DNA of 64,000 nucleotides from Lacticaseibacillus rhamnosus (GTDB lineage Bacteria > Bacillota > Bacilli > Lactobacillales > Lactobacillaceae), in contig NZ_LR134331.1 in NCBI RefSeq assembly GCF_900636965.1, positions 2,046,001 to 2,110,000 of the forward strand. Reading direction: 5' to 3'. This document shows positions 1 to 64,000 of the stretch, piece after piece; the first letter of the stretch is position 1; each line of letters opens with the position of its first letter. The notes beneath the pieces were generated by a model. That model was not told the DNA's origin. It worked only from the letters and a program-made list of their open reading frames with translations, and searched no databases. A program made the position numbers and the translations under genes.

Positions 1-738
1 TTTGATTGCCTTGTTAACGGCTTTGACAAACGGCTTCTGGCCTTTGTTAATTGCAATCCCGTATGGCTCTTTAGTGAAGGTACCCCCGGTGACAATATAG
101 TTCTTATCCTGTTCTGACATCCCGTATAAAATCCCATTGTCAGTAGTCAAGGCATCACCTTGGCCTGACTTCAAAGCGGTGAACGCCTGCGCATAATCGG
201 CTAACTGCAAGACAGTGGTGTCGGGAGCAGCTTTTTTAACATTATCAACTGAATTGGACCCTTGCACGCCGATAACTTTGGTGCCTTTCTTCAAATCCTT
301 CACTGACTTAATCGGACTGCCTTTTTTAACTAAAAGACTTTGCCCGGCATTGAAGTAAACATCGGAAAAGTCCAGAATCTTTTGGCGCTCCGGGGTAATC
401 GTCATGGTAGCGATCACCGCGTCCAGGTTCCCACCTTTAATCATCGGCACGCGGGTATCACTGGTCACCTGAACCAGCTGGGCGTTTCCTTTTTTGCCTA
501 AAATCTGCTTGGTAATCGCCTTGGCCATATCAACATCAAAGCCTTCAATTTTACCGGTTTTAATGTTCATCAAGCCAAACAGACGGGTATCAGCCTTGAC
601 GCCCCAAATAATCGTATTGGTTGCCTTGGCGTTCGTTAAAATATCACGATCCGCCACACTTTTGCCACAGCTGCTTAACGGTATCATCAATAGTAACAAC
701 ACCAGTGGCAGGAGCATGCGTTTCCACATTTTTGCCAT
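1..738 (-). CDS. Amino-acid ABC transporter substrate-binding lipoprotein (3' end outside window)
   Basis: Extracellular binding protein of a polar amino-acid (glutamine/glutamate type) ABC importer, family SBP_bac_3. The start ATG at 738 follows a GAGGAGGG ribosome binding site. The N terminus has basic residues, a hydrophobic stretch and the lipobox LSSC, so the mature protein should be anchored to the membrane by a lipidated cysteine. Family-typical text follows: IIWGVKADTRLFG, GFDVDMAKAI, MIKGGNLDAVIATMTITPERQKI, DFSDVYFNAGQSLLVKKG and DALTTDN. About 246 codons are visible; the stop lies left of position 1. It lies downstream of glnQ on the same strand, so the two are probably one operon. 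The specific amino acid cannot be told from sequence. Confidence 0.9.
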   Translation of the reverse strand, partial: MAKMWKRMLLPLVLLLLMIPLSSCGKSVADRDILTNAKATNTIIWGVKADTRLFGLMNIKTGKIEGFDVDMAKAITKQILGKKGNAQLVQVTSDTRVPMIKGGNLDAVIATMTITPERQKILDFSDVYFNAGQSLLVKKGSPIKSVKDLKKGTKVIGVQGSNSVDNVKKAAPDTTVLQLADYAQAFTALKSGQGDALTTDNGILYGMSEQDKNYIVTGGTFTKEPYGIAINKGQKPFVKAVNKAIK

Positions 739-753
739 TTTAATGTCCCTCCT

Positions 754-847
754 CGTGAGCGCCAGCCAGCGTGGGTAGAAGCCGGATTGTGTGGTCATTG
801 CGACCAAGGTTCTTACACACAGGTTTCTGGTCGGGAGCCAACGCGTT
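754..847 (-). repeat. Decayed copy of long-hairpin intergenic repeat
   Basis: Between glnQ and the binding-protein gene, the minus strand reads AACGCGTT, then CCAGAAACCTGTGTGTAAG, then AACCTTGG, closely matching the copy at 31377-31493. The right arm (CCGG-TTCTA and GGCGCTCACG) is recognisable, but the inner right arm is lost, so the stem is incomplete. It lies inside an operon, not beside a terminator. Confidence 0.55.
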
Positions 848-931
848 ATCGTAGCGCGAGTCCTCCCGGCGGAAATGTCCCGCCAGCAAACGCCTCATAA
901 CTGGAATCAATCCTCAACTGGTCTTGTCACA

Positions 932-1669
932 CTAATGATTGATAATCTTACTGATAAACTCTTTGGCGCGAGGTTCTTGCGGATCGTCGAAGAACTGGTT
1001 GACATCGGTTGAATCGACTAGAATCTTGCCATCGTCCATAAAGACAATCCGATTGCCAACATGGCGGGCAAATCCCATTTCGTGGGTTACCACTACCATC
1101 GTCATGCCTTGTTCGGCGATCTTCTGCATAACGTCCAGCACATCCCCGATCATTTCCGGATCCAAGGCACTGGTTGGCTCGTCAAACAAGATGGCTTTAG
1201 GCTTCATCGCCAGACTGCGGGCAATGGCCACGCGCTGTTGTTGGCCCCCGGATAACTCACCCGGAAAACTATCCGCCTTACTCTCCAGTCCAACCATCTT
1301 TAGCAGATCGCGGGCTTCCTGTTCAACTTCCGCCTTGTCTCGCTTCAAGACTAAATCAGGGCCTAAAGTGATGTTTTGCAAGACATTCTTATTCGCATAC
1401 AAATTAAAATGCTGAAAGACCATGCCGACATTTTTACGAATCCGGTTCATATCGGTTTTTTTGTCTGCCAAGTCAAAGTCATTGACAATCAATTGTCCGG
1501 AAGTAATTCGTTCAAGACCATTGATGCACCGCAAAACCGTACTTTTACCAGAACCTGAAGGCCCGATAATGGTCACCACCTCACCGCGATCGATGGTTAG
1601 ATTAATATTTTTTAAGGCTTGGAATTTGCCAAAATACTTGTTAACATCGTGAAATTCGATCATAGACAT
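932..1669 (-). CDS. glnQ: Polar amino-acid ABC transporter ATP-binding protein
   Basis: ATPase subunit of an amino-acid importer, 245 residues, the usual length for the GlnQ/ArtP family. Visible motifs are Walker A GPSGSGKST (about residues 36-44), signature LSGGQQQR (about 139), Walker B ILFDEPTSALD (about 160) and the switch histidine in VVTHEM (about 197). The start at 1669 (MSMIEF) has AAGGAGG nine bases upstream. The binding-protein gene follows on the same strand; no permease gene is visible, so it probably lies left of the window. Confidence 0.95.
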   Translation of the reverse strand: MSMIEFHDVNKYFGKFQALKNINLTIDRGEVVTIIGPSGSGKSTVLRCINGLERITSGQLIVNDFDLADKKTDMNRIRKNVGMVFQHFNLYANKNVLQNITLGPDLVLKRDKAEVEQEARDLLKMVGLESKADSFPGELSGGQQQRVAIARSLAMKPKAILFDEPTSALDPEMIGDVLDVMQKIAEQGMTMVVVTHEMGFARHVGNRIVFMDDGKILVDSTDVNQFFDDPQEPRAKEFISKIINH

Positions 1670-1976
1670 GTTCGAGGACCTCCTTGGGTTCGCTTGCTCT
1701 TATCATGGATTTTACAGATAAAATTAATGATACGCAAATATTTCTTTTCAAAAAGTCAAGTTTTATGACCGCCGAATCCGTAAAACTCCCGAAACTCGGG
1801 ATTCCGCACCATCAACGATTTTCGTCGTGACTTACCCGTGAACTCTGATCACCATACGGCACTTTAGTATCGGCCAACTATCAGCATTAAAAAAAGAGCC
1901 GCGAGTTTTAGTGGCACTTTCAAAACTCGCGACTCATATGCATTTTTATTCTTAACCATCTGACAGTAGCGACTAC
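1670..1976. other. Intergenic region upstream of glnQ
   Basis: This stretch of about 300 bp holds the glnQ ribosome binding site and a TTGACT hexamer on the minus strand near 1755-1760 that could be a -35, although no convincing -10 is correctly spaced. It also holds the terminator of the next gene at 1889-1935. No gene is apparent. Confidence 0.4.
1889..1935 (-). terminator. Rho-independent terminator
   Basis: Stem CGCGAGTTTT/AAAACTCGCG with a loop of about 12 nt. On the minus strand it is followed by a U-run (A-run at 1889-1895 on plus). It closes the two-gene membrane-protein operon. Confidence 0.8.
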
Positions 1977-2939
1977 CTACCGCTGATGACGCCGACTTTC
2001 ACGCGTAGGCAACGGCGGTTCTTCCGCGGAAGACGTTGCTTTGTTTTCTGTCACAGAAGTCCGCGCCTCTTCTCGTGTTGGCAAAGTTGCAGGTGTGGCC
2101 GGCTGTTCGCCTTCGCTTGCAGCCGGCGTCTTATCCTGATAGGCCAGCTGCACCGTTAAGCTGTATGGCTGCTTCTCCTTGCGCAAACCACTGCGACCGA
2201 GTAACTTTTGCTCACCGCCAATTAAAAAGACATTGGCGGCGACTAGATGATAATCACGTTGCGCCTCTGCTGCCGGTAACAAACCAACTCGTTCAATGGT
2301 TGCTAGCGGCTTAGCCATCAACGCATTCAAGCCACCGGTGATGATTAGCTCGTGATCCGTGTGCTGCAAATCGAAAAACGGAATTGGAAACGGCGCGCCA
2401 ATAGCTAGAACTGGCTGCTGGGTTTCTTGAGCCACGCGACTAATCGCTTTGTCATCAAGCCCTTGATAATTCAGACTCAAGACTCCCTGTTTGACCAGAC
2501 TGGCAACTAAGTCATCCAAATTGGCTTGCTGTTCAGCCGTCATGGTCACATCCGCCGTCAGCAATTGATCCTGGGTAAACACGCCACTGGCCGGTGCTGC
2601 CCCCAGTTGCGTTTTCAATTCGTTTTCGGCAGCAGTTTTCTTAGCCGAATTACTGCCCAACCACTTCTCAACTGTCGGCGAAATATCAAACCGGGTTGTC
2701 TTATTTGTAAAATAGTATAAGAAGTTTAAGGCAATAAAATACAAAAAGACAACAAACGCCAGCATGAACAATGCACCACGAATTCGAAAATCCGGATACC
2801 GTAAGTTTTGAATGGCGATGTAAAGTAGGTAAAAATTGGCGACAAACGCTATCCACGTGAAGGCTTTTCCTTTTGGCTTGTCAGCAATATTAAAGTAGCC
2901 AAGCACGCGGTTGATAATATCAATTACAGTTAACATCAT
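1977..2939 (-). CDS. Membrane protein of unknown function, two N-terminal TM segments
   Basis: A 320-residue protein with two hydrophobic segments near residues 27-45 and 55-77. A soluble region of about 220 residues follows, ending in a low-complexity Pro/Thr/Glu/Ser-rich tail with basic residues (SRRHQR end). I recognise no enzyme motif. It resembles membrane proteins seen only in lactobacilli and carried in databases as a domain of unknown function, but I cannot name the family with certainty. ATG codons occur at residues 1 and 2. It sits 17 bp downstream of the Ser/Thr-rich protein gene and is followed by a terminator, so the two form one transcription unit and may act together at the cell surface. 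Confidence 0.75.
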   Translation of the reverse strand: MMLTVIDIINRVLGYFNIADKPKGKAFTWIAFVANFYLLYIAIQNLRYPDFRIRGALFMLAFVVFLYFIALNFLYYFTNKTTRFDISPTVEKWLGSNSAKKTAAENELKTQLGAAPASGVFTQDQLLTADVTMTAEQQANLDDLVASLVKQGVLSLNYQGLDDKAISRVAQETQQPVLAIGAPFPIPFFDLQHTDHELIITGGLNALMAKPLATIERVGLLPAAEAQRDYHLVAANVFLIGGEQKLLGRSGLRKEKQPYSLTVQLAYQDKTPAASEGEQPATPATLPTREEARTSVTENKATSSAEEPPLPTRESRRHQR

Positions 2940-2956
2940 CTCATCCTTTCCGCGGC

Positions 2957-3400
2957 TTATTGACCGCCACTGCTGGTGGTATCAGTCTCTTGGCCATTAT
3001 CAGTACCAGTTTGATCGGATGCTTGGTCGTCACTGGTCGTGGTGCTGCTTGGCGTTGAAGTGGAAACCGTTGATGCGGTCGAAGCGCTCGGCGTTGAAGT
3101 AGAAGCCTCGGTGCTCGTTGTTTCTTTTTCACCAGATGGATGACTCGCCTGTACCTGCGACTGACTTGCTGCAGCTGGCTGCGAAGTTGATGTTTGACTT
3201 GGCTCAGCTTTTGAAGACGCTGATTGCGCAGCCCGTGAAGCCGATTCGGATTTTATTTTTGAAACCAATTCACTTTGTTCGGTTGCCGATTTTGGTTGAT
3301 TGACCGGATTAATCGTATTCACAATATTATAGGCACTAATCAGGACAATGAGCGAAACAATGGCAGTCGGCGGTAATAATGGCGGTGTTCGATAAGCCAT
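2957..3400 (-). CDS. Membrane-anchored Ser/Thr-rich protein
   Basis: A 147-residue protein. A short N-terminal segment with one hydrophobic helix (about residues 10-28, VSLIVLISAYNIV) is followed by about 110 residues made almost wholly of Ser, Thr, Ala, Gln and Pro. That is the composition of an extended, possibly glycosylated, extracellular stalk. No sortase motif is present, so the N-terminal helix is the likely anchor. The start ATG at 3400 was chosen because AAAGGAG lies eight bases upstream; an upstream in-frame ATG at 3418 lacks such a site. It is probably co-transcribed with the next membrane-protein gene. Function unknown. Confidence 0.7.
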   Translation of the reverse strand: MAYRTPPLLPPTAIVSLIVLISAYNIVNTINPVNQPKSATEQSELVSKIKSESASRAAQSASSKAEPSQTSTSQPAAASQSQVQASHPSGEKETTSTEASTSTPSASTASTVSTSTPSSTTTSDDQASDQTGTDNGQETDTTSSGGQ

Positions 3401-3589
3401 GAAGCCAGCTCCTTTCATTCATCGATTCATTTTACCCTAAAAACAGCCCGAAGCATCTTAAGTTACCGCTAAAATTATACGACATTCTAAGCAGCAGCCA
3501 AAACGGCTAGCGAAAACCGCTGCTTTGAACTATCTTTACCAACATCTATCGCCTGCATGGAAAAGGCAGTTGGTAAATAAACGAAACGA

Positions 3590-3610
3590 CATCAGATAAT
3601 TGATCTGATG
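3590..3610 (-). terminator. Weak hairpin downstream of zur
   Basis: A perfect 8-bp stem CATCAGAT/ATCTGATG with a 5-nt loop, about 45 bp past the zur stop codon. On the minus strand it is followed by TCGTTTCGTTTATT, only moderately U-rich, so its terminator activity is uncertain. Confidence 0.45.
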
Positions 3611-3656
3611 CCGCCTCATTTAGTCGTACCGTTAAATTTTTTTCACAGCGCTTCAG

Positions 3657-4109
3657 CTACCGATTAGCGTTTTTCAAGCGATCAGCATGTTCTTGACACG
3701 CTGCGCATAAGCCGTAGAGTTCAAAATTATGGCTCTGAATCTTAGCGCCGGGTACCTGTTCTTCAAAATAATTCAAGGGACACATTTTTAATTCGATCAC
3801 TTTGCCGCAGTTGGTACAAATAAAATGATGGTGGTGCGGATGTTGAAAGTCGCACTGAAGCTTAACGACAATTTGATCGTCTTCCATACGGCTTTCAACG
3901 ATACCCATTTCAATGAACGACTTCACGTTGCGGTAAATCGTATCATGCGACACCCCTGGAAATTGCGTGCGCATATACCGATCGAGAATCGTCACCGCTG
4001 TGTACCGATGCTGATTTCTACCTAAATAATCAACCATCGATTCACGCTGCTTGGTGACGCGGTAGCCATGCTGTTTTAACTGCTTCAAAGCAATCGCTGT
4101 GTTATCCAT
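3657..4109 (-). CDS. zur: Zur-type Fur-family zinc-responsive repressor
   Basis: A 150-residue Fur-family DNA-binding protein. It has an N-terminal winged helix (about residues 10-85, including VSHDTIYRNV) and a metal-binding dimerisation half with HPHHHHFICTNCGK. The structural zinc site is CTNC (98, 101) plus CAAC (135, 138). The C-terminal text CP, then HNFELYGLC, resembles what I recall of Bacillus subtilis Zur more than PerR or Fur. The assignment is strengthened by a Zur-like box (4159-4177) in the divergent intergenic region. By family knowledge, Zur with zinc represses zinc-uptake genes and substitute zinc-free proteins. Autoregulation is plausible because the box lies about 50 bp upstream of the start. 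PerR or Fur specificity cannot be excluded by sequence alone. Confidence 0.85.
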   Translation of the reverse strand: MDNTAIALKQLKQHGYRVTKQRESMVDYLGRNQHRYTAVTILDRYMRTQFPGVSHDTIYRNVKSFIEMGIVESRMEDDQIVVKLQCDFQHPHHHHFICTNCGKVIELKMCPLNYFEEQVPGAKIQSHNFELYGLCAACQEHADRLKNANR

Positions 4110-4125
4110 AAGAGGCTCCTTTGGC

Positions 4126-4154
4126 TTGACACTTGAATTCTAGACGTGTATTCT
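4126..4154 (+). promoter_or_regulatory. SigmaA promoter for the 37-aa basic peptide gene
   Basis: A consensus -35 TTGACA (4126-4131), a 17-bp spacer and -10 TATTCT (4149-4154) on the plus strand. It reads towards the small ORF at 4218, and the Zur-like box begins just downstream of the -10. Confidence 0.75.
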
Positions 4155-4158
4155 ATCA

Positions 4159-4177
4159 AATCGTACTGGTTACGATT
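4159..4177. promoter_or_regulatory. Zur-like operator
   Basis: A perfect inverted repeat AATCGTA-N5-TACGATT centred at 4168. The recalled Bacillus Zur box is TCGTAAT-N-ATTACGA; this site keeps its outer half-sites and overall spacing and differs only at two central bases. It starts 5 bp after the -10 of the plus-strand promoter, over the expected transcription start, a repressing position. It also lies upstream of zur on the other strand. Confidence 0.7.
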
Positions 4178-4217
4178 AGCAACTTACAGTGTATCACGCC
4201 TGATAGGAGGAAGCAAC

Positions 4218-4331
4218 ATGGCTGAAAAAACCGATTACGCATCTGCTGCACGCCGTCTCAAAAGTAAAAACCCCAAAACCCGTTCACGAGCAAAACGGGT
4301 TATCAAGGCAGTTAAGAAAACGACAAAATAA
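4218..4331 (+). CDS. Small highly basic protein (37 aa), probably Zur-controlled
   Basis: A 37-codon gene starting at the ATG at 4218, with AGGAGG eight bases upstream. It has its own consensus promoter and a strong terminator 60 bp past the stop, so it is very likely a real gene despite its size. The product starts MAEKTDYASAARRLKSK and is rich in Lys, Arg, Ala and Ser (about one third basic), with no Cys or transmembrane helix. It resembles small nucleic-acid or ribosome-associated peptides in composition only. It is not a ribosomal protein I recognise, and it lacks the Cys pairs of L33, L36 or S14. Function unknown. The Zur-like box suggests expression under zinc limitation. Confidence 0.75.
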   Translation: MAEKTDYASAARRLKSKNPKTRSRAKRVIKAVKKTTK

Positions 4332-4389
4332 CAATCAGAACGGCACCTTATTGTCGCTGCCATGTCGAAAATTGTAAAATAAAAACGTT

Positions 4390-4431
4390 AAAGGCCTCTA
4401 ACGACAAGATTTTTGTCATTAGAGGCCTTTT
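4390..4431 (+). terminator. Strong terminator after the 37-aa gene
   Basis: Stem AAAGGCCTCTAA/TTAGAGGCCTTT, extended by a CGACAA/TTGTCA inner stem, with T-runs on both strands. It probably works in both directions and also ends the kinase-like transcript region. Confidence 0.85.
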
Positions 4432-4532
4432 AGTGCTGCCATCAAGCATTTTATCGACACATTACCGGTCTACTAGACATTTCACAAAATGAATCGCGAT
4501 AATTCTCGACCAGGGTTCTTTTTGCCACCACG

Positions 4533-5135
4533 TCACTTCTGTTCGGTGTCGACCGACAAAAAGCCACAACTTTTAAGCGCCAAGTCCTTCATGAACCGGT
4601 CAATTTGCTGTCGCGCTTCATCCCAACGATCATTTTTAATGACTGTCGCAAACGGTTTAAGTTCATCAGGCAAGGTTAAGTCGCGTTTGTATTCAGGGCT
4701 TTTCAATCGCGCTGCCACCATGTTCGGCTCATCTCCTCGACCAAGCAGGCGATCTTTCAAAACCGTGGGATCGTCAATGGTCAGAAACAAAACGACGACT
4801 TCTTTTGGCAGCTCACGAACATACGTAATCGCGCCTTTGGTATCCAAAACGATGCTTAGGAAGGGATGCTTAGCCCAGTTCTTCTCCAGCGACTCATGTG
4901 ATGACCCATATTCATAGCCGGCATAAGTGACTTTTTCAATAAAATGCTTAGTCGCAAAACTTGCCGGTGTCTCAAAATAATAATCAACCCCGTTTTGTTC
5001 TCCAGTCCGCGGTGGCCGCGTTGTGTGAGTCATCACCCGATGAATTCGGTAGTTGTCGCGCAGATACGCGCTCACCGTTGTTTTACCAGTCCCTGTTGCC
5101 CCTGTGATCACAATCAACTTATGCGCAGCCTTCAT
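4533..5135 (-). CDS. Guanylate kinase-like nucleotide kinase (paralogue)
   Basis: A 200-residue P-loop kinase of the guanylate kinase family. The P-loop GATGTGKT lies at about residues 12-19, followed by the family text THTTRPPRTGEQNGVDYYF and GYEYGSSHESL, which resembles the GMP-binding region (typical enzymes have TTRxPRxGE and YG). The housekeeping gmk would be expected elsewhere beside rpoZ, and no such context is seen here, so I read this as a second, accessory member. Its substrate could be GMP or another nucleotide. AAGGAGG lies upstream of the ATG at 5135. It probably forms its own unit. Confidence 0.8.
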   Translation of the reverse strand: MKAAHKLIVITGATGTGKTTVSAYLRDNYRIHRVMTHTTRPPRTGEQNGVDYYFETPASFATKHFIEKVTYAGYEYGSSHESLEKNWAKHPFLSIVLDTKGAITYVRELPKEVVVLFLTIDDPTVLKDRLLGRGDEPNMVAARLKSPEYKRDLTLPDELKPFATVIKNDRWDEARQQIDRFMKDLALKSCGFLSVDTEQK

Positions 5136-5244
5136 GAGCAGCCTCCTTAAATGATTGCCTCGATTGTACCAAACCTACGCCGATTCGTCAGCTCAAAATC
5201 AACGACCCTTGCGCTTTGATGCCAAACTCGCTGACCGGGTTCAC

Positions 5245-5652
5245 TTACGTCAAATCCTGGTAAAAAGCAATCACACCAACTTTACTACTTTGAACAAAGC
5301 CAATATTTTCGTAAAAGGCGCGAGTTTGGGGCTGATCATCGGTTAAAAGGACCCGCTGACGAACCTGTGGAAATTGATCTACTAATGCGTCTACCAATTG
5401 CCGCCCGATCCCCTGCCGTTGATAACTGGGCAAAACGAGTAAATCCTGAATAAATAAAATCGTCTCACCATCGCCAACTGCCCGAATCAAACCAACTAAC
5501 TGATCGCCATCATAAGCCCCCAGCACGCTTAACGATTGCGCTATCGCCCGCTCAAGTTTCTTCGGATCTCGCGTGTACATGTTCCAACCGACCGCTTGAT
5601 AAAGGGCAAGCACATCTGCCTGATTTAACTGACGCTGATCAATTTTAATCAT
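5245..5652 (-). CDS. GNAT-family N-acetyltransferase
   Basis: A 135-residue GNAT acetyltransferase. The acetyl-CoA binding motif A is visible as LLVLPSYQRQGIGRQLVDAL (Q/R-x-x-G-x-G/A), with the C-terminal FYENIGFVQ segment typical of the fold. The ATG at 5652 is preceded by GGAGGAGG; a longer in-frame extension to 5727 has no such site. It lies about 100 bp downstream of the start side of the kinase-like gene. The substrate cannot be predicted; similar small GNAT proteins acetylate amines or protein N termini. Confidence 0.88.
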   Translation of the reverse strand: MIKIDQRQLNQADVLALYQAVGWNMYTRDPKKLERAIAQSLSVLGAYDGDQLVGLIRAVGDGETILFIQDLLVLPSYQRQGIGRQLVDALVDQFPQVRQRVLLTDDQPQTRAFYENIGFVQSSKVGVIAFYQDLT

Positions 5653-5763
5653 AATAAACCTCCTCCTGAATCTCCACCGCCATGCTACGTTGATGAACGC
5701 TTTAATGAGTTCTATTGTCGCATACATTCATACTCAATGGATATGTTCAGGCTCGCGTAATCG

Positions 5764-5824
5764 TAACGCGCTCACAGTCGCAGCAATCTGCGTGTAAGGA
5801 CCTTGGTTGCAATGGCCAAAGCCT
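5764..5824 (+). repeat. Half copy of long-hairpin repeat
   Basis: The first 40 bases (5764-5803) are identical to 5901-5940, a perfect direct repeat with period 137. After the GTGTAAGGACCT core, only a short TTGG...CCAA hairpin follows and the right arm is missing, so this is a truncated or internally deleted copy. Confidence 0.75.
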
Positions 5825-5900
5825 ATTTGACTTCAGAAAGTAGCTAGTAGGCAGTAAAGTTTCTTATTTAGGCAATTAAGAGAGCTGACATTGCGTTCTA

Positions 5901-6020
5901 TAACGCGCTCACAGTCGCAGCAATCTGCGTGTAAGGACCTCTAGTCTAAATGGCCAGAGACCAGCCATTTAGGCTAGAGGCCACTTACACTCCGATTGCT
6001 AACCGCGCCGGTTCGCGCTT
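5901..6020 (+). repeat. Full-length long-hairpin repeat
   Basis: About 120 bp folding into one near-perfect hairpin. Paired segments run from the outside in as AACGCG/CGCGCTT, AGCAATC/GATTGCT, GTGTAAG/CTTACAC, CCTCTAG/CTAGAGG and TAAATGGC/GCCATTTA. It abuts the U-tract of the P60-gene terminator (6024-6054). It shares the core and architecture with 31377-31493, although most arm bases differ. Confidence 0.8.
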
Positions 6021-6023
6021 ACT

Positions 6024-6054
6024 AAAAAAGACCGGTCACCATGACCGATCTTTT
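6024..6054 (-). terminator. Terminator of the NlpC/P60 gene
   Basis: Stem AGACCGGTCA/TGACCGATCT with one mismatch, followed on the minus strand by U6. It lies about 30 bp past the stop codon at 6085. Confidence 0.8.
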
Positions 6055-6084
6055 AGTTACTATTTGCAGGATGTGAACGATAAA

Positions 6085-7284
6085 TTAGAGACGACGGCCA
6101 AAGCTTGCTGCAAAGTAAGCAACACTTTGAACCGTAACGTTTTGTCCTGGCTCCGGTGCGTGGATGTACTGGCCGTTACCGATATAAACGCCAACGTGAT
6201 AAGCATTACCAACGCTACCCCAGAAGACCAAGTCGCCAGCCTGGAGATCGGAAACCGAAACATATGAGCCAAGTGTGCTTTGCGCCTGAGAGGTACGTGG
6301 CAGGCTAATTCCGGCTTCTTTAGCTGCGTAATAGATTAAGCCTGAGCAGTCAAACCCAGCAGGTGATGTGCCGGCGTAAACATACGGTACGCCGAGGTAT
6401 TTAGCGGCGTTACCGGCGATGCTGCCACCGGAAACGGAAACTGTGCTGCTTCCAGCTGAAGCGGGAGCCTGAGAAGATGCAGCTTTACTAGAGCCGAGAC
6501 TATTTGAAGAAGCGGTTGTGCTAGAGGAAGCAGAAGTGCTTGATGCGCTAGCGGTGGAACTAGCAACGGCTGTCACTGCTTTTTGAGCCGCCTCAGCTTT
6601 GGCAGCTTCATCAGCGGCCATGGCTGCCAGCTTTTCTTTGTTAGCATCAATCGTTTGTTGAGCATCGGCAGCTGCCTTATCAGCATCCGCCTTTAAGCCA
6701 TCAATCTTGGCTTTATCACTTTCAAGCTGGCTCTTGGTTGCAACCAGGTTCTTTTGGTTAGCTTCCTGAGCGGCTTTCAGGTTTTTAACCTTGGCTTCGG
6801 AATCTTTAACGGCTTGCAAAGCTTCAGCGCTCGCTTGACTCAACTTGCTAACTGTCAATGACCGGCCGACAAGATCCGTCAGACTGTCGGAATTCAAAAT
6901 AAAGTCAAAATAGACATTGCCAGTAACCGAGTCGCCGGCACGCTTTTGCAGAGAGATCAGCTGATCTTTCAAGTTGCTCTTACGCTTGCTGACTTCCTGA
7001 TTGGCTTTTGTCAGTTGTGATGCGAAATCAGCGATCTTGGCCTGACTGTCCTTGATCTTGGCTTCGGCATCCTGAATCGCCAGAACCTTATTGGAAACCT
7101 CGTTGTTCAGTTTGGCGCTTTTTTCGTTGGCAGCCTGAACCTGTTTCAACAAATCGTCATTTTGCGCTTGCAGGCTCGCTTTGTCGTCTGCCGCATGAAC
7201 GGTTGTTGCCGCGAAACCCGAAACCCCAACACCGGCTAATGTTGCAACCGTGATGGCACCCGTAACCAATTGCTTTAATCTCAT
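6085..7284 (-). CDS. Secreted NlpC/P60 peptidoglycan hydrolase with coiled-coil stalk
   Basis: A 399-residue exported wall hydrolase. The signal peptide ends near residue 31 (TTVHA, then ADDK). A long heptad-rich coiled coil runs from about 33 to 230, a Ser/Thr/Ala linker from about 235 to 285, and the NlpC/P60 domain from about 287 to 399. The catalytic Cys is in FDCSGLIYY (about 313), His in YHVGVYIG (about 363) and the third polar residue, His, in YIHAP (about 375). By family knowledge such enzymes cut gamma-D-Glu-diamino-acid bonds in stem peptides and act in septation; the p75/P60 proteins of this group are examples. The ATG at 7284 has a GGAG site. A WalR-type box lies upstream, pointing to control by WalRK. 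Confidence 0.93.
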   Translation of the reverse strand: MRLKQLVTGAITVATLAGVGVSGFAATTVHAADDKASLQAQNDDLLKQVQAANEKSAKLNNEVSNKVLAIQDAEAKIKDSQAKIADFASQLTKANQEVSKRKSNLKDQLISLQKRAGDSVTGNVYFDFILNSDSLTDLVGRSLTVSKLSQASAEALQAVKDSEAKVKNLKAAQEANQKNLVATKSQLESDKAKIDGLKADADKAAADAQQTIDANKEKLAAMAADEAAKAEAAQKAVTAVASSTASASSTSASSSTTASSNSLGSSKAASSQAPASAGSSTVSVSGGSIAGNAAKYLGVPYVYAGTSPAGFDCSGLIYYAAKEAGISLPRTSQAQSTLGSYVSVSDLQAGDLVFWGSVGNAYHVGVYIGNGQYIHAPEPGQNVTVQSVAYFAASFGRRL

Positions 7285-7339
7285 TTTATCGCCACTCCTG
7301 CTCTCATTTTGTTCACAAGGTTCACACTAACACTGAACT

Positions 7340-7356
7340 GTTACAAACTCGTTACA
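7340..7356 (-). promoter_or_regulatory. WalR (YycF) operator
   Basis: The minus strand reads TGTAAC-GAGTT-TGTAAC, a perfect match to the WalR consensus TGTWAH-N5-TGTWAH, 56 bp upstream of the start codon of the NlpC/P60 wall hydrolase. Wall hydrolases are the classic WalRK regulon. Confidence 0.75.
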
Positions 7357-7458
7357 GGGTGGTTACCATCAGAATACTTTTGCGATTACTTCAGCAGCAC
7401 TTTATGATCATTTTAATAACCATTTTATTTCTAAGTTATATTTACGTTTTTAAATTTA

Positions 7459-7497
7459 AAAAAGTCAGGAATAAAAGCGGCTCTTTACTCCTGACTT
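7459..7497 (-). terminator. Terminator of tyrS
   Basis: Imperfect stem AAGTCAGGAATAAAAG/CTTTACTCCTGACTT. On the minus strand it is followed by a U-rich stretch (TTTTTTTAAATTT). It lies about 90 bp past the tyrS stop. Confidence 0.75.
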
Positions 7498-7585
7498 CCT
7501 GCTTATTTTGTCATTTAATGCTAACCGGATTGAAACTAGCCGCGACTCGCTACCTAGCTTCATTCATCGTCTCACCGTAACCGAA

Positions 7586-8857
7586 TTACTTGATTTTAAC
7601 TAGGAAGTACCGCTTCTTTCCGCGCCGGACGATGACATATTGACCATCAAAATGCGTGCTTGGATCAACTTCAAAATCCAAGTCGCGTTGACGGGTGCCA
7701 TTGATGGTGATCGCACCGTTTTGAATATCTTCCCGGGCCTGCCGCCGACTTGGTTCGATCTTGGTAGTGTCTACCAACCAGGTCACAATATTCTCTGCCG
7801 TTTGCGGCGCTTCAACCGTTGGAAATTGCTTAAAGCCTTGCTTAATATCATCAGCACTTAAATCCGCAACATCGCCTGAGAAAAGTGCCGCACTGATGCT
7901 TTCGGCTTGATCGACTGCTTTTTGTCCATGAACAAACTTGGTAACGGCGCGGGCTAATTCGCGCTGAGCTGCACGTTTTTCCGGATGCGTCTTAGTGGCC
8001 TCGACCAACTCGGCAATTTCATCACGAGATAGGAACGTGAAGAACTTGAGGAATTTTTCGACATCCGCATCGTCTTGATTAAACCAGAACTGGTAGAACT
8101 CGTATGGTGACGTCTTTTCCGGATCCAGCCAAACCGCTCCGCCAGCCGATTTACCGAACTTAGTACCATCCGCTTTCAACATCAGCGGATTGGTCAAGCC
8201 GTAAGCACGGGCGTCAGGTCCCTCAAGTCGGTGAATCAAATCAATGCCGGCCGTGATGTTCCCCCACTGATCCGCCCCACCGATTTGCAGCTGCACATCT
8301 TCATGCTTAAACAAATGGAGGAAATCAACCGACTGTAAAATCTGGTAGGTGAATTCAGTGTAAGAAATGCCAGTCTCAAGCCGACTTGCCACGACTTCCT
8401 TATTCAGCATGTTATTCACCGAGAACAACTTGCCGTAATCCCGTAAAAAGTCGAGCATGGAAATTTTGGAAAGCCAATCGTAATTGTCCACAATTCGAAA
8501 ATCGTCGGTTCCAAACAGATTCTCCATCTGCGCCGTCAATTTCTTCTTGTTCGTCGCAATGGTCTCCATTGTCTGCAAGACCCTTTCCGAGTTGCGGCCA
8601 GATGGATCCCCAATCGAACCGGTTCCGCCACCGATTAAAATGACCGGTCGATGTCCCATTAATTGGAAGCGCTTGAGAATCATGAAAGGAATCAGATGGC
8701 CGACATGCAGAGAATCGCCAGTTGGGTCGGTACCACAGTATACGCTAACCGCCTTTTCTTCGGTTAACTTGCGCAGCCCGGCTTCATCGGTCAGCTGATT
8801 CAGCGCCCCCCGCCATTTTAATTCATCTAAAATCTGTCCTCGCTGTGTTTCTGTCAT
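7586..8857 (-). CDS. tyrS: Tyrosyl-tRNA synthetase
   Basis: A 423-residue class I aminoacyl-tRNA synthetase that charges tRNA-Tyr in the cytoplasm. The HIGH-type motif is HVGH (residues 51-54) after YCGTDPTGDSL. The KMSKS-type motif is KFGKS near residue 230, and tyrosine-site text such as QIGGADQWGNI is present. An S4 RNA-binding domain occupies about residues 355-423 (PSRRQAREDIQNGAITING). The start ATG at 8857 is preceded by GAGGAGG; the in-frame ATG six codons upstream overlaps that site and is not used. Expression is controlled by the T-box leader immediately upstream. Confidence 0.97.
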   Translation of the reverse strand: MTETQRGQILDELKWRGALNQLTDEAGLRKLTEEKAVSVYCGTDPTGDSLHVGHLIPFMILKRFQLMGHRPVILIGGGTGSIGDPSGRNSERVLQTMETIATNKKKLTAQMENLFGTDDFRIVDNYDWLSKISMLDFLRDYGKLFSVNNMLNKEVVASRLETGISYTEFTYQILQSVDFLHLFKHEDVQLQIGGADQWGNITAGIDLIHRLEGPDARAYGLTNPLMLKADGTKFGKSAGGAVWLDPEKTSPYEFYQFWFNQDDADVEKFLKFFTFLSRDEIAELVEATKTHPEKRAAQRELARAVTKFVHGQKAVDQAESISAALFSGDVADLSADDIKQGFKQFPTVEAPQTAENIVTWLVDTTKIEPSRRQAREDIQNGAITINGTRQRDLDFEVDPSTHFDGQYVIVRRGKKRYFLVKIK

Positions 8858-8932
8858 TAGAAAAATCCTCCTCATTACGATATGGCTAGCATGATCAGCA
8901 CGTTAGCCTCGAGCCAAAATGTACCTAATTAC

Positions 8933-9160
8933 GAAAAAAGTCGTCCCTGATCAACTAAGATCAGGGACGACTTTCACCGCGGTACCACCCAAATTATGCT
9001 TTGCATCACTCTCATGGATATCGGCATGACCCGCGGCCAGAATTCATTGAGCTGTAATTCGTGCTATCAGGCGGAACGGTTTGCAGCAACCACCGTTTTT
9101 CTGAATGCCTACCTAGATAACACTACTGCGACTCAGCTGGTAAATTTTATAGGTCAAATT
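8933..9160 (-). promoter_or_regulatory. T-box riboswitch leader of tyrS
   Basis: The minus strand carries the T-box sequence GGGTGGTACCGCGG (8976-8990). The intrinsic terminator AGTCGTCCCTGATC/GATCAGGGACGACT plus U-run follows at 8933-8972. A distal stem-I hairpin AACGG-TGGTTGCTGCAAA-CCGTT lies near 9075-9100. A TAC triplet at 9054-9056 (minus) lies 3' of that hairpin in a position suited to the tyrosine specifier codon. A TATAAA-like -10 lies near 9146. Uncharged tRNA-Tyr should favour antitermination into tyrS. Confidence 0.88.
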
Positions 9161-9262
9161 TTAACACATGCACGCTATTTGTACAGAGGCAGTCGTTAAA
9201 CTCATCCACGAAAACCGCGCGCTAATTCCCAAAAGCCTCGTTTCGGAAAACCCACCGCAATC

Positions 9263-10201
9263 TTACGGATCTTGCGGCGCATCTTCCGGTGGTAAATCGG
9301 CCGGATAAGTTTTAACATCGGCATCCAGAATATCGTACGCATCCATCAATTTGCGTTCGACTCGTTCGCCTAATTCATAAGAATCCGCCACGGTCATTGT
9401 CGGATCCACCCGAATGCCGATCGTCAGCAACACCGCATCGCCGGCATAACGCGCTTCAATGCTTTGAACCCCGAGAACTCCCGGAACCTGCGTAATCGTT
9501 TGCCGATAAGCCGCAATTTTCTTGGTGTCAAACCCATCTGTCAATTCAAAAATGGCATCACGTAGAATTGTCCAAGCGGCATATAAAATCAAAAGGCCGA
9601 CCGCAATCGCTGCGCCGCCATCCAGCCACAGCCACCCAGCCTTCGCACCTAGAATGGCCAGTAAAGTCCCACCGCTAGTCGCAGCATCGGAAAAACTGTC
9701 TTTAGACGCTGTCCGTAATACGCTGCTGTCCAGTTGCTTAGCGCGAATATGATTCATCAACGAAACACTCGCCATGGCCACCCCCGCAGCCAGGCTCACA
9801 TAAACCGCCAAAACACCGGGCACTTGCACTTTACCTTGGTACCATGCCTGCAACCCGTGGTAGCCATCAAGCACCACGTCCAGTCCAACGACTAACATAA
9901 TCAGACCTGAAAACAAGGTTGCAATCGTTTGAAATCGCCAGTGTCCAAATCGATGCTCACTGTCTGGTCGTTGCTGGGAAACTTGCAGCCCCCATAATAA
10001 GATAAGCGCCGAAGCCACACCTGTCAGATTATTCAAGCCATCTGCCGCCAATGCCCTGGAATGTGCTAATTGCGCGATCCACAATTCGGCCACTGTTAAA
10101 CCACCATAAACGACCAGATTCAACGCCGCTGCATGCTGGGCACTTTTCAGACGGGCAAATCGGCGTTGTTCATCTTTTAAAATATTGCGACCAGCATCCA
10201 T
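9263..10201 (-). CDS. Cation diffusion facilitator (CDF) metal-efflux protein
   Basis: A 312-residue inner-membrane divalent-cation/proton antiporter of the CDF family. It has about six hydrophobic helices in the first 210 residues, the typical ALAADGLNN and KDSFSDAATSGG segments carrying the transport-site aspartates, RFGHWRFQ between helices, and a cytoplasmic C-terminal domain. Metal selectivity (Zn, Mn, Co or Fe) cannot be read with confidence. The start ATG at 10201 follows GAGGGGG. An ArsR-type regulator lies 174 bp upstream on the same strand, the arrangement of CzrA/CzcD-like metal-resistance pairs, so efflux of an excess metal under that regulator is likely. Confidence 0.9.
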   Translation of the reverse strand: MDAGRNILKDEQRRFARLKSAQHAAALNLVVYGGLTVAELWIAQLAHSRALAADGLNNLTGVASALILLWGLQVSQQRPDSEHRFGHWRFQTIATLFSGLIMLVVGLDVVLDGYHGLQAWYQGKVQVPGVLAVYVSLAAGVAMASVSLMNHIRAKQLDSSVLRTASKDSFSDAATSGGTLLAILGAKAGWLWLDGGAAIAVGLLILYAAWTILRDAIFELTDGFDTKKIAAYRQTITQVPGVLGVQSIEARYAGDAVLLTIGIRVDPTMTVADSYELGERVERKLMDAYDILDADVKTYPADLPPEDAPQDP

Positions 10202-10375
10202 ACTAATTCCCCCTCGTCAGAAAAGTCGTTAGAGGCTATTATAAAGCAAAATTGATCTTAATCATCGTTTAAACACGCTTTTTAACGGCATCAAGCGCTT
10301 TCTTACAAAACTTTTACATAGGAATAACCTGTTATTTGCATTAGCCATGGTTCACGCTGAACAATAAGACTTTTG

Positions 10376-10711
10376 TCACGCTTGGGCGATCTGGCGCTTC
10401 AAGGCGTTAGTTAACCGCTCAAGCCGGGCAATTGTATCGTTTAAGGTTAAATAATAATAAACCATATTGCCTTCACGGCGGGATCCGACCATCCCAATAT
10501 CTTTCAAGTGTTTGAGATGATGCGAGGTAGCTGGCTGCGATAATCCGATTGCATCAGCCAGATCATTAACACTAACGCCTACGTGATTATCGGCTGCACC
10601 GAGAATCATAATCAGCTTTTGCCGACTTGAATTGGATAAGGCATTTAAGTGGCCGATATCCTGCTTGAATTCTTTTAATGCTTCCTGTTGTGCTGAACTA
10701 TATGCCGCCAT
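10376..10711 (-). CDS. ArsR/SmtB-family transcriptional regulator
   Basis: A 111-residue winged-helix repressor. The HTH core reads VNDLADAIGLSQPATSHHLKHLKDIGMVGSRREGNMVYYYL, typical of the ArsR family. There is no Cys-based metal site; a C-terminal alpha5-type site, as in CzrA, would need His/Asp residues that are not clear here, so the inducer is uncertain. The ATG at 10711 has GAGGAGG upstream; a longer frame to 10789 has none. It is divergent from apbE and lies upstream of the CDF transporter, its probable target. An inverted repeat in the intergenic region is a candidate operator. Confidence 0.88.
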   Translation of the reverse strand: MAAYSSAQQEALKEFKQDIGHLNALSNSSRQKLIMILGAADNHVGVSVNDLADAIGLSQPATSHHLKHLKDIGMVGSRREGNMVYYYLTLNDTIARLERLTNALKRQIAQA

Positions 10712-10794
10712 AGTTGGCCTCCTCATGAATTGCGCTGAGCACACGCGGTGAATCAATTGACATTCACAACGAATAATACCTGAAATCATAACGA

Positions 10795-10811
10795 TTGCAA
10801 CAAATATGCAA
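10795..10811. promoter_or_regulatory. Candidate ArsR operator and promoter region
   Basis: Inverted repeat TTGCA-N7-TGCAA between the divergent arsR-like and apbE genes. On the minus strand its TTGCAA half can serve as a -35, followed after 16 bp by TATTAT as a -10 for the regulator. Occupancy would therefore block that promoter. The link to this regulator is inference. Confidence 0.45.
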
Positions 10812-10861
10812 ACCGTTCATACTATGCATTAGGATAATCAATGACTACTTGGAGGTGCAAT

Positions 10862-11791
10862 ATGACAACGACAACAACCTTTCACGGCTTAGGTGCGGAC
10901 AATACGTTAACCGTTTATGCCGATGGTGCCAACGAATTACTTAATCAAAGTGTCAGTATGATTCAGGCTTATGCGCATTTGCTATCGCTTTATGATGACG
11001 AATCGTTGCTAACCATGATTAATGCCCAGGCCGGTAAAACACCGGTCCACATTCCGGTACGACCGGTGTTTAATCTCATCGCCCAAGCAGTAGCCTGGAG
11101 CAAACGTGGTCTAGGCTACAACGCGTTAATCGGCCCGATCGTCAAGTTATGGCGAATTGGCTTTGCCGATGCGCGCGTTCCATCCGCCAATGAAGTTAAT
11201 GCAGCCCTAGCTTTAACCGACCCGAATCTAGTCGAGCTTGATTCGGAAAATCAAACCGTCTTTTTACCTAAAGAAGGAATGGTTTTGGATCTTGGCGGAA
11301 TTGCCAAAGGATTTATTGTCGATCAAGTCTATGATTTATGGGATAAAACCGGGGTTGAAGGCGGCTTGATTGACTTAGGTGGCAACCAGCGCCTCGTTGG
11401 TAAAGCGGCCAGTGGCATTCCTTTGTGGCAGTGGCCAATCGCGGATCCCCGCCATCCCGGCCAGCGCAGCATTGCAACGCTGACAACCGAGCCAAAAGCC
11501 GTTGTGACAACCGGCATTTTTGAACGCCATTCAGAGATTGCCGGCAAAGAATACCACCACCTCATCGATCCTAATACCGGTTATCCGGTCGAGTCGAACA
11601 TGGCCAGCATCACTGTCATTGCCGATAATGGTCTTATCGGTGACGTGTTATCTTCAGTCGGTTTCTACGCTGGCGTCCCGGCTGGTTACGATGCAATCGA
11701 AGCAGAAGGTCAGGAAGCGATTTTTGTCACCAAAGACACCCGCGTTTATCAAACTAGCGGATTACGCGAAACGCTTGCGGTGACAATGTAG
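10862..11791 (+). CDS. apbE: FAD:protein FMN transferase (ApbE family)
   Basis: A 309-residue ApbE-type flavin transferase that moves FMN from FAD to a Thr/Ser of target flavoproteins, using Mg2+. Family landmarks are YNALIGPIVKLWRIGF, DLGGIAKGFIVDQ, GGLIDLGGN and VTTGIFER followed by HHLIDPNTGYP. There is no signal peptide or lipobox, so it may act in the cytoplasm, unlike many lipoprotein ApbE enzymes. The start at 10862 is preceded by TGGAGG. It is a single gene, divergent from the metal regulator; no flavinylation target is adjacent. Confidence 0.9.
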   Translation: MTTTTTFHGLGADNTLTVYADGANELLNQSVSMIQAYAHLLSLYDDESLLTMINAQAGKTPVHIPVRPVFNLIAQAVAWSKRGLGYNALIGPIVKLWRIGFADARVPSANEVNAALALTDPNLVELDSENQTVFLPKEGMVLDLGGIAKGFIVDQVYDLWDKTGVEGGLIDLGGNQRLVGKAASGIPLWQWPIADPRHPGQRSIATLTTEPKAVVTTGIFERHSEIAGKEYHHLIDPNTGYPVESNMASITVIADNGLIGDVLSSVGFYAGVPAGYDAIEAEGQEAIFVTKDTRVYQTSGLRETLAVTM

Positions 11792-11815
11792 ACCAGCTGT
11801 TTTACCTGGCGACTC

Positions 11816-11850
11816 AAAAAGCAGCAGCCATTTTTTGGTTGCTGCTTTTT
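11816..11850. terminator. Bidirectional terminator between apbE and amylase gene
   Basis: Stem AAAAAGCAGCAGCCA/TGGTTGCTGCTTTTT with T-runs on both strands. It lies between two convergent genes and can end both transcripts. Confidence 0.88.
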
Positions 11851-11904
11851 GCGATCTCTAATTTAGCACCTCTAACAGCTACCTATAGCTACAATCCCGA
11901 CTTT

Positions 11905-13683
11905 TTAGATAGCTTGCCAAATCACGCTTCCAGGCGGCACCATGGTTCCCATTGGCAAAAGTGACCGCAGATTAGCCGGAACAAGCTTGGCATTCGGGTC
12001 TTGTAAAACCTGAGGCGAGCAGGTGGGGTTGGCCAAGACGACCAACGTCTGGGCCTCGTTTTGCCGGACAAAACCGAGGCTGTCTTCAAACGTGAACGGG
12101 AAAAATGCCGCATCGGCTGCTAAAGCTGGTTGATCGATCCGCGTCTGTAACGCAATCTGATACATATCCAAAATGGCTTGATCTTCGTGCCCCCATGGAT
12201 AAAAGGCGCGGTTGTCCGGATCCTTGCCGCCGGTTAATCCTGCCTCGTCGCCATAATAAAGACAAGGTACCCCCGGCAGCCAATAAAGAAGTGACACAAT
12301 CAATTGTAACTTACGCCGATCACCATTCAACACGGTCAAGATTCGCGCCGTATCATGCGTGCCAATGTTATTAAAATTAAACGCAAACGCATTGGGCGGA
12401 TAGTTTTCCTTGAGCGTCATTAACTGGCGGACAAAACCGGCCGCGCTGAGTTGACCGTTGACAAAATCAATCAACATCGACCGCAACGGGTAATTCATCA
12501 CGGCGTTCAGCTCGCCACCTTCAAAATACTGGCGGCGTTTGCCATAAGCCTGCTTATTCGATGCATCTTCCCAAACCTCACCGATCAAAACCCGGTCAGG
12601 AAACTGATCCAATGTCGTCCGAATTTGATGAATAAAGTCGTCAGTCAGCTCATCGGCGACATCCAAACGCCAGCCATCCACGCCCAGATCGGTCCAATAA
12701 CTGATCACCGAATCTTTTTTAGCGGCAATAAAATTGTGAAAATCCTGATTGTCTTTATTAATCGCCGGGAGGTCTTTAACCCCCCACCAGCTGTTATAGT
12801 CATCAGGAAATCTTTTAAACGAAAACCACGATGCGTATGGTGAATCCAGACTGTTCGCCGCACCAACATCGTCATATTCGTTCACGGCATTGAAATACCG
12901 GCTGTCGGCACCGACATGATTGAACACACCATCCAGAATCACATGCATCCCCAGCTGATGAGCCGCCGCCAGAAACTGCTTGAAATCATGCAATGTACCT
13001 AACACTTCATCAATCGCATAATAATCACCGGTATCATAGCGGTGATTGCTGCGCGCCTGAAAAATCGGGCTCAGATAAAGCGCATTAATCCCCCGTGCAG
13101 CTAACAGCGGCAATTTTTGCTGAATGCCGGTTAAGTTACCACCATAAAAATCCCAGCGCAACACTTCGCCATTGGTACCGCGAATATACATTGGCCGATC
13201 CGACTGGCGCCCATAGATAAAAGAATTGGCTTTCGGTGCGTTGACGTGGCCATCCGCATTCCCGTTATTAAACCGGTCCACGAAAATATGGTAAAACCGC
13301 GCATGCCGATACCATTCCGGCACTGGGTCAAACTCATTGACCACGGTCAGCTGATAACTGTTCACATCGGCATTTTCCGGATAAACTTGCCCGATCCCGC
13401 CAAAACCGCCATCAACCGCACCAAAGCGTTGGCGGCCTTCATCGGTTTGCAGTTCAAAATGGTAAAACCATAAACCAGCCGTCTGCGGGGCAAAACTCAC
13501 CGTATAACCATTCGGGCTTTTGGTCATTGGCAATGTCTCGGTTTGATCCCCGCGCCCATCCGGCATGATAATCAGTGAGGCTTGCGTCACCGCACCGTCA
13601 GCTTTAGCCGTGAAATGAATCGTTGTTGCCTTCCGAACTGCCCCAAAAGGCTGCCGATCGGTGAATGAATCAAATTGAAACAT
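11905..13683 (-). CDS. GH13 alpha-glucan hydrolase (neopullulanase/cyclomaltodextrinase type)
   Basis: A 592-residue glycoside hydrolase of family 13. An N-terminal beta-sandwich domain (about residues 1-125) is followed by the (beta/alpha)8 barrel. Conserved regions are DGVFNH, then DGWRLDVAD (nucleophile Asp), GEVWED (acid/base Glu) and NIGTHDTAR (third Asp). The N-terminal domain and sequence point to the neopullulanase/maltogenic amylase group, which acts on alpha-1,4 and sometimes alpha-1,6 links. There is no signal peptide, so it acts in the cytoplasm. As the last gene of the glycogen operon, it should trim glycogen or maltodextrins together with GlgP. In other lactobacilli the gene here is often labelled amylopullulanase. 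Confidence 0.92.
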   Translation of the reverse strand: MFQFDSFTDRQPFGAVRKATTIHFTAKADGAVTQASLIIMPDGRGDQTETLPMTKSPNGYTVSFAPQTAGLWFYHFELQTDEGRQRFGAVDGGFGGIGQVYPENADVNSYQLTVVNEFDPVPEWYRHARFYHIFVDRFNNGNADGHVNAPKANSFIYGRQSDRPMYIRGTNGEVLRWDFYGGNLTGIQQKLPLLAARGINALYLSPIFQARSNHRYDTGDYYAIDEVLGTLHDFKQFLAAAHQLGMHVILDGVFNHVGADSRYFNAVNEYDDVGAANSLDSPYASWFSFKRFPDDYNSWWGVKDLPAINKDNQDFHNFIAAKKDSVISYWTDLGVDGWRLDVADELTDDFIHQIRTTLDQFPDRVLIGEVWEDASNKQAYGKRRQYFEGGELNAVMNYPLRSMLIDFVNGQLSAAGFVRQLMTLKENYPPNAFAFNFNNIGTHDTARILTVLNGDRRKLQLIVSLLYWLPGVPCLYYGDEAGLTGGKDPDNRAFYPWGHEDQAILDMYQIALQTRIDQPALAADAAFFPFTFEDSLGFVRQNEAQTLVVLANPTCSPQVLQDPNAKLVPANLRSLLPMGTMVPPGSVIWQAI

Positions 13684-13704
13684 CTTTTTCCTCCATGTAA
13701 CGCA

Positions 13705-16116
13705 TCAGTTGCCTGAGCCATCATCTTCTGGCGTTTGCGGGACCACATGCCAAATGTCGCGACCATAGCGCTGAACCGTAAAGTCTGCGGAAAAGCGCCC
13801 ACTTTCTGCAATGTTTACCAACGCTTTCTTCGCCCAGGCTTGCGGCTGTTGATACAAGGCATCCAGCTTGGCATTAGCGGCTAAGTAACTTTCAAAGTCA
13901 GCTAACACAAAATATTCATCGTTATACGTCAGCAAGGAATTGAAGATATCGCGGCCTTCCGTTTCAATTCCCGGAATCTGGCCATTAACCAGCATATCCA
14001 ACACCGCATGCAAGCGCGGATCCTTTTCATAAAAGTCGCGGGCCCGGTAATCACCGCGCTGATAATAACCGGCAATCTCATCTTCGGTTAAGCCGAAAAT
14101 TTCAATGTTATCATCGCCCACCGCATTTTTAATCTCGATGTTGGCCCCATCCAGAGTTGCTAAGGTTAACGCGCCGGCACTCATGAGCTTCATGTTACTG
14201 GTGCCACTGGCCTCTTTACCGGCTGTGGAGATCTGCTCGGAGATATCAGCAGCAGGGATGATCTTTTCAGCCATCGTCACACCGTAGTTAGGTAAGAAAA
14301 CGACTTGCAAATAAGGGCTGACTTCCGGATCACCGTTCACCATATCCGCTACCGCATTCATAACCTTGATGATCTCTTTGGCATAAACATAACTGGGTGC
14401 GGCCTTGGCTCCGAAAATATGCAGGCGTTTCGGTCGTTTTTCACCGCTTTTAAGCGCTAAATAGGCATCTAAAATTCCTAATACATGTAAGAGCTGGCGT
14501 TTATAAGCATGCAGCCGTTTAATCTGCACATCGAAAATAGCATCCGGGTCAACCTTAACGTGCACGGTTTGATCAATGTACTTAGCCAATGCCCGTTTAT
14601 TTTCGGCTTTAGCGGCATTCAGGTCGGACAAAAAGTGCGGATCATCGCTGAAATCATGTAACTTCCGCAATGCCAACGGATTTTTCCGCCAGGTAGTGCC
14701 AATTTTTTTATCCAGTAAGTGCGCCAGCGGACGGTCGCCGATTTGAATCCAGCGCCGTGGGGTAATGCCATTGGTCTTATTATTGAACCGCTCCGGAAAA
14801 ATCTGGAACAGGTCGTGCAAAACATCTTTTTTCAATAACTCACTATGGATCGGGGCCACGCCGTTGATCGCGTGAGAGCCAATGGTTGCTAAGTAAGCCA
14901 TCCGTACCTGCCCGTTACCTAAAGGAGCAATGCGATCAATCATGGCTTGCCCAAACTGCGGAACAAAAGCCAGACGGAAGCGCCGATCGATTTCCTGAAC
15001 GATTTGATAAATCCGCGGCAACAGACCGCTGAACATATCAATCGGCCAGACTTCAAGTGCTTCGGATAGCAACGTATGGTTGGTGTAACTCATAACCTTT
15101 AATGTAATCCGCCATGCCTCGTTCCAACTGACATGTTCATCATCCATCAAAACCCGCATCAACTCAGGAATCGCCATCGCCGGGTGGGTGTCGTTAATAT
15201 GAATCGCAACCCGATCGGCAAACCCTGCCATACTGTTATGCGTCCGCCGGTAATGACGAACAATGCTCTGAATCCCGGCACTGGTAAAGAAATACTCTTG
15301 GCGCAACCGCAATTCTTTTCCGGCATTGTCAGAGTCATCCGGATACAAGATCTGGGTGATTTGATTGATGCGTTCTTTTTGTTCCAAGGTAAACCGCGAG
15401 CCGGCATTAATCGGCGCTTCAGCGGACCATAGCCGCAGATTGTTCACGACGCCATTGTGATACCCGACCATGGCAACATCATAAGGCACGGCTAGTACAT
15501 CGTCAGTTTGGTGATAGATCACCCGCAAATTACCGCTGCGACTTGGTTTTAATTCCACCCAGCCGCCGAATTTAATCGTGACCGCCCGATTTTCCTTGCG
15601 CGTCTCCCATGGGAACCCATTGCGCATCCAATCATCTGGCAGTTCAACTTGATAACCGTTAACAAAGGCTTGTTTAAATAACCCATATTGATAGCGAATG
15701 CCATTACCGTTGCCGGCCATCCCCACACTGGCCATCGCATCCATGAACGCTGACGCTAATCGTCCAAGTCCACCATTGCCTAACCCAGGATCAGCTTCGG
15801 CATCAAAAATCTTCTGCGGATGCAACTCCAAGGCATGTAACCCTGCCTCGACCGCATCCAAAATACCCAGATTCAGCAAATTAGACTGCAACAGCCGACC
15901 AGGTAAAAACTCGATTGAAAAGTAATAAACCTGTTTGGTCTCTTCTTGATCATACCGCTTCTTGGTGTCAGCCCAAGGTTGGGCAATGTATGTCCGCGTC
16001 AACAAGGCCAATGCCTGATAAAGCTGTTGTGAAGATAGGTCTTCAAGCGGTGCCGCATACATTTTCAAGGCCATGTCTTTAAAGTCTGCGATGAATTGTT
16101 CCTTTGTTAATGCCAT
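13705..16116 (-). CDS. glgP: Glycogen/maltodextrin phosphorylase
   Basis: An enzyme of 803 residues, full family length, that removes glucose-1-phosphate from the non-reducing ends of glycogen with pyridoxal phosphate. The PLP-site region reads EASGTSNMKLMSAGALT, with the cofactor lysine in NMK, and GNGGLGRLASAFMDAMAS is the N-terminal nucleotide/sugar region. The ATG at 16116 is preceded by GAGGTG; the codon before it is TTG, which could also start one residue earlier. The gene lies 22 bp upstream of the amylase gene and about 150 bp downstream of glgA, with a hairpin in that gap that may set its expression level. Confidence 0.95.
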   Translation of the reverse strand: MALTKEQFIADFKDMALKMYAAPLEDLSSQQLYQALALLTRTYIAQPWADTKKRYDQEETKQVYYFSIEFLPGRLLQSNLLNLGILDAVEAGLHALELHPQKIFDAEADPGLGNGGLGRLASAFMDAMASVGMAGNGNGIRYQYGLFKQAFVNGYQVELPDDWMRNGFPWETRKENRAVTIKFGGWVELKPSRSGNLRVIYHQTDDVLAVPYDVAMVGYHNGVVNNLRLWSAEAPINAGSRFTLEQKERINQITQILYPDDSDNAGKELRLRQEYFFTSAGIQSIVRHYRRTHNSMAGFADRVAIHINDTHPAMAIPELMRVLMDDEHVSWNEAWRITLKVMSYTNHTLLSEALEVWPIDMFSGLLPRIYQIVQEIDRRFRLAFVPQFGQAMIDRIAPLGNGQVRMAYLATIGSHAINGVAPIHSELLKKDVLHDLFQIFPERFNNKTNGITPRRWIQIGDRPLAHLLDKKIGTTWRKNPLALRKLHDFSDDPHFLSDLNAAKAENKRALAKYIDQTVHVKVDPDAIFDVQIKRLHAYKRQLLHVLGILDAYLALKSGEKRPKRLHIFGAKAAPSYVYAKEIIKVMNAVADMVNGDPEVSPYLQVVFLPNYGVTMAEKIIPAADISEQISTAGKEASGTSNMKLMSAGALTLATLDGANIEIKNAVGDDNIEIFGLTEDEIAGYYQRGDYRARDFYEKDPRLHAVLDMLVNGQIPGIETEGRDIFNSLLTYNDEYFVLADFESYLAANAKLDALYQQPQAWAKKALVNIAESGRFSADFTVQRYGRDIWHVVPQTPEDDGSGN

Positions 16117-16169
16117 CAAATATACACCTCATCAAAATTAAACCATCGCAACCATTTTGGCGAACATGA

Positions 16170-16256
16170 ACAACGAGGTCTCATCGAATGTCCGATCCGC
16201 AGCTAAGACGAAATGCCGTCTTGTCGGCTGTGACTTTCATTCGACATGACCTCGCG
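16170..16256 (-). other. Hairpin in the glgA-glgP gap
   Basis: An imperfect inverted repeat of about 17 bp (CGAGGTC...TCGAATG against CATTCGACATGACCTCG), with a smaller AAGACG/CGTCTT hairpin inside. There is no U-tract, so it is more likely an mRNA-processing or stability element within the operon than a terminator. Confidence 0.5.
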
Positions 16257-16263
16257 ATGACAC

Positions 16264-17709
16264 TCATGCTTTACCTAGGATGCGATTATACCCCTTCAAG
16301 TAAGCCGCCGCCGAATGATGCCAATCAAAGTCCATCGCCATAGCCTGTTGTTGCAGACGGGCATAAACTTTTGGCTCATCGGAATAAACGTGCTTCGCCA
16401 TGCACAGAATCTTGGCCAACACGCCGGCATTGTAATCCCAGAAACTAAAACCGGTACCAGCGCCGGTTTCGGCATTGTATGGCGTGACAGAATCACGCAG
16501 GCCACCGGTTTCATGCACAATCGGCAACGTACCATAACGCATCGCCATCATCTGCGCCAATCCGCTTGGCTCAAACGCGCTTGGCATCATGAAGTAATCG
16601 GCACCGGCATAAATCCGTTGCGCCAACGCTTCATCAAAATCAATTCGAACCGCCAATTGCCCTGGGAAGCGATCTTGCAACGACAGAAGATCCTCTTCCA
16701 AGTCGCGATCGCCGGTACCGAGGATTACGACCTGGACGTTATTTTGAACCAGGAAGTTTTCCAAGGCATCAACGAGCAAATCGGCCCCTTTTTGCCGGGT
16801 CAGCCGACTCACCATCGCAAAAAGCGGATCCGAACGTTTTGGCAGATGCATTTCTTCTTGCAAAACGCGTTTGTCTTTCGCTTTGCCTTTTAAATCCTTG
16901 GCACTGTAGTTATACGTCAAATGCGGGTCGGTTGCCGGATTATAGACTTCATCATCAATGCCGTTCAAGATCCCGACTAATTTACCACTTTGTTTGCGTA
17001 AAGTGCCATCCAAATGCTCGCCAAATGCCGGTGATTGAATCTCCTGAGCATAACTGGGGCTAACAGTCGAAACCAGATCAGCAAAGTTAATCCCGCCTTT
17101 TAGCCAGTTCACCGAGCCGTCCTGGGCAAAGCCGTCATCATTAAAGCTTTGCCGTCCGATACCAAACACCGTGTCCAGAATCGACGGCGGAAACCATCCT
17201 TGAAATTGCAGATTATGGATGGTTAGCTGCGTTTTAATCGCTTGATAAGGTTGAATCCAGCCATACTTTTCCTTCAATAGCACCGGAATGAACGCTGTGT
17301 GCCAGTCATTGGCATGAATGATATCGGGAATCCACTCAATCACCTGCAGCATTTCAATCACGGCCATTTGGAAAAAGCCAAACCGGCCGCCGTCATCCCA
17401 ATAACCGTATAAGCCGTCCCGGTCAAAATATTGTCGGTTATCAATCAGATAATAGGTGACATCGCCTAGCTTAATCGTTTTAAGGCCGACATAAACCGGC
17501 TGTCCGCCTATTTCAATCGTAAAATGAGTCAGATTTTTGACTTTAGGCAAATACTTCGCTGGAAATTTGCGTTCGTAAAAAGGAATTGCCACCCGAATGT
17601 CAACGCCTTGTTTCTTAATGGCTTTAGGCAATGCATAGGTGACATCGCCTAAGCCCCCGGTTTTATAAAACGGCGCGCTTTCGGCTGCGGTAAAAAGTAC
17701 TTTAAGCAC
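16264..17709 (-). CDS. glgA: Glycogen synthase
   Basis: A 481-residue GT5 enzyme that adds glucose from ADP-glucose to glycogen. The N-terminal KTGGLGDV motif binds the ADP-glucose phosphates, HANDWHTAFIP is the acceptor-side region, and FEPSGLAQMMAMRYGTLPIVHETGGLRDSV is the conserved C-terminal catalytic segment. The start ATG at 17709 overlaps the end of the glgD frame by eight bases, showing translational coupling in the operon. That coupling is relevant because the glgD frame has a stop codon 112 codons earlier. Confidence 0.96.
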   Translation of the reverse strand: MLKVLFTAAESAPFYKTGGLGDVTYALPKAIKKQGVDIRVAIPFYERKFPAKYLPKVKNLTHFTIEIGGQPVYVGLKTIKLGDVTYYLIDNRQYFDRDGLYGYWDDGGRFGFFQMAVIEMLQVIEWIPDIIHANDWHTAFIPVLLKEKYGWIQPYQAIKTQLTIHNLQFQGWFPPSILDTVFGIGRQSFNDDGFAQDGSVNWLKGGINFADLVSTVSPSYAQEIQSPAFGEHLDGTLRKQSGKLVGILNGIDDEVYNPATDPHLTYNYSAKDLKGKAKDKRVLQEEMHLPKRSDPLFAMVSRLTRQKGADLLVDALENFLVQNNVQVVILGTGDRDLEEDLLSLQDRFPGQLAVRIDFDEALAQRIYAGADYFMMPSAFEPSGLAQMMAMRYGTLPIVHETGGLRDSVTPYNAETGAGTGFSFWDYNAGVLAKILCMAKHVYSDEPKVYARLQQQAMAMDFDWHHSAAAYLKGYNRILGKA

Positions 17710-18871
17710 GGGCCGTCACCCCCTGGCCATCTGGTTGAAAAACTTTCTGATTCTTGGCAAACACTAATGGTTCTTCCGGTGTGCCTTCCAAAGCCAGATT
17801 CGGTCCAATGATAACACCTTTGTCTAAAATTGCGTATTTCACGCTGGAACCGGTCCCGATCTTGGTGCCTTGCATCACAATACTGTGATCCACCAAGGCA
17901 TCGCGATGAATATGCACATTCCGGAAAAGAATCGAGTGATTGACTTCCCCTTCAATAAAATCACCGGTCCCTAACAAACTGTTGGCAACATGGGATTCGG
18001 TTGAGAAAAATGTCGGGATTTCGTTCTTGTTCTTGGTTTAAATCGAGTTAGCACTATATAACAAAGCTTGGTAGTTTTGGTCTTCTAACATGCTCATGTT
18101 GGCGTCAAAGTAACGCTTGATCGTATTGAGTTTGGCCAAAAAGCCGGTATATTCAAACGCGTTGGCATTGTTTTGCAAAACCGCTTCCCGCATAATCTGT
18201 GGCAGACGTTTAAAAGTCGGCGCTTCCGAAGCATCGGTGAGCAAATCGATCAAGTCAATCGTGCCGATCAGGTAAATATCCATGAACGCCGGAATCTTGC
18301 CTTCTTTAAGGTGTCCCCGATTCTCCGCGGCCGGAACAACCGAGCTTGCGGTTCCCAATTCGGTCATATCCAAAGTCAGATCTTCCGGTTGCATGGCAGC
18401 TTCCGGCAGATTCTTATACACCGCCGTTACCGGACTTTCACCAGCTTGATGGTAGGCCACAATCGCATCAATATCGACATTGGCGACATTTTGGGTTCCC
18501 ATGATAATGGTATATTGAGCGCTGCTTTTACGCAGAAACTGAAGATAATCGTCAAAATACCGTGCCCGCAGCTGCGGATCTTCATAATCGCGGCCAGCCA
18601 TGTACGGATACGTGAAAACACCACCTGTTATCTGGTCCATATTCCAGGTTGAGCCGCTGCGGATATGATCCGTGACACTACGACCCGACTTGGGCAGGAA
18701 AATCGCCACACTGCGTACATTTGCATGATCCAATGACGACAGCGGAAAATCAATGAGACGATAACGCCCAGCAAATGGCAGCGTTCCAATCGGGCGGGCT
18801 GCTGTCAATGGCTGAATTTGGTCATCTTTTTCATTCAGATCAATGATTGCTGCTAAATCGCCTTTTCTCAT
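17702..18871 (-). pseudogene. glgD: Glucose-1-phosphate adenylyltransferase subunit GlgD, interrupted by in-frame TAA
   Basis: The regulatory partner of GlgC. The frame is continuous over 390 codons but carries a TAA at 18038-18040 (codon 278). Sequence before the stop (QALLYSANSI) and after it (TKNKNEIPTFF) reads on in the same frame as expected for GlgD, where a Tyr codon (TAT or TAC) would be expected, so a single base change accounts for it. The nucleotidyltransferase domain is intact. The C-terminal beta-helix (from about 17977) would be lost, unless there is readthrough or a restart at the TTG near 17977. A sequencing error is possible. The GlgC subunit next door is intact, and GlgC alone can be active in some bacteria, so glycogen synthesis may survive with altered control. 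Confidence 0.85.
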
Positions 18872-20010
18872 TCTTTTTCAGTCCTTCCTAGAACTTCCCC
18901 ATAACCAACAACACTAATTTCGTCCGGTTTGCCGATCACCTTACCGTTATCCCCAATGATCGCATTTTCGCCAACAATGGCATGATCCACAGTGACATTC
19001 TTGCCGATCACGGCGTTTGGCATGATCATGCTGTCTTTGATCACGGAACCTTCGCCAATCTTGACATTCTGGCTCAGGATACTGTGTTCAATGGCACCGG
19101 CAACATAGCAGCCATCCACAATCATGGAGCCTGACACTTTGGCGGTCTTGGTTAAAAACATTGGCGGCAAAGCTTCATTCTGGCTGAAAATCCGCCAATT
19201 GCGATTGCCGATGTTCAATGGATTATTCGGATTCAAGAATTCCATGTTGGCTTCCCACAGACTCTGAATCGTCCCGACATCTTTCCAATAACCACGGAAC
19301 GCATACGCATAGCTGGCTTCGTTATGGGTCAGGTAGGCTGGGATGACATCGTGCCCGAAGTCTTCCATCGCCCCATCGGTTGCATAGCTTTCAGTCAAAT
19401 ACTGTTTAAGGGTTGGCCAGTTGAAAATGTAAATCCCCATTGAAGCCAAGTTGCTCTTAGGCTTAGCCGGCTTTTCTTCAAATTCAATAATCCGATCCGT
19501 GTCATCGGTGTTCATAATCCCAAACCGCTTGGCTTCATCTTTGGCAACCGGCATAACCGCCACGGTCAACGAGGCTTTTTTGGCCTTGTGGTAATCCAAC
19601 ATGGCCTGATAATCCATTTTGTAAATATGATCACCGGATAGAATCAGTAGATATTGCGGATTATAAGAATCGATATACGCAATATTTTGATAAATCGCAT
19701 GCGCGGTACCTTCAAAGAACTTTTCGCCTTCACTTGACGCGTATGGTTGCAGAATCGTAACCCCGGCACCACGCTCGTTGAGTCCCCAGCTCGCCCCGTT
19801 TTGAATATGCCGATTCAATTCAAGCGGTTGATACTGGGTAATGACACCTGCCGTATTCACCCCTGAATTAGCCAAGTTACTTAAGGTGAAATCAATAATC
19901 CGATAGCGACCTCCAAAAGGTACCGAGGGCTTGGCAGTGGTTTTGGTTAGTTTACCCAACCGTGTGCCTTGACCCCCAGCGAGAATGATACCTAACATTT
20001 CAGTACTCAT
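18868..20010 (-). CDS. glgC: Glucose-1-phosphate adenylyltransferase, catalytic subunit
   Basis: A 380-residue ADP-glucose pyrophosphorylase making ADP-glucose from ATP and glucose-1-phosphate, the committed step of glycogen synthesis. Motifs are [16 protein letters not shown] (nucleotide binding), [30 protein letters not shown] and [10 protein letters not shown]; a beta-helix of hexapeptide repeats forms the C terminus. I chose the ATG at 20010 (MSTEMLG) because the protein aligns with the family from there. A GTG at 20043 is also in frame. The GAGGGGGGAA site is separated from the ATG by a 15-nt perfect hairpin, which would bring the two together. The 3' end overlaps glgD by four bases. Confidence 0.93.
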
Positions 20011-20016
20011 GATGAC

Positions 20017-20031
20017 GGCGCAACTTGCGCC
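20017..20031 (-). promoter_or_regulatory. Hairpin between ribosome binding site and ATG of glgC
   Basis: The minus strand reads GGCGCAA-G-TTGCGCC, a 7-bp perfect stem placed between GAGGGGGGAA and GTCATC-ATG. Folding would shorten an otherwise too long spacer to about 6-8 nt, so it may set or regulate glgC translation. Confidence 0.5.
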
Positions 20032-20039
20032 TTCCCCCC

Positions 20040-22103
20040 TCACTTCTTCTTATGCTTCTTAACAATCAGGTCTTTTTTCACCGGTTGCGTTCGGGCAGGC
20101 GCCGTCCCCCAGTCGCGTTGATGACTGATGGCCGGTCGTTCCTGATTTGAAATTGCCAGTGGCGGCTGCTTTCCGGAAAGTGCGGCTGGCCGCTGGTGGT
20201 GCTCAGTCGCCAACTTTTTAGGCAACGGCTGCAGTTTTTTGGGAACAATTAGTAACGCGCCCATTGCTGGCAAAATCACATCTAACCAAGCCGGCTCGCC
20301 GTAATGATCACCTAGTCGGGCGGTTAAAGTCGCCTGCCATTTGGTCCAGGTACCGCCAAAGTCAAGGTTTTCCGTATTCAAAAGAATCGTGTACGTGCCC
20401 AAGCTTGGGACTGGCACGCGGAAGTGGTCTTTTTGCACCGGGACAAAATTTAACGCGACCACCGTGAAGTCATCTTTTTGCTTGCCATAACGGATGTAAC
20501 TCATGACATCCGGTTCATCCGCCATTGTGATCTTAGTGCCAAGTGGTTCATGATCCTGTTGCCACAGACTCGGTCGGTTTGTATAGATATGATTCAGCGT
20601 TTTCGTAAAAGTTTGCATTTTATGGTTCATCGGGTCTTTCAAATCAACCCACTCAAGCTCGCTCCAGTCACGCCATTCAAGGAATTGACCCCACTCACTG
20701 CCCATGAATAATAGCTTTTTCCCCGGAAACGTCATTTGCCACACGTACATGGTGCGTAGATTGGCAAACTGGTTGTACCGATCGCCCGGCATCTTGTGCA
20801 TCAGGCTCTTCTTCCCGTGAACGACTTCATCGTGGGAAAATGGCAAAACGAATTGTTCGTTATACATATACATAAATGAAAACGTCAATAAATTCATATC
20901 ACTGTGGCGATAAACCGGATCTTCTTCAAAGAACTTCAGCGTATCGTTCATCCAGCCCATGTTCCATTTGTAATTGAACCCTAGGCCACCGGTATTAATC
21001 GGCGCGGACACCTTAGGATAGGCTGAACTTTCCTCGGCCATCATCAAGACATCCGGATGCTTGGCAAACACCTTCGTATTCAGCTGCTTCAAAAAGGCAA
21101 TGCCCTCAAGATTATCGCGGCCGCCAAACCGATTGCGATCATTTTCTTTGCCGGCGTCATAATCCATGTACAGCATATTCGAGACCGCATCAACGCGCAG
21201 CCCATCAAGATGACAATGATCAAGCCAGTACATCGCGCTGGAAATCAGAAAGCTTTGCACTTGTGCTTTGCCTAAATCAAAATTCCAGGTTCCCCAGCGA
21301 ACATTTTCGGCGCGGTGCGGATCGGTGTATTCAAACGTCGGGGTACCATCGAATTGAGCGAGCATATCGGTATTCTTAATGAAATGCCCTGGCACCCAAT
21401 CCATGATGATGCCCAGCCCGGCGACGTGAGCGGCATCCACCAATCTCAGAAAATCTGCCGGGTCGCCAAACCGGCTTGTCGGGGCAAAGTAGCCCATCAG
21501 CTGATAGCCCCATGAAGCGTCAAGCGGGTGCTCCATCAACGGCAGAAACTCAATATGGGTATAACCCAGTTCCTTGACGTAAGGAATCAGCTTATCAATC
21601 GCATCCTGATAGGTCATATACCCGCCATCCGGACCGGCATGTGTATCGCGGATAAAAGAACCTAAGTGTACTTCATAAATTGCCAAGGGTTCATCATACG
21701 GTCGCCACTTACTACGCTTGCTTAGCCACGAACCGTCATGCCATTTGATTCGCGGAATATCAACCAGTCGGGCAGCGCTGCCTGGCTTACGTTCAAATCC
21801 AAACCCATATGGATCAATCTTTTCATGTGTGGCCCCATCCGGACTGACCACCTGGTACTTATACAACTGTCCTTTCTTGGCTGCGAGTTCGCCGTACCAA
21901 CAGCCGGTTTCTCCTTGCCGGGTCAGCGGACTGCCGCGCCAATCGTTAAAATCGCCGACAACTTTAATCTGTTGTGCATGTGGCGCCCAGACGAGAAACG
22001 ACCATTTGCCAGGTGAAACTTCATGGGCACCAAACCGATTGTAACTTTGAAAATCCTGCCCTGAGTTGAAGAGGTATAACCAATCTTTTAATCCTTGGAT
22101 CAT
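20040..22103 (-). CDS. glgB: 1,4-alpha-glucan branching enzyme
   Basis: A 687-residue GH13 branching enzyme that makes the alpha-1,6 links of glycogen. The N-terminal CBM48-type domain (about residues 18-120) contains [24 protein letters not shown]. Catalytic regions are [20 protein letters not shown] (nucleophile), [10 protein letters not shown] (acid/base) and [13 protein letters not shown]. The chain then runs about 65 residues past the usual end as a Pro/Gln/Lys-rich tail finishing in VKKHKKK, unusual for the family. The ATG at 22103 has GGGGGAG upstream. It is the first gene of the operon, behind a promoter overlapped by a cre-like site. Confidence 0.96.
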
Positions 22104-22261
22104 GATCACTCCCCCAATCACATCATCCGACTCGTTGCATGTGGTTCAAGCATCACGAATATTTCCTTCCGCCACAAGTGTAACAGCACAACCATGAAAA
22201 GGCTCAAGAAACGCTCACCGGATCACTTTTTTTAAATCTGACCACCCTTACTTCCAAGAGG

Positions 22262-22290
22262 AATATAATCCTCCTCGCCGTTAATTGTAA
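22262..22290 (-). promoter_or_regulatory. Promoter of the glg operon
   Basis: Minus strand: -35 TTACAA (22285-22290), 17-bp spacer, -10 TATATT (22262-22267). It lies 160 bp upstream of the glgB start, and its -35 lies inside the cre-like site. Confidence 0.65.
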
Positions 22291-22299
22291 CCGCTTTCC
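22286..22299. promoter_or_regulatory. Cre-like CcpA operator
   Basis: TGTAACCGCTTTCC on plus and GGAAAGCGGTTACA on minus; each fits the degenerate cre consensus WGNAASCGNWWNCA with one mismatch. Overlap with the -35 of the glg promoter suggests repression by CcpA on preferred sugars. It also lies about 165 bp upstream of the divergent aminotransferase gene. Confidence 0.6.
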
Positions 22300-22464
22300 G
22301 AAAATATTAACAGTAAATACAATTTTTCCGGTTGAGTTATTTGTGAGAATAATCTAACATAAGAGCTATATTATTTAATGAAAACACAATGTTAGACTAA
22401 ACCGATTCCGGTACTAGGCAAGTTTGTGTTTTGGCAATTGCAACCAACCACTGGAGGGATGACG

Positions 22465-23496
22465 ATGAGCGTCGATATTGATTGGAACAATCTAGGATTT
22501 GATTACATGCAACTGCCTTATCGGTATGTTGCCCACTGGAAAGACGGCGCTTGGGATGACGGCACCTTATCAAGCGATCCCAATTTAACTTTGAATGAAG
22601 GTTCGCCAATTTTACATTATGGGCAAGGTGCTTTTGAAGGACTCAAGGCTTATCGCACCAAATCAGGAGCCATTCAGCTTTTTCGTCCGGATCAAAATGC
22701 CCACCGTCTGCACAACTCAGCAGAAAAACTTTTAATGCCACCGTTTCCTGAAGATCGCTTCATTGAGGCGGTCAAACAAGTCGTTGCCGCTAACCATGAA
22801 TACGTACCGCCATATGGCACCGGCGCAACTTTATACTTACGTCCCATGTTAATCGGCGTTGGCCCTAATATTGGCGTTGCCCCCGCCAAAGAATATATCT
22901 TTGATGTTTTCGCGATGCCGGTTGGTCCTTACTTTAAAGGCGGCATGGTGCCAACCAAGTTTGTGGTGGCCGATCAACATGACCGTGCTGCTCACTACGG
23001 CACCGGTCAGGCTAAAGTCGGTGGTAACTATGCGGCCTCGCTACAAGCCGGAAAGTTTGCCCACGAACATGGTTATGGCGATGCGATTTACCTTGACCCG
23101 ATCGAACATAAATATATTGAAGAAGTGGGTTCAGCTAACTTTTTCGGTATCTCTAAGGACGGTAAAACCCTTAAAACACCGAAATCCCCTTCGATTCTGC
23201 CAAGTATTACCAAATACTCAATCTTGGCGTTGGCACATGATCGCTTCGGCATGAAAACCGAAGAAACCAAGATTGCCATCACCGATTTAGATCAGTTTGG
23301 TGAAGCAGGCGCGTGCGGAACTGCAGCGGTCATTACGCCTATCGCCAGCATCACATACAACGATCACGAACATGTCTTCTATTCCGAAACCGAGGTCGGC
23401 CCACATACTCAGGCGATTTATAACGAACTCACGGGTATTCAGTTTGGCGACGTCCCTGCACCAGACGGCTGGATTGTCAATGTACCCGTTGATTAA
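22465..23496 (+). CDS. ilvE: Branched-chain amino-acid aminotransferase
   Basis: A 343-residue class IV PLP aminotransferase (BCAT group) that interconverts Leu, Ile and Val with their 2-oxo acids using glutamate/2-oxoglutarate. Motifs are HYGQGAFEGLKAYRT, YLRPMLIGVGP, KVGGNYAASLQAG (Schiff-base lysine), EEVGSANFFGI and the late GACGTAAVITPI. The length is typical. TGGAGGG sits seven bases before the ATG at 22465; upstream in-frame ATGs overlap that site. A TTGAGT-N17-TAACAT promoter lies at about 22330-22360. It is a single gene with its own terminator. In dairy lactobacilli this enzyme starts flavour-forming amino-acid breakdown. Confidence 0.95.
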   Translation: MSVDIDWNNLGFDYMQLPYRYVAHWKDGAWDDGTLSSDPNLTLNEGSPILHYGQGAFEGLKAYRTKSGAIQLFRPDQNAHRLHNSAEKLLMPPFPEDRFIEAVKQVVAANHEYVPPYGTGATLYLRPMLIGVGPNIGVAPAKEYIFDVFAMPVGPYFKGGMVPTKFVVADQHDRAAHYGTGQAKVGGNYAASLQAGKFAHEHGYGDAIYLDPIEHKYIEEVGSANFFGISKDGKTLKTPKSPSILPSITKYSILALAHDRFGMKTEETKIAITDLDQFGEAGACGTAAVITPIASITYNDHEHVFYSETEVGPHTQAIYNELTGIQFGDVPAPDGWIVNVPVD

Positions 23497-23531
23497 AGCA
23501 AACGTCACGCACCGATTTCAAACTGCAAATT

Positions 23532-23575
23532 AAAAGCAGCTGTCAACGCATCTTCATGCGCTGGCAGCTGCTTTT
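23532..23575 (+). terminator. Terminator of ilvE
   Basis: Stem AAAAGCAGCTG/CAGCTGCTTTT with an inner GCGCATGA-type hairpin and a T-run. It probably also serves the convergent sortase-like gene. Confidence 0.85.
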
Positions 23576-23647
23576 GTATTGCCATGGATATCGCGATCTT
23601 TCTTCTAAAACTCATCCAAACAAACTGACAATTTCGATTCACACCTG

Positions 23648-24550
23648 TTAGCGAGCAAAGGCAATTAAGCGCCAATAATCACCAACACAAGTCTGGAGCG
23701 TAATGCGCTGACCACCACCTGTACCGGTAATTTCGTTCCAAAGATCCTGACCGTCAGCTGTAACGGCTTCAGGCGAAACCTGAACTAACCGATAAACGTG
23801 ATACGTGCGCGGACTTCCGGCGGCATCGGTCACCGTAATTGGCGAACCGATACCAAGCGAAAGCATCGCAGCAAACGCACCGGGATTATGCCCGATAAAG
23901 TGCGTATTCTGCCCGCTGACGTTGCTGTAATTTGCCTGACCGCCCCAAGTTGCGGCACCGTTTATTGGCGCGGCGTCCATACTTTCATTACCAATAATGT
24001 ACGGAACGGTGACCCCGGCAAACATTAATACCCGACTCGCATATGCCGCTGCCGGTTTCGCCGGTTGTGCTTGCGGCTGAGCGGTTGGTTGGTTTGCCGT
24101 TTGATTCGTGGCGGCCGACGCGGTTTTAGCCGGTGCCGCCGCAACGGTAAATTGCGCGGTCGATGTGCCAGCGGTTGCGGTTCCGGCTGACGCATTTGAA
24201 GCTGACGCAGCGGAACTTGTTGATGAACCGGTCTGATTGGTTGCCGACGCGCTAACAGCACTTGGTTGACTTACTTTTGTCTGGCCGGATGATGCCGGGT
24301 CAGACGATTTAACGACTGCTTGACCTGAGCGAACACTCCAACTAGGATGCGCTGCCGCCTGAACTTTTTCTGGCGTCACCGCAGCGGTTGCTCTGAGTAA
24401 ATCGCTCGATGTGCTTACATCATTAGCTTTCTCCCTTGTGCTGGTGCGCAATCCGGCCAAGTCTCGGCTCTGAATTGTATGACTGACTGTGGTCGTACCA
24501 AACAGCCCGCCCAATACAAGAGCGAAAGTGATCAGACTTCTGCGAAACAT
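23648..24550 (-). CDS. Secreted sortase-like protein with Ser/Thr/Ala stalk
   Basis: A 300-residue exported protein. It has an N-terminal signal or anchor (FRRSLITFALVLGGLFG), a low-complexity Ala/Ser/Thr/Gln region (about residues 75-180), and a C-terminal domain with the sortase pattern: His in FIGHNPG (about 221), Cys in TLQTC (about 288) and Arg in WRLI (about 294). The His-Cys spacing of about 67 matches sortases. Class A housekeeping sortases lack a stalk this long, so this is an atypical member, and whether it is a transpeptidase or a hydrolase-like relative is open. The ATG at 24550 has GGGGGAG upstream. No sortase substrate gene is adjacent. Confidence 0.78.
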   Translation of the reverse strand: MFRRSLITFALVLGGLFGTTTVSHTIQSRDLAGLRTSTREKANDVSTSSDLLRATAAVTPEKVQAAAHPSWSVRSGQAVVKSSDPASSGQTKVSQPSAVSASATNQTGSSTSSAASASNASAGTATAGTSTAQFTVAAAPAKTASAATNQTANQPTAQPQAQPAKPAAAYASRVLMFAGVTVPYIIGNESMDAAPINGAATWGGQANYSNVSGQNTHFIGHNPGAFAAMLSLGIGSPITVTDAAGSPRTYHVYRLVQVSPEAVTADGQDLWNEITGTGGGQRITLQTCVGDYWRLIAFAR

Positions 24551-24601
24551 ATAGACTCCCCCAGTCCATATTGCAAAATGACTTACCACACTATTAACTT
24601 C

Positions 24602-24653
24602 GAGATGGCCATCTCTTGATTTAGATTATGCACAATTTAATGAAGTAGGTAAA
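24602..24653 (-). promoter_or_regulatory. Promoter and palindromic operator of the sortase-like gene
   Basis: Minus strand: -35 TTTACC (24648-24653), 17-bp spacer, -10 CATAAT (24625-24630). Just downstream is a perfect 14-bp palindrome GAGATGGCCATCTC (24602-24615), at about the transcription start, which could bind a repressor. Confidence 0.5.
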
Positions 24654-24838
24654 CAAATATGCTTACTTTTAAAAAGTCACTTTTGTTATTTATAATCAGG
24701 ATAATACTTGATAATAAGCGGTTTTGGTTTTTTAAGGCCAAATTATCAAAGAAATCTTTTTAAAAGTTGGTTTGCGGTGTTTTATAAATATTGTTATTTT
24801 TAGGCCTTACTCAGCTCGTTTATCCCCGTCATTTCAAC

Positions 24839-24875
24839 AAAAAAACGCCCAGTGAACAAATATCGTCACTGAGCA
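24839..24875 (-). terminator. Terminator of the YitT-family gene
   Basis: Stem GC-CAGTGA/TCACTG-GC with a loop of about 10 nt. On the minus strand it is followed by GTTTTTTTG. The 24655-24838 stretch beside it is AT-rich, with no gene seen. Confidence 0.75.
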
Positions 24876-24924
24876 ATTTATCATGATGTTTAATCTTTAA
24901 AAATTCGAAAAACCGATTAGCAAC

Positions 24925-25755
24925 TCAAATACTACCGCCATGAACTTCAGTCGCGGCTACGGTCAGAATAAAGGCATCGGGATCAATACCATGAATCAGT
25001 TCAATCAGGCGCCGGAAATCACTTTGCTCAACGACGACCATCAACATCTCCCTGTTTTCATCTGAAAAGCCGCCGACAACCGGTTGTACCGTTAACCCGT
25101 GTGGCGTTTCGTCACGAATCCGCTGTTTCAACATATCCAGCTGATCGCTCATGATGTAAACGGCTTTTTTACGGTCAAAGCCGGTTTCGACATAATTCAT
25201 GACCAGACTCGTGATCGTGAGTGCAAATACAGCAAGAATGAAGGCCTCAACACCTGACACCGGAATATTGAAGAGCGAAACGATGACATCCGTGATCAGT
25301 AACATAACAGACGGCTTCAAACCAAAATATTTCTTGAAAATTAGCGGCGGTACCGTCGTTCCACCGCTGGAAGCATCCATTTGGTAAAGCAAGCCGACCC
25401 CAAAAGCAAATACCACACTCCCGACAATAATGGCCAATAGCCGATCGGTCACAAGGTTAATCTCAGGCGTGATCCACAAAAGTAATGGCAGCATGAAACT
25501 GCCAAAAAGAATGCGTTTTAAGGTGCTGCGATCGAGGAAAAACCATGCTAGCCCTAGCATCAGCAGATTAACAGCCATGGTGGTTAAGCCAACTTGAATC
25601 CCGGCCACTTCCTGAACCAGAATCGCGATCCCGGTTGCGCCACCAGCAGCCACTGCATGCGGGGCGTAAAACATATTGATACTCACCGCAATAAGCGCAA
25701 GCGCCGCCATGATCCACAGCCATTTCAGCACCGGATGTCGCATCGTTTTTTGCAT
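24925..25755 (-). CDS. YitT-family membrane protein (DUF161 plus DUF2179)
   Basis: A 276-residue integral membrane protein. Five or six hydrophobic helices occupy about residues 10-190, with the family landmarks NMFYAPHAVAAGGATGIAIL and MDASSGGTTVPPLIFKK. A soluble C-terminal DUF2179 domain of about 85 residues follows (GGFSDENREMLMVVV...EVHGGSI). The molecular role of the family is not established. The ATG at 25755 is preceded by AAAGGGTGG. It is a single gene with its own terminator. Confidence 0.9.
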   Translation of the reverse strand: MQKTMRHPVLKWLWIMAALALIAVSINMFYAPHAVAAGGATGIAILVQEVAGIQVGLTTMAVNLLMLGLAWFFLDRSTLKRILFGSFMLPLLLWITPEINLVTDRLLAIIVGSVVFAFGVGLLYQMDASSGGTTVPPLIFKKYFGLKPSVMLLITDVIVSLFNIPVSGVEAFILAVFALTITSLVMNYVETGFDRKKAVYIMSDQLDMLKQRIRDETPHGLTVQPVVGGFSDENREMLMVVVEQSDFRRLIELIHGIDPDAFILTVAATEVHGGSI

Positions 25756-25858
25756 CAAGCCACCCTTTCTATGGTTATCCATGTTTCTAACTTATTATGT
25801 TAATAACTATACGGGATAAAATGCTTGCTGACAAACAACGCTCATTTTAAAACCGTGG

Positions 25859-27790
25859 TTAGTCACCATTTCGTAACTCAGCAAGGCGTCGTTTTAACAC
25901 CTCCACCTCAGCCTGCAGCGCGGTGCCAATATCGGTTTCTGCCACGGTACGGCGCCGGGCTTCGGTTTCAACAACGCGGCGAGTGGAAATAATGTCAGTT
26001 AAATTGGCAATCGCATCGGCCTTGGTCGTAAACGGCTGATGGGTGACCAGCTGCATGCCATAAGAATTATCCAGCAGGGTATACCCGCCAATCCCGGTTG
26101 TTTTTTGGTAAGGCTTTGAAAATCCGCCGTCAATGACAATCATTTTGTTATTCGCCATGATTGGATCGGTTCCTTTTTTAACCGGCGTATGACCATTAAT
26201 CACGTGACCGACTTCCGGATCAAGCACAAACTCACGCAGAATCTTTTTGATGAAATCAGGATCCTTGCGCAGGTGATAATAAGCATTACGGCCTTCTGCA
26301 TGGGTCGCCGGATCCTTGATAAAGTACCGCTCAAATGTGGTCATGTCGTGCTTGCCAAAAAGGGGTGAATTCGGACCGGTCCACAGATACCACAACAGGT
26401 CAGTCGCCAAATCCGCCTTTTCCGTGGGCTGACTGTAAGCGAGGCGCAAATTGGCTTCCAGCATGTCAAACAACTGCCGGCCTGTATAAGTCGTGCCTTC
26501 AATCGTTAAACCAATGAAATTGCCATCTTCATCAACCGGCACGCACCCGTGTAACAGCAAATTGCGATTATACCGCAGATACATACTGCCGCGATCCATC
26601 AAAAAGTCCATATGGCGATGCAACTTTTCCGAATGAGTGAAGGACTCGACTAAGGAATCAATAACCTCTTGCTCCTCCTCCAAAAGTCGATAAGGATCAG
26701 CCGGGTCAACCGTCGCAAAACAGCCATTGGTGATGGGATAAGTATGCCCGTTCAGCTGAATCGTGGAAAAATCCGCAGCTAACTTATCCAGCAGCAACCG
26801 ATGATCCATTTCAAATTCCGGACGCCGCTTGATGGCCGGGCCTTCAAGTTTGAACTGAATCATGGCAATTGCCTGATGAATCTGGGTGATTTGTAACCGT
26901 TCCGCCTCGGTAATTGGTCGATCCGAGCGCCCCATTTTAGGCGAAAAGGCCGGATTATCCTGATAATATTGTTCCGCCAAGCGTGCTAAATGGCGCAAAT
27001 TAATCCCATAAACATCTTCAAGAATGCTTAGATTGTTATACCGGGCTGAAATCCGAACCAGATTGGCAATGCATAGTGCCGAACCAGCTGCACCACCGAT
27101 CCATAAAATATCATGATTGCCCCACTGAATATCCACCGAATGCCGCTGATCACGCTTGATCAAACTCTCGACTACCTGATCTGGCGCCGGTCCCCGATCA
27201 TAAATATCGCCCACAATGTGAAAATGATCGACCGTCAGCCGCTGAATCGTCCGACACGTCGCCTCAATCCACTCATCGGCCTGCTCCAAAACAATCAAGT
27301 TACGAATAATCTGCCAATAATAAGCCAGCTTATCAGGCGTGTCCGCATCGTTATACAGTAGCTCTTCGGTAATATAAACAAACTCCGGCGCCATCGCCTT
27401 ACGCACTTTCGAACGCGTATATTTAGTCGCGGTAAACGCCAGCAAGCGAATCAACCGGCGAAAAGTGGTCAGATACCACTGCTGCAAATCATCCCCTTGC
27501 AATTCCTGATGAATCGCAGCCAACCGTTCCGACGGGTAATACACCAAAAAAGCAAACCGCTGCAAAGTCGTCTCGGTCATCTCATCCCGAAAACATGAAC
27601 GGATCTTGCTCTTCACATTACCGCTGCCATTGCGCAGAACATGCTGAAACGCATTATATTCCCCGTGAATATCACTCATAAATGCCTCAGTCGGCTTAGG
27701 CAGGTTTAAAATTGCCTCCAGGTTGATAATCTCGGTGGCAATGGCCGGAACCGTTTGATACTTGGCCGTCAATTCACTGTACAAATCCAT
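25859..27790 (-). CDS. fbp: Fructose-1,6-bisphosphatase, class III
   Basis: A 643-residue Firmicutes-type class III fructose bisphosphatase, a gluconeogenic enzyme of the calcineurin-like metallophosphatase fold. The metal-binding motifs FMSDIHGEYNAF, IVGDIYDRGPAPDQ, QWGNHDILWIGG and NGHTPVKKGTDP are all present. The ATG at 27790 follows AAAGGGAG; an in-frame ATG 13 codons upstream lacks a site. It is a single gene. It would supply hexose phosphate during growth on non-sugar carbon, feeding wall, exopolysaccharide and glycogen precursors. Confidence 0.96.
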   Translation of the reverse strand: MDLYSELTAKYQTVPAIATEIINLEAILNLPKPTEAFMSDIHGEYNAFQHVLRNGSGNVKSKIRSCFRDEMTETTLQRFAFLVYYPSERLAAIHQELQGDDLQQWYLTTFRRLIRLLAFTATKYTRSKVRKAMAPEFVYITEELLYNDADTPDKLAYYWQIIRNLIVLEQADEWIEATCRTIQRLTVDHFHIVGDIYDRGPAPDQVVESLIKRDQRHSVDIQWGNHDILWIGGAAGSALCIANLVRISARYNNLSILEDVYGINLRHLARLAEQYYQDNPAFSPKMGRSDRPITEAERLQITQIHQAIAMIQFKLEGPAIKRRPEFEMDHRLLLDKLAADFSTIQLNGHTYPITNGCFATVDPADPYRLLEEEQEVIDSLVESFTHSEKLHRHMDFLMDRGSMYLRYNRNLLLHGCVPVDEDGNFIGLTIEGTTYTGRQLFDMLEANLRLAYSQPTEKADLATDLLWYLWTGPNSPLFGKHDMTTFERYFIKDPATHAEGRNAYYHLRKDPDFIKKILREFVLDPEVGHVINGHTPVKKGTDPIMANNKMIVIDGGFSKPYQKTTGIGGYTLLDNSYGMQLVTHQPFTTKADAIANLTDIISTRRVVETEARRRTVAETDIGTALQAEVEVLKRRLAELRNGD

Positions 27791-28092
27791 GATGCAGCTC
27801 CCTTTCGCATAGACCAATTTTTGACTCATGGCAATATGATAGCATAATTTCAGTCTTTGTATACGGTTTCAACATTTTCCAAGAAAATTATAAATATCTG
27901 CTAACCCTCAGCGTGCTTTGCAACTTGATGGACGCACAAGTTGGCGCTGCCTTTCTGCCATAACAGGCTAAAAACTATACCAACCAAGATTCCTTATTGA
28001 CTGTTATTCATACCACTAAAAAAACCACCATTAACGATATTCTGTATCGTTAATGGTGGTCAAGCACCGCATGTGACGCTGGTTGGCACACT
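27791..28092. other. Intergenic region between fbp and spx-like gene
   Basis: About 300 bp. It contains the upstream region of fbp and, at 28018-28060, the terminator of the Spx-like gene. No further gene or repeat is seen. Confidence 0.4.
28018..28060 (-). terminator. Terminator of the Spx-like gene
   Basis: Perfect 16-bp stem ACCACCATTAACGATA/TATCGTTAATGGTGGT with a 5-nt loop. On the minus strand it is followed by a U-run. Confidence 0.9.
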
Positions 28093-28494
28093 TCACACAC
28101 TCGATGTATTTAACAAAGCCGTCCAAAGCTTTTGCCGCCGGACTTCACGTGGTAAAAAGACCCGGACAGAGTCTTGATTAAACCCAAACAACAGTCGGCG
28201 TTCATCCACAATGATCGGACGGCGCAGGATAGCCGGTTTTTCTGCCAACAAATCAACCGCCTGCTTTAGTGATAGCGCATCGAAATCAATGTCAAGTGCC
28301 TGAAATGCCTTAGATCGGCGCGAGACTAAACTATCAACGCCATCCTCCGACCGCGCCAAGAGCTCAAGAATCTGCTCCTTGCTGATACCTTGCTTTGACA
28401 ACGAAATTTCCTGAAATGGCAACCCATTGGCTTCTAACCATGCCCGAGCCTCTCGACTTGATTTCGAAGAACCCGACGTATACAACTTAATCAT
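28093..28494 (-). CDS. Spx/ArsC-family protein lacking the CXXC redox switch
   Basis: A 133-residue Spx-like protein. The N terminus MIKLYTSGSSKSSREARAWLE aligns without gaps to Spx, where the segment reads YTSPSCTSCRKARAWLE as I recall it. Both cysteines (10 and 13) are serine here. The RNA-polymerase-interface region LRRPIIVDERRLLFGFNQDSVRVFLPR is well kept. Spx binds the RNA polymerase alpha subunit and senses disulfide stress through CXXC; this paralogue should bind but not sense thiols. Lactobacilli carry several Spx paralogues, so it may be a constitutive or ClpXP-level-controlled regulator. It has its own strong terminator. Confidence 0.88.
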   Translation of the reverse strand: MIKLYTSGSSKSSREARAWLEANGLPFQEISLSKQGISKEQILELLARSEDGVDSLVSRRSKAFQALDIDFDALSLKQAVDLLAEKPAILRRPIIVDERRLLFGFNQDSVRVFLPREVRRQKLWTALLNTSSV

Positions 28495-29082
28495 CCAATC
28501 ACCCCTCGCAGAAACAACAGTATATTTCTATCGTTTCCTAGCTAATACCACCCACATGCTCGTTGCTAACAACATTCACCGGCTTATATTGATTCACCCA
28601 AGACACTTTTTTATTATCTTAATGATAACTTAACACAACGAGACTCATATGACAATAAATAAGCGTTTACACAGTGACCACTCTGGTTATGACTCATCAA
28701 TATCAGGCCAAAGCACATCTAGCAGTTAAGTGATGAACGGTTATTATAAAGCTTAAGTCTCACCAACAATAAATAACAGCATTTACAGCCAAATTAAGTC
28801 AATATAAGTTTGTGAATTTTTAGCATAAAATCTGATACATCAGTTTCATATCAGCGGTTGGTTCTCTTTAAATTTAGCACAAGCTTATACCGCTTTCAAT
28901 AACAATTTTTGAAAAATTAATTTTCGATTACTAATATTCAAATATTTTCACCATAATCTGACATATAAAATACTGGCGATAAATTGTCTTTTAATAAGCC
29001 TTCATGCTGATCGTTCTAAAAGTTGTGGGCAAAACAGACGGGCGCAATTTATTTCAAATTTTATTATACTACTTTTTCAAAG
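28495..29082. other. Long AT-rich intergenic region
   Basis: About 590 bp without an ORF of note, very AT-rich, especially 28800-29000. It must contain the promoter of the Spx-like gene; no clear -35/-10 pair could be chosen. No homology to a mobile element is recognised. Confidence 0.4.
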
Positions 29083-29126
29083 CAAAAAAAGCGGCCGCCA
29101 AACGATTTTTTTCGCTTGACGGCCGC
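29083..29126 (-). terminator. Terminator of clpL
   Basis: Stem GCGGCCG-CAAACG/CGCTTG-CGGCCGC with a T-rich loop; a U7 tract follows on the minus strand. It lies immediately past the clpL stop. Confidence 0.88.
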
Positions 29127-29134
29127 TGTGCGCA

Positions 29135-31285
29135 TTACTTCGCACCGCTAGCTTCTTTCTTTGGCTTGTCGCTTGCTGGTTGCACTTCACTGACGATAAT
29201 CGCACCATCAATCAAGTCAGCCTGTAACTTCTTAGCCTTCAGGTGATCCAGGTAGAAGTCGGTAACCTTATCGCGGATGTTGCGTTCAATGACCCGCCGT
29301 AATGGTCGTGCACCCATCGCTTCATCGTAACCTTGGGCAATCAACCAATCTTTGGCTGCATCCGTCACGGTGAGCGTGATGCCTTTCTTCGCCAAAGTCT
29401 TGTTGACGTCTTCAAGCATCAAGTCAACGATCTTACCCAAATCATTCTTGGTTAAGTGACTGAATTCAACAATCCCGTTAAACCGGTTCAGAAATTCAGG
29501 ACGGAAGTAAGGCGCCAACCGTTTCATCAAATCTTCGTCCTTCTCCTTCTCGCCAGTTAATGCTTCATTGCCAAACCCAGCATTGGAAGTGGCAATGATG
29601 ACGGTATTCTTAAAGTCAACGACATTACCTTGGCCATCTGTTAACCGACCATCGTCTAAGACTTGCAGCAACAGCGTCAAGACTTGTGGATCAGCCTTTT
29701 CGATTTCATCGAGTAAGACGATGGAATAAGGATTGCGCCGTACTTGCTCTGTCAGCGTGTTCTTGTTGTCATTGTAGCCAACATAGCCTGCGCTGGTGCC
29801 AATCAGTTTGGATACCGCTGTACGATCGCTATATTCGGACATATCTAACCGGATGATCGCATCTTTACTGCCGAAAAGATCTAACGCCAACTGCTTAGCT
29901 AATTCAGTCTTCCCGACACCGGTTGGTCCAACAAACAGGAAGCTGCCAATTGGGCGGTTACCTTCATCAAAGCCAGCCCGGTTCCGGCGAATAGCGCGGG
30001 CAACCATATCAACGGCTTCGTCTTGGCCAATTACCTTACCCTTCAGGCGCTTACCAATGCCTTTCAGCCGTTCAATATCGGATGCACCCAGCTTGGAAAC
30101 CGGAATGCCAGTCAAACGTTCAACAGCTGCAGCGACATCATTCGGGGTTGCGACGACAGGCTTCTCGTTGTTCGTTCCTTCAAGCTGATGTTGCTTGTCG
30201 GCAATCTCCTTCTTAAGGTTGGCAGCTTTTTCAAAATCTTCAGCTTTTGCCGCTGCATCCTTTTGCGCGTTGAGATCCTTGATTTGCTTTTCCAGTTCCA
30301 CCTTGTCAACAATCGGATGCTTGCTGGCTAAGTGTGCCGCGGTCATATCAATGAGGTCAATTGCTTTATCCGGCAAGGAGCGCTGTGGAATATATTGAAT
30401 ACTGTAATCCACCGCCGCCTTCAAAACATTTTCCGGTAACTGAACGTGATGATGCTGTTCGTAAAGCTTCTTGACGCCTTCCAGAATCTTGACTGTGTCG
30501 GCAGCACTCGGTTCATTGATCGTGACATCGTTAAACCGACGTGCCAAGGCGCTGTCCTTCATAATGGTATTGCGATATTCATCCTGCGTCGTCGCACCGA
30601 TCACAGTGATTTCACCACGCGACAAAGCCGGCTTGATAATATCCGCGAGCCCCTTACCGCCAGACTCTTCGCCACCAGTTGCACCGGCGCCAAGAATTTG
30701 ATGGATTTCATCAAAGAACAGAATCACATTGCCAGCAGCTTTCACTTCTTTGATCAGATTCTGAATCTTTTCTTCAAAGCTGCCACGATATTGCGTGCCT
30801 GCTTCCAGATTCGACAGATCAATCGACCAAATCTGCTTGTCTTTAATTGATTCAGGTACATTGCCCTTCACAATCGCTTGTGCCAAGCCTTCAACCACCG
30901 CGGTCTTGCCGACACCGGCGTCACCGACCAAAATTGGATTATTCTTCGTCCGCCGACTCAAAATTTCGGCAGTTTCCTGAATTTCGTGATCACGGCCAAT
31001 CACCGGATCAAGCAGACCATCCTTGGCTTCTTGCGTCAGGTTGCGGCCAAGCTTTTCAAGAATACCGCCTTTCTTGACGGCTTGTTCGCCAGTCGTTTCA
31101 ACCGGGATTTCATCGCCTTGCTTTGGCAGCTGGCCGGTCGCACGATACTGCGCAAATTCATCCGGCGTCATTTCGTGGCCATTCACCACATAACGGGCTG
31201 ACTCGCCTTTACCCATTCCTTGAAGCATCTGATTGAATACATCGTCCATGTCATGATTGAAAAACGGATCGTTAAAGTTTGCCAT
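29135..31285 (-). CDS. clpL: ClpL-type Hsp100 chaperone ATPase
   Basis: A 716-residue two-domain AAA+ chaperone that refolds heat-damaged proteins. The N terminus is short ([17 protein letters not shown], then [17 protein letters not shown]) and lacks both the Clp N-domain and the ClpE zinc finger, which identifies ClpL. AAA module 1 has Walker A GDAGVGKT and Walker [14 protein letters not shown]-like middle segment ([14 protein letters not shown]) follows. AAA module 2 has [15 protein letters not shown] and [10 protein letters not shown], with a C-terminal ClpB-D2 domain. The ATG at 31285 is preceded by AAGGAGG. A CIRCE operator and promoter lie about 310 bp upstream, so it belongs to the HrcA heat-shock regulon. 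Confidence 0.95.
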
Positions 31286-31376
31286 AGTTGAATTCCTCCT
31301 TGTTGGGAATATGCGGGGAAAAAGCGGTGGTGGCGGGGAGCATGTTAGGATGAACAAGATCCTTGCTGCTTTCCTA

Positions 31377-31493
31377 AACGCGTTCGCAGGGCCAGAAACC
31401 TGCGTGTAAGGACCTTGGATGCACTGGTCAAAACCCGACCAGCACATCCAAGGCCACTTACACTCCGGTTTCTAAGCGGCCCTGTTCACGCTC
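31377..31493 (+). repeat. Full-length long-hairpin repeat in the clpL leader
   Basis: A hairpin of about 117 bp with a 7-nt loop (AAAACCC). Paired arms run from the outside in as GCG/CGC, CAGGGCC/GGCCCTG, AAACC/GGTTT, GTGTAAG/CTTACAC, CCTTGGATG/CATCCAAGG and CTGGTC/GACCAG. The GTGTAAGGACCT core matches 5901-6020 exactly, while the arms differ with compensating changes. It is transcribed in the clpL 5' leader. Confidence 0.82.
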
Positions 31494-31495
31494 TA

Positions 31496-31523
31496 CAAAA
31501 AAAGCACTCCCAGGCGCTCTGAC
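31496..31523 (-). terminator. Terminator-like hairpin in the clpL leader (possible attenuator)
   Basis: The minus strand reads AGAGCGC-CTGGGA-GTGCTTTTTTT, a 7-bp stem (with G-U pairs) followed by U7. It lies about 80 nt after the CIRCE promoter and 210 nt before the clpL start. A larger alternative stem AAGCAC/GTGCTT is also possible. Confidence 0.5.
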
Positions 31524-31595
31524 AGTACTTTCGTGTCGTGCTTATTCACTTGTTGGCACTGATACTGTTGCGCCTTTTCCTTGTTTACATAATGT

Positions 31596-31624
31596 ATTAT
31601 AGCATGAAATTAGCACTCGCACAA
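31596..31624 (-). promoter_or_regulatory. SigmaA promoter of clpL
   Basis: Minus strand: -35 TTGTGC (31619-31624, inside CIRCE), 17-bp spacer, consensus -10 TATAAT (31596-31601). HrcA bound at CIRCE would cover the -35. Confidence 0.85.
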
Positions 31625-31636
31625 CCCGAGTGCTAA
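31610..31636. promoter_or_regulatory. CIRCE operator (HrcA site)
   Basis: Perfect TTAGCACTC-N9-GAGTGCTAA, the canonical HrcA-binding inverted repeat, overlapping the clpL -35. Confidence 0.95.
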
Positions 31637-31677
31637 TTTTTTCTCACGCTAAGTCAGGCAAGGCGTTTCTCAGTTGA

Positions 31678-32445
31678 TTAATACCGCGACAACAAACGCT
31701 TTTCAACCTTACGCTCATTAAACCGCACTAACGGATCCCCATTAACCAAGGCCCGGGCATTTTCCTCAAAAATCCGAGCTTTCTTTTCGCCACGCTTACG
31801 AGTCAACCGCTTGAACGCTGCACTCATCTCATAACTGCGACCCGGTAAGTGATGGGCATCAGAGGCAAAGACATGTGCTAACCCCGCATCGATAATGTCT
31901 TCGGAAAATTGTTGTACCTTTTTCCCAAAAGTGCCCACATAGCTACTAGCCGTCACCTGTGCAAAAGCTCCGCGCTCAACCATCTGATAAAGCAAACCGG
32001 GATGCTTCATCAGTCGGGTATTCCGTTCAGGATGGACAATGACCGGAATCATGCCACGCTGCATCACTTCAAACAACATATTTTGGGTATAAAGCGGCAC
32101 ATCGTCAGACGGAAATTCAATTAACACATAATGCCCGCTCACGTCACAAGTCAGAATGTCGTTATGGTCAATTGCTTCTAACAACTGCCCATTAATCCGC
32201 ACTTCCTGACACGGGAAAACCGTCAGTGGAATATTGCGGCGGTCTAACTCGTCTTGAAACTCATCTGTCATCCGAATCACGTCAGTCGCATGATTCGTAT
32301 ACCGGCCATTCATATGGTGCGGCGTCATCAACGCATGCGTAATCCCATCAGCCACCGCCGCCTGTGCCAATTCAAGCGACGTGGTTAAGTCTTTTGAACC
32401 ATCATCAATTCCCGGTAACATATGGCAATGCACATCAATCATCAT
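31678..32445 (-). CDS. wzb: PHP-family protein-tyrosine phosphatase of the EPS system
   Basis: A 255-residue metal-dependent PHP phosphatase (CpsB/YwqE type) that removes phosphate from the autokinase Wze and so tunes exopolysaccharide polymerisation. Metal-ligand motifs are IDVHCHMLPGIDDGS at the N terminus, TPHH, a mid-chain Glu in CQEV, IVHPERN and ASDAHHL near the end. The start at 32445 is preceded by AAGGGGA; a second ATG follows directly. It is divergent from wzr and separated from wzd/wze by the whole EPS operon, as in L. rhamnosus-type loci, where these names are used. Confidence 0.9.
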   Translation of the reverse strand: MMIDVHCHMLPGIDDGSKDLTTSLELAQAAVADGITHALMTPHHMNGRYTNHATDVIRMTDEFQDELDRRNIPLTVFPCQEVRINGQLLEAIDHNDILTCDVSGHYVLIEFPSDDVPLYTQNMLFEVMQRGMIPVIVHPERNTRLMKHPGLLYQMVERGAFAQVTASSYVGTFGKKVQQFSEDIIDAGLAHVFASDAHHLPGRSYEMSAAFKRLTRKRGEKKARIFEENARALVNGDPLVRFNERKVEKRLLSRY

Positions 32446-32560
32446 TCAGTTCCCCTTCCAATACTATCTAAGTATCTAATGAAGCGCTCCCAAGGTCAAA
32501 TTTTTTTGTAACAGTTTGTTAACGTTTCACAATAGATCAGCGAGCTGGCAGACTTTGCGG

Positions 32561-32566
32561 TATAAT
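32561..32566 (+). promoter_or_regulatory. -10 of the wzr promoter
   Basis: A consensus TATAAT, 34 bp before the wzr start codon. The -35 at the proper distance (CAGCGA) is poor, so an activator or other feature may be needed. Confidence 0.55.
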
Positions 32567-32599
32567 ATGCAAAGATTACGGAGGAAATGAGGTTTAAAG

Positions 32600-33493
32600 A
32601 TGAAAAAGATCCTAGTACGCGTTCTACTCGTCGTACTCGTTGCTGCGCTGGGGTTTGGCGGCTTCGTGTACTACATGGTTCACAACTCGACATCGCAAAT
32701 ATATTCCTATAATAAGAAGACAAACAAATCTTCCGATGATAAAACCACCAGCAAAAAGCCGGTCGCATACTTACTGCTCGGTACAGACACAGGCGAACTT
32801 GGCCGCTCCTACAAAGGCCGTACCGACACCATGATCGTGATGGTACTCAACCCCAAATCAAAAACAACCACCATGGTCTCAGTCCCACGTGACACCAAAG
32901 TCGATTTTGATGACGTCACAATCAAAATCAACGCAGCCTATTCTTACGGTTCCTCTGACACCGCCATGGAAGCCGTTGAGAAGCTGTTAAACATCAAATT
33001 GGATGGTTACCTGCTCGTCAACATGAAAGGCCTAGAACAGATGGTAGATGCCGTTGGTGGCGTCACAGTAACCTCGCCATTAAGCTTTGACTATGAAGGC
33101 AAATCATTTGTTAAGGGTCAGTCATATGACTTAAACGGCAGTGACGCCTTGAAGTTCTCGCGGATGCGGTATGACGATCCTCAAGGGGATTATGGCCGTC
33201 AGATGCGGCAACAGCTCATTTTGACGTCTGTTATCGGTAAGCTTAAGAAGAATCCAACGACTGTGTTGAGTCAGAAGTTCCTCGATGCTGTTGGGAAGAA
33301 TGTTCGGACTGATGTTTCGCTAGGGTCGGTTAAGAACTTGGCAACCGATTACCGTGATGCTGGCAATACGATCAAGAGTGATCAGTTGCATGGTACTGGT
33401 CAGAATATTGATGGGCAAGATTATGAAGTGATGTCTGATAAAGAACTTACAAGGGCACATGATGTTATCCAAAATGCGTTAGATGCAAAGTAA
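32600..33493 (+). CDS. wzr: LytR-CpsA-Psr family protein
   Basis: A 297-residue membrane-anchored LCP protein: one N-terminal transmembrane helix (about residues 5-28), then the LCP domain. Conserved features are LLGTDTG, RTDTMIVMVLNPKSK, VSVPRDT, KINAAYSYG, the GGVTV segment and FSRMRYDDPQGDYGRQMRQQ with the catalytic-site arginines. LCP enzymes transfer polymers from undecaprenyl pyrophosphate to peptidoglycan; in older literature they were called regulators, hence wzr. It is likely to attach the exopolysaccharide, teichoic acid or both to the wall. GAGG precedes the ATG at 32600, and a strong terminator follows. It is the only plus-strand gene of the EPS region. Confidence 0.93.
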   Translation: MKKILVRVLLVVLVAALGFGGFVYYMVHNSTSQIYSYNKKTNKSSDDKTTSKKPVAYLLLGTDTGELGRSYKGRTDTMIVMVLNPKSKTTTMVSVPRDTKVDFDDVTIKINAAYSYGSSDTAMEAVEKLLNIKLDGYLLVNMKGLEQMVDAVGGVTVTSPLSFDYEGKSFVKGQSYDLNGSDALKFSRMRYDDPQGDYGRQMRQQLILTSVIGKLKKNPTTVLSQKFLDAVGKNVRTDVSLGSVKNLATDYRDAGNTIKSDQLHGTGQNIDGQDYEVMSDKELTRAHDVIQNALDAK

Positions 33494-33506
33494 AGGACAT
33501 AAAAGT

Positions 33507-33556
33507 CTACGGCATGAATTGATGGAAAATTAATCAATTCGTGCCGTAGTTTTTTG
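33507..33556 (+). terminator. Terminator of wzr
   Basis: Stem CTACGGC-AATTGAT/ATCAATT-GCCGTAG followed by T6 on the plus strand, 14 bp past the stop. Confidence 0.88.
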
Positions 33557-33722
33557 GGTCTATACTTTTTGATGTTGGATATTTATCGACAATGAAAATG
33601 TGGGCCTTTTCCCGATACCGTAAAAAAACACCTACTCAGTATTCTATGTCACGCTTATTAGCTACTGAACTAAACCAAAGTAAGTAAAGTATGAATAAAT
33701 GTCCAACTATAAATCTCCACTG

Positions 33723-34013
33723 TTCGTTTTTGAAATACCAGCCTCAAACATCCATGTTTCTTTTGTTCATGACAATTATCGTGGTAAAGGCTCGCAAAAC
33801 AGGAAGATCTACGTCATCAGTGACGATCTAACCTATCAGCTGAAAGATTGTCCAACTGTGCGCATTTAATCTCTTGCACCTAATGGCTTCTATATCGTTC
33901 ATGCCCATATTCGAAACGACAGAGGCGCATCAACGATCATTAATCTTCACAAGCAACGCCATCGCTGCCTAAATTGCGCCACACGATCGCCGCCAGCTTT
34001 GGCTCCCAAATAA
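33723..34013 (+). pseudogene. Remnant of ISL3-family transposase (N-terminal zinc-ribbon part)
   Basis: Continuous-frame translation gives HDNYRGKGSQNRKIYVISDD, then LTYQLKDCPTVRI, an in-frame TAA, then SLAPNGFYIVHAHIRNDRGA, INLHKQRHRCLNC and a terminal TAA. This is the N-terminal region of ISL3-type transposases (paired CxxC zinc ribbon, then an NLxKQRxRCxNC strand), with one of the first Cys pair lost. The catalytic part is absent. It is a dead fragment marking an old insertion in the EPS locus. Confidence 0.65.
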
Positions 34014-34312
34014 TGACAACTACTGACAGTTAGAACCATTGTATGGCGTGCTGGGTGGCTATCTAGGATCGACACTTCCACACCCCACACGATGGCATCA
34101 ACATCTAATCCGGTTCCTAAAACGATCCTAACCCCGGCTTCAAAATCTCTGCTTCTAGTTTGCCGCCCATGCCAGACGCACTAAAAAAGACGGCCCACCC
34201 AAAAGGAGAGCCGCCCCTAAAGATAAACTTATTCTTCAAGACTGTCTATAGCGAAGTCATCGTTTCAAATCCGCTTAAAGACAAGCCAATACAGTTGATG
34301 AAAAATGCTTCT
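34014..34312. other. Non-coding stretch between IS remnant and welE
   Basis: About 300 bp without a supported gene. It may contain further decayed insertion-sequence material, but no inverted-repeat end was identified. Confidence 0.35.
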
Positions 34313-34981
34313 TTAATAGGCTCCAGTTGGATGAACGACAACAAGAACAGTTTTGAATAAAATTCGAAGATCTTCAGTAACACACGCATTGTTGATGTAC
34401 TGAATGTCCAACCTGACCATTTCATCAAAACTTAATTCGTTTCGTCCCGAAACCTGCCACAATCCCGTAACACCAGGAACAACTGCTAACCGTTGACGAT
34501 CATAATCTGTATACTTGACGACTTCACGTGGCAACGGAGGTCTTGGTCCAACCAAACTCATATCACCACGAAGAACATTATATAATTGTGGCAGTTCATC
34601 AAGGCTGTATTTTCGAATGACTCGTCCAACACGCGTAATTCGCGGATCATGCTTAATTTTAAACATTGCCCCCTCAACGTCATTCTTTTTAAGTAATTTG
34701 TCGACCATCTTGTCCGCTCCAGTTACCATGGATCGAAACTTCCACATTTTAAACGTCCTACCATCTTTTCCCATTCTTGTCTGCGAATAAAAAATTTTCC
34801 CGTGCGGATCATCTATTTTGATCAGAATGGACAAAATTAAAAAAACACCACTAAGCAGAACAAGACCAACAAAACTGGCTAAGAAATCGAAACAACGTTT
34901 AGTTACTAGATATGTCGGTGTTAACCCCCCAAGATCAACTTGTTCAACGGTAGTTTGTCTGTGCTTAGATGCAGTCTCCAA
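34313..34981 (-). CDS. welE: Undecaprenyl-phosphate glycosyl-1-phosphate transferase (priming enzyme)
   Basis: A 222-residue bacterial sugar transferase (PF02397 type) that starts each EPS repeat unit by loading a sugar-1-phosphate on undecaprenyl phosphate. It has one hydrophobic helix (about residues 31-53) and the conserved catalytic text FYSQTRMGKDGRTFKMWKFRSM, IRKYSLDELPQLYNVLRGDM and SLVGPRPPLPREV, ending in GLWQVSGRNELSF. The first sugar is glucose or galactose by family knowledge. I chose the TTG at 34981 because GGAGGGG lies seven bases upstream; another TTG eight codons earlier is possible. It has its own promoter and a long leader. Confidence 0.92.
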   Translation of the reverse strand: METASKHRQTTVEQVDLGGLTPTYLVTKRCFDFLASFVGLVLLSGVFLILSILIKIDDPHGKIFYSQTRMGKDGRTFKMWKFRSMVTGADKMVDKLLKKNDVEGAMFKIKHDPRITRVGRVIRKYSLDELPQLYNVLRGDMSLVGPRPPLPREVVKYTDYDRQRLAVVPGVTGLWQVSGRNELSFDEMVRLDIQYINNACVTEDLRILFKTVLVVVHPTGAY

Positions 34982-35303
34982 ATTTACCCCTCCAATATTT
35001 GGCAATCATATAAGTAAAGTTTCCCCAAATTCTCTGTTCAAGTAATCTTATAACATTCCTAATGTAGTAGCAACCTTAATTTGTACACTAACCAGTGTGA
35101 AATCTCATTAGATAAAGAACAATCCGACTATTACAAAATGTCAACTTTAACTCAGCATAAAAATCGTACATCCGAGCAACAGAGCATAAGGCTGCAATTC
35201 ATGCCTAATCTTCACTGTTAATTTTTACCCATAAACAGTTCTACTTTCAAGAAATACAACAAAACTGCTCAAGTTGCCCTAATTAATGATTTATACAGTT
35301 CTG

Positions 35304-35331
35304 ATTATATTGGAATTGCCTCATTAGTCAA
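35304..35331 (-). promoter_or_regulatory. Promoter of welE
   Basis: Minus strand: -35 TTGACT (35326-35331), 16-bp spacer, consensus -10 TATAAT (35304-35309). The implied 5' leader is about 315 nt. Confidence 0.75.
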
Positions 35332-35418
35332 TAGCATAATTATTATACAGTTGTTTTTGTGCCGATCATATACAATTTCATGGGTGCCTAAACACTATCT
35401 ACGGTCAATTTAGAACCC

Positions 35419-35467
35419 AAAAAGCCGACAAAATACAACGGAAAACCGGATTTTGTCGGCTTTTTTT
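35419..35467. terminator. Terminator downstream of the rml operon
   Basis: Stem AAAAAGCCGACAAAAT/ATTTTGTCGGCTTTTT with a loop of about 17 nt. The T7 run is on the plus strand and A5 on the other. It probably ends transcripts from rmlD, although the T-run is better in the plus direction. Confidence 0.75.
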
Positions 35468-35807
35468 AATAGTGGCTTAAAAATTCGTATTGTTTACATC
35501 ACCGTTTCAAGTGACATGCTATCTTACAAACGAATAAAGTTTAAAACCCGGGTTTAAAATCCGGGTCATTATAGACCATCTCCACTTAGTACAGTGCAGA
35601 TCAAGCTATCCGAAAGATTAGCATTGTCCAACAAACAAGCTCCAAAAACTAGACATATGCTAGAAGACTCACAAGACGCAATAATAAAATTGTCTCTACT
35701 TATCATTTACATTCTTATCATATGGAGGATAAAACTGGCCAAATGCTTTGGACAATCTAAATATCTTTTTTACCCAAAATGGCAAATTGACATTTTTATG
35801 ATGATCA

Positions 35808-36650
35808 TTATTTGTCTATACTTTTCAAGAAATTCTTTAAAGCGTCTTGCCACGTTGGAATCTCAAACCCGGTGGCCTTCGTCTTACTTAAATCCAAAAT
35901 CGAATGGCGGGGCCGCCATGCTTTTTGTGGGTATTCCTTTGACGATACCGGCTTAACCGTAACGTCTTTATCCGCCAAAATAGCACTGGCAAATTCATAC
36001 CAATTACAGCTGTTATCATTGGATAGATGATAGATTCCGTAATCTAAACGCTTATCAACGGCAAAGGTCATAAACTCGGCCAGCGTTTTGGTCCATGATG
36101 GACGGCCATATTGATCGTCCACCACGGTCAATTCCTTATGCGTTTTGGCGAGGTTCAACATCGTGTAGACGAAGTTGTGACCATATTCACCAAATACCCA
36201 AGAAGTACGAATAATGTAGTACTTCTTAAGGTACTTTTGCACTTGCTGTTCGCCTTCGTATTTTGCCCGTCCATATTCATTGCGTGGCGCAGGTTGATCG
36301 TTAACTGTATAAATTTCCTTGCTGTCGCCATCAAATACGTAATCAGTACTGATGTAAACTAAGGTCGCATCGACCTTCTCCGCAGCTTTAGCCAGATTAC
36401 GAGTACCGTCAACGTTCACCAGCTGATTGATAGCCTTTGCCTCGTCTTCGGCTTTATCAACGGCTGTATAGGCAGCACAGTGATACACTACCTCAGGCTG
36501 ATAGTCCGCAAAATACTGATTAACGGCGGCTTCATCGGTAATATCCAGATCTTTGGCGTCAGTCGCCCGATACGTCATGCCGCGTGCATCCAATAAGTGG
36601 CGTAGTTCTGTACCAAGTTGGCCTTGTGCGCCGGTAATCAAAATTTTCAT
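35808..36650 (-). CDS. rmlD: dTDP-4-dehydrorhamnose reductase
   Basis: A 280-residue NADPH-dependent reductase, the last step to dTDP-L-rhamnose. The N-terminal GAQGQLG is the Rossmann glycine motif and YISTDYVFDG carries the catalytic Thr. EYGRAKYEGEQ contains the YxxxK pair, and DQYGRPSWT is the substrate region. GAGGAGA lies before the ATG at 36650. It is the final gene of rmlA-C-B-D. Homologues are highly conserved across the species group, unlike the neighbouring transferases. Confidence 0.96.
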   Translation of the reverse strand: MKILITGAQGQLGTELRHLLDARGMTYRATDAKDLDITDEAAVNQYFADYQPEVVYHCAAYTAVDKAEDEAKAINQLVNVDGTRNLAKAAEKVDATLVYISTDYVFDGDSKEIYTVNDQPAPRNEYGRAKYEGEQQVQKYLKKYYIIRTSWVFGEYGHNFVYTMLNLAKTHKELTVVDDQYGRPSWTKTLAEFMTFAVDKRLDYGIYHLSNDNSCNWYEFASAILADKDVTVKPVSSKEYPQKAWRPRHSILDLSKTKATGFEIPTWQDALKNFLKSIDK

Positions 36651-36710
36651 TTATCTTCTCCTCAACATTTTAAAAATTGGTAGGTTCAACTAATTGAAGT
36701 TGAGTTCGAT

Positions 36711-38311
<1,601 letters not shown>

Positions 38312-38324
38312 ATGTCTTTGCCTC

Positions 38325-39197
38325 CTATGCTTCTTCGTCTGCTAATCGCAAAATGTATTGGCCGTAATCGTTCTTCTTGAGCGGCTGTGCCAGTTCGCGT
38401 AATTGATCACGATCAATGTAACCCATTCGGTAGGCTACTTCCTCAAGACAGGCAATTTTAAGATTCTGTCGCTTCTGAACTGTCTCAATAAAACTAGCCG
38501 CCTCATGTAAGGATTCATGGGTGCCAGTATCTAACCAAGCAAACCCTCGACCCAACAGCTCAACATCAAGTTGGCCGCGTTCGAGATACGCTTTGTTCAC
38601 ATCGGTAATCTCTAGTTCGCCTCGTGGTGATGGTTTAAGATTCTTAGCAATCTCTACCACTTGATTATCGTAGAAATACATACCGGTGACCGCAAAGTTG
38701 CTTTCTGGATGCTCAGGTTTTTCTACAATCGACTGCACATGGTGTTGCTTGTCAAATGCCACCACCCCAAAACGCTCAGGGTCATTGACTTGATAGCCAA
38801 ACACCGTCGCCCCAGTTGTTTTGGCAGCAGAGCGCTGAACCAACTTGGACAAGCCGCTGCCATAAAAGATATTATCGCCAAGAATAAGACAAACAGAATC
38901 ATCCCCAATAAAGTCTGCACCAACAATAAAGGCTTCAGCCAGTCCATTTGGTTTGTCCTGTACTTTGTAACTGATATTAAGCCCCAATTGTTTACCATCT
39001 TTTAGAAGATCCTCAAAACGATCAATATCACGCGGTGTTGAAATCACCAAAATGTCACGAATACCCGCCAACATCATTGTTGACAATGGGTAATAAATCA
39101 TTGGCTTGTCATAAACGGGAACCAACTGTTTTGAGATGGCCTCCGTAATTGGATACAAGCGAGTTCCTGATCCACCGGCTAAAATTATACCTTTCAT
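38325..39197 (-). CDS. rmlA: Glucose-1-phosphate thymidylyltransferase
   Basis: A 290-residue nucleotidyltransferase making dTDP-glucose from dTTP and glucose-1-phosphate. Motifs are [72 protein letters not shown] and [20 protein letters not shown] precedes the ATG at 39197. The 188 bp upstream contain a possible promoter, TTGTTG-N17-TCATAT, so rmlACBD may be transcribed independently of the variable genes. Confidence 0.97.
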
Positions 39198-39385
39198 TTG
39201 CTACTCCTCCTCATCAATCGGCAAACTTGATTCATATGACCAACAAAACAATACCCCAACAAAGCCATCATTACCAGTTTGCTTTTCCCTATCATTTAAA
39301 AAAAGTTCCAAATAAACCAAGATATCAAAAAAGACTTCATTAAAACTAACATTCTTTAAACTAACCTATGCAGTTATACACACGT

Positions 39386-40375
39386 TTATAAAACAAATTG
39401 TTGTTTCCACCGTTCAATTTCGGCAAAAGGAATTTGAAGATCAATCGGATTTGGCTTTTGGATGATATCTTTTAACTTATCAATATCCTTCATCGGCAAG
39501 GTCGGCAGGTTCGTGTCTTTCGCAATTTCCGTAGCGCGATTATCGACTTCGACAATTAATGCCCGGCGTTTATGTTGCAGTGCTCGTATCCCTGCATGCA
39601 GTCGAGTACCAATGTAATCAACCTCTCCGGATAAGGCTTCATCATAAGCTTCCAGACTCGGATTGATAAACTTAATTCTTGATTTATCCTTAATATTCAA
39701 TTTATCAATTAAATCTTTGTCAGGAGGAGCCTGAATCCACAAAGAAACCTGCTTATACATCTCTAAAAGTGTCGCTAGCATTTTCTCGTAAACTTTTACG
39801 TATTCTCCATTATTTCGATAGTCCGTAATTGTCGTAACGACTTTATCACTCTGGCGAAGCGGTAACTGCTTTAAAGATTCAGTATCAAGTCTCCACATGG
39901 TCACACAAGATGTATTTATTGACCGAAATCCATATTCCTCAAGTTTTTTTTGAGTGTAAGAATCACGAACCGAATGTAGATAATGTGAACTCAATGATTT
40001 CTTGTAAAGCATTTTTTGGGCAAGGACAAAAGGTTGATCAATTAAACGTGTAAATTCACGATAAGATTGCCATCCTAATGCTAATCCAACGATATCATTT
40101 AATCTTCGGGCATCTCGAAATCCAAAACGCCATTGCGCAACATTTCTGCCAGTAAATCGTCCGCTTAGTAAATTGGAGCCGCCAAGAAACTTTAACTTTG
40201 TTCGATTTCCCCAAGAATAAGCAAATTTCCCAACAGTATCGTGAGTTGTCGTTCGAATCAACAAGTCATCTGGAAACAAATCGTGTAATTCCTTGTTGAC
40301 GGAATCCATAATAATATAGTCTCCTAAATTTTCACTAGTCTGGCTTGTGTCAAAAACCAAAATTCTCTCAGTCAT
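39386..40375 (-). CDS. Polysaccharide pyruvyl transferase family protein
   Basis: A 329-residue protein of the polysaccharide pyruvyl transferase family (PF04230). It shows the N-terminal TSENLGDYIIMDSV and the late YIGTRLHAGIRALQHKRRALIVEVDNRA, which contains the conserved RxHAG motif. Such enzymes add a pyruvate ketal from phosphoenolpyruvate to a sugar of the repeat unit and give the polymer negative charge. It starts just after the stop of the upstream glycosyltransferase. Base composition is AT-richer than rml. The acceptor sugar is unknown; galactose or glucose is common. Confidence 0.85.
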   Translation of the reverse strand: MTERILVFDTSQTSENLGDYIIMDSVNKELHDLFPDDLLIRTTTHDTVGKFAYSWGNRTKLKFLGGSNLLSGRFTGRNVAQWRFGFRDARRLNDIVGLALGWQSYREFTRLIDQPFVLAQKMLYKKSLSSHYLHSVRDSYTQKKLEEYGFRSINTSCVTMWRLDTESLKQLPLRQSDKVVTTITDYRNNGEYVKVYEKMLATLLEMYKQVSLWIQAPPDKDLIDKLNIKDKSRIKFINPSLEAYDEALSGEVDYIGTRLHAGIRALQHKRRALIVEVDNRATEIAKDTNLPTLPMKDIDKLKDIIQKPNPIDLQIPFAEIERWKQQFVL

Positions 40376-40376
40376 T

Positions 40377-41453
40377 TTATTTTTTCCCTACTTCCTCAAA
40401 TACTTGACAAAGCTTGGTCGTCGAACGCTCTATACTTAATGCTAAAATTGTGTTCACACCGTTGCGAACCAATTTCTTGTGCAACTCTTCATCAAAAAAA
40501 ACATTCTCAATGGCTGTCACAAAACCATCCAGATTATCCGGCTTAACTAACAACCCAGTCTGGTTATCAATGACATAATCTTTAACTCCACCTATGTCTG
40601 AAGCAACAACTACTGCCCCACTTATCATTGCCTCCATCCCGGTCAAACTCCATCCCTCAAGTAAACTAGGCAATAAATAAACACATGATCCACCATATAT
40701 GTCATCGCGAAGAGTGAGCTGACTCGGATTTCGAAAAGTATGAACCCACGTTGGTAATTTTTCCGGCATCTCCCATACACCAAATAAGTTCACTTCAAGA
40801 TCCGGAATCTTAGTTCTCAGTTTTTCCAAAATCTGTAACCCAAATGCGGTCCGTTTAGAAGGCTCGGCATGATTCAGCAGAGCAACCGTATGTCCACGAT
40901 GCTCTATTTCTGTATTAGGACTAAAAAACTTTGTCTCTAAAAAATTGGGAACAATCGGAGGTTTAATTCCGGACAGATTCTGTACAAGTTTCTGCAACCA
41001 CGTGGCAATTACTACATTATGTAATCCAAGACAAAAACTCTTGTCTGCAAATTCCCTGCCATTAACCCACGTCTCGTAATTCTGAATGAAATAGAACTTG
41101 TTACCTTTGCTTCCGGGCGCATTAGCTATAAAATAACTTGTTTCTACACCCGTTGCCACCAAGACATCAGCATCTTTTAAATGCTTGGGAGTTACAACGT
41201 TGAAATCAAGAATAATTTTATCACTTAAAGGATACCAAGTAACTTGCTCTTTATTCTTTCGAAAAAGGCCGGCTGAAGCACCAAGAAACTTCATGGATCG
41301 CACGAAGTTATTATGATAAAACCTTGGTGAATATACAAAGGAAATAACCACTTCATTGCCACGCATCACTAGTTGATTTGCATACTGATAAATCACCTTG
41401 TACCCACCAGCCACAACATCTTCATTACCAGGTAAAACAAAATTTATTTTCAC
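40377..41453 (-). CDS. Glycosyltransferase, GT4-like
   Basis: A 358-residue GT-B fold glycosyltransferase of the EPS repeat-unit assembly, acting on the lipid-linked intermediate on the inner membrane face. The C-terminal donor-binding signature is CVYLLPSLLEGWSLTGMEAMISGAVVVASDIGG (E-x7-E type), and the N terminus has GGYKVIYQYANQL. It starts at GTG (41453) with GGGGAG upstream. Donor sugar cannot be predicted; the locus makes dTDP-rhamnose, and housekeeping UDP-sugars are also available. Confidence 0.85.
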   Translation of the reverse strand: MKINFVLPGNEDVVAGGYKVIYQYANQLVMRGNEVVISFVYSPRFYHNNFVRSMKFLGASAGLFRKNKEQVTWYPLSDKIILDFNVVTPKHLKDADVLVATGVETSYFIANAPGSKGNKFYFIQNYETWVNGREFADKSFCLGLHNVVIATWLQKLVQNLSGIKPPIVPNFLETKFFSPNTEIEHRGHTVALLNHAEPSKRTAFGLQILEKLRTKIPDLEVNLFGVWEMPEKLPTWVHTFRNPSQLTLRDDIYGGSCVYLLPSLLEGWSLTGMEAMISGAVVVASDIGGVKDYVIDNQTGLLVKPDNLDGFVTAIENVFFDEELHKKLVRNGVNTILALSIERSTTKLCQVFEEVGKK

Positions 41454-41468
41454 AGTGTCTCCCCACTT

Positions 41469-42560
41469 TCACTGAAAAACAGAATCGGATATTAGCCCAA
41501 TAGTGTACCCAATGTACCTGCCAGATTCAGGATAAATAATAAAATTCTGAAGCCAGAAGACAAAACAGGCTATAACAAATACATAGATTAAAATGATGAA
41601 ACGTTTGTAACTTAGCTTTTCGACAAGTTGTGAATAAGCTATGTATGAAAACACAGATGCGTCACGGACTAATCTGACATAGTCTGAAGAAAGAAGAGTC
41701 AAAACAACCGAAAACACACTTAAAAACGCAGGAACTAAAACGTTCTTTGATTTTGGATCGTTCAAAAAATTCCTGACTGATGGACTATTAAGAAAAAACG
41801 GAAATAGCAAAATGGCCACAATAAAGACTGTTAATAGCCAGGCATTAAAACCAATACCATTGTTATACACAGAAACAAGATCAAATGAGAAATCAGATCT
41901 TGCTCCAGTAATAGATAAAAAGGTTCCGAATGCACTTTGAATGGACTGAACACCAAAAATTAAAAATAAAATCGAAACTGGAAAGCTAACAATTGCAACA
42001 ACTTTCAATCCCTTAATCAACTTATCCCAAGGAATAAAGAATAAAATACCGCCCAATAAAAAGAAATACCCCAAAGTATGAAAAGATGTAGCAATAACAA
42101 GCACTAGAAAGCCCAAAACTATGTTAGCGAATTGCCCTTGCTTCAGCATCGAAAATCCAAGTAAAGCAAGCGCCAACATAATCATATTCCTAATTTGAAT
42201 GGCTTCAATAGCAAATAATCCCACGTTAAAAGCTAATACAACTAGACTTGGATTCTTTGAAAGACGAAAAATGGCTATTCCGAAAATTATGAAAGTTGCG
42301 CATGCAATATACACTCGAAAAGTCTCATACGAAGCTCCCCAATTAAAGAAAAGCTTTGCCAAGAATGTATAACCCTTTTCAAAGTTGTCTAACTGCTGGC
42401 TGTAACTCAACTTATATAGATTGTAATCAGCATTATGACGAACAGCAGGATATGCTACTAAAAACGCATCAACAGCCAGTGCCAGAATTGATATTGTTTT
42501 CTGAAGTTTATTGGTCAAGAAGGAAAGAGCCAATAATATGGTTGCAATAATAAAAAACAT
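41469..42560 (-). CDS. wzy: EPS repeat-unit polymerase (EpsG/Wzy type)
   Basis: A 363-residue multipass membrane protein with about ten hydrophobic segments. It carries the EpsG-like N-terminal text RHNADYNLYK, then FEKGYTFLAKLFFNWG, seen in Wzy-type polymerases. It should join repeat units outside the membrane after Wzx export. Its start overlaps the upstream transferase stop as TAATG. As is usual for Wzy, primary sequence is poorly conserved, so the call rests on topology, the EpsG-like motif and locus position. Confidence 0.85.
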   Translation of the reverse strand: MFFIIATILLALSFLTNKLQKTISILALAVDAFLVAYPAVRHNADYNLYKLSYSQQLDNFEKGYTFLAKLFFNWGASYETFRVYIACATFIIFGIAIFRLSKNPSLVVLAFNVGLFAIEAIQIRNMIMLALALLGFSMLKQGQFANIVLGFLVLVIATSFHTLGYFFLLGGILFFIPWDKLIKGLKVVAIVSFPVSILFLIFGVQSIQSAFGTFLSITGARSDFSFDLVSVYNNGIGFNAWLLTVFIVAILLFPFFLNSPSVRNFLNDPKSKNVLVPAFLSVFSVVLTLLSSDYVRLVRDASVFSYIAYSQLVEKLSYKRFIILIYVFVIACFVFWLQNFIIYPESGRYIGYTIGLISDSVFQ

Positions 42561-43579
42561 TATTTACTTCCTATCCACGGTTGCGTAGTGTATTCTGTAG
42601 TATGAATAAAAATCATAAGAATTAAGTGCAGCCAACGTCTTCTGTGATGCATTAACTTGTATACCTTGATGGCCGAACTCAGGCGTTCATGGAAAGCTCC
42701 CGCATCATAATATTTCCTATACAAAGAAACAATTGGCATTACGCCATCGTTAACCGTTATCTTTTCATTTTTGATGATTTCGCCGACACAAACATTATCA
42801 TGCACTAATTGTCCCGGCACTGCAACTGCCTTGTTAACTTTTTGGACCAACGTTTCCTTCTTTTTAATGGCACCTATCACATTACCTTCGTGCTGTCTAT
42901 AAAAGACGGTTGGCTTGTCGATAAGATAAAGCTGGCCAGACGCGGCGATCAACAGTGCAAGAAAAGAATCATGCATATTAACACTTTTAATTACGTTTAC
43001 AGTAACGTTGTTCTTAAAAAGTTCTCTAGCGGCATTATTAATCGCGAAAGCACAGCCAACTACTCGATAATCAAATGATAAGAATTTAAAATCAATGGCT
43101 CCTTTTTTCCAATGAGAGACTTGGCTCATTTTTTTGCCAGTCGAATTTGCATCTTTATCCGCGATCCATAAGTCTGAATAAACTCCAATTGGCTTCTTAT
43201 CTGACAATTTATCGAATTTAGAAAGAAAGATCCCAATCTTATTTTCATCCCAGATATCATCTTGATCGCTCAAAAAGTAGTAATCAGCATTTATTGAATG
43301 TGACACTAATAAAGAAAAAAAGGATGCTTTGACTCCAACGTTCCCCTCCGGTTCATTGATAATGGTAATCAGATCCTTGAATTGCCTTTTAAGTGATTTA
43401 ACGATCTCTAAAGTTCTATCCGTAGAACCATCATCACGAATATATACTCTAACCTGAACATTACTAGGAACTACCTGGTGTGCAATACTGCGAACCTGAG
43501 ATTCAACGTACTTCTCACCATTGTAAGTAGACATTAATACAGCTACCCGACAGACTTGCTTATCCAAGCATCTCACCAT
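42560..43579 (-). CDS. Glycosyltransferase family 2
   Basis: A 339-residue GT-A transferase. The N terminus AVLMSTYNGEKYVESQVRSI, then VYIRDDGSTDRT, then DYYFLSDQDDIW contains the nucleotide-binding DDGS and the metal-binding DxD-like DQDD. The pattern is common in putative rhamnosyltransferases, and rmlABCD in this locus makes that donor likely (inference). The first 20 nt overlap the end of the next upstream transferase. Confidence 0.87.
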   Translation of the reverse strand: MVRCLDKQVCRVAVLMSTYNGEKYVESQVRSIAHQVVPSNVQVRVYIRDDGSTDRTLEIVKSLKRQFKDLITIINEPEGNVGVKASFFSLLVSHSINADYYFLSDQDDIWDENKIGIFLSKFDKLSDKKPIGVYSDLWIADKDANSTGKKMSQVSHWKKGAIDFKFLSFDYRVVGCAFAINNAARELFKNNVTVNVIKSVNMHDSFLALLIAASGQLYLIDKPTVFYRQHEGNVIGAIKKKETLVQKVNKAVAVPGQLVHDNVCVGEIIKNEKITVNDGVMPIVSLYRKYYDAGAFHERLSSAIKVYKLMHHRRRWLHLILMIFIHTTEYTTQPWIGSK

Positions 43580-44378
43580 TCTTTCCCTTTAGGCCATCGT
43601 TTATTCCTTTTACAATAAAGCGGACTCTTTTCATTCGGTTATTGTTAAAAAGAAGCTCGAAAGCTACTCTTTTTGCCATCAGTCCCAGAATATATCCTTT
43701 GCGAGTAAATACGCGGTTTTGCTTCAACAGTAAAATTGCATTTCTAAAAACATAATAGTTACGGAAGGGGGCAGACCGAGTGTGATTGTGTATTGTCTCG
43801 GAATCAATTTGATGATGCAAGTGTGTCCCTTCAATAACTCCTATCCGGTATCCTGAGGAGCGCATTCGCCAGCAAAACTCATAGTCTACAAAATCAATAA
43901 ACAGGTTCTCGTCAAATCCACCCAACTTGTCAAAGACAGATTTTAAAACTGCCGATCCAGAACTAATAACCTCATCAACGTCATCGACTTTTACTTCCTT
44001 CTCCGAGCTTTGATGAACAGACAAGGCTAGCATACCATAGTTTTCTTTAGCCTTTACCGAAAATAGCGTGAACAATGTTTGTAAATCCTTCTCGGATGCC
44101 CATGAATCCTGATCGAAAAAACACACCGTTGCAATCTGATCAGACAAAGCCGCTAATCCGATATTTTGTGCCTTACCTATACCTTTATTCGCATGCAGCG
44201 GTATATATGTTACATTTCTAATCAACTTCACTTGCTCAGTAAGTTCAATATTATTCCCACCAGAATTGTCTACAATAACTAGCTCGTCAAAGAATGAGTC
44301 GTAATGTTTGATTGTCTTTATAAGTTGGGACACATTGGGCTTATATACAACACAAACCGCGCCATTCCTATTTTGCAT
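43560..44378 (-). CDS. Glycosyltransferase family 2 (putative rhamnosyltransferase)
   Basis: A 272-residue GT2 protein with VVYKPNVSQLIKTI at the start, then LVIVDNSGG, NKGIGKAQNIGL, FFDQDSW and GGFDENLFIDFVDYEFCWRMRSSGYRI, the WbbL/RfbF-type rhamnosyltransferase pattern. A dTDP-rhamnose donor fits the locus. It overlaps both neighbours by 10-20 nt, so the transferases are translationally coupled. Confidence 0.87.
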   Translation of the reverse strand: MQNRNGAVCVVYKPNVSQLIKTIKHYDSFFDELVIVDNSGGNNIELTEQVKLIRNVTYIPLHANKGIGKAQNIGLAALSDQIATVCFFDQDSWASEKDLQTLFTLFSVKAKENYGMLALSVHQSSEKEVKVDDVDEVISSGSAVLKSVFDKLGGFDENLFIDFVDYEFCWRMRSSGYRIGVIEGTHLHHQIDSETIHNHTRSAPFRNYYVFRNAILLLKQNRVFTRKGYILGLMAKRVAFELLFNNNRMKRVRFIVKGINDGLKGKNGEMLG

Positions 44379-45447
44379 GATTCAATGCCTCTACATTAGA
44401 AAAGAATGCCTGCCAACCATTGTCATTTGTCTCTTTAAAGCTTCTCCTAGAAGGATTCATTCTTATTCCGGCCAATAGAGAGTTGTAAATAGACTTCACA
44501 TCATCAGGATCAAAGTAACTAATCGAATCGTACTCACTAGTTACTTCAGTGACCGGGCTGATATTTGCAGCAACAATCTGTCTTTGCAATATCATTGCTT
44601 CAATAAGCGGTAACCCGAGAGTTTCAATTTTTGAAGGAAAGACTAATATACTATGATTTAAAATTTCGATTACCTTAGCCCGAGGAATCCTTCCTAGAAA
44701 CTTAATATTCGAATCATCAGGTACTTGCCCGTACAAACGACCGTATTCCTTTCTAGAGATCGTAAATATTAAGTGATGTTCACGCCTTACTTCGTCAGAA
44801 AGCATTTCATAGGCGTCAACTAGATTTCGATGGTTCTTATAAACCATTGCAGTACTCGGAAAAAAGAAATTGCTTCCTTTACTTCCTAAAATCTGACCTT
44901 TGAAATCATTTTTATCAATAGATGGTCGCGTTACAAAAATTGGTGTTTTAGCGTACTTCTGTACTTCTTCCAACATCCAGTGAGTTTGTACCGTGATTGC
45001 CCCCTTATGAAAACTCCTTAAGTTCAATTTGATAACACTGCCCACTAAACTTTGGTAAAAAGCCATTTTCCTCTCCGAGCTTTTAAAGAAGCTAAATTTA
45101 TAATTTGTTTCGAACGGGAGAGGTTGGTGCACATATAACATTTCAGGAGCATTAACTCCAAGAACGGCGGTATTCTGTAGAGAAATAACCACATCCGGTT
45201 TTAAAGAATTAATGACACCAGCACCTCTCCAGAAATCGAAAAAAATTCTTTTTATGTAGTTACGCTGCAAATCAGGGCGCAAAATAACCTTTATGTTTGG
45301 CGAAGTAGTGATCAGACCATCTGTCCCAACTATAAACGTAAAACGGTCTTCTGTATGTTCAAGCGCAAATTTATTGACATCTTGTAATATTGATAATATC
45401 CCTCCAGAATTTTGCCTTACTACAAAATCGACGATGACATAATGCAT
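44368..45447 (-). CDS. Glycosyltransferase, GT4-like
   Basis: A 359-residue GT-B transferase with GGILSILQDVNKF at the N terminus and the C-terminal nucleotide-sugar signature VFPSKIETLGLPLIEAMILQRQIVAANISPVTEV. The central text YVHQPLPFETNYKFSFF and IKLNLRSFHKGAITVQTHWMLEEV resembles EPS and O-antigen transferases. AAAGGGGGAG precedes the ATG at 45447. Donor and acceptor unknown. Confidence 0.85.
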   Translation of the reverse strand: MHYVIVDFVVRQNSGGILSILQDVNKFALEHTEDRFTFIVGTDGLITTSPNIKVILRPDLQRNYIKRIFFDFWRGAGVINSLKPDVVISLQNTAVLGVNAPEMLYVHQPLPFETNYKFSFFKSSERKMAFYQSLVGSVIKLNLRSFHKGAITVQTHWMLEEVQKYAKTPIFVTRPSIDKNDFKGQILGSKGSNFFFPSTAMVYKNHRNLVDAYEMLSDEVRREHHLIFTISRKEYGRLYGQVPDDSNIKFLGRIPRAKVIEILNHSILVFPSKIETLGLPLIEAMILQRQIVAANISPVTEVTSEYDSISYFDPDDVKSIYNSLLAGIRMNPSRRSFKETNDNGWQAFFSNVEALNHAK

Positions 45448-45462
45448 CTTGACACTCCCCCT

Positions 45463-46245
45463 TTAGAACAACTTCCATCCCCACTTGTTGTAATACTTAA
45501 ACATGCTTTTTATCATTTCACGAATTCCCGAAATCTTTCGGTTTGCCTGTTGCCATTCATGTTCAACTGTTAAACGTGGATAGTAAATCGACTCGCTAAT
45601 TGTATTGACCGCCATTGTAATGTCAGTATCCTCCATGTAGAGAAAATAGCGTTCATCGAATCCTCCGACCTTCTTAAAAATTGAAGATCTAAAAACCATA
45701 AATGCACCATGGGCATTACAAGTAGGCATAATCTGACTATATCCAGTACTGGCCTGTACAAACTTCAGTTGGCGTTGCTTGAAAACTCCTTTTCCCAAAA
45801 GCCTTATTGCTTGATCAAAAACTGTAGATTGTAGTTTATTTGTTAACTGGACACTACCGTCTGGATTAATTAATTTAGGTACCAAAAGTCCAATTTTAGG
45901 ATTCAGGTTTAAGAATTGAATAGCTGCATCGAAATCCTGAGTGTTGATATTCTTTATATCAGGATTCATTACAACAAAGTACTCTGACTCTACTTCCCGA
46001 AAATTAAAGTTATGTCCTCCCCCAAAGCCCATATTATCTTCAGAAATTAAAACTTTAACATGACTTTTCTCACTAACAATTCTTTTTAGAAAAGAATCAG
46101 TAAACGCAATTTTAGACCCATTATCCAATAACAAAAGCGTCAACTCATTTGTCGAATGGTGAGCCAAATATTCGAATTCTCGTACGATTCTTTCAATTGT
46201 CTTCAGTTCTGTGCGATAAAGCACAACAGAAATTACAACCCTCAT
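45463..46245 (-). CDS. Glycosyltransferase family 2 (WbbL-like)
   Basis: A 260-residue GT2 enzyme with SVVLYRTELKTIERIV, LLLDNGS, EDNMGFGGGHNFNF, VVMNPDI and GGFDERYFLYMEDTDITM, the classic WbbL-type rhamnosyltransferase layout. The start overlaps the wzx stop as ATGA. A dTDP-L-rhamnose donor is likely from family and context but not proven. Confidence 0.88.
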   Translation of the reverse strand: MRVVISVVLYRTELKTIERIVREFEYLAHHSTNELTLLLLDNGSKIAFTDSFLKRIVSEKSHVKVLISEDNMGFGGGHNFNFREVESEYFVVMNPDIKNINTQDFDAAIQFLNLNPKIGLLVPKLINPDGSVQLTNKLQSTVFDQAIRLLGKGVFKQRQLKFVQASTGYSQIMPTCNAHGAFMVFRSSIFKKVGGFDERYFLYMEDTDITMAVNTISESIYYPRLTVEHEWQQANRKISGIREMIKSMFKYYNKWGWKLF

Positions 46246-47633
46246 CTTGTTTTTCCTTTTCCTAACGCCTTTAACGCCTTAACGTTTACGACCACTTCTA
46301 TAATAGTGATTAAACTTAAAAGAGCAACGCTTGTAACTCCCCACTGCAAGAAATAATTGACATCAATCATCAACACGATTCCTATTAATGAAAGTAATAA
46401 CTGATTAAAATTTGCTTTTAGCGAAATATAACGTTGTATGTCTTTATATCGAATCGCAGCAACTAATAAAAAGCCCAGCATAGCTCCCAAGCCAGCCCCT
46501 TGAACTCCAAAACTCGGTATTAGTAATGAGTTGAAGAGAACATTGGAAATCATACCAAAAACTGTCGAGCTCATTATTGCACGAGTTCTCTTTGTCGCCA
46601 AATATAAAGTGCCTATAAAACTTGAGAAGTTTGCAAACACTGCTGCAATCAACAGAAGTGGGACCAGTTTCCATGATTCATAAAAGTCAGGAGCTACAAA
46701 AACACGCATCAAAGGCTTTAGAATAAACAGAATGCCCGATAAGGATATCATTGACAATGCGATATTTGCATTCAATATCTCCGAAAAAAAACTACTTCTA
46801 GGATTTTCTTGGTATTCTTCGACTGCTGAAATTTGCCACGCCTGTGTAAAGACATTGTAGAGAACATTTATAATCGTTGGAATTTTATTAGCAACTGCAT
46901 AGAGCCCGTTCGCAGAGAGCCCGACAATAGCAACGATAAAAAAACGGCTAGCATCATTTGTGAAAAACCACATGAACGCATTAGGTATCAAAGGAATGCT
47001 ATATTTCAATAAAGACCTAAGTATAGAGGTATCAAACTTCTTTACTGAAAAGAATCGCCACCCTCTTGATCCAAAAAAGGTTAAGCAAATGGAACTTAAC
47101 GCCGAAAAGATCAAAGCGCAAAAGTACCCGGTTACTCCCTGCTTCAAAACAGCTATTAAATAATATCCCGTCACAGCCATTATCAATGTCGAAAAAATGC
47201 CGTTAAACGCAAATAACTTCACATATTCTATAGCACGGATAAAATTCTGAAGCAATGCCTGTAGAATTACAAGTGTGAGGTATACAAGGATATAGCCACC
47301 ATTAGCAATATGGAAAAAACGAACTACTGGATACAGAAACAATAAAACTAGACTTACCGTAATTGTAAAAGTCAATCCGGTTGTAAAAATGGCTTGATCG
47401 TCTGATTCGTCATCCATCAAAAATCTAAAAACCGCATCCGCAATGCTCAGAGCGACAATTGGTGACAACATATTTACAGTAGTCGTAGCAAGATCGACTG
47501 TCCCAAATTGCTCAGTAGAAAGGTAATTCGTGAAAAGCGGAACCATTAAGAAAGTAATGAGTTTACTACCTAAATTTCCCACCGCGAAAATAGCCGAATT
47601 CCCCAGCAACTTTTTAGTCTTTTGTGTTGCCAT
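46242..47633 (-). CDS. wzx: Polysaccharide repeat-unit flippase
   Basis: A 463-residue membrane protein of the MATE/PST flippase superfamily with about 12-14 hydrophobic helices. The family N terminus is NSAIFAVGNLGSKLITFLMVPLFTNYLSTEQFGTVDL. It moves undecaprenyl-linked repeat units across the membrane. AAGGGGAG precedes the ATG at 47633. It lies early in the variable part of the locus, after wzd and wze. Confidence 0.92.
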   Translation of the reverse strand: MATQKTKKLLGNSAIFAVGNLGSKLITFLMVPLFTNYLSTEQFGTVDLATTTVNMLSPIVALSIADAVFRFLMDDESDDQAIFTTGLTFTITVSLVLLFLYPVVRFFHIANGGYILVYLTLVILQALLQNFIRAIEYVKLFAFNGIFSTLIMAVTGYYLIAVLKQGVTGYFCALIFSALSSICLTFFGSRGWRFFSVKKFDTSILRSLLKYSIPLIPNAFMWFFTNDASRFFIVAIVGLSANGLYAVANKIPTIINVLYNVFTQAWQISAVEEYQENPRSSFFSEILNANIALSMISLSGILFILKPLMRVFVAPDFYESWKLVPLLLIAAVFANFSSFIGTLYLATKRTRAIMSSTVFGMISNVLFNSLLIPSFGVQGAGLGAMLGFLLVAAIRYKDIQRYISLKANFNQLLLSLIGIVLMIDVNYFLQWGVTSVALLSLITIIEVVVNVKALKALGKGKTR

Positions 47634-47702
47634 TAAAGAAGCTCCCCTTTAAATCTTTCTAAACTTTTTCCAATATTGAACTCCAATACAGCCCAATTCT
47701 CT

Positions 47703-47861
47703 CTATCTTCTGCTGTTTCTGCATTGATCAAAAAGCAGCAAATTATTAGCAGGAGCATCGGCTTTTAACCTTCGCAACCACTTCCTGTAAGCTTCTCTGG
47801 TTATATCTTTATCAAATCTGTCTTGTGAAGTCGACTGAAAGCATATTTTGCAACGTGCCAT
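47703..47861 (-). CDS. Possible small ORF (52 aa) between wze and wzx
   Basis: A short frame starting MARCKICFQSTSQDRF and ending DQCRNSRR, with a CxxC pair at residues 4 and 7, basic and helical in the middle. A GGGGAAAGC segment lies just before the ATG, rather close. I recognise no family. The gap of about 375 bp between wzx and wze otherwise holds nothing, so this may be a real small protein, a decayed gene or chance. Confidence 0.25.
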   Translation of the reverse strand: MARCKICFQSTSQDRFDKDITREAYRKWLRRLKADAPANNLLLFDQCRNSRR

Positions 47862-48010
47862 GCTTTCCCCAAAAACAAAATATTTAGTAGCACGCTGTTA
47901 TGGTCGTACTTATCACCATTCGGTTGACACAATGTTATCAGTTAGCAACATATGCTTTCACCAATATCTAAAAAGGTCTTATAATCACTTTTGACAGTTA
48001 GAAGCGCATG

Positions 48011-48763
48011 CTATTTATTAGATTCGTTCCCGTATCCATAACCATAACCGTAACCGTATCCTCTGTCCCCGTGTTTGGCCTTTACCCGCTCTACTGATCC
48101 GAGAATTTTTGCGTTGGCTAACTTCAGAACTTCAACCGTACGTTTTAAGTCTCCCTTTAACGTTTTGCCCATATTGGCAACAACTACAACGCCATCAGTT
48201 TTAGGTACCAATACCTGCACATCCGAAACTGCCAAAACAGGCGGAGCATCTAGTACAATAATGTCATACTTTTCTCGCGCCCACTCTAACAAACCAGCCA
48301 TCCGCTTCGAATTAAGCAACTCTGAAGGATTCGGTGGTACCGGTCCAGATGTTATGATGCTCATGTTGTCTACAAACGTTTCTTCAACTACATCATCCGG
48401 CTTTTCTTTTCCAGTTAATACCGTTGTGACACCATCAAGATTTAAAGTTCTAAATGTCGCATGTACCGTTGGCCGACGCAAATCAGCATCGATCAGCAAC
48501 ACCTTTTTCCCAGCCTGAGCCCATGTAACTGCAACGTTCGCAGAAACTGTAGATTTACCTTCAGACATTGCCGAAGAGGTAAACATTACGACTTGACATT
48601 GATCAAGTGCTGCTCCGGCAAACTCAATGTTGGTTCGCACAGTCCGAAATTGTTCAGATACAACATGTTTAGGCTCTGCAAATGTCACCAACATAACACC
48701 ATTTTTTTGAGTCTCTTGATCTTCTTTATGTCTATGCAAAATTTTCTCTAATGAAAAATTCAT
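48011..48763 (-). CDS. wze: EPS tyrosine autokinase
   Basis: A 250-residue bacterial tyrosine kinase of the CpsD/CapB type, working with Wzd to control polymer length. The Walker A segment is TSSAMSEGKSTVSANVAVTWAQAGKKVLLIDADLRRPT, with Walker A' in LLIDADLRRP, and Walker B is IIVLDAPP. The C terminus is the expected Tyr cluster, here as tandem Tyr-Gly dipeptides (GDRGYGYGYGYGYGNESNK). GAGGAG precedes the ATG at 48763. It sits 18 bp after wzd. Dephosphorylation would be by Wzb. Confidence 0.94.
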   Translation of the reverse strand: MNFSLEKILHRHKEDQETQKNGVMLVTFAEPKHVVSEQFRTVRTNIEFAGAALDQCQVVMFTSSAMSEGKSTVSANVAVTWAQAGKKVLLIDADLRRPTVHATFRTLNLDGVTTVLTGKEKPDDVVEETFVDNMSIITSGPVPPNPSELLNSKRMAGLLEWAREKYDIIVLDAPPVLAVSDVQVLVPKTDGVVVVANMGKTLKGDLKRTVEVLKLANAKILGSVERVKAKHGDRGYGYGYGYGYGNESNK

Positions 48764-48781
48764 GTTTTTTCTCCTCAATAC

Positions 48782-49696
48782 TTAAACGCGTCTCCGGCTT
48801 CGTTGCGGAAAGCCCGTCGTTTCTGGTTCGGCTTCAGAATCAATAATCTTATTCTTTGACCGTGCAATAGCTTCATCCATATCATTCATCCGTTGCACAT
48901 AATTAACCAGTCCGAGATTTACAAGTCCTAGATCATTAGTTATAAAATCAATACTCTTAATTGTTTGATCTGTTAATTCTCGAATCAGACCGACAGTAAA
49001 TGCTAGAACCATACCTAAAATTAAACCAATTAAAGAAGCGATCTTTAGGTTAGGAGTGACAGGGGTCGGATCTGCCGTTGCCCGGGAGACAATAGAAACA
49101 TTCGAAACGCTCATAATCGAAGCAATTTTTGCTTTGAAGACTTTTGCAATCTCGTTGGCGACATCCTTTGCTCGTACAGGATCGGTATCACGAACATTCA
49201 CGGTAAAAACTTGAGAATTCTGAGCGTTGGAGACAGATATCATCTTGTCGAGATCGTCTTCACTGATATTTGCGTACTTTGCTGGTTTTAATTTGTATTT
49301 TGCCGGTTGCTCTTCTTTAACTACATAACGTTCACGAACGCCGGTAGCAGCATTATATCGTGTACCATAGACGGCTTTTTGTGCTTTTTTCACTTTGACA
49401 CGCCTTGGGCTCGTGAGATCATCAGCAACTTCTCTCAATATTACCGGTCGCGTAATGATGTCCTTATATGTATTAATAATTTGAATGTCAGCCTGTTGAG
49501 CATTTAGCTGCATATTTGGATTGTTGTCTTGCTTTCGGTTAACCAACATTGAGGTTGAAGCCGAATATTTTGGGGCAATAAATGTTTTCGCACCGAAATA
49601 TGCAATAAACATCCCCAATAGCCCGAGTAAAATCATTACAATAAAACTGTGCTTAAAAACGTTCCAAAGTCGTGCAAGGTCAATTTGCTCGTTCAT
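48782..49696 (-). CDS. wzd: EPS chain-length regulator / kinase activator
   Basis: A 304-residue polysaccharide co-polymerase (Wzz/CpsC family). Transmembrane helix 1 is near residues 17-37 and helix 2 near 219-240, with a large extracytoplasmic part between. A Lys-rich insert of about 45 residues (VKVKKAQKAVYGTRYN...KPAKYANI) lies in the external domain, and a proline-containing segment precedes TM2 (TADPTPVTPNLKIASLIG). It activates Wze and sets chain length. GGTGGGAAG precedes the ATG at 49696. First gene of the EPS operon. Confidence 0.93.
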   Translation of the reverse strand: MNEQIDLARLWNVFKHSFIVMILLGLLGMFIAYFGAKTFIAPKYSASTSMLVNRKQDNNPNMQLNAQQADIQIINTYKDIITRPVILREVADDLTSPRRVKVKKAQKAVYGTRYNAATGVRERYVVKEEQPAKYKLKPAKYANISEDDLDKMISVSNAQNSQVFTVNVRDTDPVRAKDVANEIAKVFKAKIASIMSVSNVSIVSRATADPTPVTPNLKIASLIGLILGMVLAFTVGLIRELTDQTIKSIDFITNDLGLVNLGLVNYVQRMNDMDEAIARSKNKIIDSEAEPETTGFPQRSRRRV

Positions 49697-50493
49697 TAAT
49701 TCTTCCCACCTAATCCCATCTTATATAATTCATCCTACTCATGTGAAGCTAGTCAAAACTTCTCAACAAAATACTACTGCATTCATGTAAAAAGAGCTTT
49801 GAAAATTCCACTCCCAAGCATAATACCCTAGTTTGTGCTTTCAAGTCTACCCGTCTTTTTAGCTTTAAGCAATTCATCCTTAACTTGGTGACAGCTTATT
49901 TCCTTGCCATCTTCCTTGATGAAGCCATACCTACAGTTTGTAAAACTTTTATTACATTATCTTTACAATTTTGGGTACTTCCACTCGCCAAATGAAGTGT
50001 AACAATGAACACCAATCAAGAAGGAACAGTTTACCGGTGTTAAAAACTAAGATTTCGACCTTATGATTTAAAACTTCAGCCTCCTCTCTGGGGCCATGGA
50101 TAGACCTCAGCGGAGTTCCGGTCTCACGCTTCTACAAAGATATTCAGGGAGAACTGTCTGTGCTTCCTAAACGTGTACGTAATTGAAGTGATGAAAGGTC
50201 GCAATATCTTCTTCGCTTTCGCCAGTGAGTCGATGTGTCATGCTCAGTGTCGTTAAACCGGTCTTAGGTCATGATGGTATCATCTTTCTTGTTGTTTCGA
50301 TGCCTCAAGAATAGGTATTCATGGCCGACTTTATTAAAAAGGTATCATTGAATTGATCTAGCCAAAACGGCGGTGCACCTTAATTTTAAATCCGGCCAGA
50401 TGAAGTCCTGCCTGAATGACCTTAATTTGTAATCAGCTTTTTACTAATTTTAGTTTAGAATAAGGGTATGTAATTTTTGGAGGTTTGTCAGAA
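49697..50493. other. Long intergenic region upstream of the EPS operon
   Basis: About 800 bp with no supported gene. It must carry the wzd promoter; TTGACT is visible at about 49751 (minus), but no -10 is correctly spaced. A segment near 50110-50145 (GTCTCACGCTTCTACAAA) weakly resembles the outer arm of the long-hairpin repeat. A TAGAAT -10 near 50456 may serve the SGNH gene. Confidence 0.4.
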
Positions 50494-51219
50494 ATGAAGA
50501 ATAAAAGCGGCTTACGCTTGCGTGATATCATACTATGCATCGCCTTGGGCCTCGTCATTGCCGGTGTTGGAGGTTATTTCTACTTCCGCCATTTCCAATC
50601 CGAGCAGGCGATCGCAGTTAATCAGCAAACGCGTCAGAAGATTAAGAAAGATTCCAAGGCTAAGGTTAAGAAAGAAAAGGTTTTGAATCAGTATCGCCTT
50701 TATGGCCTGACCGACAGCGAAATCAGTGCCGCCAAGACGTTACCAGTGACTGCCATTGGTGATTCGGTGATGTTGGGGAGTTCGGCTTATTTGAAGGTGC
50801 TTTTCCCGCAGATGTCGATTGATGCTGAGGTTGGCCGGCAAGTACAGGCGGCTCCGGCGATTATTGATCAGTTGAAGTCGAGTGGGAAGTTGAAGGATAC
50901 CGTTGTCATTAGTCTGGGGACGAATGGACCGATGACGGAAGCTGACATTAATGGCATTTTGGATCAGTTGGGGAGTAATCGCCAGGTTTTCTGGGTGACA
51001 GCTTATGCCCCTGGGAAGGCTTGGATTGATCCGGTTAACAAGTTGATTCACGCCGCTGCTAAGACGCATGCAAATCTGCATGTGGTGGATTGGTATTATC
51101 TGGCGGGCGGTAACGATGATTGGTTTGCCGATGATGGTGTGCACCCTAATGACGCAGGACGCGTGCATTATTACACGCTGATTGCCAAGGATGTCATGAA
51201 GACACTTGATAAGAAGTAG
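50494..51219 (+). CDS. Membrane-anchored SGNH-domain protein (OatA C-terminal-like)
   Basis: A 241-residue protein: one N-terminal transmembrane helix (about residues 10-32), a Lys-rich spacer, then an SGNH hydrolase/esterase domain. Block I is IGDSVMLGSS (catalytic Ser), GTNG supplies the Asn, and DGVHPNDAGR the Asp-His pair. This resembles the C-terminal domain of OatA-type O-acetyltransferases but without the multipass acyltransferase-3 part. GGAGG lies ten bases before the ATG at 50494. Beside the EPS locus, it could acetylate or deacetylate wall or EPS sugars. The codons differ from neighbours in favouring TTG and AAG. Confidence 0.85.
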   Translation: MKNKSGLRLRDIILCIALGLVIAGVGGYFYFRHFQSEQAIAVNQQTRQKIKKDSKAKVKKEKVLNQYRLYGLTDSEISAAKTLPVTAIGDSVMLGSSAYLKVLFPQMSIDAEVGRQVQAAPAIIDQLKSSGKLKDTVVISLGTNGPMTEADINGILDQLGSNRQVFWVTAYAPGKAWIDPVNKLIHAAAKTHANLHVVDWYYLAGGNDDWFADDGVHPNDAGRVHYYTLIAKDVMKTLDKK

Positions 51220-51370
51220 GTTTTTGGGCGTTAGGATCACTTGAAAGCTACAGTGGTACCAAAAGCTCCAGCCAAGTTAAAAAAAAACCGATTTGATGGC
51301 TTCTTTTACATAGGTCACTGACTCGGTGTTTATTTGCATGCTTCGAAGAGTCGAAAACCCGCTTGTCCAA

Positions 51371-51397
51371 TCCGATAGTCTAAAAACTAGACTTTCG
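51371..51397. repeat. 27-bp hairpin repeat, copy 1
   Basis: Matches copy 2 at 51525-51551 except for one base. Both read CCGAWAGTCTAAAAACTAG then ACTTTCG and fold into an imperfect AGTCTA/TAGACT stem. Confidence 0.7.
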
Positions 51398-51485
51398 CGG
51401 TTAATCGATCATCCCTTTTTTCGATCTCCTCCAATCGCTATTGTCAACATTGCGTTTCGATAGATCAGCTGCAACCAAGCGTATC

Positions 51486-51518
51486 AAAAAAGCGCCCCCA
51501 AACCATCGAGGAGACGCT
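51486..51518 (-). terminator. Terminator of queT
   Basis: Stem AGCG-C-CCC/GGaG-CGCT with a loop of about 10 nt. U6 follows on the minus strand. Confidence 0.6.
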
Positions 51519-51524
51519 CACAGA

Positions 51525-51551
51525 TCCGAAAGTCTAAAAACTAGACTTTCG
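51525..51551. repeat. 27-bp hairpin repeat, copy 2
   Basis: CGAAAGTCTA/TAGACTTTCG stem with an AAAAC-type loop, 16 bp past the queT stop. It is the better-paired of the two copies, separated by 154 bp. Confidence 0.7.
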
Positions 51552-51567
51552 CAATTTAACTTACAAA

Positions 51568-52068
51568 TCACTTATCCAAGTCCACAAACCGTGTCAGCAC
51601 CATCATCACAGCGCCACCGACCGCCATTGAAATAGCTTCGCCTAGTGCAATGGTGCCGTATGTTGGCCAAAATGGTACCTTGCTGAGCACGACCAGCTCA
51701 CCGGCGACGGTAAACATTGAGAGGGCAAATAAGACGCCCATGATGGCAAATTTAGCCCATTTTTGGTGGACGAACTTAGCGAGCCAGCGACTGAGCAGGA
51801 TGAAGGCCAAGGTGCCGATTGTGCCGATGGGGACGTCGAGAATGGCGGTTGGTGAGGCTAAATTGGCCAAAAAAACACCCAACGTAACCGCCCAGACGTA
51901 CCGACGATTGAAGAGCGCCGTGTAGTTGAGCATCTCGGAGAACCGGACTTGAACGATCCCAAAGCTTAATGGACTAAGCATGAGGGTCATCACCACATAG
52001 ATGGCGGCGACAATGGCGGTTTTGGCGAGACTGACGATTGAACGATGGGTCATAGATGTTGTTTGCAT
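51568..52068 (-). CDS. queT: Queuosine-precursor ECF transporter S component
   Basis: A 166-residue QueT-family membrane protein with five or six hydrophobic helices. The N-terminal MTLMLSPLSFGIVQVRFSEMLNYTALF and the internal LGVFLANLASPTAILDVPIGTIGTL are family landmarks. It binds a queuosine precursor (preQ1/preQ0) for import with the shared ECF module, whose genes are not in this window. A preQ1-II riboswitch directly before the gene supports the substrate. Single gene. Confidence 0.92.
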   Translation of the reverse strand: MQTTSMTHRSIVSLAKTAIVAAIYVVMTLMLSPLSFGIVQVRFSEMLNYTALFNRRYVWAVTLGVFLANLASPTAILDVPIGTIGTLAFILLSRWLAKFVHQKWAKFAIMGVLFALSMFTVAGELVVLSKVPFWPTYGTIALGEAISMAVGGAVMMVLTRFVDLDK

Positions 52069-52071
52069 ATT

Positions 52072-52130
52072 GTTTCTCCTTTGTGGCTTTGCCAGTAATA
52101 ACGACGATCAAAGGAAATAAGTATCGTCGT
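52072..52130 (-). promoter_or_regulatory. PreQ1-II riboswitch
   Basis: Minus strand: stem P1 ACGACGAT/ATCGTCGT (52123-52130 with 52101-52108). The loop carries TCCTTTG (52109-52115), which pairs perfectly with CAAAGGA of the ribosome binding region (52077-52083) as a pseudoknot. A small GGC-AAA-GCC hairpin (52085-52093) lies between. This is the COG4708/preQ1-II architecture, which hides the Shine-Dalgarno site when preQ1 is bound. Confidence 0.85.
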
Positions 52131-52184
52131 GGAAGCGCGCGGGGCGGTTCCGATTCAGTTAATAGTTCTTACAATGTTTCCAGT

Positions 52185-52898
52185 TTACTTTTCCAACCAA
52201 CCGCCGTCAATAGGAATCACGGTGCCGTGGATGTAGTCGGCCGCGTCACTGGCTAGGAAAAGTGTGAGTTGGGCGACTTCTTCCGGCTTGGCCCAACGTT
52301 TGGCTGGCGTTTCTTTTGCGACCCAGGCGGCCATTTTACCATCACCGGCGAAATCTGCTGCGTTCATGGGCGTGTTGATGGCGCCGGGTGCAAGGGCGTT
52401 GGCGCGGATACCTTGGGCAGCGTAGTCTAGATCCAGTTGCTTGGTTAGGCCGATGACCGCGTGCTTGGCGGCAGTATACGCTACGCCGCCGCCACCGCTA
52501 ACGAAACCGGCAATGGAACTCATGTTGACGAAGACGCCGTGACCACGTGCCAGCATTCCCGGCAGCAGTGCCTTAATCATCAGGAATTGGCTGGTGAGGT
52601 CGACGTTGAGAATATGCTGCCATGTAGCCAAATCGGTTTCGGCAACGGTTTTATAGCCATCCAAAATGCCTGCTGTGTTGCAGACAATGTCCGGCGTATA
52701 ATCAGCGGCAAGCTTCCTTCCTGTCTCTGGATCGCTCACATCGGCCTGAATTGCGACGGTCACGCTAGTCATTGGTTGCAAGTCGACACCAATCACCTGG
52801 GCGCTGGCCGCTTTAAAAGCCGCCGCCTGCGCAGCCCCAATTCCTGATGCCGCCCCGGTTACGACCACAGTCTGGCCGCTAAAATCAAACCGGTTCAT
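52185..52898 (-). CDS. Short-chain dehydrogenase/reductase
   Basis: A 237-residue classical SDR. TGAASGIG (about residues 13-20) is the cofactor motif, NTAGI the NNAG-type motif, and MSSIAGF carries the catalytic Ser. YTAAKHAV supplies Tyr and Lys, followed by NALAPGAINTPM. It resembles FabG-type 3-oxoacyl reductases, but the substrate is unknown. Its ATG overlaps the stop of the upstream DUF2829 gene as ATGA, so the two are translationally coupled. Confidence 0.88.
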   Translation of the reverse strand: MNRFDFSGQTVVVTGAASGIGAAQAAAFKAASAQVIGVDLQPMTSVTVAIQADVSDPETGRKLAADYTPDIVCNTAGILDGYKTVAETDLATWQHILNVDLTSQFLMIKALLPGMLARGHGVFVNMSSIAGFVSGGGGVAYTAAKHAVIGLTKQLDLDYAAQGIRANALAPGAINTPMNAADFAGDGKMAAWVAKETPAKRWAKPEEVAQLTLFLASDAADYIHGTVIPIDGGWLEK

Positions 52899-53119
52899 AC
52901 GTCCACGAGCTGCCAATCTTCGGCCAGAATGTCACAGTCGGTCGGGGACCACAAGCTGAAGGCCTCATCAGCGGTTTTGATCAGAAAATAAGGATTCAGG
53001 GTGTCGCCTTCGAACTTACCCTCCGGAACCAGTTGAACATACAACTCGGTACCTTCCCAGCCAGTACGAACGGCTTTTTTGCCTTCTTTTAGCGCTGGCA
53101 AAACGGCTTCAAATGTCAT
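52895..53119 (-). CDS. DUF2829 / Tad2-like small protein
   Basis: A 74-residue protein matching the DUF2829 pattern: TFEAVLPALKEGKKAVRTGW, then NPYFLIKTADEAFSLWSPT, then DILAEDWQLV. The same fold is that of Tad2, phage proteins that sequester signalling nucleotides made by Thoeris defence; chromosomal and prophage members are common in Firmicutes and mostly unstudied. The ATG at 53119 has GGAGG about ten bases upstream; a GTG two codons earlier is the alternative. Coupling to an SDR gene is a non-phage context. A role in defence is not shown. Confidence 0.78.
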   Translation of the reverse strand: MTFEAVLPALKEGKKAVRTGWEGTELYVQLVPEGKFEGDTLNPYFLIKTADEAFSLWSPTDCDILAEDWQLVDV

Positions 53120-53319
53120 TGTCACTTTTCCTCCTTTATAAGATGACCCAGCATGTTCACAGTGTTACTCGCGAAGGCCTGTGTCATCGTTGCGGTTAAT
53201 TCAGCGCACTTAGTATACGCGATTTTTCTGCCTGCGAACAGTCTTAACCACATGCAGATTTTCAAAATTCGCGCCGGATTCCGCTAATTGGCCGCAAGTA
53301 TAACTTTTCCGAAAACATT

Positions 53320-53359
53320 AAAACGGCTCTAAAGACAAAGTGTCTCTAGAACCGTTTTT
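53320..53359. terminator. Terminator of the XRE-type gene
   Basis: Stem AAAACGG-TCTA-AGACA/TGTCT-TAGA-CCGTTTT with A and T runs on the two sides; it can act in both directions. Confidence 0.8.
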
Positions 53360-53399
53360 GCACTTATTGGCAACCGCCGCAAGTTCGCCTACGACACGC

Positions 53400-53714
53400 T
53401 CAGAGATTAATCACCTGCATGAGTACCTCGGAGACGTGTGCGCGTTCGTTTTCCGGCAACCGCGTTAAATACTTAACCAACGCCAACGTATTGATATCGC
53501 TCATTTCCGGGGCGATAAAGAAATCACCCACCTGCATGTCGAGTGCCCGCGCAATGTCAGTCAGCTTCTTGACGCTGATATTGTTGACATCACCACGCTC
53601 CATGCGGGATATGAGACTGACTGAAACCCCAGAGCGTTCGGCCAGTTTTTCAATGGTTAAGTTCATACTGCGGCGTTGTTGGTGCACTAATTTGCCGATA
53701 TTATCTAACATCAT
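53400..53714 (-). CDS. XRE-family transcriptional regulator
   Basis: A 104-residue DNA-binding protein with an N-terminal HTH_3 domain (residues about 7-62): LTIEKLAERSGVSVSLISRMERGDVNNISVKKLTDIARALDMQVGDFF. A short helical C-terminal part (LPENERAHVSEVLMQV) follows and may mediate dimer formation. The start at 53714 has GAGG upstream; ATG ATG is doubled, and a GTG lies three codons earlier. No adjacent partner or phage genes, so its targets are unknown. Confidence 0.87.
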   Translation of the reverse strand: MMLDNIGKLVHQQRRSMNLTIEKLAERSGVSVSLISRMERGDVNNISVKKLTDIARALDMQVGDFFIAPEMSDINTLALVKYLTRLPENERAHVSEVLMQVINL

Positions 53715-53930
53715 GTTCCCCACCTCTAATGTGCGGCGTTATGCTTTAACATTAAATGAAACGTCCGACCATCAAAAGATTTTATAATATTATTTAATAA
53801 TCCAAAGACGGCCTATTGTCACACAACGCCGGTGCAAGACCCCACATTAACTAACCATTTCACTTCTCAGTATCATTGTAAGCGCTCGCCTTGCGAAAGT
53901 GCCAAATATTGGCTTGATAATTTTTTTAAT

Positions 53931-53960
53931 AAAAAACAATGCCGGGTGGGTGGCATTGTT
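53931..53960 (-). terminator. Terminator of the histidine phosphatase gene
   Basis: Stem AACAATGCC/GGCATTGTT with an 8-nt loop and U6 on the minus strand. The stem begins at the stop codon. Confidence 0.75.
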
Positions 53961-54597
53961 ACTTGGTTTGATATTCACTTGGTACAAAAGCCCACAGCGT
54001 GCCGCGGGTAAATTGTTCCCCGTCGTCTGTATCCAATTCACTGATGCTGTTGTTAGGCGGCATGGTCATCTCATCACGCGCATCGTCCAACTCGGCGCCT
54101 AGATAAGTGCTCATTAGCAGCATGCCCAACAATCCATGGGCCACCACGAGCACCTTACCATCCGGATGTTGCTGATAAATGCCGGCAATAGCACGGCGCC
54201 CACGATTTAAGGCCTCAGCGAAGGATTCAGCGCCAATCCGCTTATAATCAAACTCAGCAAGATGGTGATAGTAATTATCAATTTGCGGATCGTCTTGCAC
54301 GGAAGCAAGTGGCTGCCCGTCCCAATCGCCTAAATCGACTTCCCGTAAATCCCGTACCGTCACGATCGCCGGCTGGGCTACCTTGCTTTGCGCCACGATC
54401 AATTCAGCGGTGGTTTGCGCCCGCGGCATCGGACTGGCGTAAATACCGGCAAAACCGGTCGTAGCAAAATACCGTCCAACTGCCTCCGCGCCTGCCCGGC
54501 CAGCCGGAGTCAGCGGCGTATCCGTCCGCCCGCCATTGAACCGCCGCGCCAAATTGGTCTCCGTCTGCCCATGGCGCACAAAATAAAACTTGGTCAT
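53959..54597 (-). CDS. Histidine phosphatase (phosphoglycerate mutase-like)
   Basis: A 212-residue protein of the histidine phosphatase superfamily. The phospho-histidine motif FVRHGQTETN is at residues about 6-15, the second catalytic region is YASPMPRAQTTAEL, and the late catalytic His is in VVAHGLLGMLL. The family includes broad phosphatases such as PhoE and GpmB-like proteins. Although often labelled phosphoglycerate mutase, glycolytic activity is unlikely to be its job. The ATG at 54597 is favoured by the RHG spacing; a GTG four codons earlier lies closer to the AGGAG site. Confidence 0.88.
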   Translation of the reverse strand: MTKFYFVRHGQTETNLARRFNGGRTDTPLTPAGRAGAEAVGRYFATTGFAGIYASPMPRAQTTAELIVAQSKVAQPAIVTVRDLREVDLGDWDGQPLASVQDDPQIDNYYHHLAEFDYKRIGAESFAEALNRGRRAIAGIYQQHPDGKVLVVAHGLLGMLLMSTYLGAELDDARDEMTMPPNNSISELDTDDGEQFTRGTLWAFVPSEYQTK

Positions 54598-54744
54598 CCT
54601 TCCACACACTCCTTTAAAACCAGTGTAGCAGAAGATTCGCTGAAAACGTTACCTCACCATAAAAACGCAGCCTAGTTTAAACAAGCTTAAAGATCAGAAT
54701 TAGCTATTCGAACCGTTTTCTTGCGTCAATACTGCGGATATGAC

Positions 54745-54783
54745 AAAAAGCCGAAGACACATTTTCAGTGTTTTCGGCTTTTT
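54745..54783 (-). terminator. Terminator of the opp operon
   Basis: Stem AAAAAGCCGAA-ACAC/GTGT-TTCGGCTTTTT with a 7-nt loop and U-runs. It lies about 60 bp past the oppF stop. Confidence 0.88.
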
Positions 54784-54841
54784 GCTGTAAGGATCATTTT
54801 TAAAGAGTTGCCTTAACAGAATGTTATCATGTTTGACCGCG

Positions 54842-55825
54842 TTATTCTGCTGCCGTGCCTGCCGGGGCCTTATGATCCTCTTGTGCTTCAGCTTTATACG
54901 CTGCCACTTCATCGTCAGCTGCAAAGATAAAGTGATCAGGATAGACTTCGACCATTTTACGTTGCTTATTATCGCCTTCGACCTTGCTTGCATCATAAGG
55001 TATCGGTACACGCTGGCGTTCGATGTCTGGATCCGGAACCGGGATTGCAGACAAGAGACTCTTGGTGTATGGATGGAGGGGATGCGTGTATACTTCTTCC
55101 GCACTGGCCAATTCGACAAGCCGCCCGTAATGCATAACGGCAATCCGATCAGAAATATACTTGACCATAGATAAGTCATGGGCGATGAACAGATACGTCA
55201 GACCTTGCCGATCCTGAATGTCTTTTAGCAAGTTGACGACCTGTGCCTGAATCGAAACATCCAGCGCACTGATCGGTTCATCGGCAATAATGAACTTCGG
55301 CTGAACTGCCAGTGCCCGGGCAATCCCGATTCTTTGACGCTGGCCACCGGAGAATTCATGCGGGTAACGCGTGGCATGATCCGCATTTAAACCAACCTCA
55401 TCCAATAAAGCTTCGACTTGATGATCACGGTCGGCGCGATCTTTAGCCAAATGATGAATATCAATACCTTCTGCAATAATGTCTTTGACTTTCATCCGTG
55501 GATTTAATGAAGCATACGGATCCTGAAAAATCATCTGCGTATTACGCCGAAAATCCAACATTTGTTTGGAGCCATTTTTCAATTTGGCAATGTCTTGACC
55601 GTTATAGAGAATTTCGCCACTGGTTGGATCATACAAGCGAATGATAGCCCGGCCGGTGGTGGTTTTCCCGGAACCGGATTCACCAACCAGACCTAGCGTT
55701 TCGCCTTCATAGATATCAAACGAAATATCCTGAATGGCCTTTACTTCGTCTTTCTTTCCGGCATTAAAGGTTTGAACCAGGTGTTTGACCGAAACCAACA
55801 CTTTTTTCTTTTGATTGTCCGCCAC
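54842..55825 (-). CDS. oppF: Oligopeptide ABC transporter ATPase
   Basis: A 327-residue ATP-binding subunit. Walker [10 protein letters not shown], signature [15 protein letters not shown], Walker [15 protein letters not shown], switch FIAHDLSMV, and the OppD/F C-terminal zinc/4Fe-type region around [19 protein letters not shown]. It starts at GTG (55825), just past the oppD stop, with AAAGGCGG upstream. It powers uptake of peptides, the main nitrogen route in dairy lactobacilli. Confidence 0.96.
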
Positions 55826-55826
55826 G

Positions 55827-56879
55827 TTAGTTCACCGCCTTTTCGTCTGGATGTTTACTTGCCCATAATGCATGCCGCCGCGCGATTTCTGGCGGTAACT
55901 CGACTTTGGGTGCGCCTTGTGCTAACAACCAAGTAGCCGCAGCGTGGGTTGGTGAAATCTTGAAGAATGGTGGTTCTTCTTCAAGATCAATTGCCATGGC
56001 ATACGGATTGCGCGGGGCAAATGCGTCACCCTTTGGCGGATCCAGCAAATCCGGCGGTGTCCCCGGAATGGCATACAGACGATCCGTTTTGGTCTCTAAG
56101 GTCGGCATTGCCTCCAGCAGTCCCCAAGTATATGGATGCTGCGCGTTGTAAAAGATTTCGTCAACGGTGCCGTATTCGACAATCTTACCCGCGTACATGA
56201 CTGCCACCCGATCGGCAATCCCGGCAACAACGCCGAGATCGTGGGTGATAAAGATAATGGAGGTATCAATCTTAGACTGGATTTCCTTCAGCATGTGAAT
56301 AATTTGCGCTTGAATAGTCACATCCAGCGCCGTGGTCGGTTCATCTGCAAGCAGAATTTGCGGATGGTTAATAATCGCAATCGCAATGACAATCCGTTGA
56401 CGTTGGCCGCCAGAGAACTGATGTGGATAATCTTTCAATCGTGAACCGGCGCCTTTGATACCCACTAGTTCAAGCACCCGTTCAGCTTCCTTCAATGCAT
56501 CGGCCTTGCTCATTTTGTTATGCAGCAGCAGCGGTTCGGCAACTTGCTTACCAATCGTCATCGTCGGATCCAATGACGTCATCGGATCCTGAAAAATCAT
56601 GGCAACATCATTTCCGCGCATGGCATTCAATTGCTTTTCCGACTTTTTGAGAATGTCACCGCCATCAAACAAAACTTCACCATTGGTAATCTTGGCGTTG
56701 GGTGCCAATAAGCCCATGACTGTGCGCACGGTTACCGATTTACCAGAGCCAGATTCGCCAACAATCGCCAACGTCTCGCCTTTGTTCAAGTCAAAGCTGA
56801 CATTGCGAATCGCGTGGACCGGTCCGGCATAGGTGGCAAAGTCGATTTGTAAATCTTTTACTTCGAGAATCTTACTCAT
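55827..56879 (-). CDS. oppD: Oligopeptide ABC transporter ATPase
   Basis: A 350-residue ATPase subunit: Walker A GESGSGKSV, FQDPMTSLDPTMTIG, signature [15 protein letters not shown], Walker B ILLADEPTTALDVT, switch FITHDLGVV, then the oligopeptide-specific C-terminal extension (QHPYTWGLLEAMPTLE). AGGAGG lies before the ATG at 56879. Pairs with OppF as the nucleotide-binding dimer. Confidence 0.96.
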   Translation of the reverse strand: MSKILEVKDLQIDFATYAGPVHAIRNVSFDLNKGETLAIVGESGSGKSVTVRTVMGLLAPNAKITNGEVLFDGGDILKKSEKQLNAMRGNDVAMIFQDPMTSLDPTMTIGKQVAEPLLLHNKMSKADALKEAERVLELVGIKGAGSRLKDYPHQFSGGQRQRIVIAIAIINHPQILLADEPTTALDVTIQAQIIHMLKEIQSKIDTSIIFITHDLGVVAGIADRVAVMYAGKIVEYGTVDEIFYNAQHPYTWGLLEAMPTLETKTDRLYAIPGTPPDLLDPPKGDAFAPRNPYAMAIDLEEEPPFFKISPTHAAATWLLAQGAPKVELPPEIARRHALWASKHPDEKAVN

Positions 56880-56890
56880 TTTGCCACCTC

Positions 56891-57889
56891 CTAATGTTCA
56901 CTGCGCGGATCAAAGGCATCGCGCAAACCATCAGCCAGCAAGTTAAAGGCCAGCATCAGAATAACGATGACAATCGCTGGGTATAACAACTGATACGGCA
57001 GCACTTGCAGGTTCTTTTGCCCATCTGACAACAGCGTCCCTAAACTAGCAGTCGGTGCTGGCAAACCAATCCCGATGTAACTCAGGAAGGCTTCAAAGAA
57101 AATCGCTGTTGGAATCGTGAACATGGTTTGAATAATGATGATCGAGCTTAGGTTCGGGATCAGATGTTTAAAGGCAATCTTAATACTCGACTCACCTAAC
57201 GTTCTGGCAGCCAGCACAAACTCCTGATCTTTTAACTGCAGGGTCTGCGCACGAATGAGTCGTGCCATCGTGACCCAGCCAGTCAAAGCAATCGCTAAGA
57301 TAATGGAAGTCATCCCTGGTTTGAATACCAGCAGCATCAGAATAACAACAACCAAGTTTGGCACACTAGAGATGATTTCAATGACACGTTGCATTAACGT
57401 ATCGGTCAAACCACCGCGCCAACCGGAGATGATGCCGTAGAAAACGCCAATGGTTAAATCAAAGAATGTTGCAACAATCCCGATGAAAAGGGAAACGCGC
57501 GTGCCGACCATAATCCGAGACAGCAAATCACGGCCAAGGTAGTCCGTCCCAAGCAGGAAATAGACGTTTTTACCCATACCGGCATATTTGTTTTGGCCAT
57601 TCATATAGCCGTTTAGTCCCGGCAAATCAATGCCTGGCCACTTTGGCGGTAAATTAGAATAATTAAGACTCTGTTTATTCGGATTGGCTGGTGATAGCCA
57701 AATTGACACGATAGAGATCACACCAATGATGATCAGTACCCAAAGTGAAATGACCGCGGCCTTGTTTTTCTTTAAGCGGCGAATCGCATCTTGCGTGAAT
57801 GTCAACGCAGGCGTGGCAATACGCTCTTGTTCAGCCGCATTCACTTTGACACGCTTGAATGCCTCTGGACTTAATTTTGTTGTTGCCAT
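56891..57889 (-). CDS. oppC: Oligopeptide ABC transporter permease
   Basis: A 332-residue permease with about six transmembrane helices. An N-terminal cytoplasmic segment of about 45 residues precedes the first helix. The binding-protein-dependent transport signature region is RTLGESSIKIAFKHLIPNL (EAA loop). The start overlaps the oppB stop as TAATG. Forms the channel with OppB. Confidence 0.95.
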   Translation of the reverse strand: MATTKLSPEAFKRVKVNAAEQERIATPALTFTQDAIRRLKKNKAAVISLWVLIIIGVISIVSIWLSPANPNKQSLNYSNLPPKWPGIDLPGLNGYMNGQNKYAGMGKNVYFLLGTDYLGRDLLSRIMVGTRVSLFIGIVATFFDLTIGVFYGIISGWRGGLTDTLMQRVIEIISSVPNLVVVILMLLVFKPGMTSIILAIALTGWVTMARLIRAQTLQLKDQEFVLAARTLGESSIKIAFKHLIPNLSSIIIIQTMFTIPTAIFFEAFLSYIGIGLPAPTASLGTLLSDGQKNLQVLPYQLLYPAIVIVILMLAFNLLADGLRDAFDPRSEH

Positions 57890-58812
57890 TAGTTTGCCTC
57901 CCCGCTCAGTCGAATTCGTGGATCAATGAAGCCGTATAGAATATCGACGACAAGGATCACAACCGTTAACATCGCACTGTAAAGAATCGTTAAGCCCATG
58001 ATGACCGGATAATCGTTCGTTGTGATGGACTTGACAAATTGTTCCCCGATTCCGGGAATGGCAAAAATGTTTTCGACAACCAGTGATCCAACCATCAAGT
58101 CAACTGCCATTGGCCCAATAATCGTTACAATCGGAATCATGGAATTACGCAAAGCATGTTTTGCCACAACCTGCCAGCGCGATTCACCTTTAGACCGAGC
58201 TAGCTCGATATAATCCGAGCTCAGCACGTCCACCATCTCGGTTCGCATAAACCGCGCTGTCTGTGCCAACGGGGCGATCGCCAAGGCAATGGTCGGCAAA
58301 ATACTATATGAAAACCCACCCCATAACGCTACCGGGAATGCCCCTGTCTTGTAAGCAAACAACTGCAATAGCGCAGCAAACACAAAGTTAGGGATTGAAC
58401 GTCCCAGAATAGCGAAAATTGTAGCTTCGGCATCAACGGCCGTATTCTTTCGAATTGCCGCAATGGCACCAAGCACAATCCCGATAAGTGTTCCAAGCAC
58501 CATCGCCTGCGCACCGATCTGTAGCGAAGGACCGAGCCGGGAAACAATCAGATTGGAAACCGTTTGGCCCGGAAATTGATAAGACATCCCGAAGTCACCG
58601 TGCGTGATACCAACCATATACGTGAGATATTGGATCCAAACCGGCTTATCCAGTCCATACTGTCTCTTCAGAATTTCCAGCTGATCAGCCGGAATCTTGG
58701 GGTTATTAAATGGCGTCCCTGGCAATGCCTTCATTAAAAAGAAGGTGATTGACGCAACAAGAAACAGTGTCAGGAGCAGGAAGCCGATCCGTTTTAAAAT
58801 ATATTTGACCAT
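57889..58812 (-). CDS. oppB: Oligopeptide ABC transporter permease
   Basis: A 307-residue permease with the N-terminal ILKRIGFLLLTLFLVASITFFLMKALPG typical of OppB/DppB and the EAA-type loop ARSKGESRWQVVAKHALRNSMIPIVT. AGGAG lies before the ATG at 58812. A hairpin in the gap to oppA probably makes oppA mRNA more abundant. Confidence 0.95.
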   Translation of the reverse strand: MVKYILKRIGFLLLTLFLVASITFFLMKALPGTPFNNPKIPADQLEILKRQYGLDKPVWIQYLTYMVGITHGDFGMSYQFPGQTVSNLIVSRLGPSLQIGAQAMVLGTLIGIVLGAIAAIRKNTAVDAEATIFAILGRSIPNFVFAALLQLFAYKTGAFPVALWGGFSYSILPTIALAIAPLAQTARFMRTEMVDVLSSDYIELARSKGESRWQVVAKHALRNSMIPIVTIIGPMAVDLMVGSLVVENIFAIPGIGEQFVKSITTNDYPVIMGLTILYSAMLTVVILVVDILYGFIDPRIRLSGEAN

Positions 58813-58848
58813 GATTCACTCCTGTTTTTTGGGCATTGGCCCTAATAA

Positions 58849-58892
58849 GCAAACGGCGTTGTCCGCCGCAAAACACGTGACAACGCCGCTTG
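58849..58892 (-). other. Intercistronic hairpin between oppA and oppB
   Basis: Stem AACGGCGTTGTC/GACAACGCCG with a loop of about 15 nt and no U-tract. It probably protects oppA mRNA or partly terminates, a common way to make more binding protein than permease. Confidence 0.6.
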
Positions 58893-58947
58893 TGAGAACT
58901 ACTTATTGGAAACAAGTTCCGATTTAGGAAACCCTGTAAGATTCCTA

Positions 58948-58990
58948 AACGCGTTGATCCGTCTAACAGCTGCTAAGACAGGTCACGCTT
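58948..58990 (+). repeat. Short, core-less copy of the hairpin repeat
   Basis: Begins CCTAAACGCGTT, as at 31372-31384, and ends with CTAAGACAGGTCACGCTTTT, like the right end there, but lacks the central GTGTAAGG core. It lies just past the oppA stop. Confidence 0.45.
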
Positions 58991-58993
58991 TTA

Positions 58994-60613
58994 TTACTTA
59001 ACCTTGGCATTTACAAAATCGTAAGAGTTAGTCGGGTTATATTTCAAACCGGTAATGGTCTTACGTTGCAAGGTTGTTTGAACCCGTTGATACAAAGGTA
59101 CAACGCCTTGTTCCTTGGTGAGCAGTTCCTGTGCTTTCAACAAGGTGTTCCAACGAGCGGTGGCATTGGTTGCATCGGTCGTCTTGGACTGTTTGATCAA
59201 AGCATCGTATTCGCTGTTTGCCCATTTTCCATCGTTATAACTGTTATCGGACGTAAACAGATCAAGGAAGGTAATGGCATCCGGGAAGTCAGCACTCCAA
59301 GCGGAGATAACCATGTCAAACTGACCATTTTGAGAACGGGAAAGACGGGTTTTGAATGGCACTGTTGCAATTGTTACCTTCAAGCCTGGCAGATTCTGTT
59401 GTAAGGTGCTTTGAATGTATTCAGCCGAGCGCTTGGCATTCGTGGTATCATCGGTCAACAGTTCCAAGGTTGGGTTCGTCTGACCGGTCTCTTTCAAGCC
59501 TTCTGTCCAGAGTTGTTTAGCCTTGGCAGGATCATACTTAACTGTAGAAGATTCTGCTTTAGTCGCTGCCTTTGAGAAGTCCTGTCCATTCTTAGCAAAT
59601 AAACCTTGAGGCGTCACATTGTTCGCAGCAATTGATGAATCATTCAAAACTTTCTTGATGTATTCTTGACGATTGATTGCCATCGAGACTGCCTGACGAA
59701 TCTTGGTATTCTTGAAGATAGGATCTTTCTTCTCATTCAACTCAAGATAAAATGTTGCGCTTTGCTTAAGCGGTGTGTATCCAGACATTGTCTTAGCTTG
59801 TGCCGCCTGTTCACCAGACAACTGAGCAATATCCAACTTATTCGATTGATACAGGTTCAAAGCAGTTTGCGGATCCTTAACCACTTGCCCATTGATCGTA
59901 TCGATGTGGACATTCTTAGCATTCCAGTAGGTTTTGTTTTTCTTTTCCTTCCATGAATTACCAGTCCCGTTCCAGTCCTTTAATTCATATGGGCCATTGG
60001 AGAGAAGGTACTTAGAAGTCGTGCCATACTTCTTGCCAGCCTTTTCAACAAACTTCTCATTCTGCGGGAAGAATGCCGGATTGACTAACATGGTCTTAAA
60101 GTAAGGAATGGCGTGATCCAAGGTCACTTTCAGCGTGGTCTTGTTAACCGCTGTAACGCCTAAGGTACTAGCTGCCTTCTTACCGGCTGTGATATCGTCC
60201 GCGTTCTTCACGCCGGAATACAGATAAGCATACTGAGACTTGGTCTTAGGATCAACCGTTCGCCGCCAAGCAAAAACAAAATCCTGTGCAGTAACGGCAT
60301 CGCCATTGCTCCATTTAGCGTTCCGTAGCTTAAAGGTATAAGTCTTGCCGCCGTCCGTCACTTTTGGCTCGCTTTTTGCGATCGCTGGCTTCAAGTCACT
60401 GCCGGAATACCGATACAAACCATCCATGGTATCAATCAATGCCTGCCCCGCAATCGCGTCCGTATTTGTTGACGGATCCATTGTGGAGATAACATCACTT
60501 TCCATCCGAGTGATTGATGTACCTTTGCTGCTGGAAGCATTAGAACCACAGGCTGCCAGCACCCCAGCGAGCGCAATTGCTGTGCCCGCAACCATTGTTT
60601 TTCTAAATTTCAT
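58994..60613 (-). CDS. oppA: Oligopeptide-binding lipoprotein
   Basis: A 539-residue SBP_bac_5 peptide-binding protein. The N terminus MKFRKTMVAGTAIALAGVLAACGSN has a lipobox LAAC, so it is lipid-anchored outside the membrane. Family text includes RNAKWSNGDAVTAQDFVFAWRRTVDP and GLKYNPTNSYDFVNAKVK at the end. AGGAGG precedes the ATG at 60613. First gene of oppABCDF. An inverted repeat about 35 bp upstream may be an operator. Confidence 0.96.
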   Translation of the reverse strand: MKFRKTMVAGTAIALAGVLAACGSNASSSKGTSITRMESDVISTMDPSTNTDAIAGQALIDTMDGLYRYSGSDLKPAIAKSEPKVTDGGKTYTFKLRNAKWSNGDAVTAQDFVFAWRRTVDPKTKSQYAYLYSGVKNADDITAGKKAASTLGVTAVNKTTLKVTLDHAIPYFKTMLVNPAFFPQNEKFVEKAGKKYGTTSKYLLSNGPYELKDWNGTGNSWKEKKNKTYWNAKNVHIDTINGQVVKDPQTALNLYQSNKLDIAQLSGEQAAQAKTMSGYTPLKQSATFYLELNEKKDPIFKNTKIRQAVSMAINRQEYIKKVLNDSSIAANNVTPQGLFAKNGQDFSKAATKAESSTVKYDPAKAKQLWTEGLKETGQTNPTLELLTDDTTNAKRSAEYIQSTLQQNLPGLKVTIATVPFKTRLSRSQNGQFDMVISAWSADFPDAITFLDLFTSDNSYNDGKWANSEYDALIKQSKTTDATNATARWNTLLKAQELLTKEQGVVPLYQRVQTTLQRKTITGLKYNPTNSYDFVNAKVK

Positions 60614-61010
60614 CCTGTTCCCTCCTAAAATGATTGAACTTACCTTACATTAGAATCTCATTAATGTAAATAAGCGAATCCTCAATTTCGAATAAAAAAA
60701 CTTGTATGTCATAAAACATCACAGGAAAAGAAGCGGAACTTATTGGGACAACATCTTGTGCATCAACTATGCATATTTTTAAATCTCCCGTTAAAACGGG
60801 GATTTACAAGGTACTAAACTGTTTACTTTAGATGATCCTTTGGGGAAACCGCTAAACTTTTACAGAAATCCGCGAATATTAAATAACATCAATTTATGTC
60901 CCTAAAATTGGCTTGTTTTTCCCTGACCGCCATTCTTTCAGACATAATTTTCACTTCTGTCAAACCAGAAATGAAAAACATTGTCGCCGCTCAGTTAATG
61001 CTAATCGTTT
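60614..61010. other. Region upstream of oppA
   Basis: About 400 bp without a gene. It contains the oppA ribosome binding site, an inverted repeat at 60645-60669, a TTGAGG possible -35 near 60685 and a hairpin AAATC-CCCGTT/AACGGG-GATTT at about 60780-60806 that lacks a U-run. No clear terminator for the MFS gene is seen. Confidence 0.4.
60645..60669. promoter_or_regulatory. Inverted repeat upstream of oppA
   Basis: Perfect TTACATTA-N9-TAATGTAA, 32 bp before the oppA start codon. It is a candidate operator for a peptide- or nitrogen-responsive regulator and does not match the CodY consensus. Confidence 0.5.
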
Positions 61011-62453
61011 TCAAAGTACATGCTTATTTTTTGTCAGTACCGCGTTCGCTTGTCGTTTTCGCAGACTGCGGATAATGACAATGATTAAGCCCACCACCGA
61101 TACTAAAGTGGCTAACCAGAAAACTGTTGCCAGTGCGTGTAGAAAAGGGGCGCCCGATTGAGCTGAGATGCGGGTCACACCGGGCAATTGGGCAAATAGT
61201 AACGTGGCGCCGAAGCTGATACCGATAGTTAAGCCAACGGTGCGTGCCAGTGAATTCAACGAACCGGCTACTCCTGAGAGTTTGTCATCGACGGCTCCCA
61301 TCGTTAGCGCATTGTTCGGCGAAAGGAACAGTGCCATCCCTGCTCCGTTAGCCACAATCGGCCAGATAATCGGTGCCATAGTGATTCTGACTGGATAATT
61401 GGCATATCCGACTTGCGAGATGATTAACACTAATAAGCCTAAAATCGTTAAATAGTACCGATTCCAATGATCGGCCAACCAGCCGGCAAATGGCGTGATC
61501 ACCAACATCGTGACACTTTGTAGCATCATCAGTAACCCGCTTGAAAATGCTGAGATTCCGCCATAGCTTTGAAGATAAAATGGCAAAAGAATGTTTGATA
61601 CTGAATTAACCAGCATCACGATAAGCAAGACGCTAACAGAAATCAGATAGTCGGCGTTATGCATAATCACCGGTGCAATCCAAGGAGACCGGGCCTGCTG
61701 ATCTTGCACAAACGCCAGGACCGTCAAGAAAATGCCGCCTGCCAACACCCCTGTACCGAGCCAAAATTGCGTTGGCTGCTGCAACCAGTAGCCACTGGCA
61801 AACATCAAGATCATGCCCCCGGTAAACAGATTCTGACCGGTCCAGTTTGCCTGCTGCCACACGCGTTTAATTTCACCGGGTTCGGGGCGACGTAACGGCA
61901 ACACGCGCATACCTGCAAGGACAATGAAGATCCCGACTGGCACATTAAATAAGTAAATCCACCGCCAACTCGCCCAGGTAATCAGGATGCCGCCAAATGC
62001 CGGACCGGAAATTGAGCCGATTGATATAAACATCGAAATGACCGCCAATGCCTCAGCACGGGTCGCATCGGGAAAATATTCACTGATAATCCCCATCGAA
62101 TTAGCCATAATCATCGCCGAGCCAACTGCCTGGACCACGCGCCCGGCCATGATGGTGAAATAAGTTGGCGCAATACCGGTCAGTAGCGAGCCAACGATGA
62201 ACACAACCTCGCCCAGCAGAAACACGAGATTTTTGGAGACTAAATCACCGATATGGCCAAACATCACGAGCAAGACTGCCGTTGTAATGAGGCCAATTGA
62301 TACAATCCACGTTGCCGCACTGCTAGAGATCATCAAGTCTTCGGAGATCTTTGGCATTGCTAAGTTCGTGCTAGAGCCGGACAAAGCCGTTAATAATGAC
62401 ATCATCCCTAAAACGATCAAGATTTTAATGCGTTGCGCCCGCGCCATCGTCAT
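61011..62453 (-). CDS. MFS drug-efflux transporter, DHA2 (14-helix) family
   Basis: A 480-residue proton-driven exporter of the EmrB/QacA group with about 14 hydrophobic helices. Motif A-like GHIGDLVSKNLVFLLGE and the DHA2 segment GRVVQAVGSAMIMANSMGIISEYFPDATRAEAL are present, and GPAFGGILITWASWRWIYLFNVPVG is the motif C/D2 region. The start at 62453 is preceded by GTGGGG. No regulator gene adjoins; substrates unknown. Confidence 0.93.
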   Translation of the reverse strand: MTMARAQRIKILIVLGMMSLLTALSGSSTNLAMPKISEDLMISSSAATWIVSIGLITTAVLLVMFGHIGDLVSKNLVFLLGEVVFIVGSLLTGIAPTYFTIMAGRVVQAVGSAMIMANSMGIISEYFPDATRAEALAVISMFISIGSISGPAFGGILITWASWRWIYLFNVPVGIFIVLAGMRVLPLRRPEPGEIKRVWQQANWTGQNLFTGGMILMFASGYWLQQPTQFWLGTGVLAGGIFLTVLAFVQDQQARSPWIAPVIMHNADYLISVSVLLIVMLVNSVSNILLPFYLQSYGGISAFSSGLLMMLQSVTMLVITPFAGWLADHWNRYYLTILGLLVLIISQVGYANYPVRITMAPIIWPIVANGAGMALFLSPNNALTMGAVDDKLSGVAGSLNSLARTVGLTIGISFGATLLFAQLPGVTRISAQSGAPFLHALATVFWLATLVSVVGLIIVIIRSLRKRQANAVLTKNKHVL

Positions 62454-62588
62454 GGTCCCCACACCCTTTCGCATGTATTCTATGCTCGTTAGCCATGCGC
62501 TACAATTATTCCGCCCTGTCGTGAATGAAGTGTGGGGATAATTTTAATTATGGGCGTTGATACGCGAAGGATCTCCTCATCTGGCCAT

Positions 62589-62612
62589 AACGCGTTCCCC
62601 GGGCTCGCGCTT
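62589..62612 (+). repeat. Minimal copy of the hairpin repeat ends
   Basis: AACGCGTT directly joined to GGGCTCGCGCTT, the two outer ends of the long-hairpin repeat without a middle. It again lies just past the U-tract of a terminator (efp). Confidence 0.4.
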
Positions 62613-62615
62613 AAC

Positions 62616-62646
62616 AAAAAAGGCAACGCATCATTGCGTCACCTTT
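62616..62646 (-). terminator. Terminator of efp
   Basis: Stem AAAGG-AACGCA/TGCGT-ACCTTT with a short loop; U6 follows on the minus strand, about 20 bp past the stop. Confidence 0.78.
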
Positions 62647-62664
62647 CGCTAATTCGCTTATCTT

Positions 62665-63228
62665 TTATTTCTGCGCCCGCCCTTTATAAGCGCCTGTGTC
62701 CGTGGTAACCAAAATGTTTTCGCCTGCTTTGACAAAATCAGGCACCGTCACCACAAGCCCCGTTTCAAGCGTGGCTGGCTTGCCGCCGCCCGCAACCGTT
62801 CCGCCTTTGACAGACGGCTGGGTGTCGGTCACCTTGAGTTCAACCGTTCCGGGAAGCTCAAGCCCGATCACTTCATCACCGTAAAACTCAATTTCGACCG
62901 GAATATTTGGCAGCATAAACTTCAACTCGTGCTCAATACTTGAAGTCGGTAATTCATACTGTTCATAGCTATCACTGTCCATGAAATAAGCAGTATCATC
63001 TTGCGTATACAGATACGTTGCTTTTTTCCGATCCATGATGGCGATTTCGATTTTTTCACTCGGCCGCATGGTCGTCGTGACATTGGCGCCGGAACGAACG
63101 TCATACAGTTTCATCTGCATCACGGTGTTTCCTTTGCCTGGCTTATGATGATTTGATTCCAAAACCTTGATCAGTTTGCCATCCTTAACAAAAACCATTC
63201 CGGCCTTCAAATCGATTGCTTCCGTCAT
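62665..63228 (-). CDS. efp: Elongation factor P
   Basis: A 187-residue translation factor that rescues ribosomes stalled at polyproline. The N-terminal KOW-like domain has the tip loop [12 protein letters not shown], with the functionally important lysine (about 32), and is followed by two OB-type domains ending in [29 protein letters not shown]. Length is normal. GGGGATA precedes the ATG at 63228, and an extended -10 (TGGTATACT) lies 52 bp upstream. Lactobacilli often have two efp genes, so a paralogue may exist elsewhere. Confidence 0.97.
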
Positions 63229-63279
63229 GTCGCTATCCCCTTTATTTGCATTGTGCCGTTATCGCACGTCTCAGGATTT

Positions 63280-63288
63280 AGTATACCA
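63280..63288 (-). promoter_or_regulatory. Extended -10 promoter of efp
   Basis: The minus strand reads TGGTATACT, an extended -10 (TGN plus TATACT), 52 bp before the efp start. The -35 is weak, as usual for extended -10 promoters. Confidence 0.6.
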
Positions 63289-63382
63289 TAACCTTGTGTG
63301 GGAGCCGGCGCCAACTAGGGATGAGGTGTAAGTGTCAACCCTTTCCTTGGTTCTACTCTAATTAAGTGATTTCCGATACTCC

Positions 63383-63537
63383 GAGCTGGCTCCGCGGTGG
63401 CTGGGCTGGAACGTGGTGGGCGCGACTTCGAACCCGCAAAGACCGCGGTTTCGAAGCTCGGCCTTGGTCTAAAGCGGAGAAGCCCACTCCGCTTAAGACC
63501 AATTTCACCACTGAGCCCGCCACCGCTCCGCCAGCTC
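63383..63537. repeat. 155-bp palindromic element with two internal hairpins
   Basis: The ends are imperfect inverted repeats of about 25-30 bp: GAGCTGGC-TCC-GCGGTGGC against GCCACCGC-TCC-GCCAGCTC. Inside lie two independent hairpins. At 63426-63456, CTTCGAA-CCGC pairs with GCGG-TTCGAAG (11 of 12 bp). At 63464-63502, TTGGTCT-AAGCGGAG pairs with CTCCGCTT-AGACCAA. The fold would be a three-way junction. There is no tRNA-like acceptor. It lies between lutC and efp, upstream of the efp promoter, and may be a non-autonomous mobile or dispersed element. Confidence 0.7.
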
Positions 63538-63633
63538 TTGCTTTCTATCCCTGCACTCAAACAACGAGACTCAACGTATCCTTCGTTGAAGAGTACGTTC
63601 CAATTAATCCGATAAGTATAATTTATCCAACCC

Positions 63634-63678
63634 AAAAAGCCGACCCTAGCGCAGATACGCTCGCTAGGCCCGACTTTT
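63634..63678 (-). terminator. Terminator of the lutC-like gene
   Basis: Stem AAAAG-CG-CCTAGCG/CGCTAGG-CG-CTTTT with an ATACG-type loop and a U-run on the minus strand, about 28 bp past the stop. Confidence 0.82.
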
Positions 63679-63705
63679 CCCGCAACTCATCAGCTAAAAC
63701 AGTCG

Positions 63706-64000
63706 CTACAGATCCTCAACCACCAAATACGTCATGTCTAGCGGTCCATGGACACCGACGACCAAGGTCATTTCGATGTCGCCGGAGTTGGAAGGTCCGG
63801 TGATGAAGTTGATGTTGCTGGTTTCCAGCTGCCCGGCCTTCATTGCCGCATCATAGTGATCCATGGCTTGGCGTGAACGTGGCAGGATGCTGCTTTTCTT
63901 GACGATTGCCAAATAATGCGTCGGCAGAAAATGGAAGCCGCGACCTTGTCCGGGCGTGGTTGCAACGGTGATGGTCCCAGATTCTGCTAATAGATAATCC
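63706..64000 (-). CDS. lutC: LUD-domain protein, lactate utilisation LutC-like (5' part outside window)
   Basis: The C-terminal 98 residues of a LUD (lactate utilisation) domain protein. Landmarks are LLAESGTITVATTPGQGRGF, LPTHYLAIVKKSSILP and the conserved C-terminal segment FITGPSNSGDIEMTLVVGVHGP, then LVVED. The end matches LutC, a subunit of the LutABC iron-sulfur lactate oxidation complex. The start lies beyond position 64000, so lutA and lutB would be expected just to the right. LutB also contains a LUD domain but is longer, with ferredoxin motifs after it, so LutC fits better. Confidence 0.75.
   Translation of the reverse strand, partial: DYLLAESGTITVATTPGQGRGFHFLPTHYLAIVKKSSILPRSRQAMDHYDAAMKAGQLETSNINFITGPSNSGDIEMTLVVGVHGPLDMTYLVVEDL

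Follow-up and report, generated by a model that had tools for sequence, protein, structure and literature searches.

A basic 37-residue protein divergent from zur in Lacticaseibacillus rhamnosus belongs to a family linked to genes of zinc-free ribosomal proteins

Here, we describe a gene of Lacticaseibacillus rhamnosus for a 37-residue, basic protein that is very probably under the control of the zinc repressor Zur, through what we infer to be direct binding of Zur next to its promoter. By profile score, the protein is a member of a known family that carries a placeholder name and is not a new one; the new element, as read from gene order, is the linkage of this family to the genes of three zinc-free (C-minus) ribosomal proteins, uS14, bL33 and bL32. 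This linkage points to a ribosomal function. The reading as a whole, in which a Zur-controlled basic hairpin is produced alongside the zinc-free ribosomal proteins, acting on the ribosome that contains them, is one that we hold to be moderately probable. The window referred to throughout is the whole stretch of DNA analyzed, 64,000 nucleotides in length (GCF_900636965.1, contig NZ_LR134331.1, positions 2,046,001 to 2,110,000).

Methods

Every family match in 129 Lactobacillaceae genomes was collected, the window included, yielding 148 loci with 1.5 kb or 3 kb of flanking DNA (shorter at contig ends). Start codons were picked by a simple Shine-Dalgarno rule. Zur boxes were defined by the pattern TMGTAATNATTACKA, allowing no more than 2 mismatches, up to 200 nt 5' of the gene or up to 250 nt 5' of a directly preceding rpsN2. 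The named loci cited below are the best 80 of 166 and so are not an unbiased sample, and all counts of loci and genomes ignore kinship among related genomes. Matches to ZnuC or ZnuA below 45% identity were left out of the counts because the 'ZnuC' matches at two loci, L280 and L103, fall in UvrA. Published genes were tied to the family by name or annotation.

The window locus and its regulator

The features of the locus, in window coordinates, are as follows.

3657..4109, minus strand: zur, Fur-family gene, 150 aa, divergent from the peptide gene
4126-4131, plus strand: -35 element TTGACA, by sequence match
4149-4154, plus strand: -10 element TATTCT, 17-nt spacer from the -35 element
4159-4177, no strand: Zur-box palindrome AATCGTA-CTGGT-TACGATT, just 3' of the -10 element
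4205-4210, plus strand: Shine-Dalgarno AGGAGG, from the sequence
4218..4331, plus strand: peptide ORF, 37 aa, member of NF038026 (RsaX20_sORF), 52.8 bits
4390..4430, no strand: hairpin terminator, fold z-score -7.5

The initial annotation had described a consensus promoter, a near-canonical Zur box just downstream of it and a tiny, basic, cysteine-free protein divergent from zur, and each of these elements was confirmed. The promoter (TTGACA-17-TATTCT, 4126-4154) matches the consensus at 10 of 12 positions; in the relatives L160, L163, L171 and L175, the -10 element keeps its location with varied letters, and the Shine-Dalgarno sequence AGGAGGAAGCAA is conserved. The core of the box, TCGTACTGGTTACGA (4161-4175), carries 2 mismatches relative to TCGTAATNATTACGA, and the box is sited to block the promoter, just 3' of the -10 element, as in a member of the Zur regulon. 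The ORF extends from an ATG at 4218 to a TAA at 4329-4331 and comprises 37 codons, none of them for Cys. Downstream, the hairpin at 4390-4430, reported by the terminator scan on the minus strand only, separates the peptide gene from a convergent gene at 4533-5135, whose product resembles guanylate kinase (Pfam PF00625).

When the 108-nt intergenic region was shuffled 20,000 times by dinucleotides, a box with no more than 2 mismatches arose in 6 of the shuffles. Across the genome, the window box alone is unexceptional, with 21 two-mismatch Zur sites compared to 24 for a reversed control pattern. Because such sites are no more common than the control, support for the window box comes from conservation: each of the 10 zur-divergent loci, the window and 9 relatives, has a box.

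The Fur-family protein of the window matches the Pfam FUR profile (E 9e-24) and falls under every equivalog cut-off in the NCBIfam profile search, so the name Zur is taken from orthology, from the boxes and from the published Lactobacillaceae regulon. The genome holds two Fur-family genes in total, and the window protein outscores the second paralogue at each of the 13 loci, the window among them, that have a Fur gene close to the peptide gene. Three of these loci also carry znuA (L078, L082 and L182; 126-154 bits compared to 67-71 for the paralogue). On these sequence comparisons, the window gene is best considered the Zur orthologue. The Zur regulon of Lactobacillaceae, as published, comprises znuABC, zur and rpsN2, and the peptide gene is absent from its account in the available part of that paper (PMC3616900).

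A second family copy is located at 2480869-2480964 in the same genome (66.6 bits against NF038026), in the order peptide, zinc-free S14 (NCBIfam PRK08881) and ZnuC, opposite ZnuA. The interval that separates the peptide gene from ZnuA holds two Zur boxes with 1 mismatch (2480991 and 2481132); they are two of the three 1-mismatch sites of the genome, which has no perfect site. Thus, the second copy is in a cluster with C-minus ribosomal genes whereas the window copy is not: no ribosomal gene adjoins the latter, which is tied to this setting through zur and through its sister copy. In sequence, the window copy departs from the common type, carrying KSKNPKTRSRAKRV in place of KSPNIKTRKRALKI.

Family membership, distribution and published record

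The window protein scores 52.8 bits against NF038026, for which the curated cut-off is 30; this family, RsaX20_sORF, is labeled 'putative metal homeostasis protein' in NCBIfam. Members were found in 129 of the 301 Lactobacillaceae genomes searched, in 126 of 295 genomes sampled from the order and in 31 of 398 sampled from the class, with the class-level matches beyond the order coming from 16 genomes of one genus (g105), which we presume to be Staphylococcus, and from one other genome. None of the 14 control genomes in the family, order and class searches gave a match. L. zeae and L. chiayiensis have proteins that are 97% and 92% identical to the window protein, respectively. Ten pattern matches in viral contigs were considered as possible viral members, and none was confirmed.

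In the parts of the published reports that were available, S. aureus RsaX20 has a Zur motif, is co-expressed with the Zur regulon and is retained among the bona fide sRNAs; its translation is described there as uncertain (PMC5826253, citing Mader et al. 2016). The S. agalactiae gene sak_RS00910, annotated as a putative metal homeostasis protein, is up under zinc restriction; this zinc-dependent expression is mediated by AdcR, and the function of the gene is stated there as unknown (PMC11580457). Genes of the same name are up in S. epidermidis, as are rpsN and the gene of a zinc ABC binding protein (PMC11298487), and together with an S14 gene in one medium in L. rhamnosus GG (PMC8973438); in S. 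agalactiae, transposon mutants of a so-named gene were under-represented at 1 of 5 sampling points (PMC9239048). The initial annotation had suggested a new zinc-starvation protein. That suggestion has to be given up: NF038026 covers the window protein, Zur control of RsaX20 has already been proposed (PMC5826253, as far as available) and zinc- and AdcR-dependent control of the family-annotated S. agalactiae gene has already been measured (PMC11580457, likewise).

RsaX20 (SAOUHSC_02702) and sak_RS00910 are likened to the window protein by name or annotation, not by sequence. They share with it a reported zinc-repressor box, as do 22 of 24 Streptococcus loci among the best 80 of 166 and 14 of 16 presumed Staphylococcus loci, whereas the window copy, unlike either entry, is transcribed divergently from zur and shares its genome with a common-type paralogue. 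We found no stated function for the family in the open-licence literature, and no report there of a link to ribosomal operons in a search aimed at that link only in part; no peptide-related terms were found in a paper on RpsN.2 in group A streptococcus (PMC12707111).

Zinc-repressor boxes across the family

A Zur box lies at the gene or at its rpsN2 operon in 71 of the 148 Lactobacillaceae loci and at the gene's own promoter in 51; in the former count, 60 shuffled palindromes averaged 1.4 loci and never exceeded 6. At the class level, 15 of 17 loci carry a box under the same limit of 2 mismatches (control 0.6%), namely, 14 of the 16 presumed Staphylococcus loci and the one other. Among the best 80 of 166, the AdcR box TTAACNNGTTAA with at most 1 mismatch is found in 22 of 24 Streptococcus loci (control 1.4%), and a Zur box, even with 3 mismatches allowed, in 0 of these 24. 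Judging from these sites, the gene appears to have been kept under zinc control despite a change of repressor family, and its apparent control by the unrelated repressors Zur and AdcR suggests that the need for it is tied to zinc starvation itself.

The initial annotation had also held that loss of the box from relatives retaining the gene would count against Zur control. The zur-divergent loci came through this check intact, all of them being boxed, but the family as a whole did not: 34 of 148 loci have no box at the gene's own promoter and no zinc-uptake, zur or zinc-free ribosomal neighbor in the DNA examined, and 42 of the 80 named loci (best 80 of 166), including 23 of the 28 Enterococcus loci in that set, lack Zur and AdcR boxes alike in the scanned stretch. 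At several of these box-less named loci, the gene is located downstream in a longer cluster, the promoter of which lies outside the scan.

AdcR boxes (at most 1 mismatch) show no excess in the 95 Lactobacillaceae loci that lack a Zur box (1.1% compared to 0.6%). In the 53 Lactobacillaceae loci with a Zur box, an AdcR-like box at the same threshold occurs in 11%, compared to 2.3% in controls, possibly as a result of dual control or of chance in A/T-rich promoters.

Linkage to genes of zinc-free ribosomal proteins

A zinc-free paralogue of uS14, bL33 or bL32 directly adjoins 66 of the 148 genes, on the same strand and with a gap of at most 70 nt. Extending the range to 1.4 kb yields same-strand zinc-free ribosomal genes at 72 of 148 loci, with two or three kinds present in 16; 99 of the 101 ribosomal hits within this range are on the same strand, and 103 of the 105 hits in the 148 loci lack CxxC. 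The bL33 and bL32 neighbors were assigned by Pfam, using six representatives. Among the best 80 of 166, a match to one of the three proteins was found at 35 of the 80 named loci.

S14 is directly upstream of the peptide gene in 51 loci (43 from the family and 8 from the order), with a gap of 1-33 nt in 46; the gap between L32 and the peptide is zero in five loci and is replaced by a 4-nt overlap in a sixth. One locus has the order L32-L33-S14-peptide (L010) and another L33-peptide-L32 (L138). In Enterococcus cecorum (L267), a single strand carries S14, L32, an ORF, L33, a GTPase of the CobW type, the peptide gene and a gene for an AdcA-like protein that has a ZinT-like domain; the GTPase, AdcA and ZinT matches all lie under the NCBIfam cut-offs. 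The ORF within this cluster (L267, 1420-1776) encodes 118 aa.

Of the 129 peptide-positive genomes, 126 carry the long form of S14, compared to 106 of 172 peptide-negative ones, a comparison that ignores kinship. The three exceptions are G044 (locus L181), in which S14 is partly masked, and G063 and G120, in which the peptide gene directly follows a CxxC S14. At L132 (S14 at 3123-3308, minus strand) and L146, the peptide gene comes directly after an S14 gene with two CxxC motifs; in this, these two differ from the remaining 63 of the 65 S14 genes that adjoin the peptide gene.

Zinc-uptake genes are neighbors as well: ZnuA, at 45% identity or more, is found in 28 of 148 loci, and in many Enterococcus loci among the best 80 of 166 a weak ZnuA/AdcA-type match begins 130-150 nt past the peptide start.

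Protein properties and constraint

Across the 148 members, the net charge ranges from +5 to +14 (median +10) and the length from 32 to 53 residues, Cys occurs in 7 and the protein is probably not a metal binder; nine positions are invariant among 47 aligned members. The window protein is predicted to be a small basic helical hairpin, modeled by AlphaFold2 as helix 7-13, a turn and helix 19-36 (mean pLDDT 86.5, pTM 0.57), with the predicted turn at the conserved S-x-N.

Comparison of the window copy with four close relatives gives pS of 0.49-0.70 and pN of 0.024-0.060, and with a more distant fifth (L164), 0.88 and 0.185, respectively; for the second copy and four relatives, pS is 0.76-1.02 and pN 0.044-0.082. 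By this measure, constraint acts on the protein, and the ORF behaves as a coding sequence.

As the initial annotation had stated, the peptide is not a recognizable paralogue of a ribosomal protein. The window protein has no ribosomal Pfam match, and the only such match among the 47 members is to S21, in a single member (E 0.021); this match, as well as those to TAN in 7 members (best E 0.0096) and to HEAT in 1 (E 0.1), was taken as chance. Foldseek searches with the predicted fold returned no match at E 0.001 or better, the best VIA-align Z of 4.5 is typical of a common arrangement of helices, and the solved chains offered no convincing sequence match. A search of PHROGs gave one unnamed family at E 0.095.

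Discussion

The following course of events would fit these data. In the presence of zinc, Zn-Zur would occupy the box just 3' of the -10 element and block transcription. Upon exhaustion of zinc, the 37-residue protein would be made alongside the zinc uptake genes, the zinc-free S14 and the second copy; it may then bind rRNA and act on the ribosome remodeled by zinc starvation, helping to assemble, stabilize or tune particles that carry C-minus uS14, bL33 and bL32. Ribosomal action of the protein, which we infer from gene neighborhood, we place just on the probable side. Assembly, stabilization, exchange and hibernation are not separated by the present evidence.

The zinc-free paralogues themselves (RpsN2/S14, RpmG-type L33 and RpmF-type L32) resemble the peptide in being controlled by zinc repressors, small, basic, poor in Cys and often co-clustered; unlike them, the peptide is no ribosomal paralogue by Pfam and is predicted to form a two-helix hairpin. 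Another parallel is MPY, a mycobacterial zinc-starvation ribosome factor that is recruited by the CobW-type GTPase MRF. MPY is made with C-minus ribosomal proteins, and the E. cecorum cluster likewise includes a CobW-type GTPase, although the latter scores 22.8 bits compared to the MRF cut-off of 375 and is also under the cut-offs of the other GTPase models; the likeness of MPY to the peptide is one of context, and no sequence relation is claimed.

Genes of the C-minus type also occur without the peptide, as the long S14 does in the 106 peptide-negative genomes counted above. Co-location with the C-minus genes may reflect only a shared zinc regulon, given that the peptide gene also neighbors znuA/adcA. 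For this reason, the main alternative, although an unlikely one, is that the peptide regulates zinc import or Zur, binding ZnuABC/AdcABC or the repressor and tuning uptake in starvation. The ten zur-divergent loci with their shared box, the 28 loci with ZnuA and, among the best 80 of 166, the many Enterococcus loci with a weak ZnuA/AdcA-type match, along with the AdcA-like protein in E. cecorum, would be in keeping with such a role, but the C-minus ribosomal genes that adjoin 66 of 148 genes are of three kinds, and the peptide is highly charged, with no membrane segment by eye. It is rather improbable that the peptide instead frees zinc from the ribosomal proteins that carry it, by displacing or unfolding them, the exchange itself being its job. 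The same operon linkage speaks for this, and the S14 with two CxxC that the peptide follows at L132 and L146 would suit it; however, there is no conserved metal ligand (Cys in only 7 of 148 members), and nothing sets this possibility apart from action on the zinc-free ribosome. We likewise doubt that the peptide is an overlooked subunit of the zinc-starved ribosome, a non-homologous, zinc-free stand-in for a zinc ribosomal protein that lacks a zinc-free paralogue. The best candidate for such replacement is bL36, a zinc ribbon that is basic, spans 38 model positions and was found as a single copy in every one of the 21 genomes searched, with CxxC read in 20. Size, charge and the absence of a second zinc-free bL36 all fit, but the predicted fold of the peptide differs from the bL36 zinc ribbon.

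That the RNA is the active product and the ORF incidental could be supposed from the listing of RsaX20 among bona fide small RNAs with uncertain translation (PMC5826253, in the part available), yet in both copies the protein is kept while synonymous sites are heavily changed, and the Shine-Dalgarno sequence is conserved in close relatives, making this very improbable; the transcript may still play a part of its own alongside the protein. Hardly credible at all is a cationic antimicrobial or bacteriocin-like peptide deployed under zinc limitation: a small, basic and predicted helical product would qualify, but its frequent operon partners, ribosomal and zinc-uptake genes, are ill-suited to an exported one.

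The family spans Lactobacillaceae, enterococci, streptococci and the presumed Staphylococcus. From its zinc-free ribosomal gene setting, the label 'putative metal homeostasis protein' can be recast as a statement on the ribosome that is open to testing, both in food bacteria and in pathogens that face zinc withholding by the host.

Zinc-unlinked loci and other sites

Many of the 34 zinc-unlinked loci are Leuconostoc-type copies. The gene beside two of these (L280 and L103) we take, from its sequence, to be uvrA; the 'ZnuC' matches of 31-41% identity near many Leuconostoc-type copies fall in UvrA at these two loci and were rejected. Two genomes, G016 and G085, have a zinc-unlinked copy plus a second, zur-divergent one, which suggests that some family members may have taken on a different role. 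At the Leuconostoc-type paralogues L094-L096, L115, L136, L075 and similar loci, ACTTAY-N5-GTAAGT or a close variant lies near a TATACT-like -10 element, with no Zur box. This pattern has 2-3 hits per genome on both strands, compared to 0-2 for the control. Three other sites were inspected: L306 has no ORF of at least 80 aa, and the ORFs at L304 and L301 are not zinc-uptake-like by eye. The counts are barely above the control. No regulon was inferred for this pattern.

Several further sites were noted in the L. rhamnosus genome. Sites L004 and L005 both lie within ORFs and were taken as chance. The third 1-mismatch Zur site, at G000:C1:26259-26273 (L002), is about 200 nt upstream of an ORF (1701-2810) that, from its sequence, we take to encode an AmtB-type ammonium transporter. 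The AdcR regulon of S. agalactiae, in the available part of its description, includes a potential ammonium transporter (PMC11580457). Besides the Zur-linked S14 gene, another long-type S14 gene is located at G000:C1:913073-913339.
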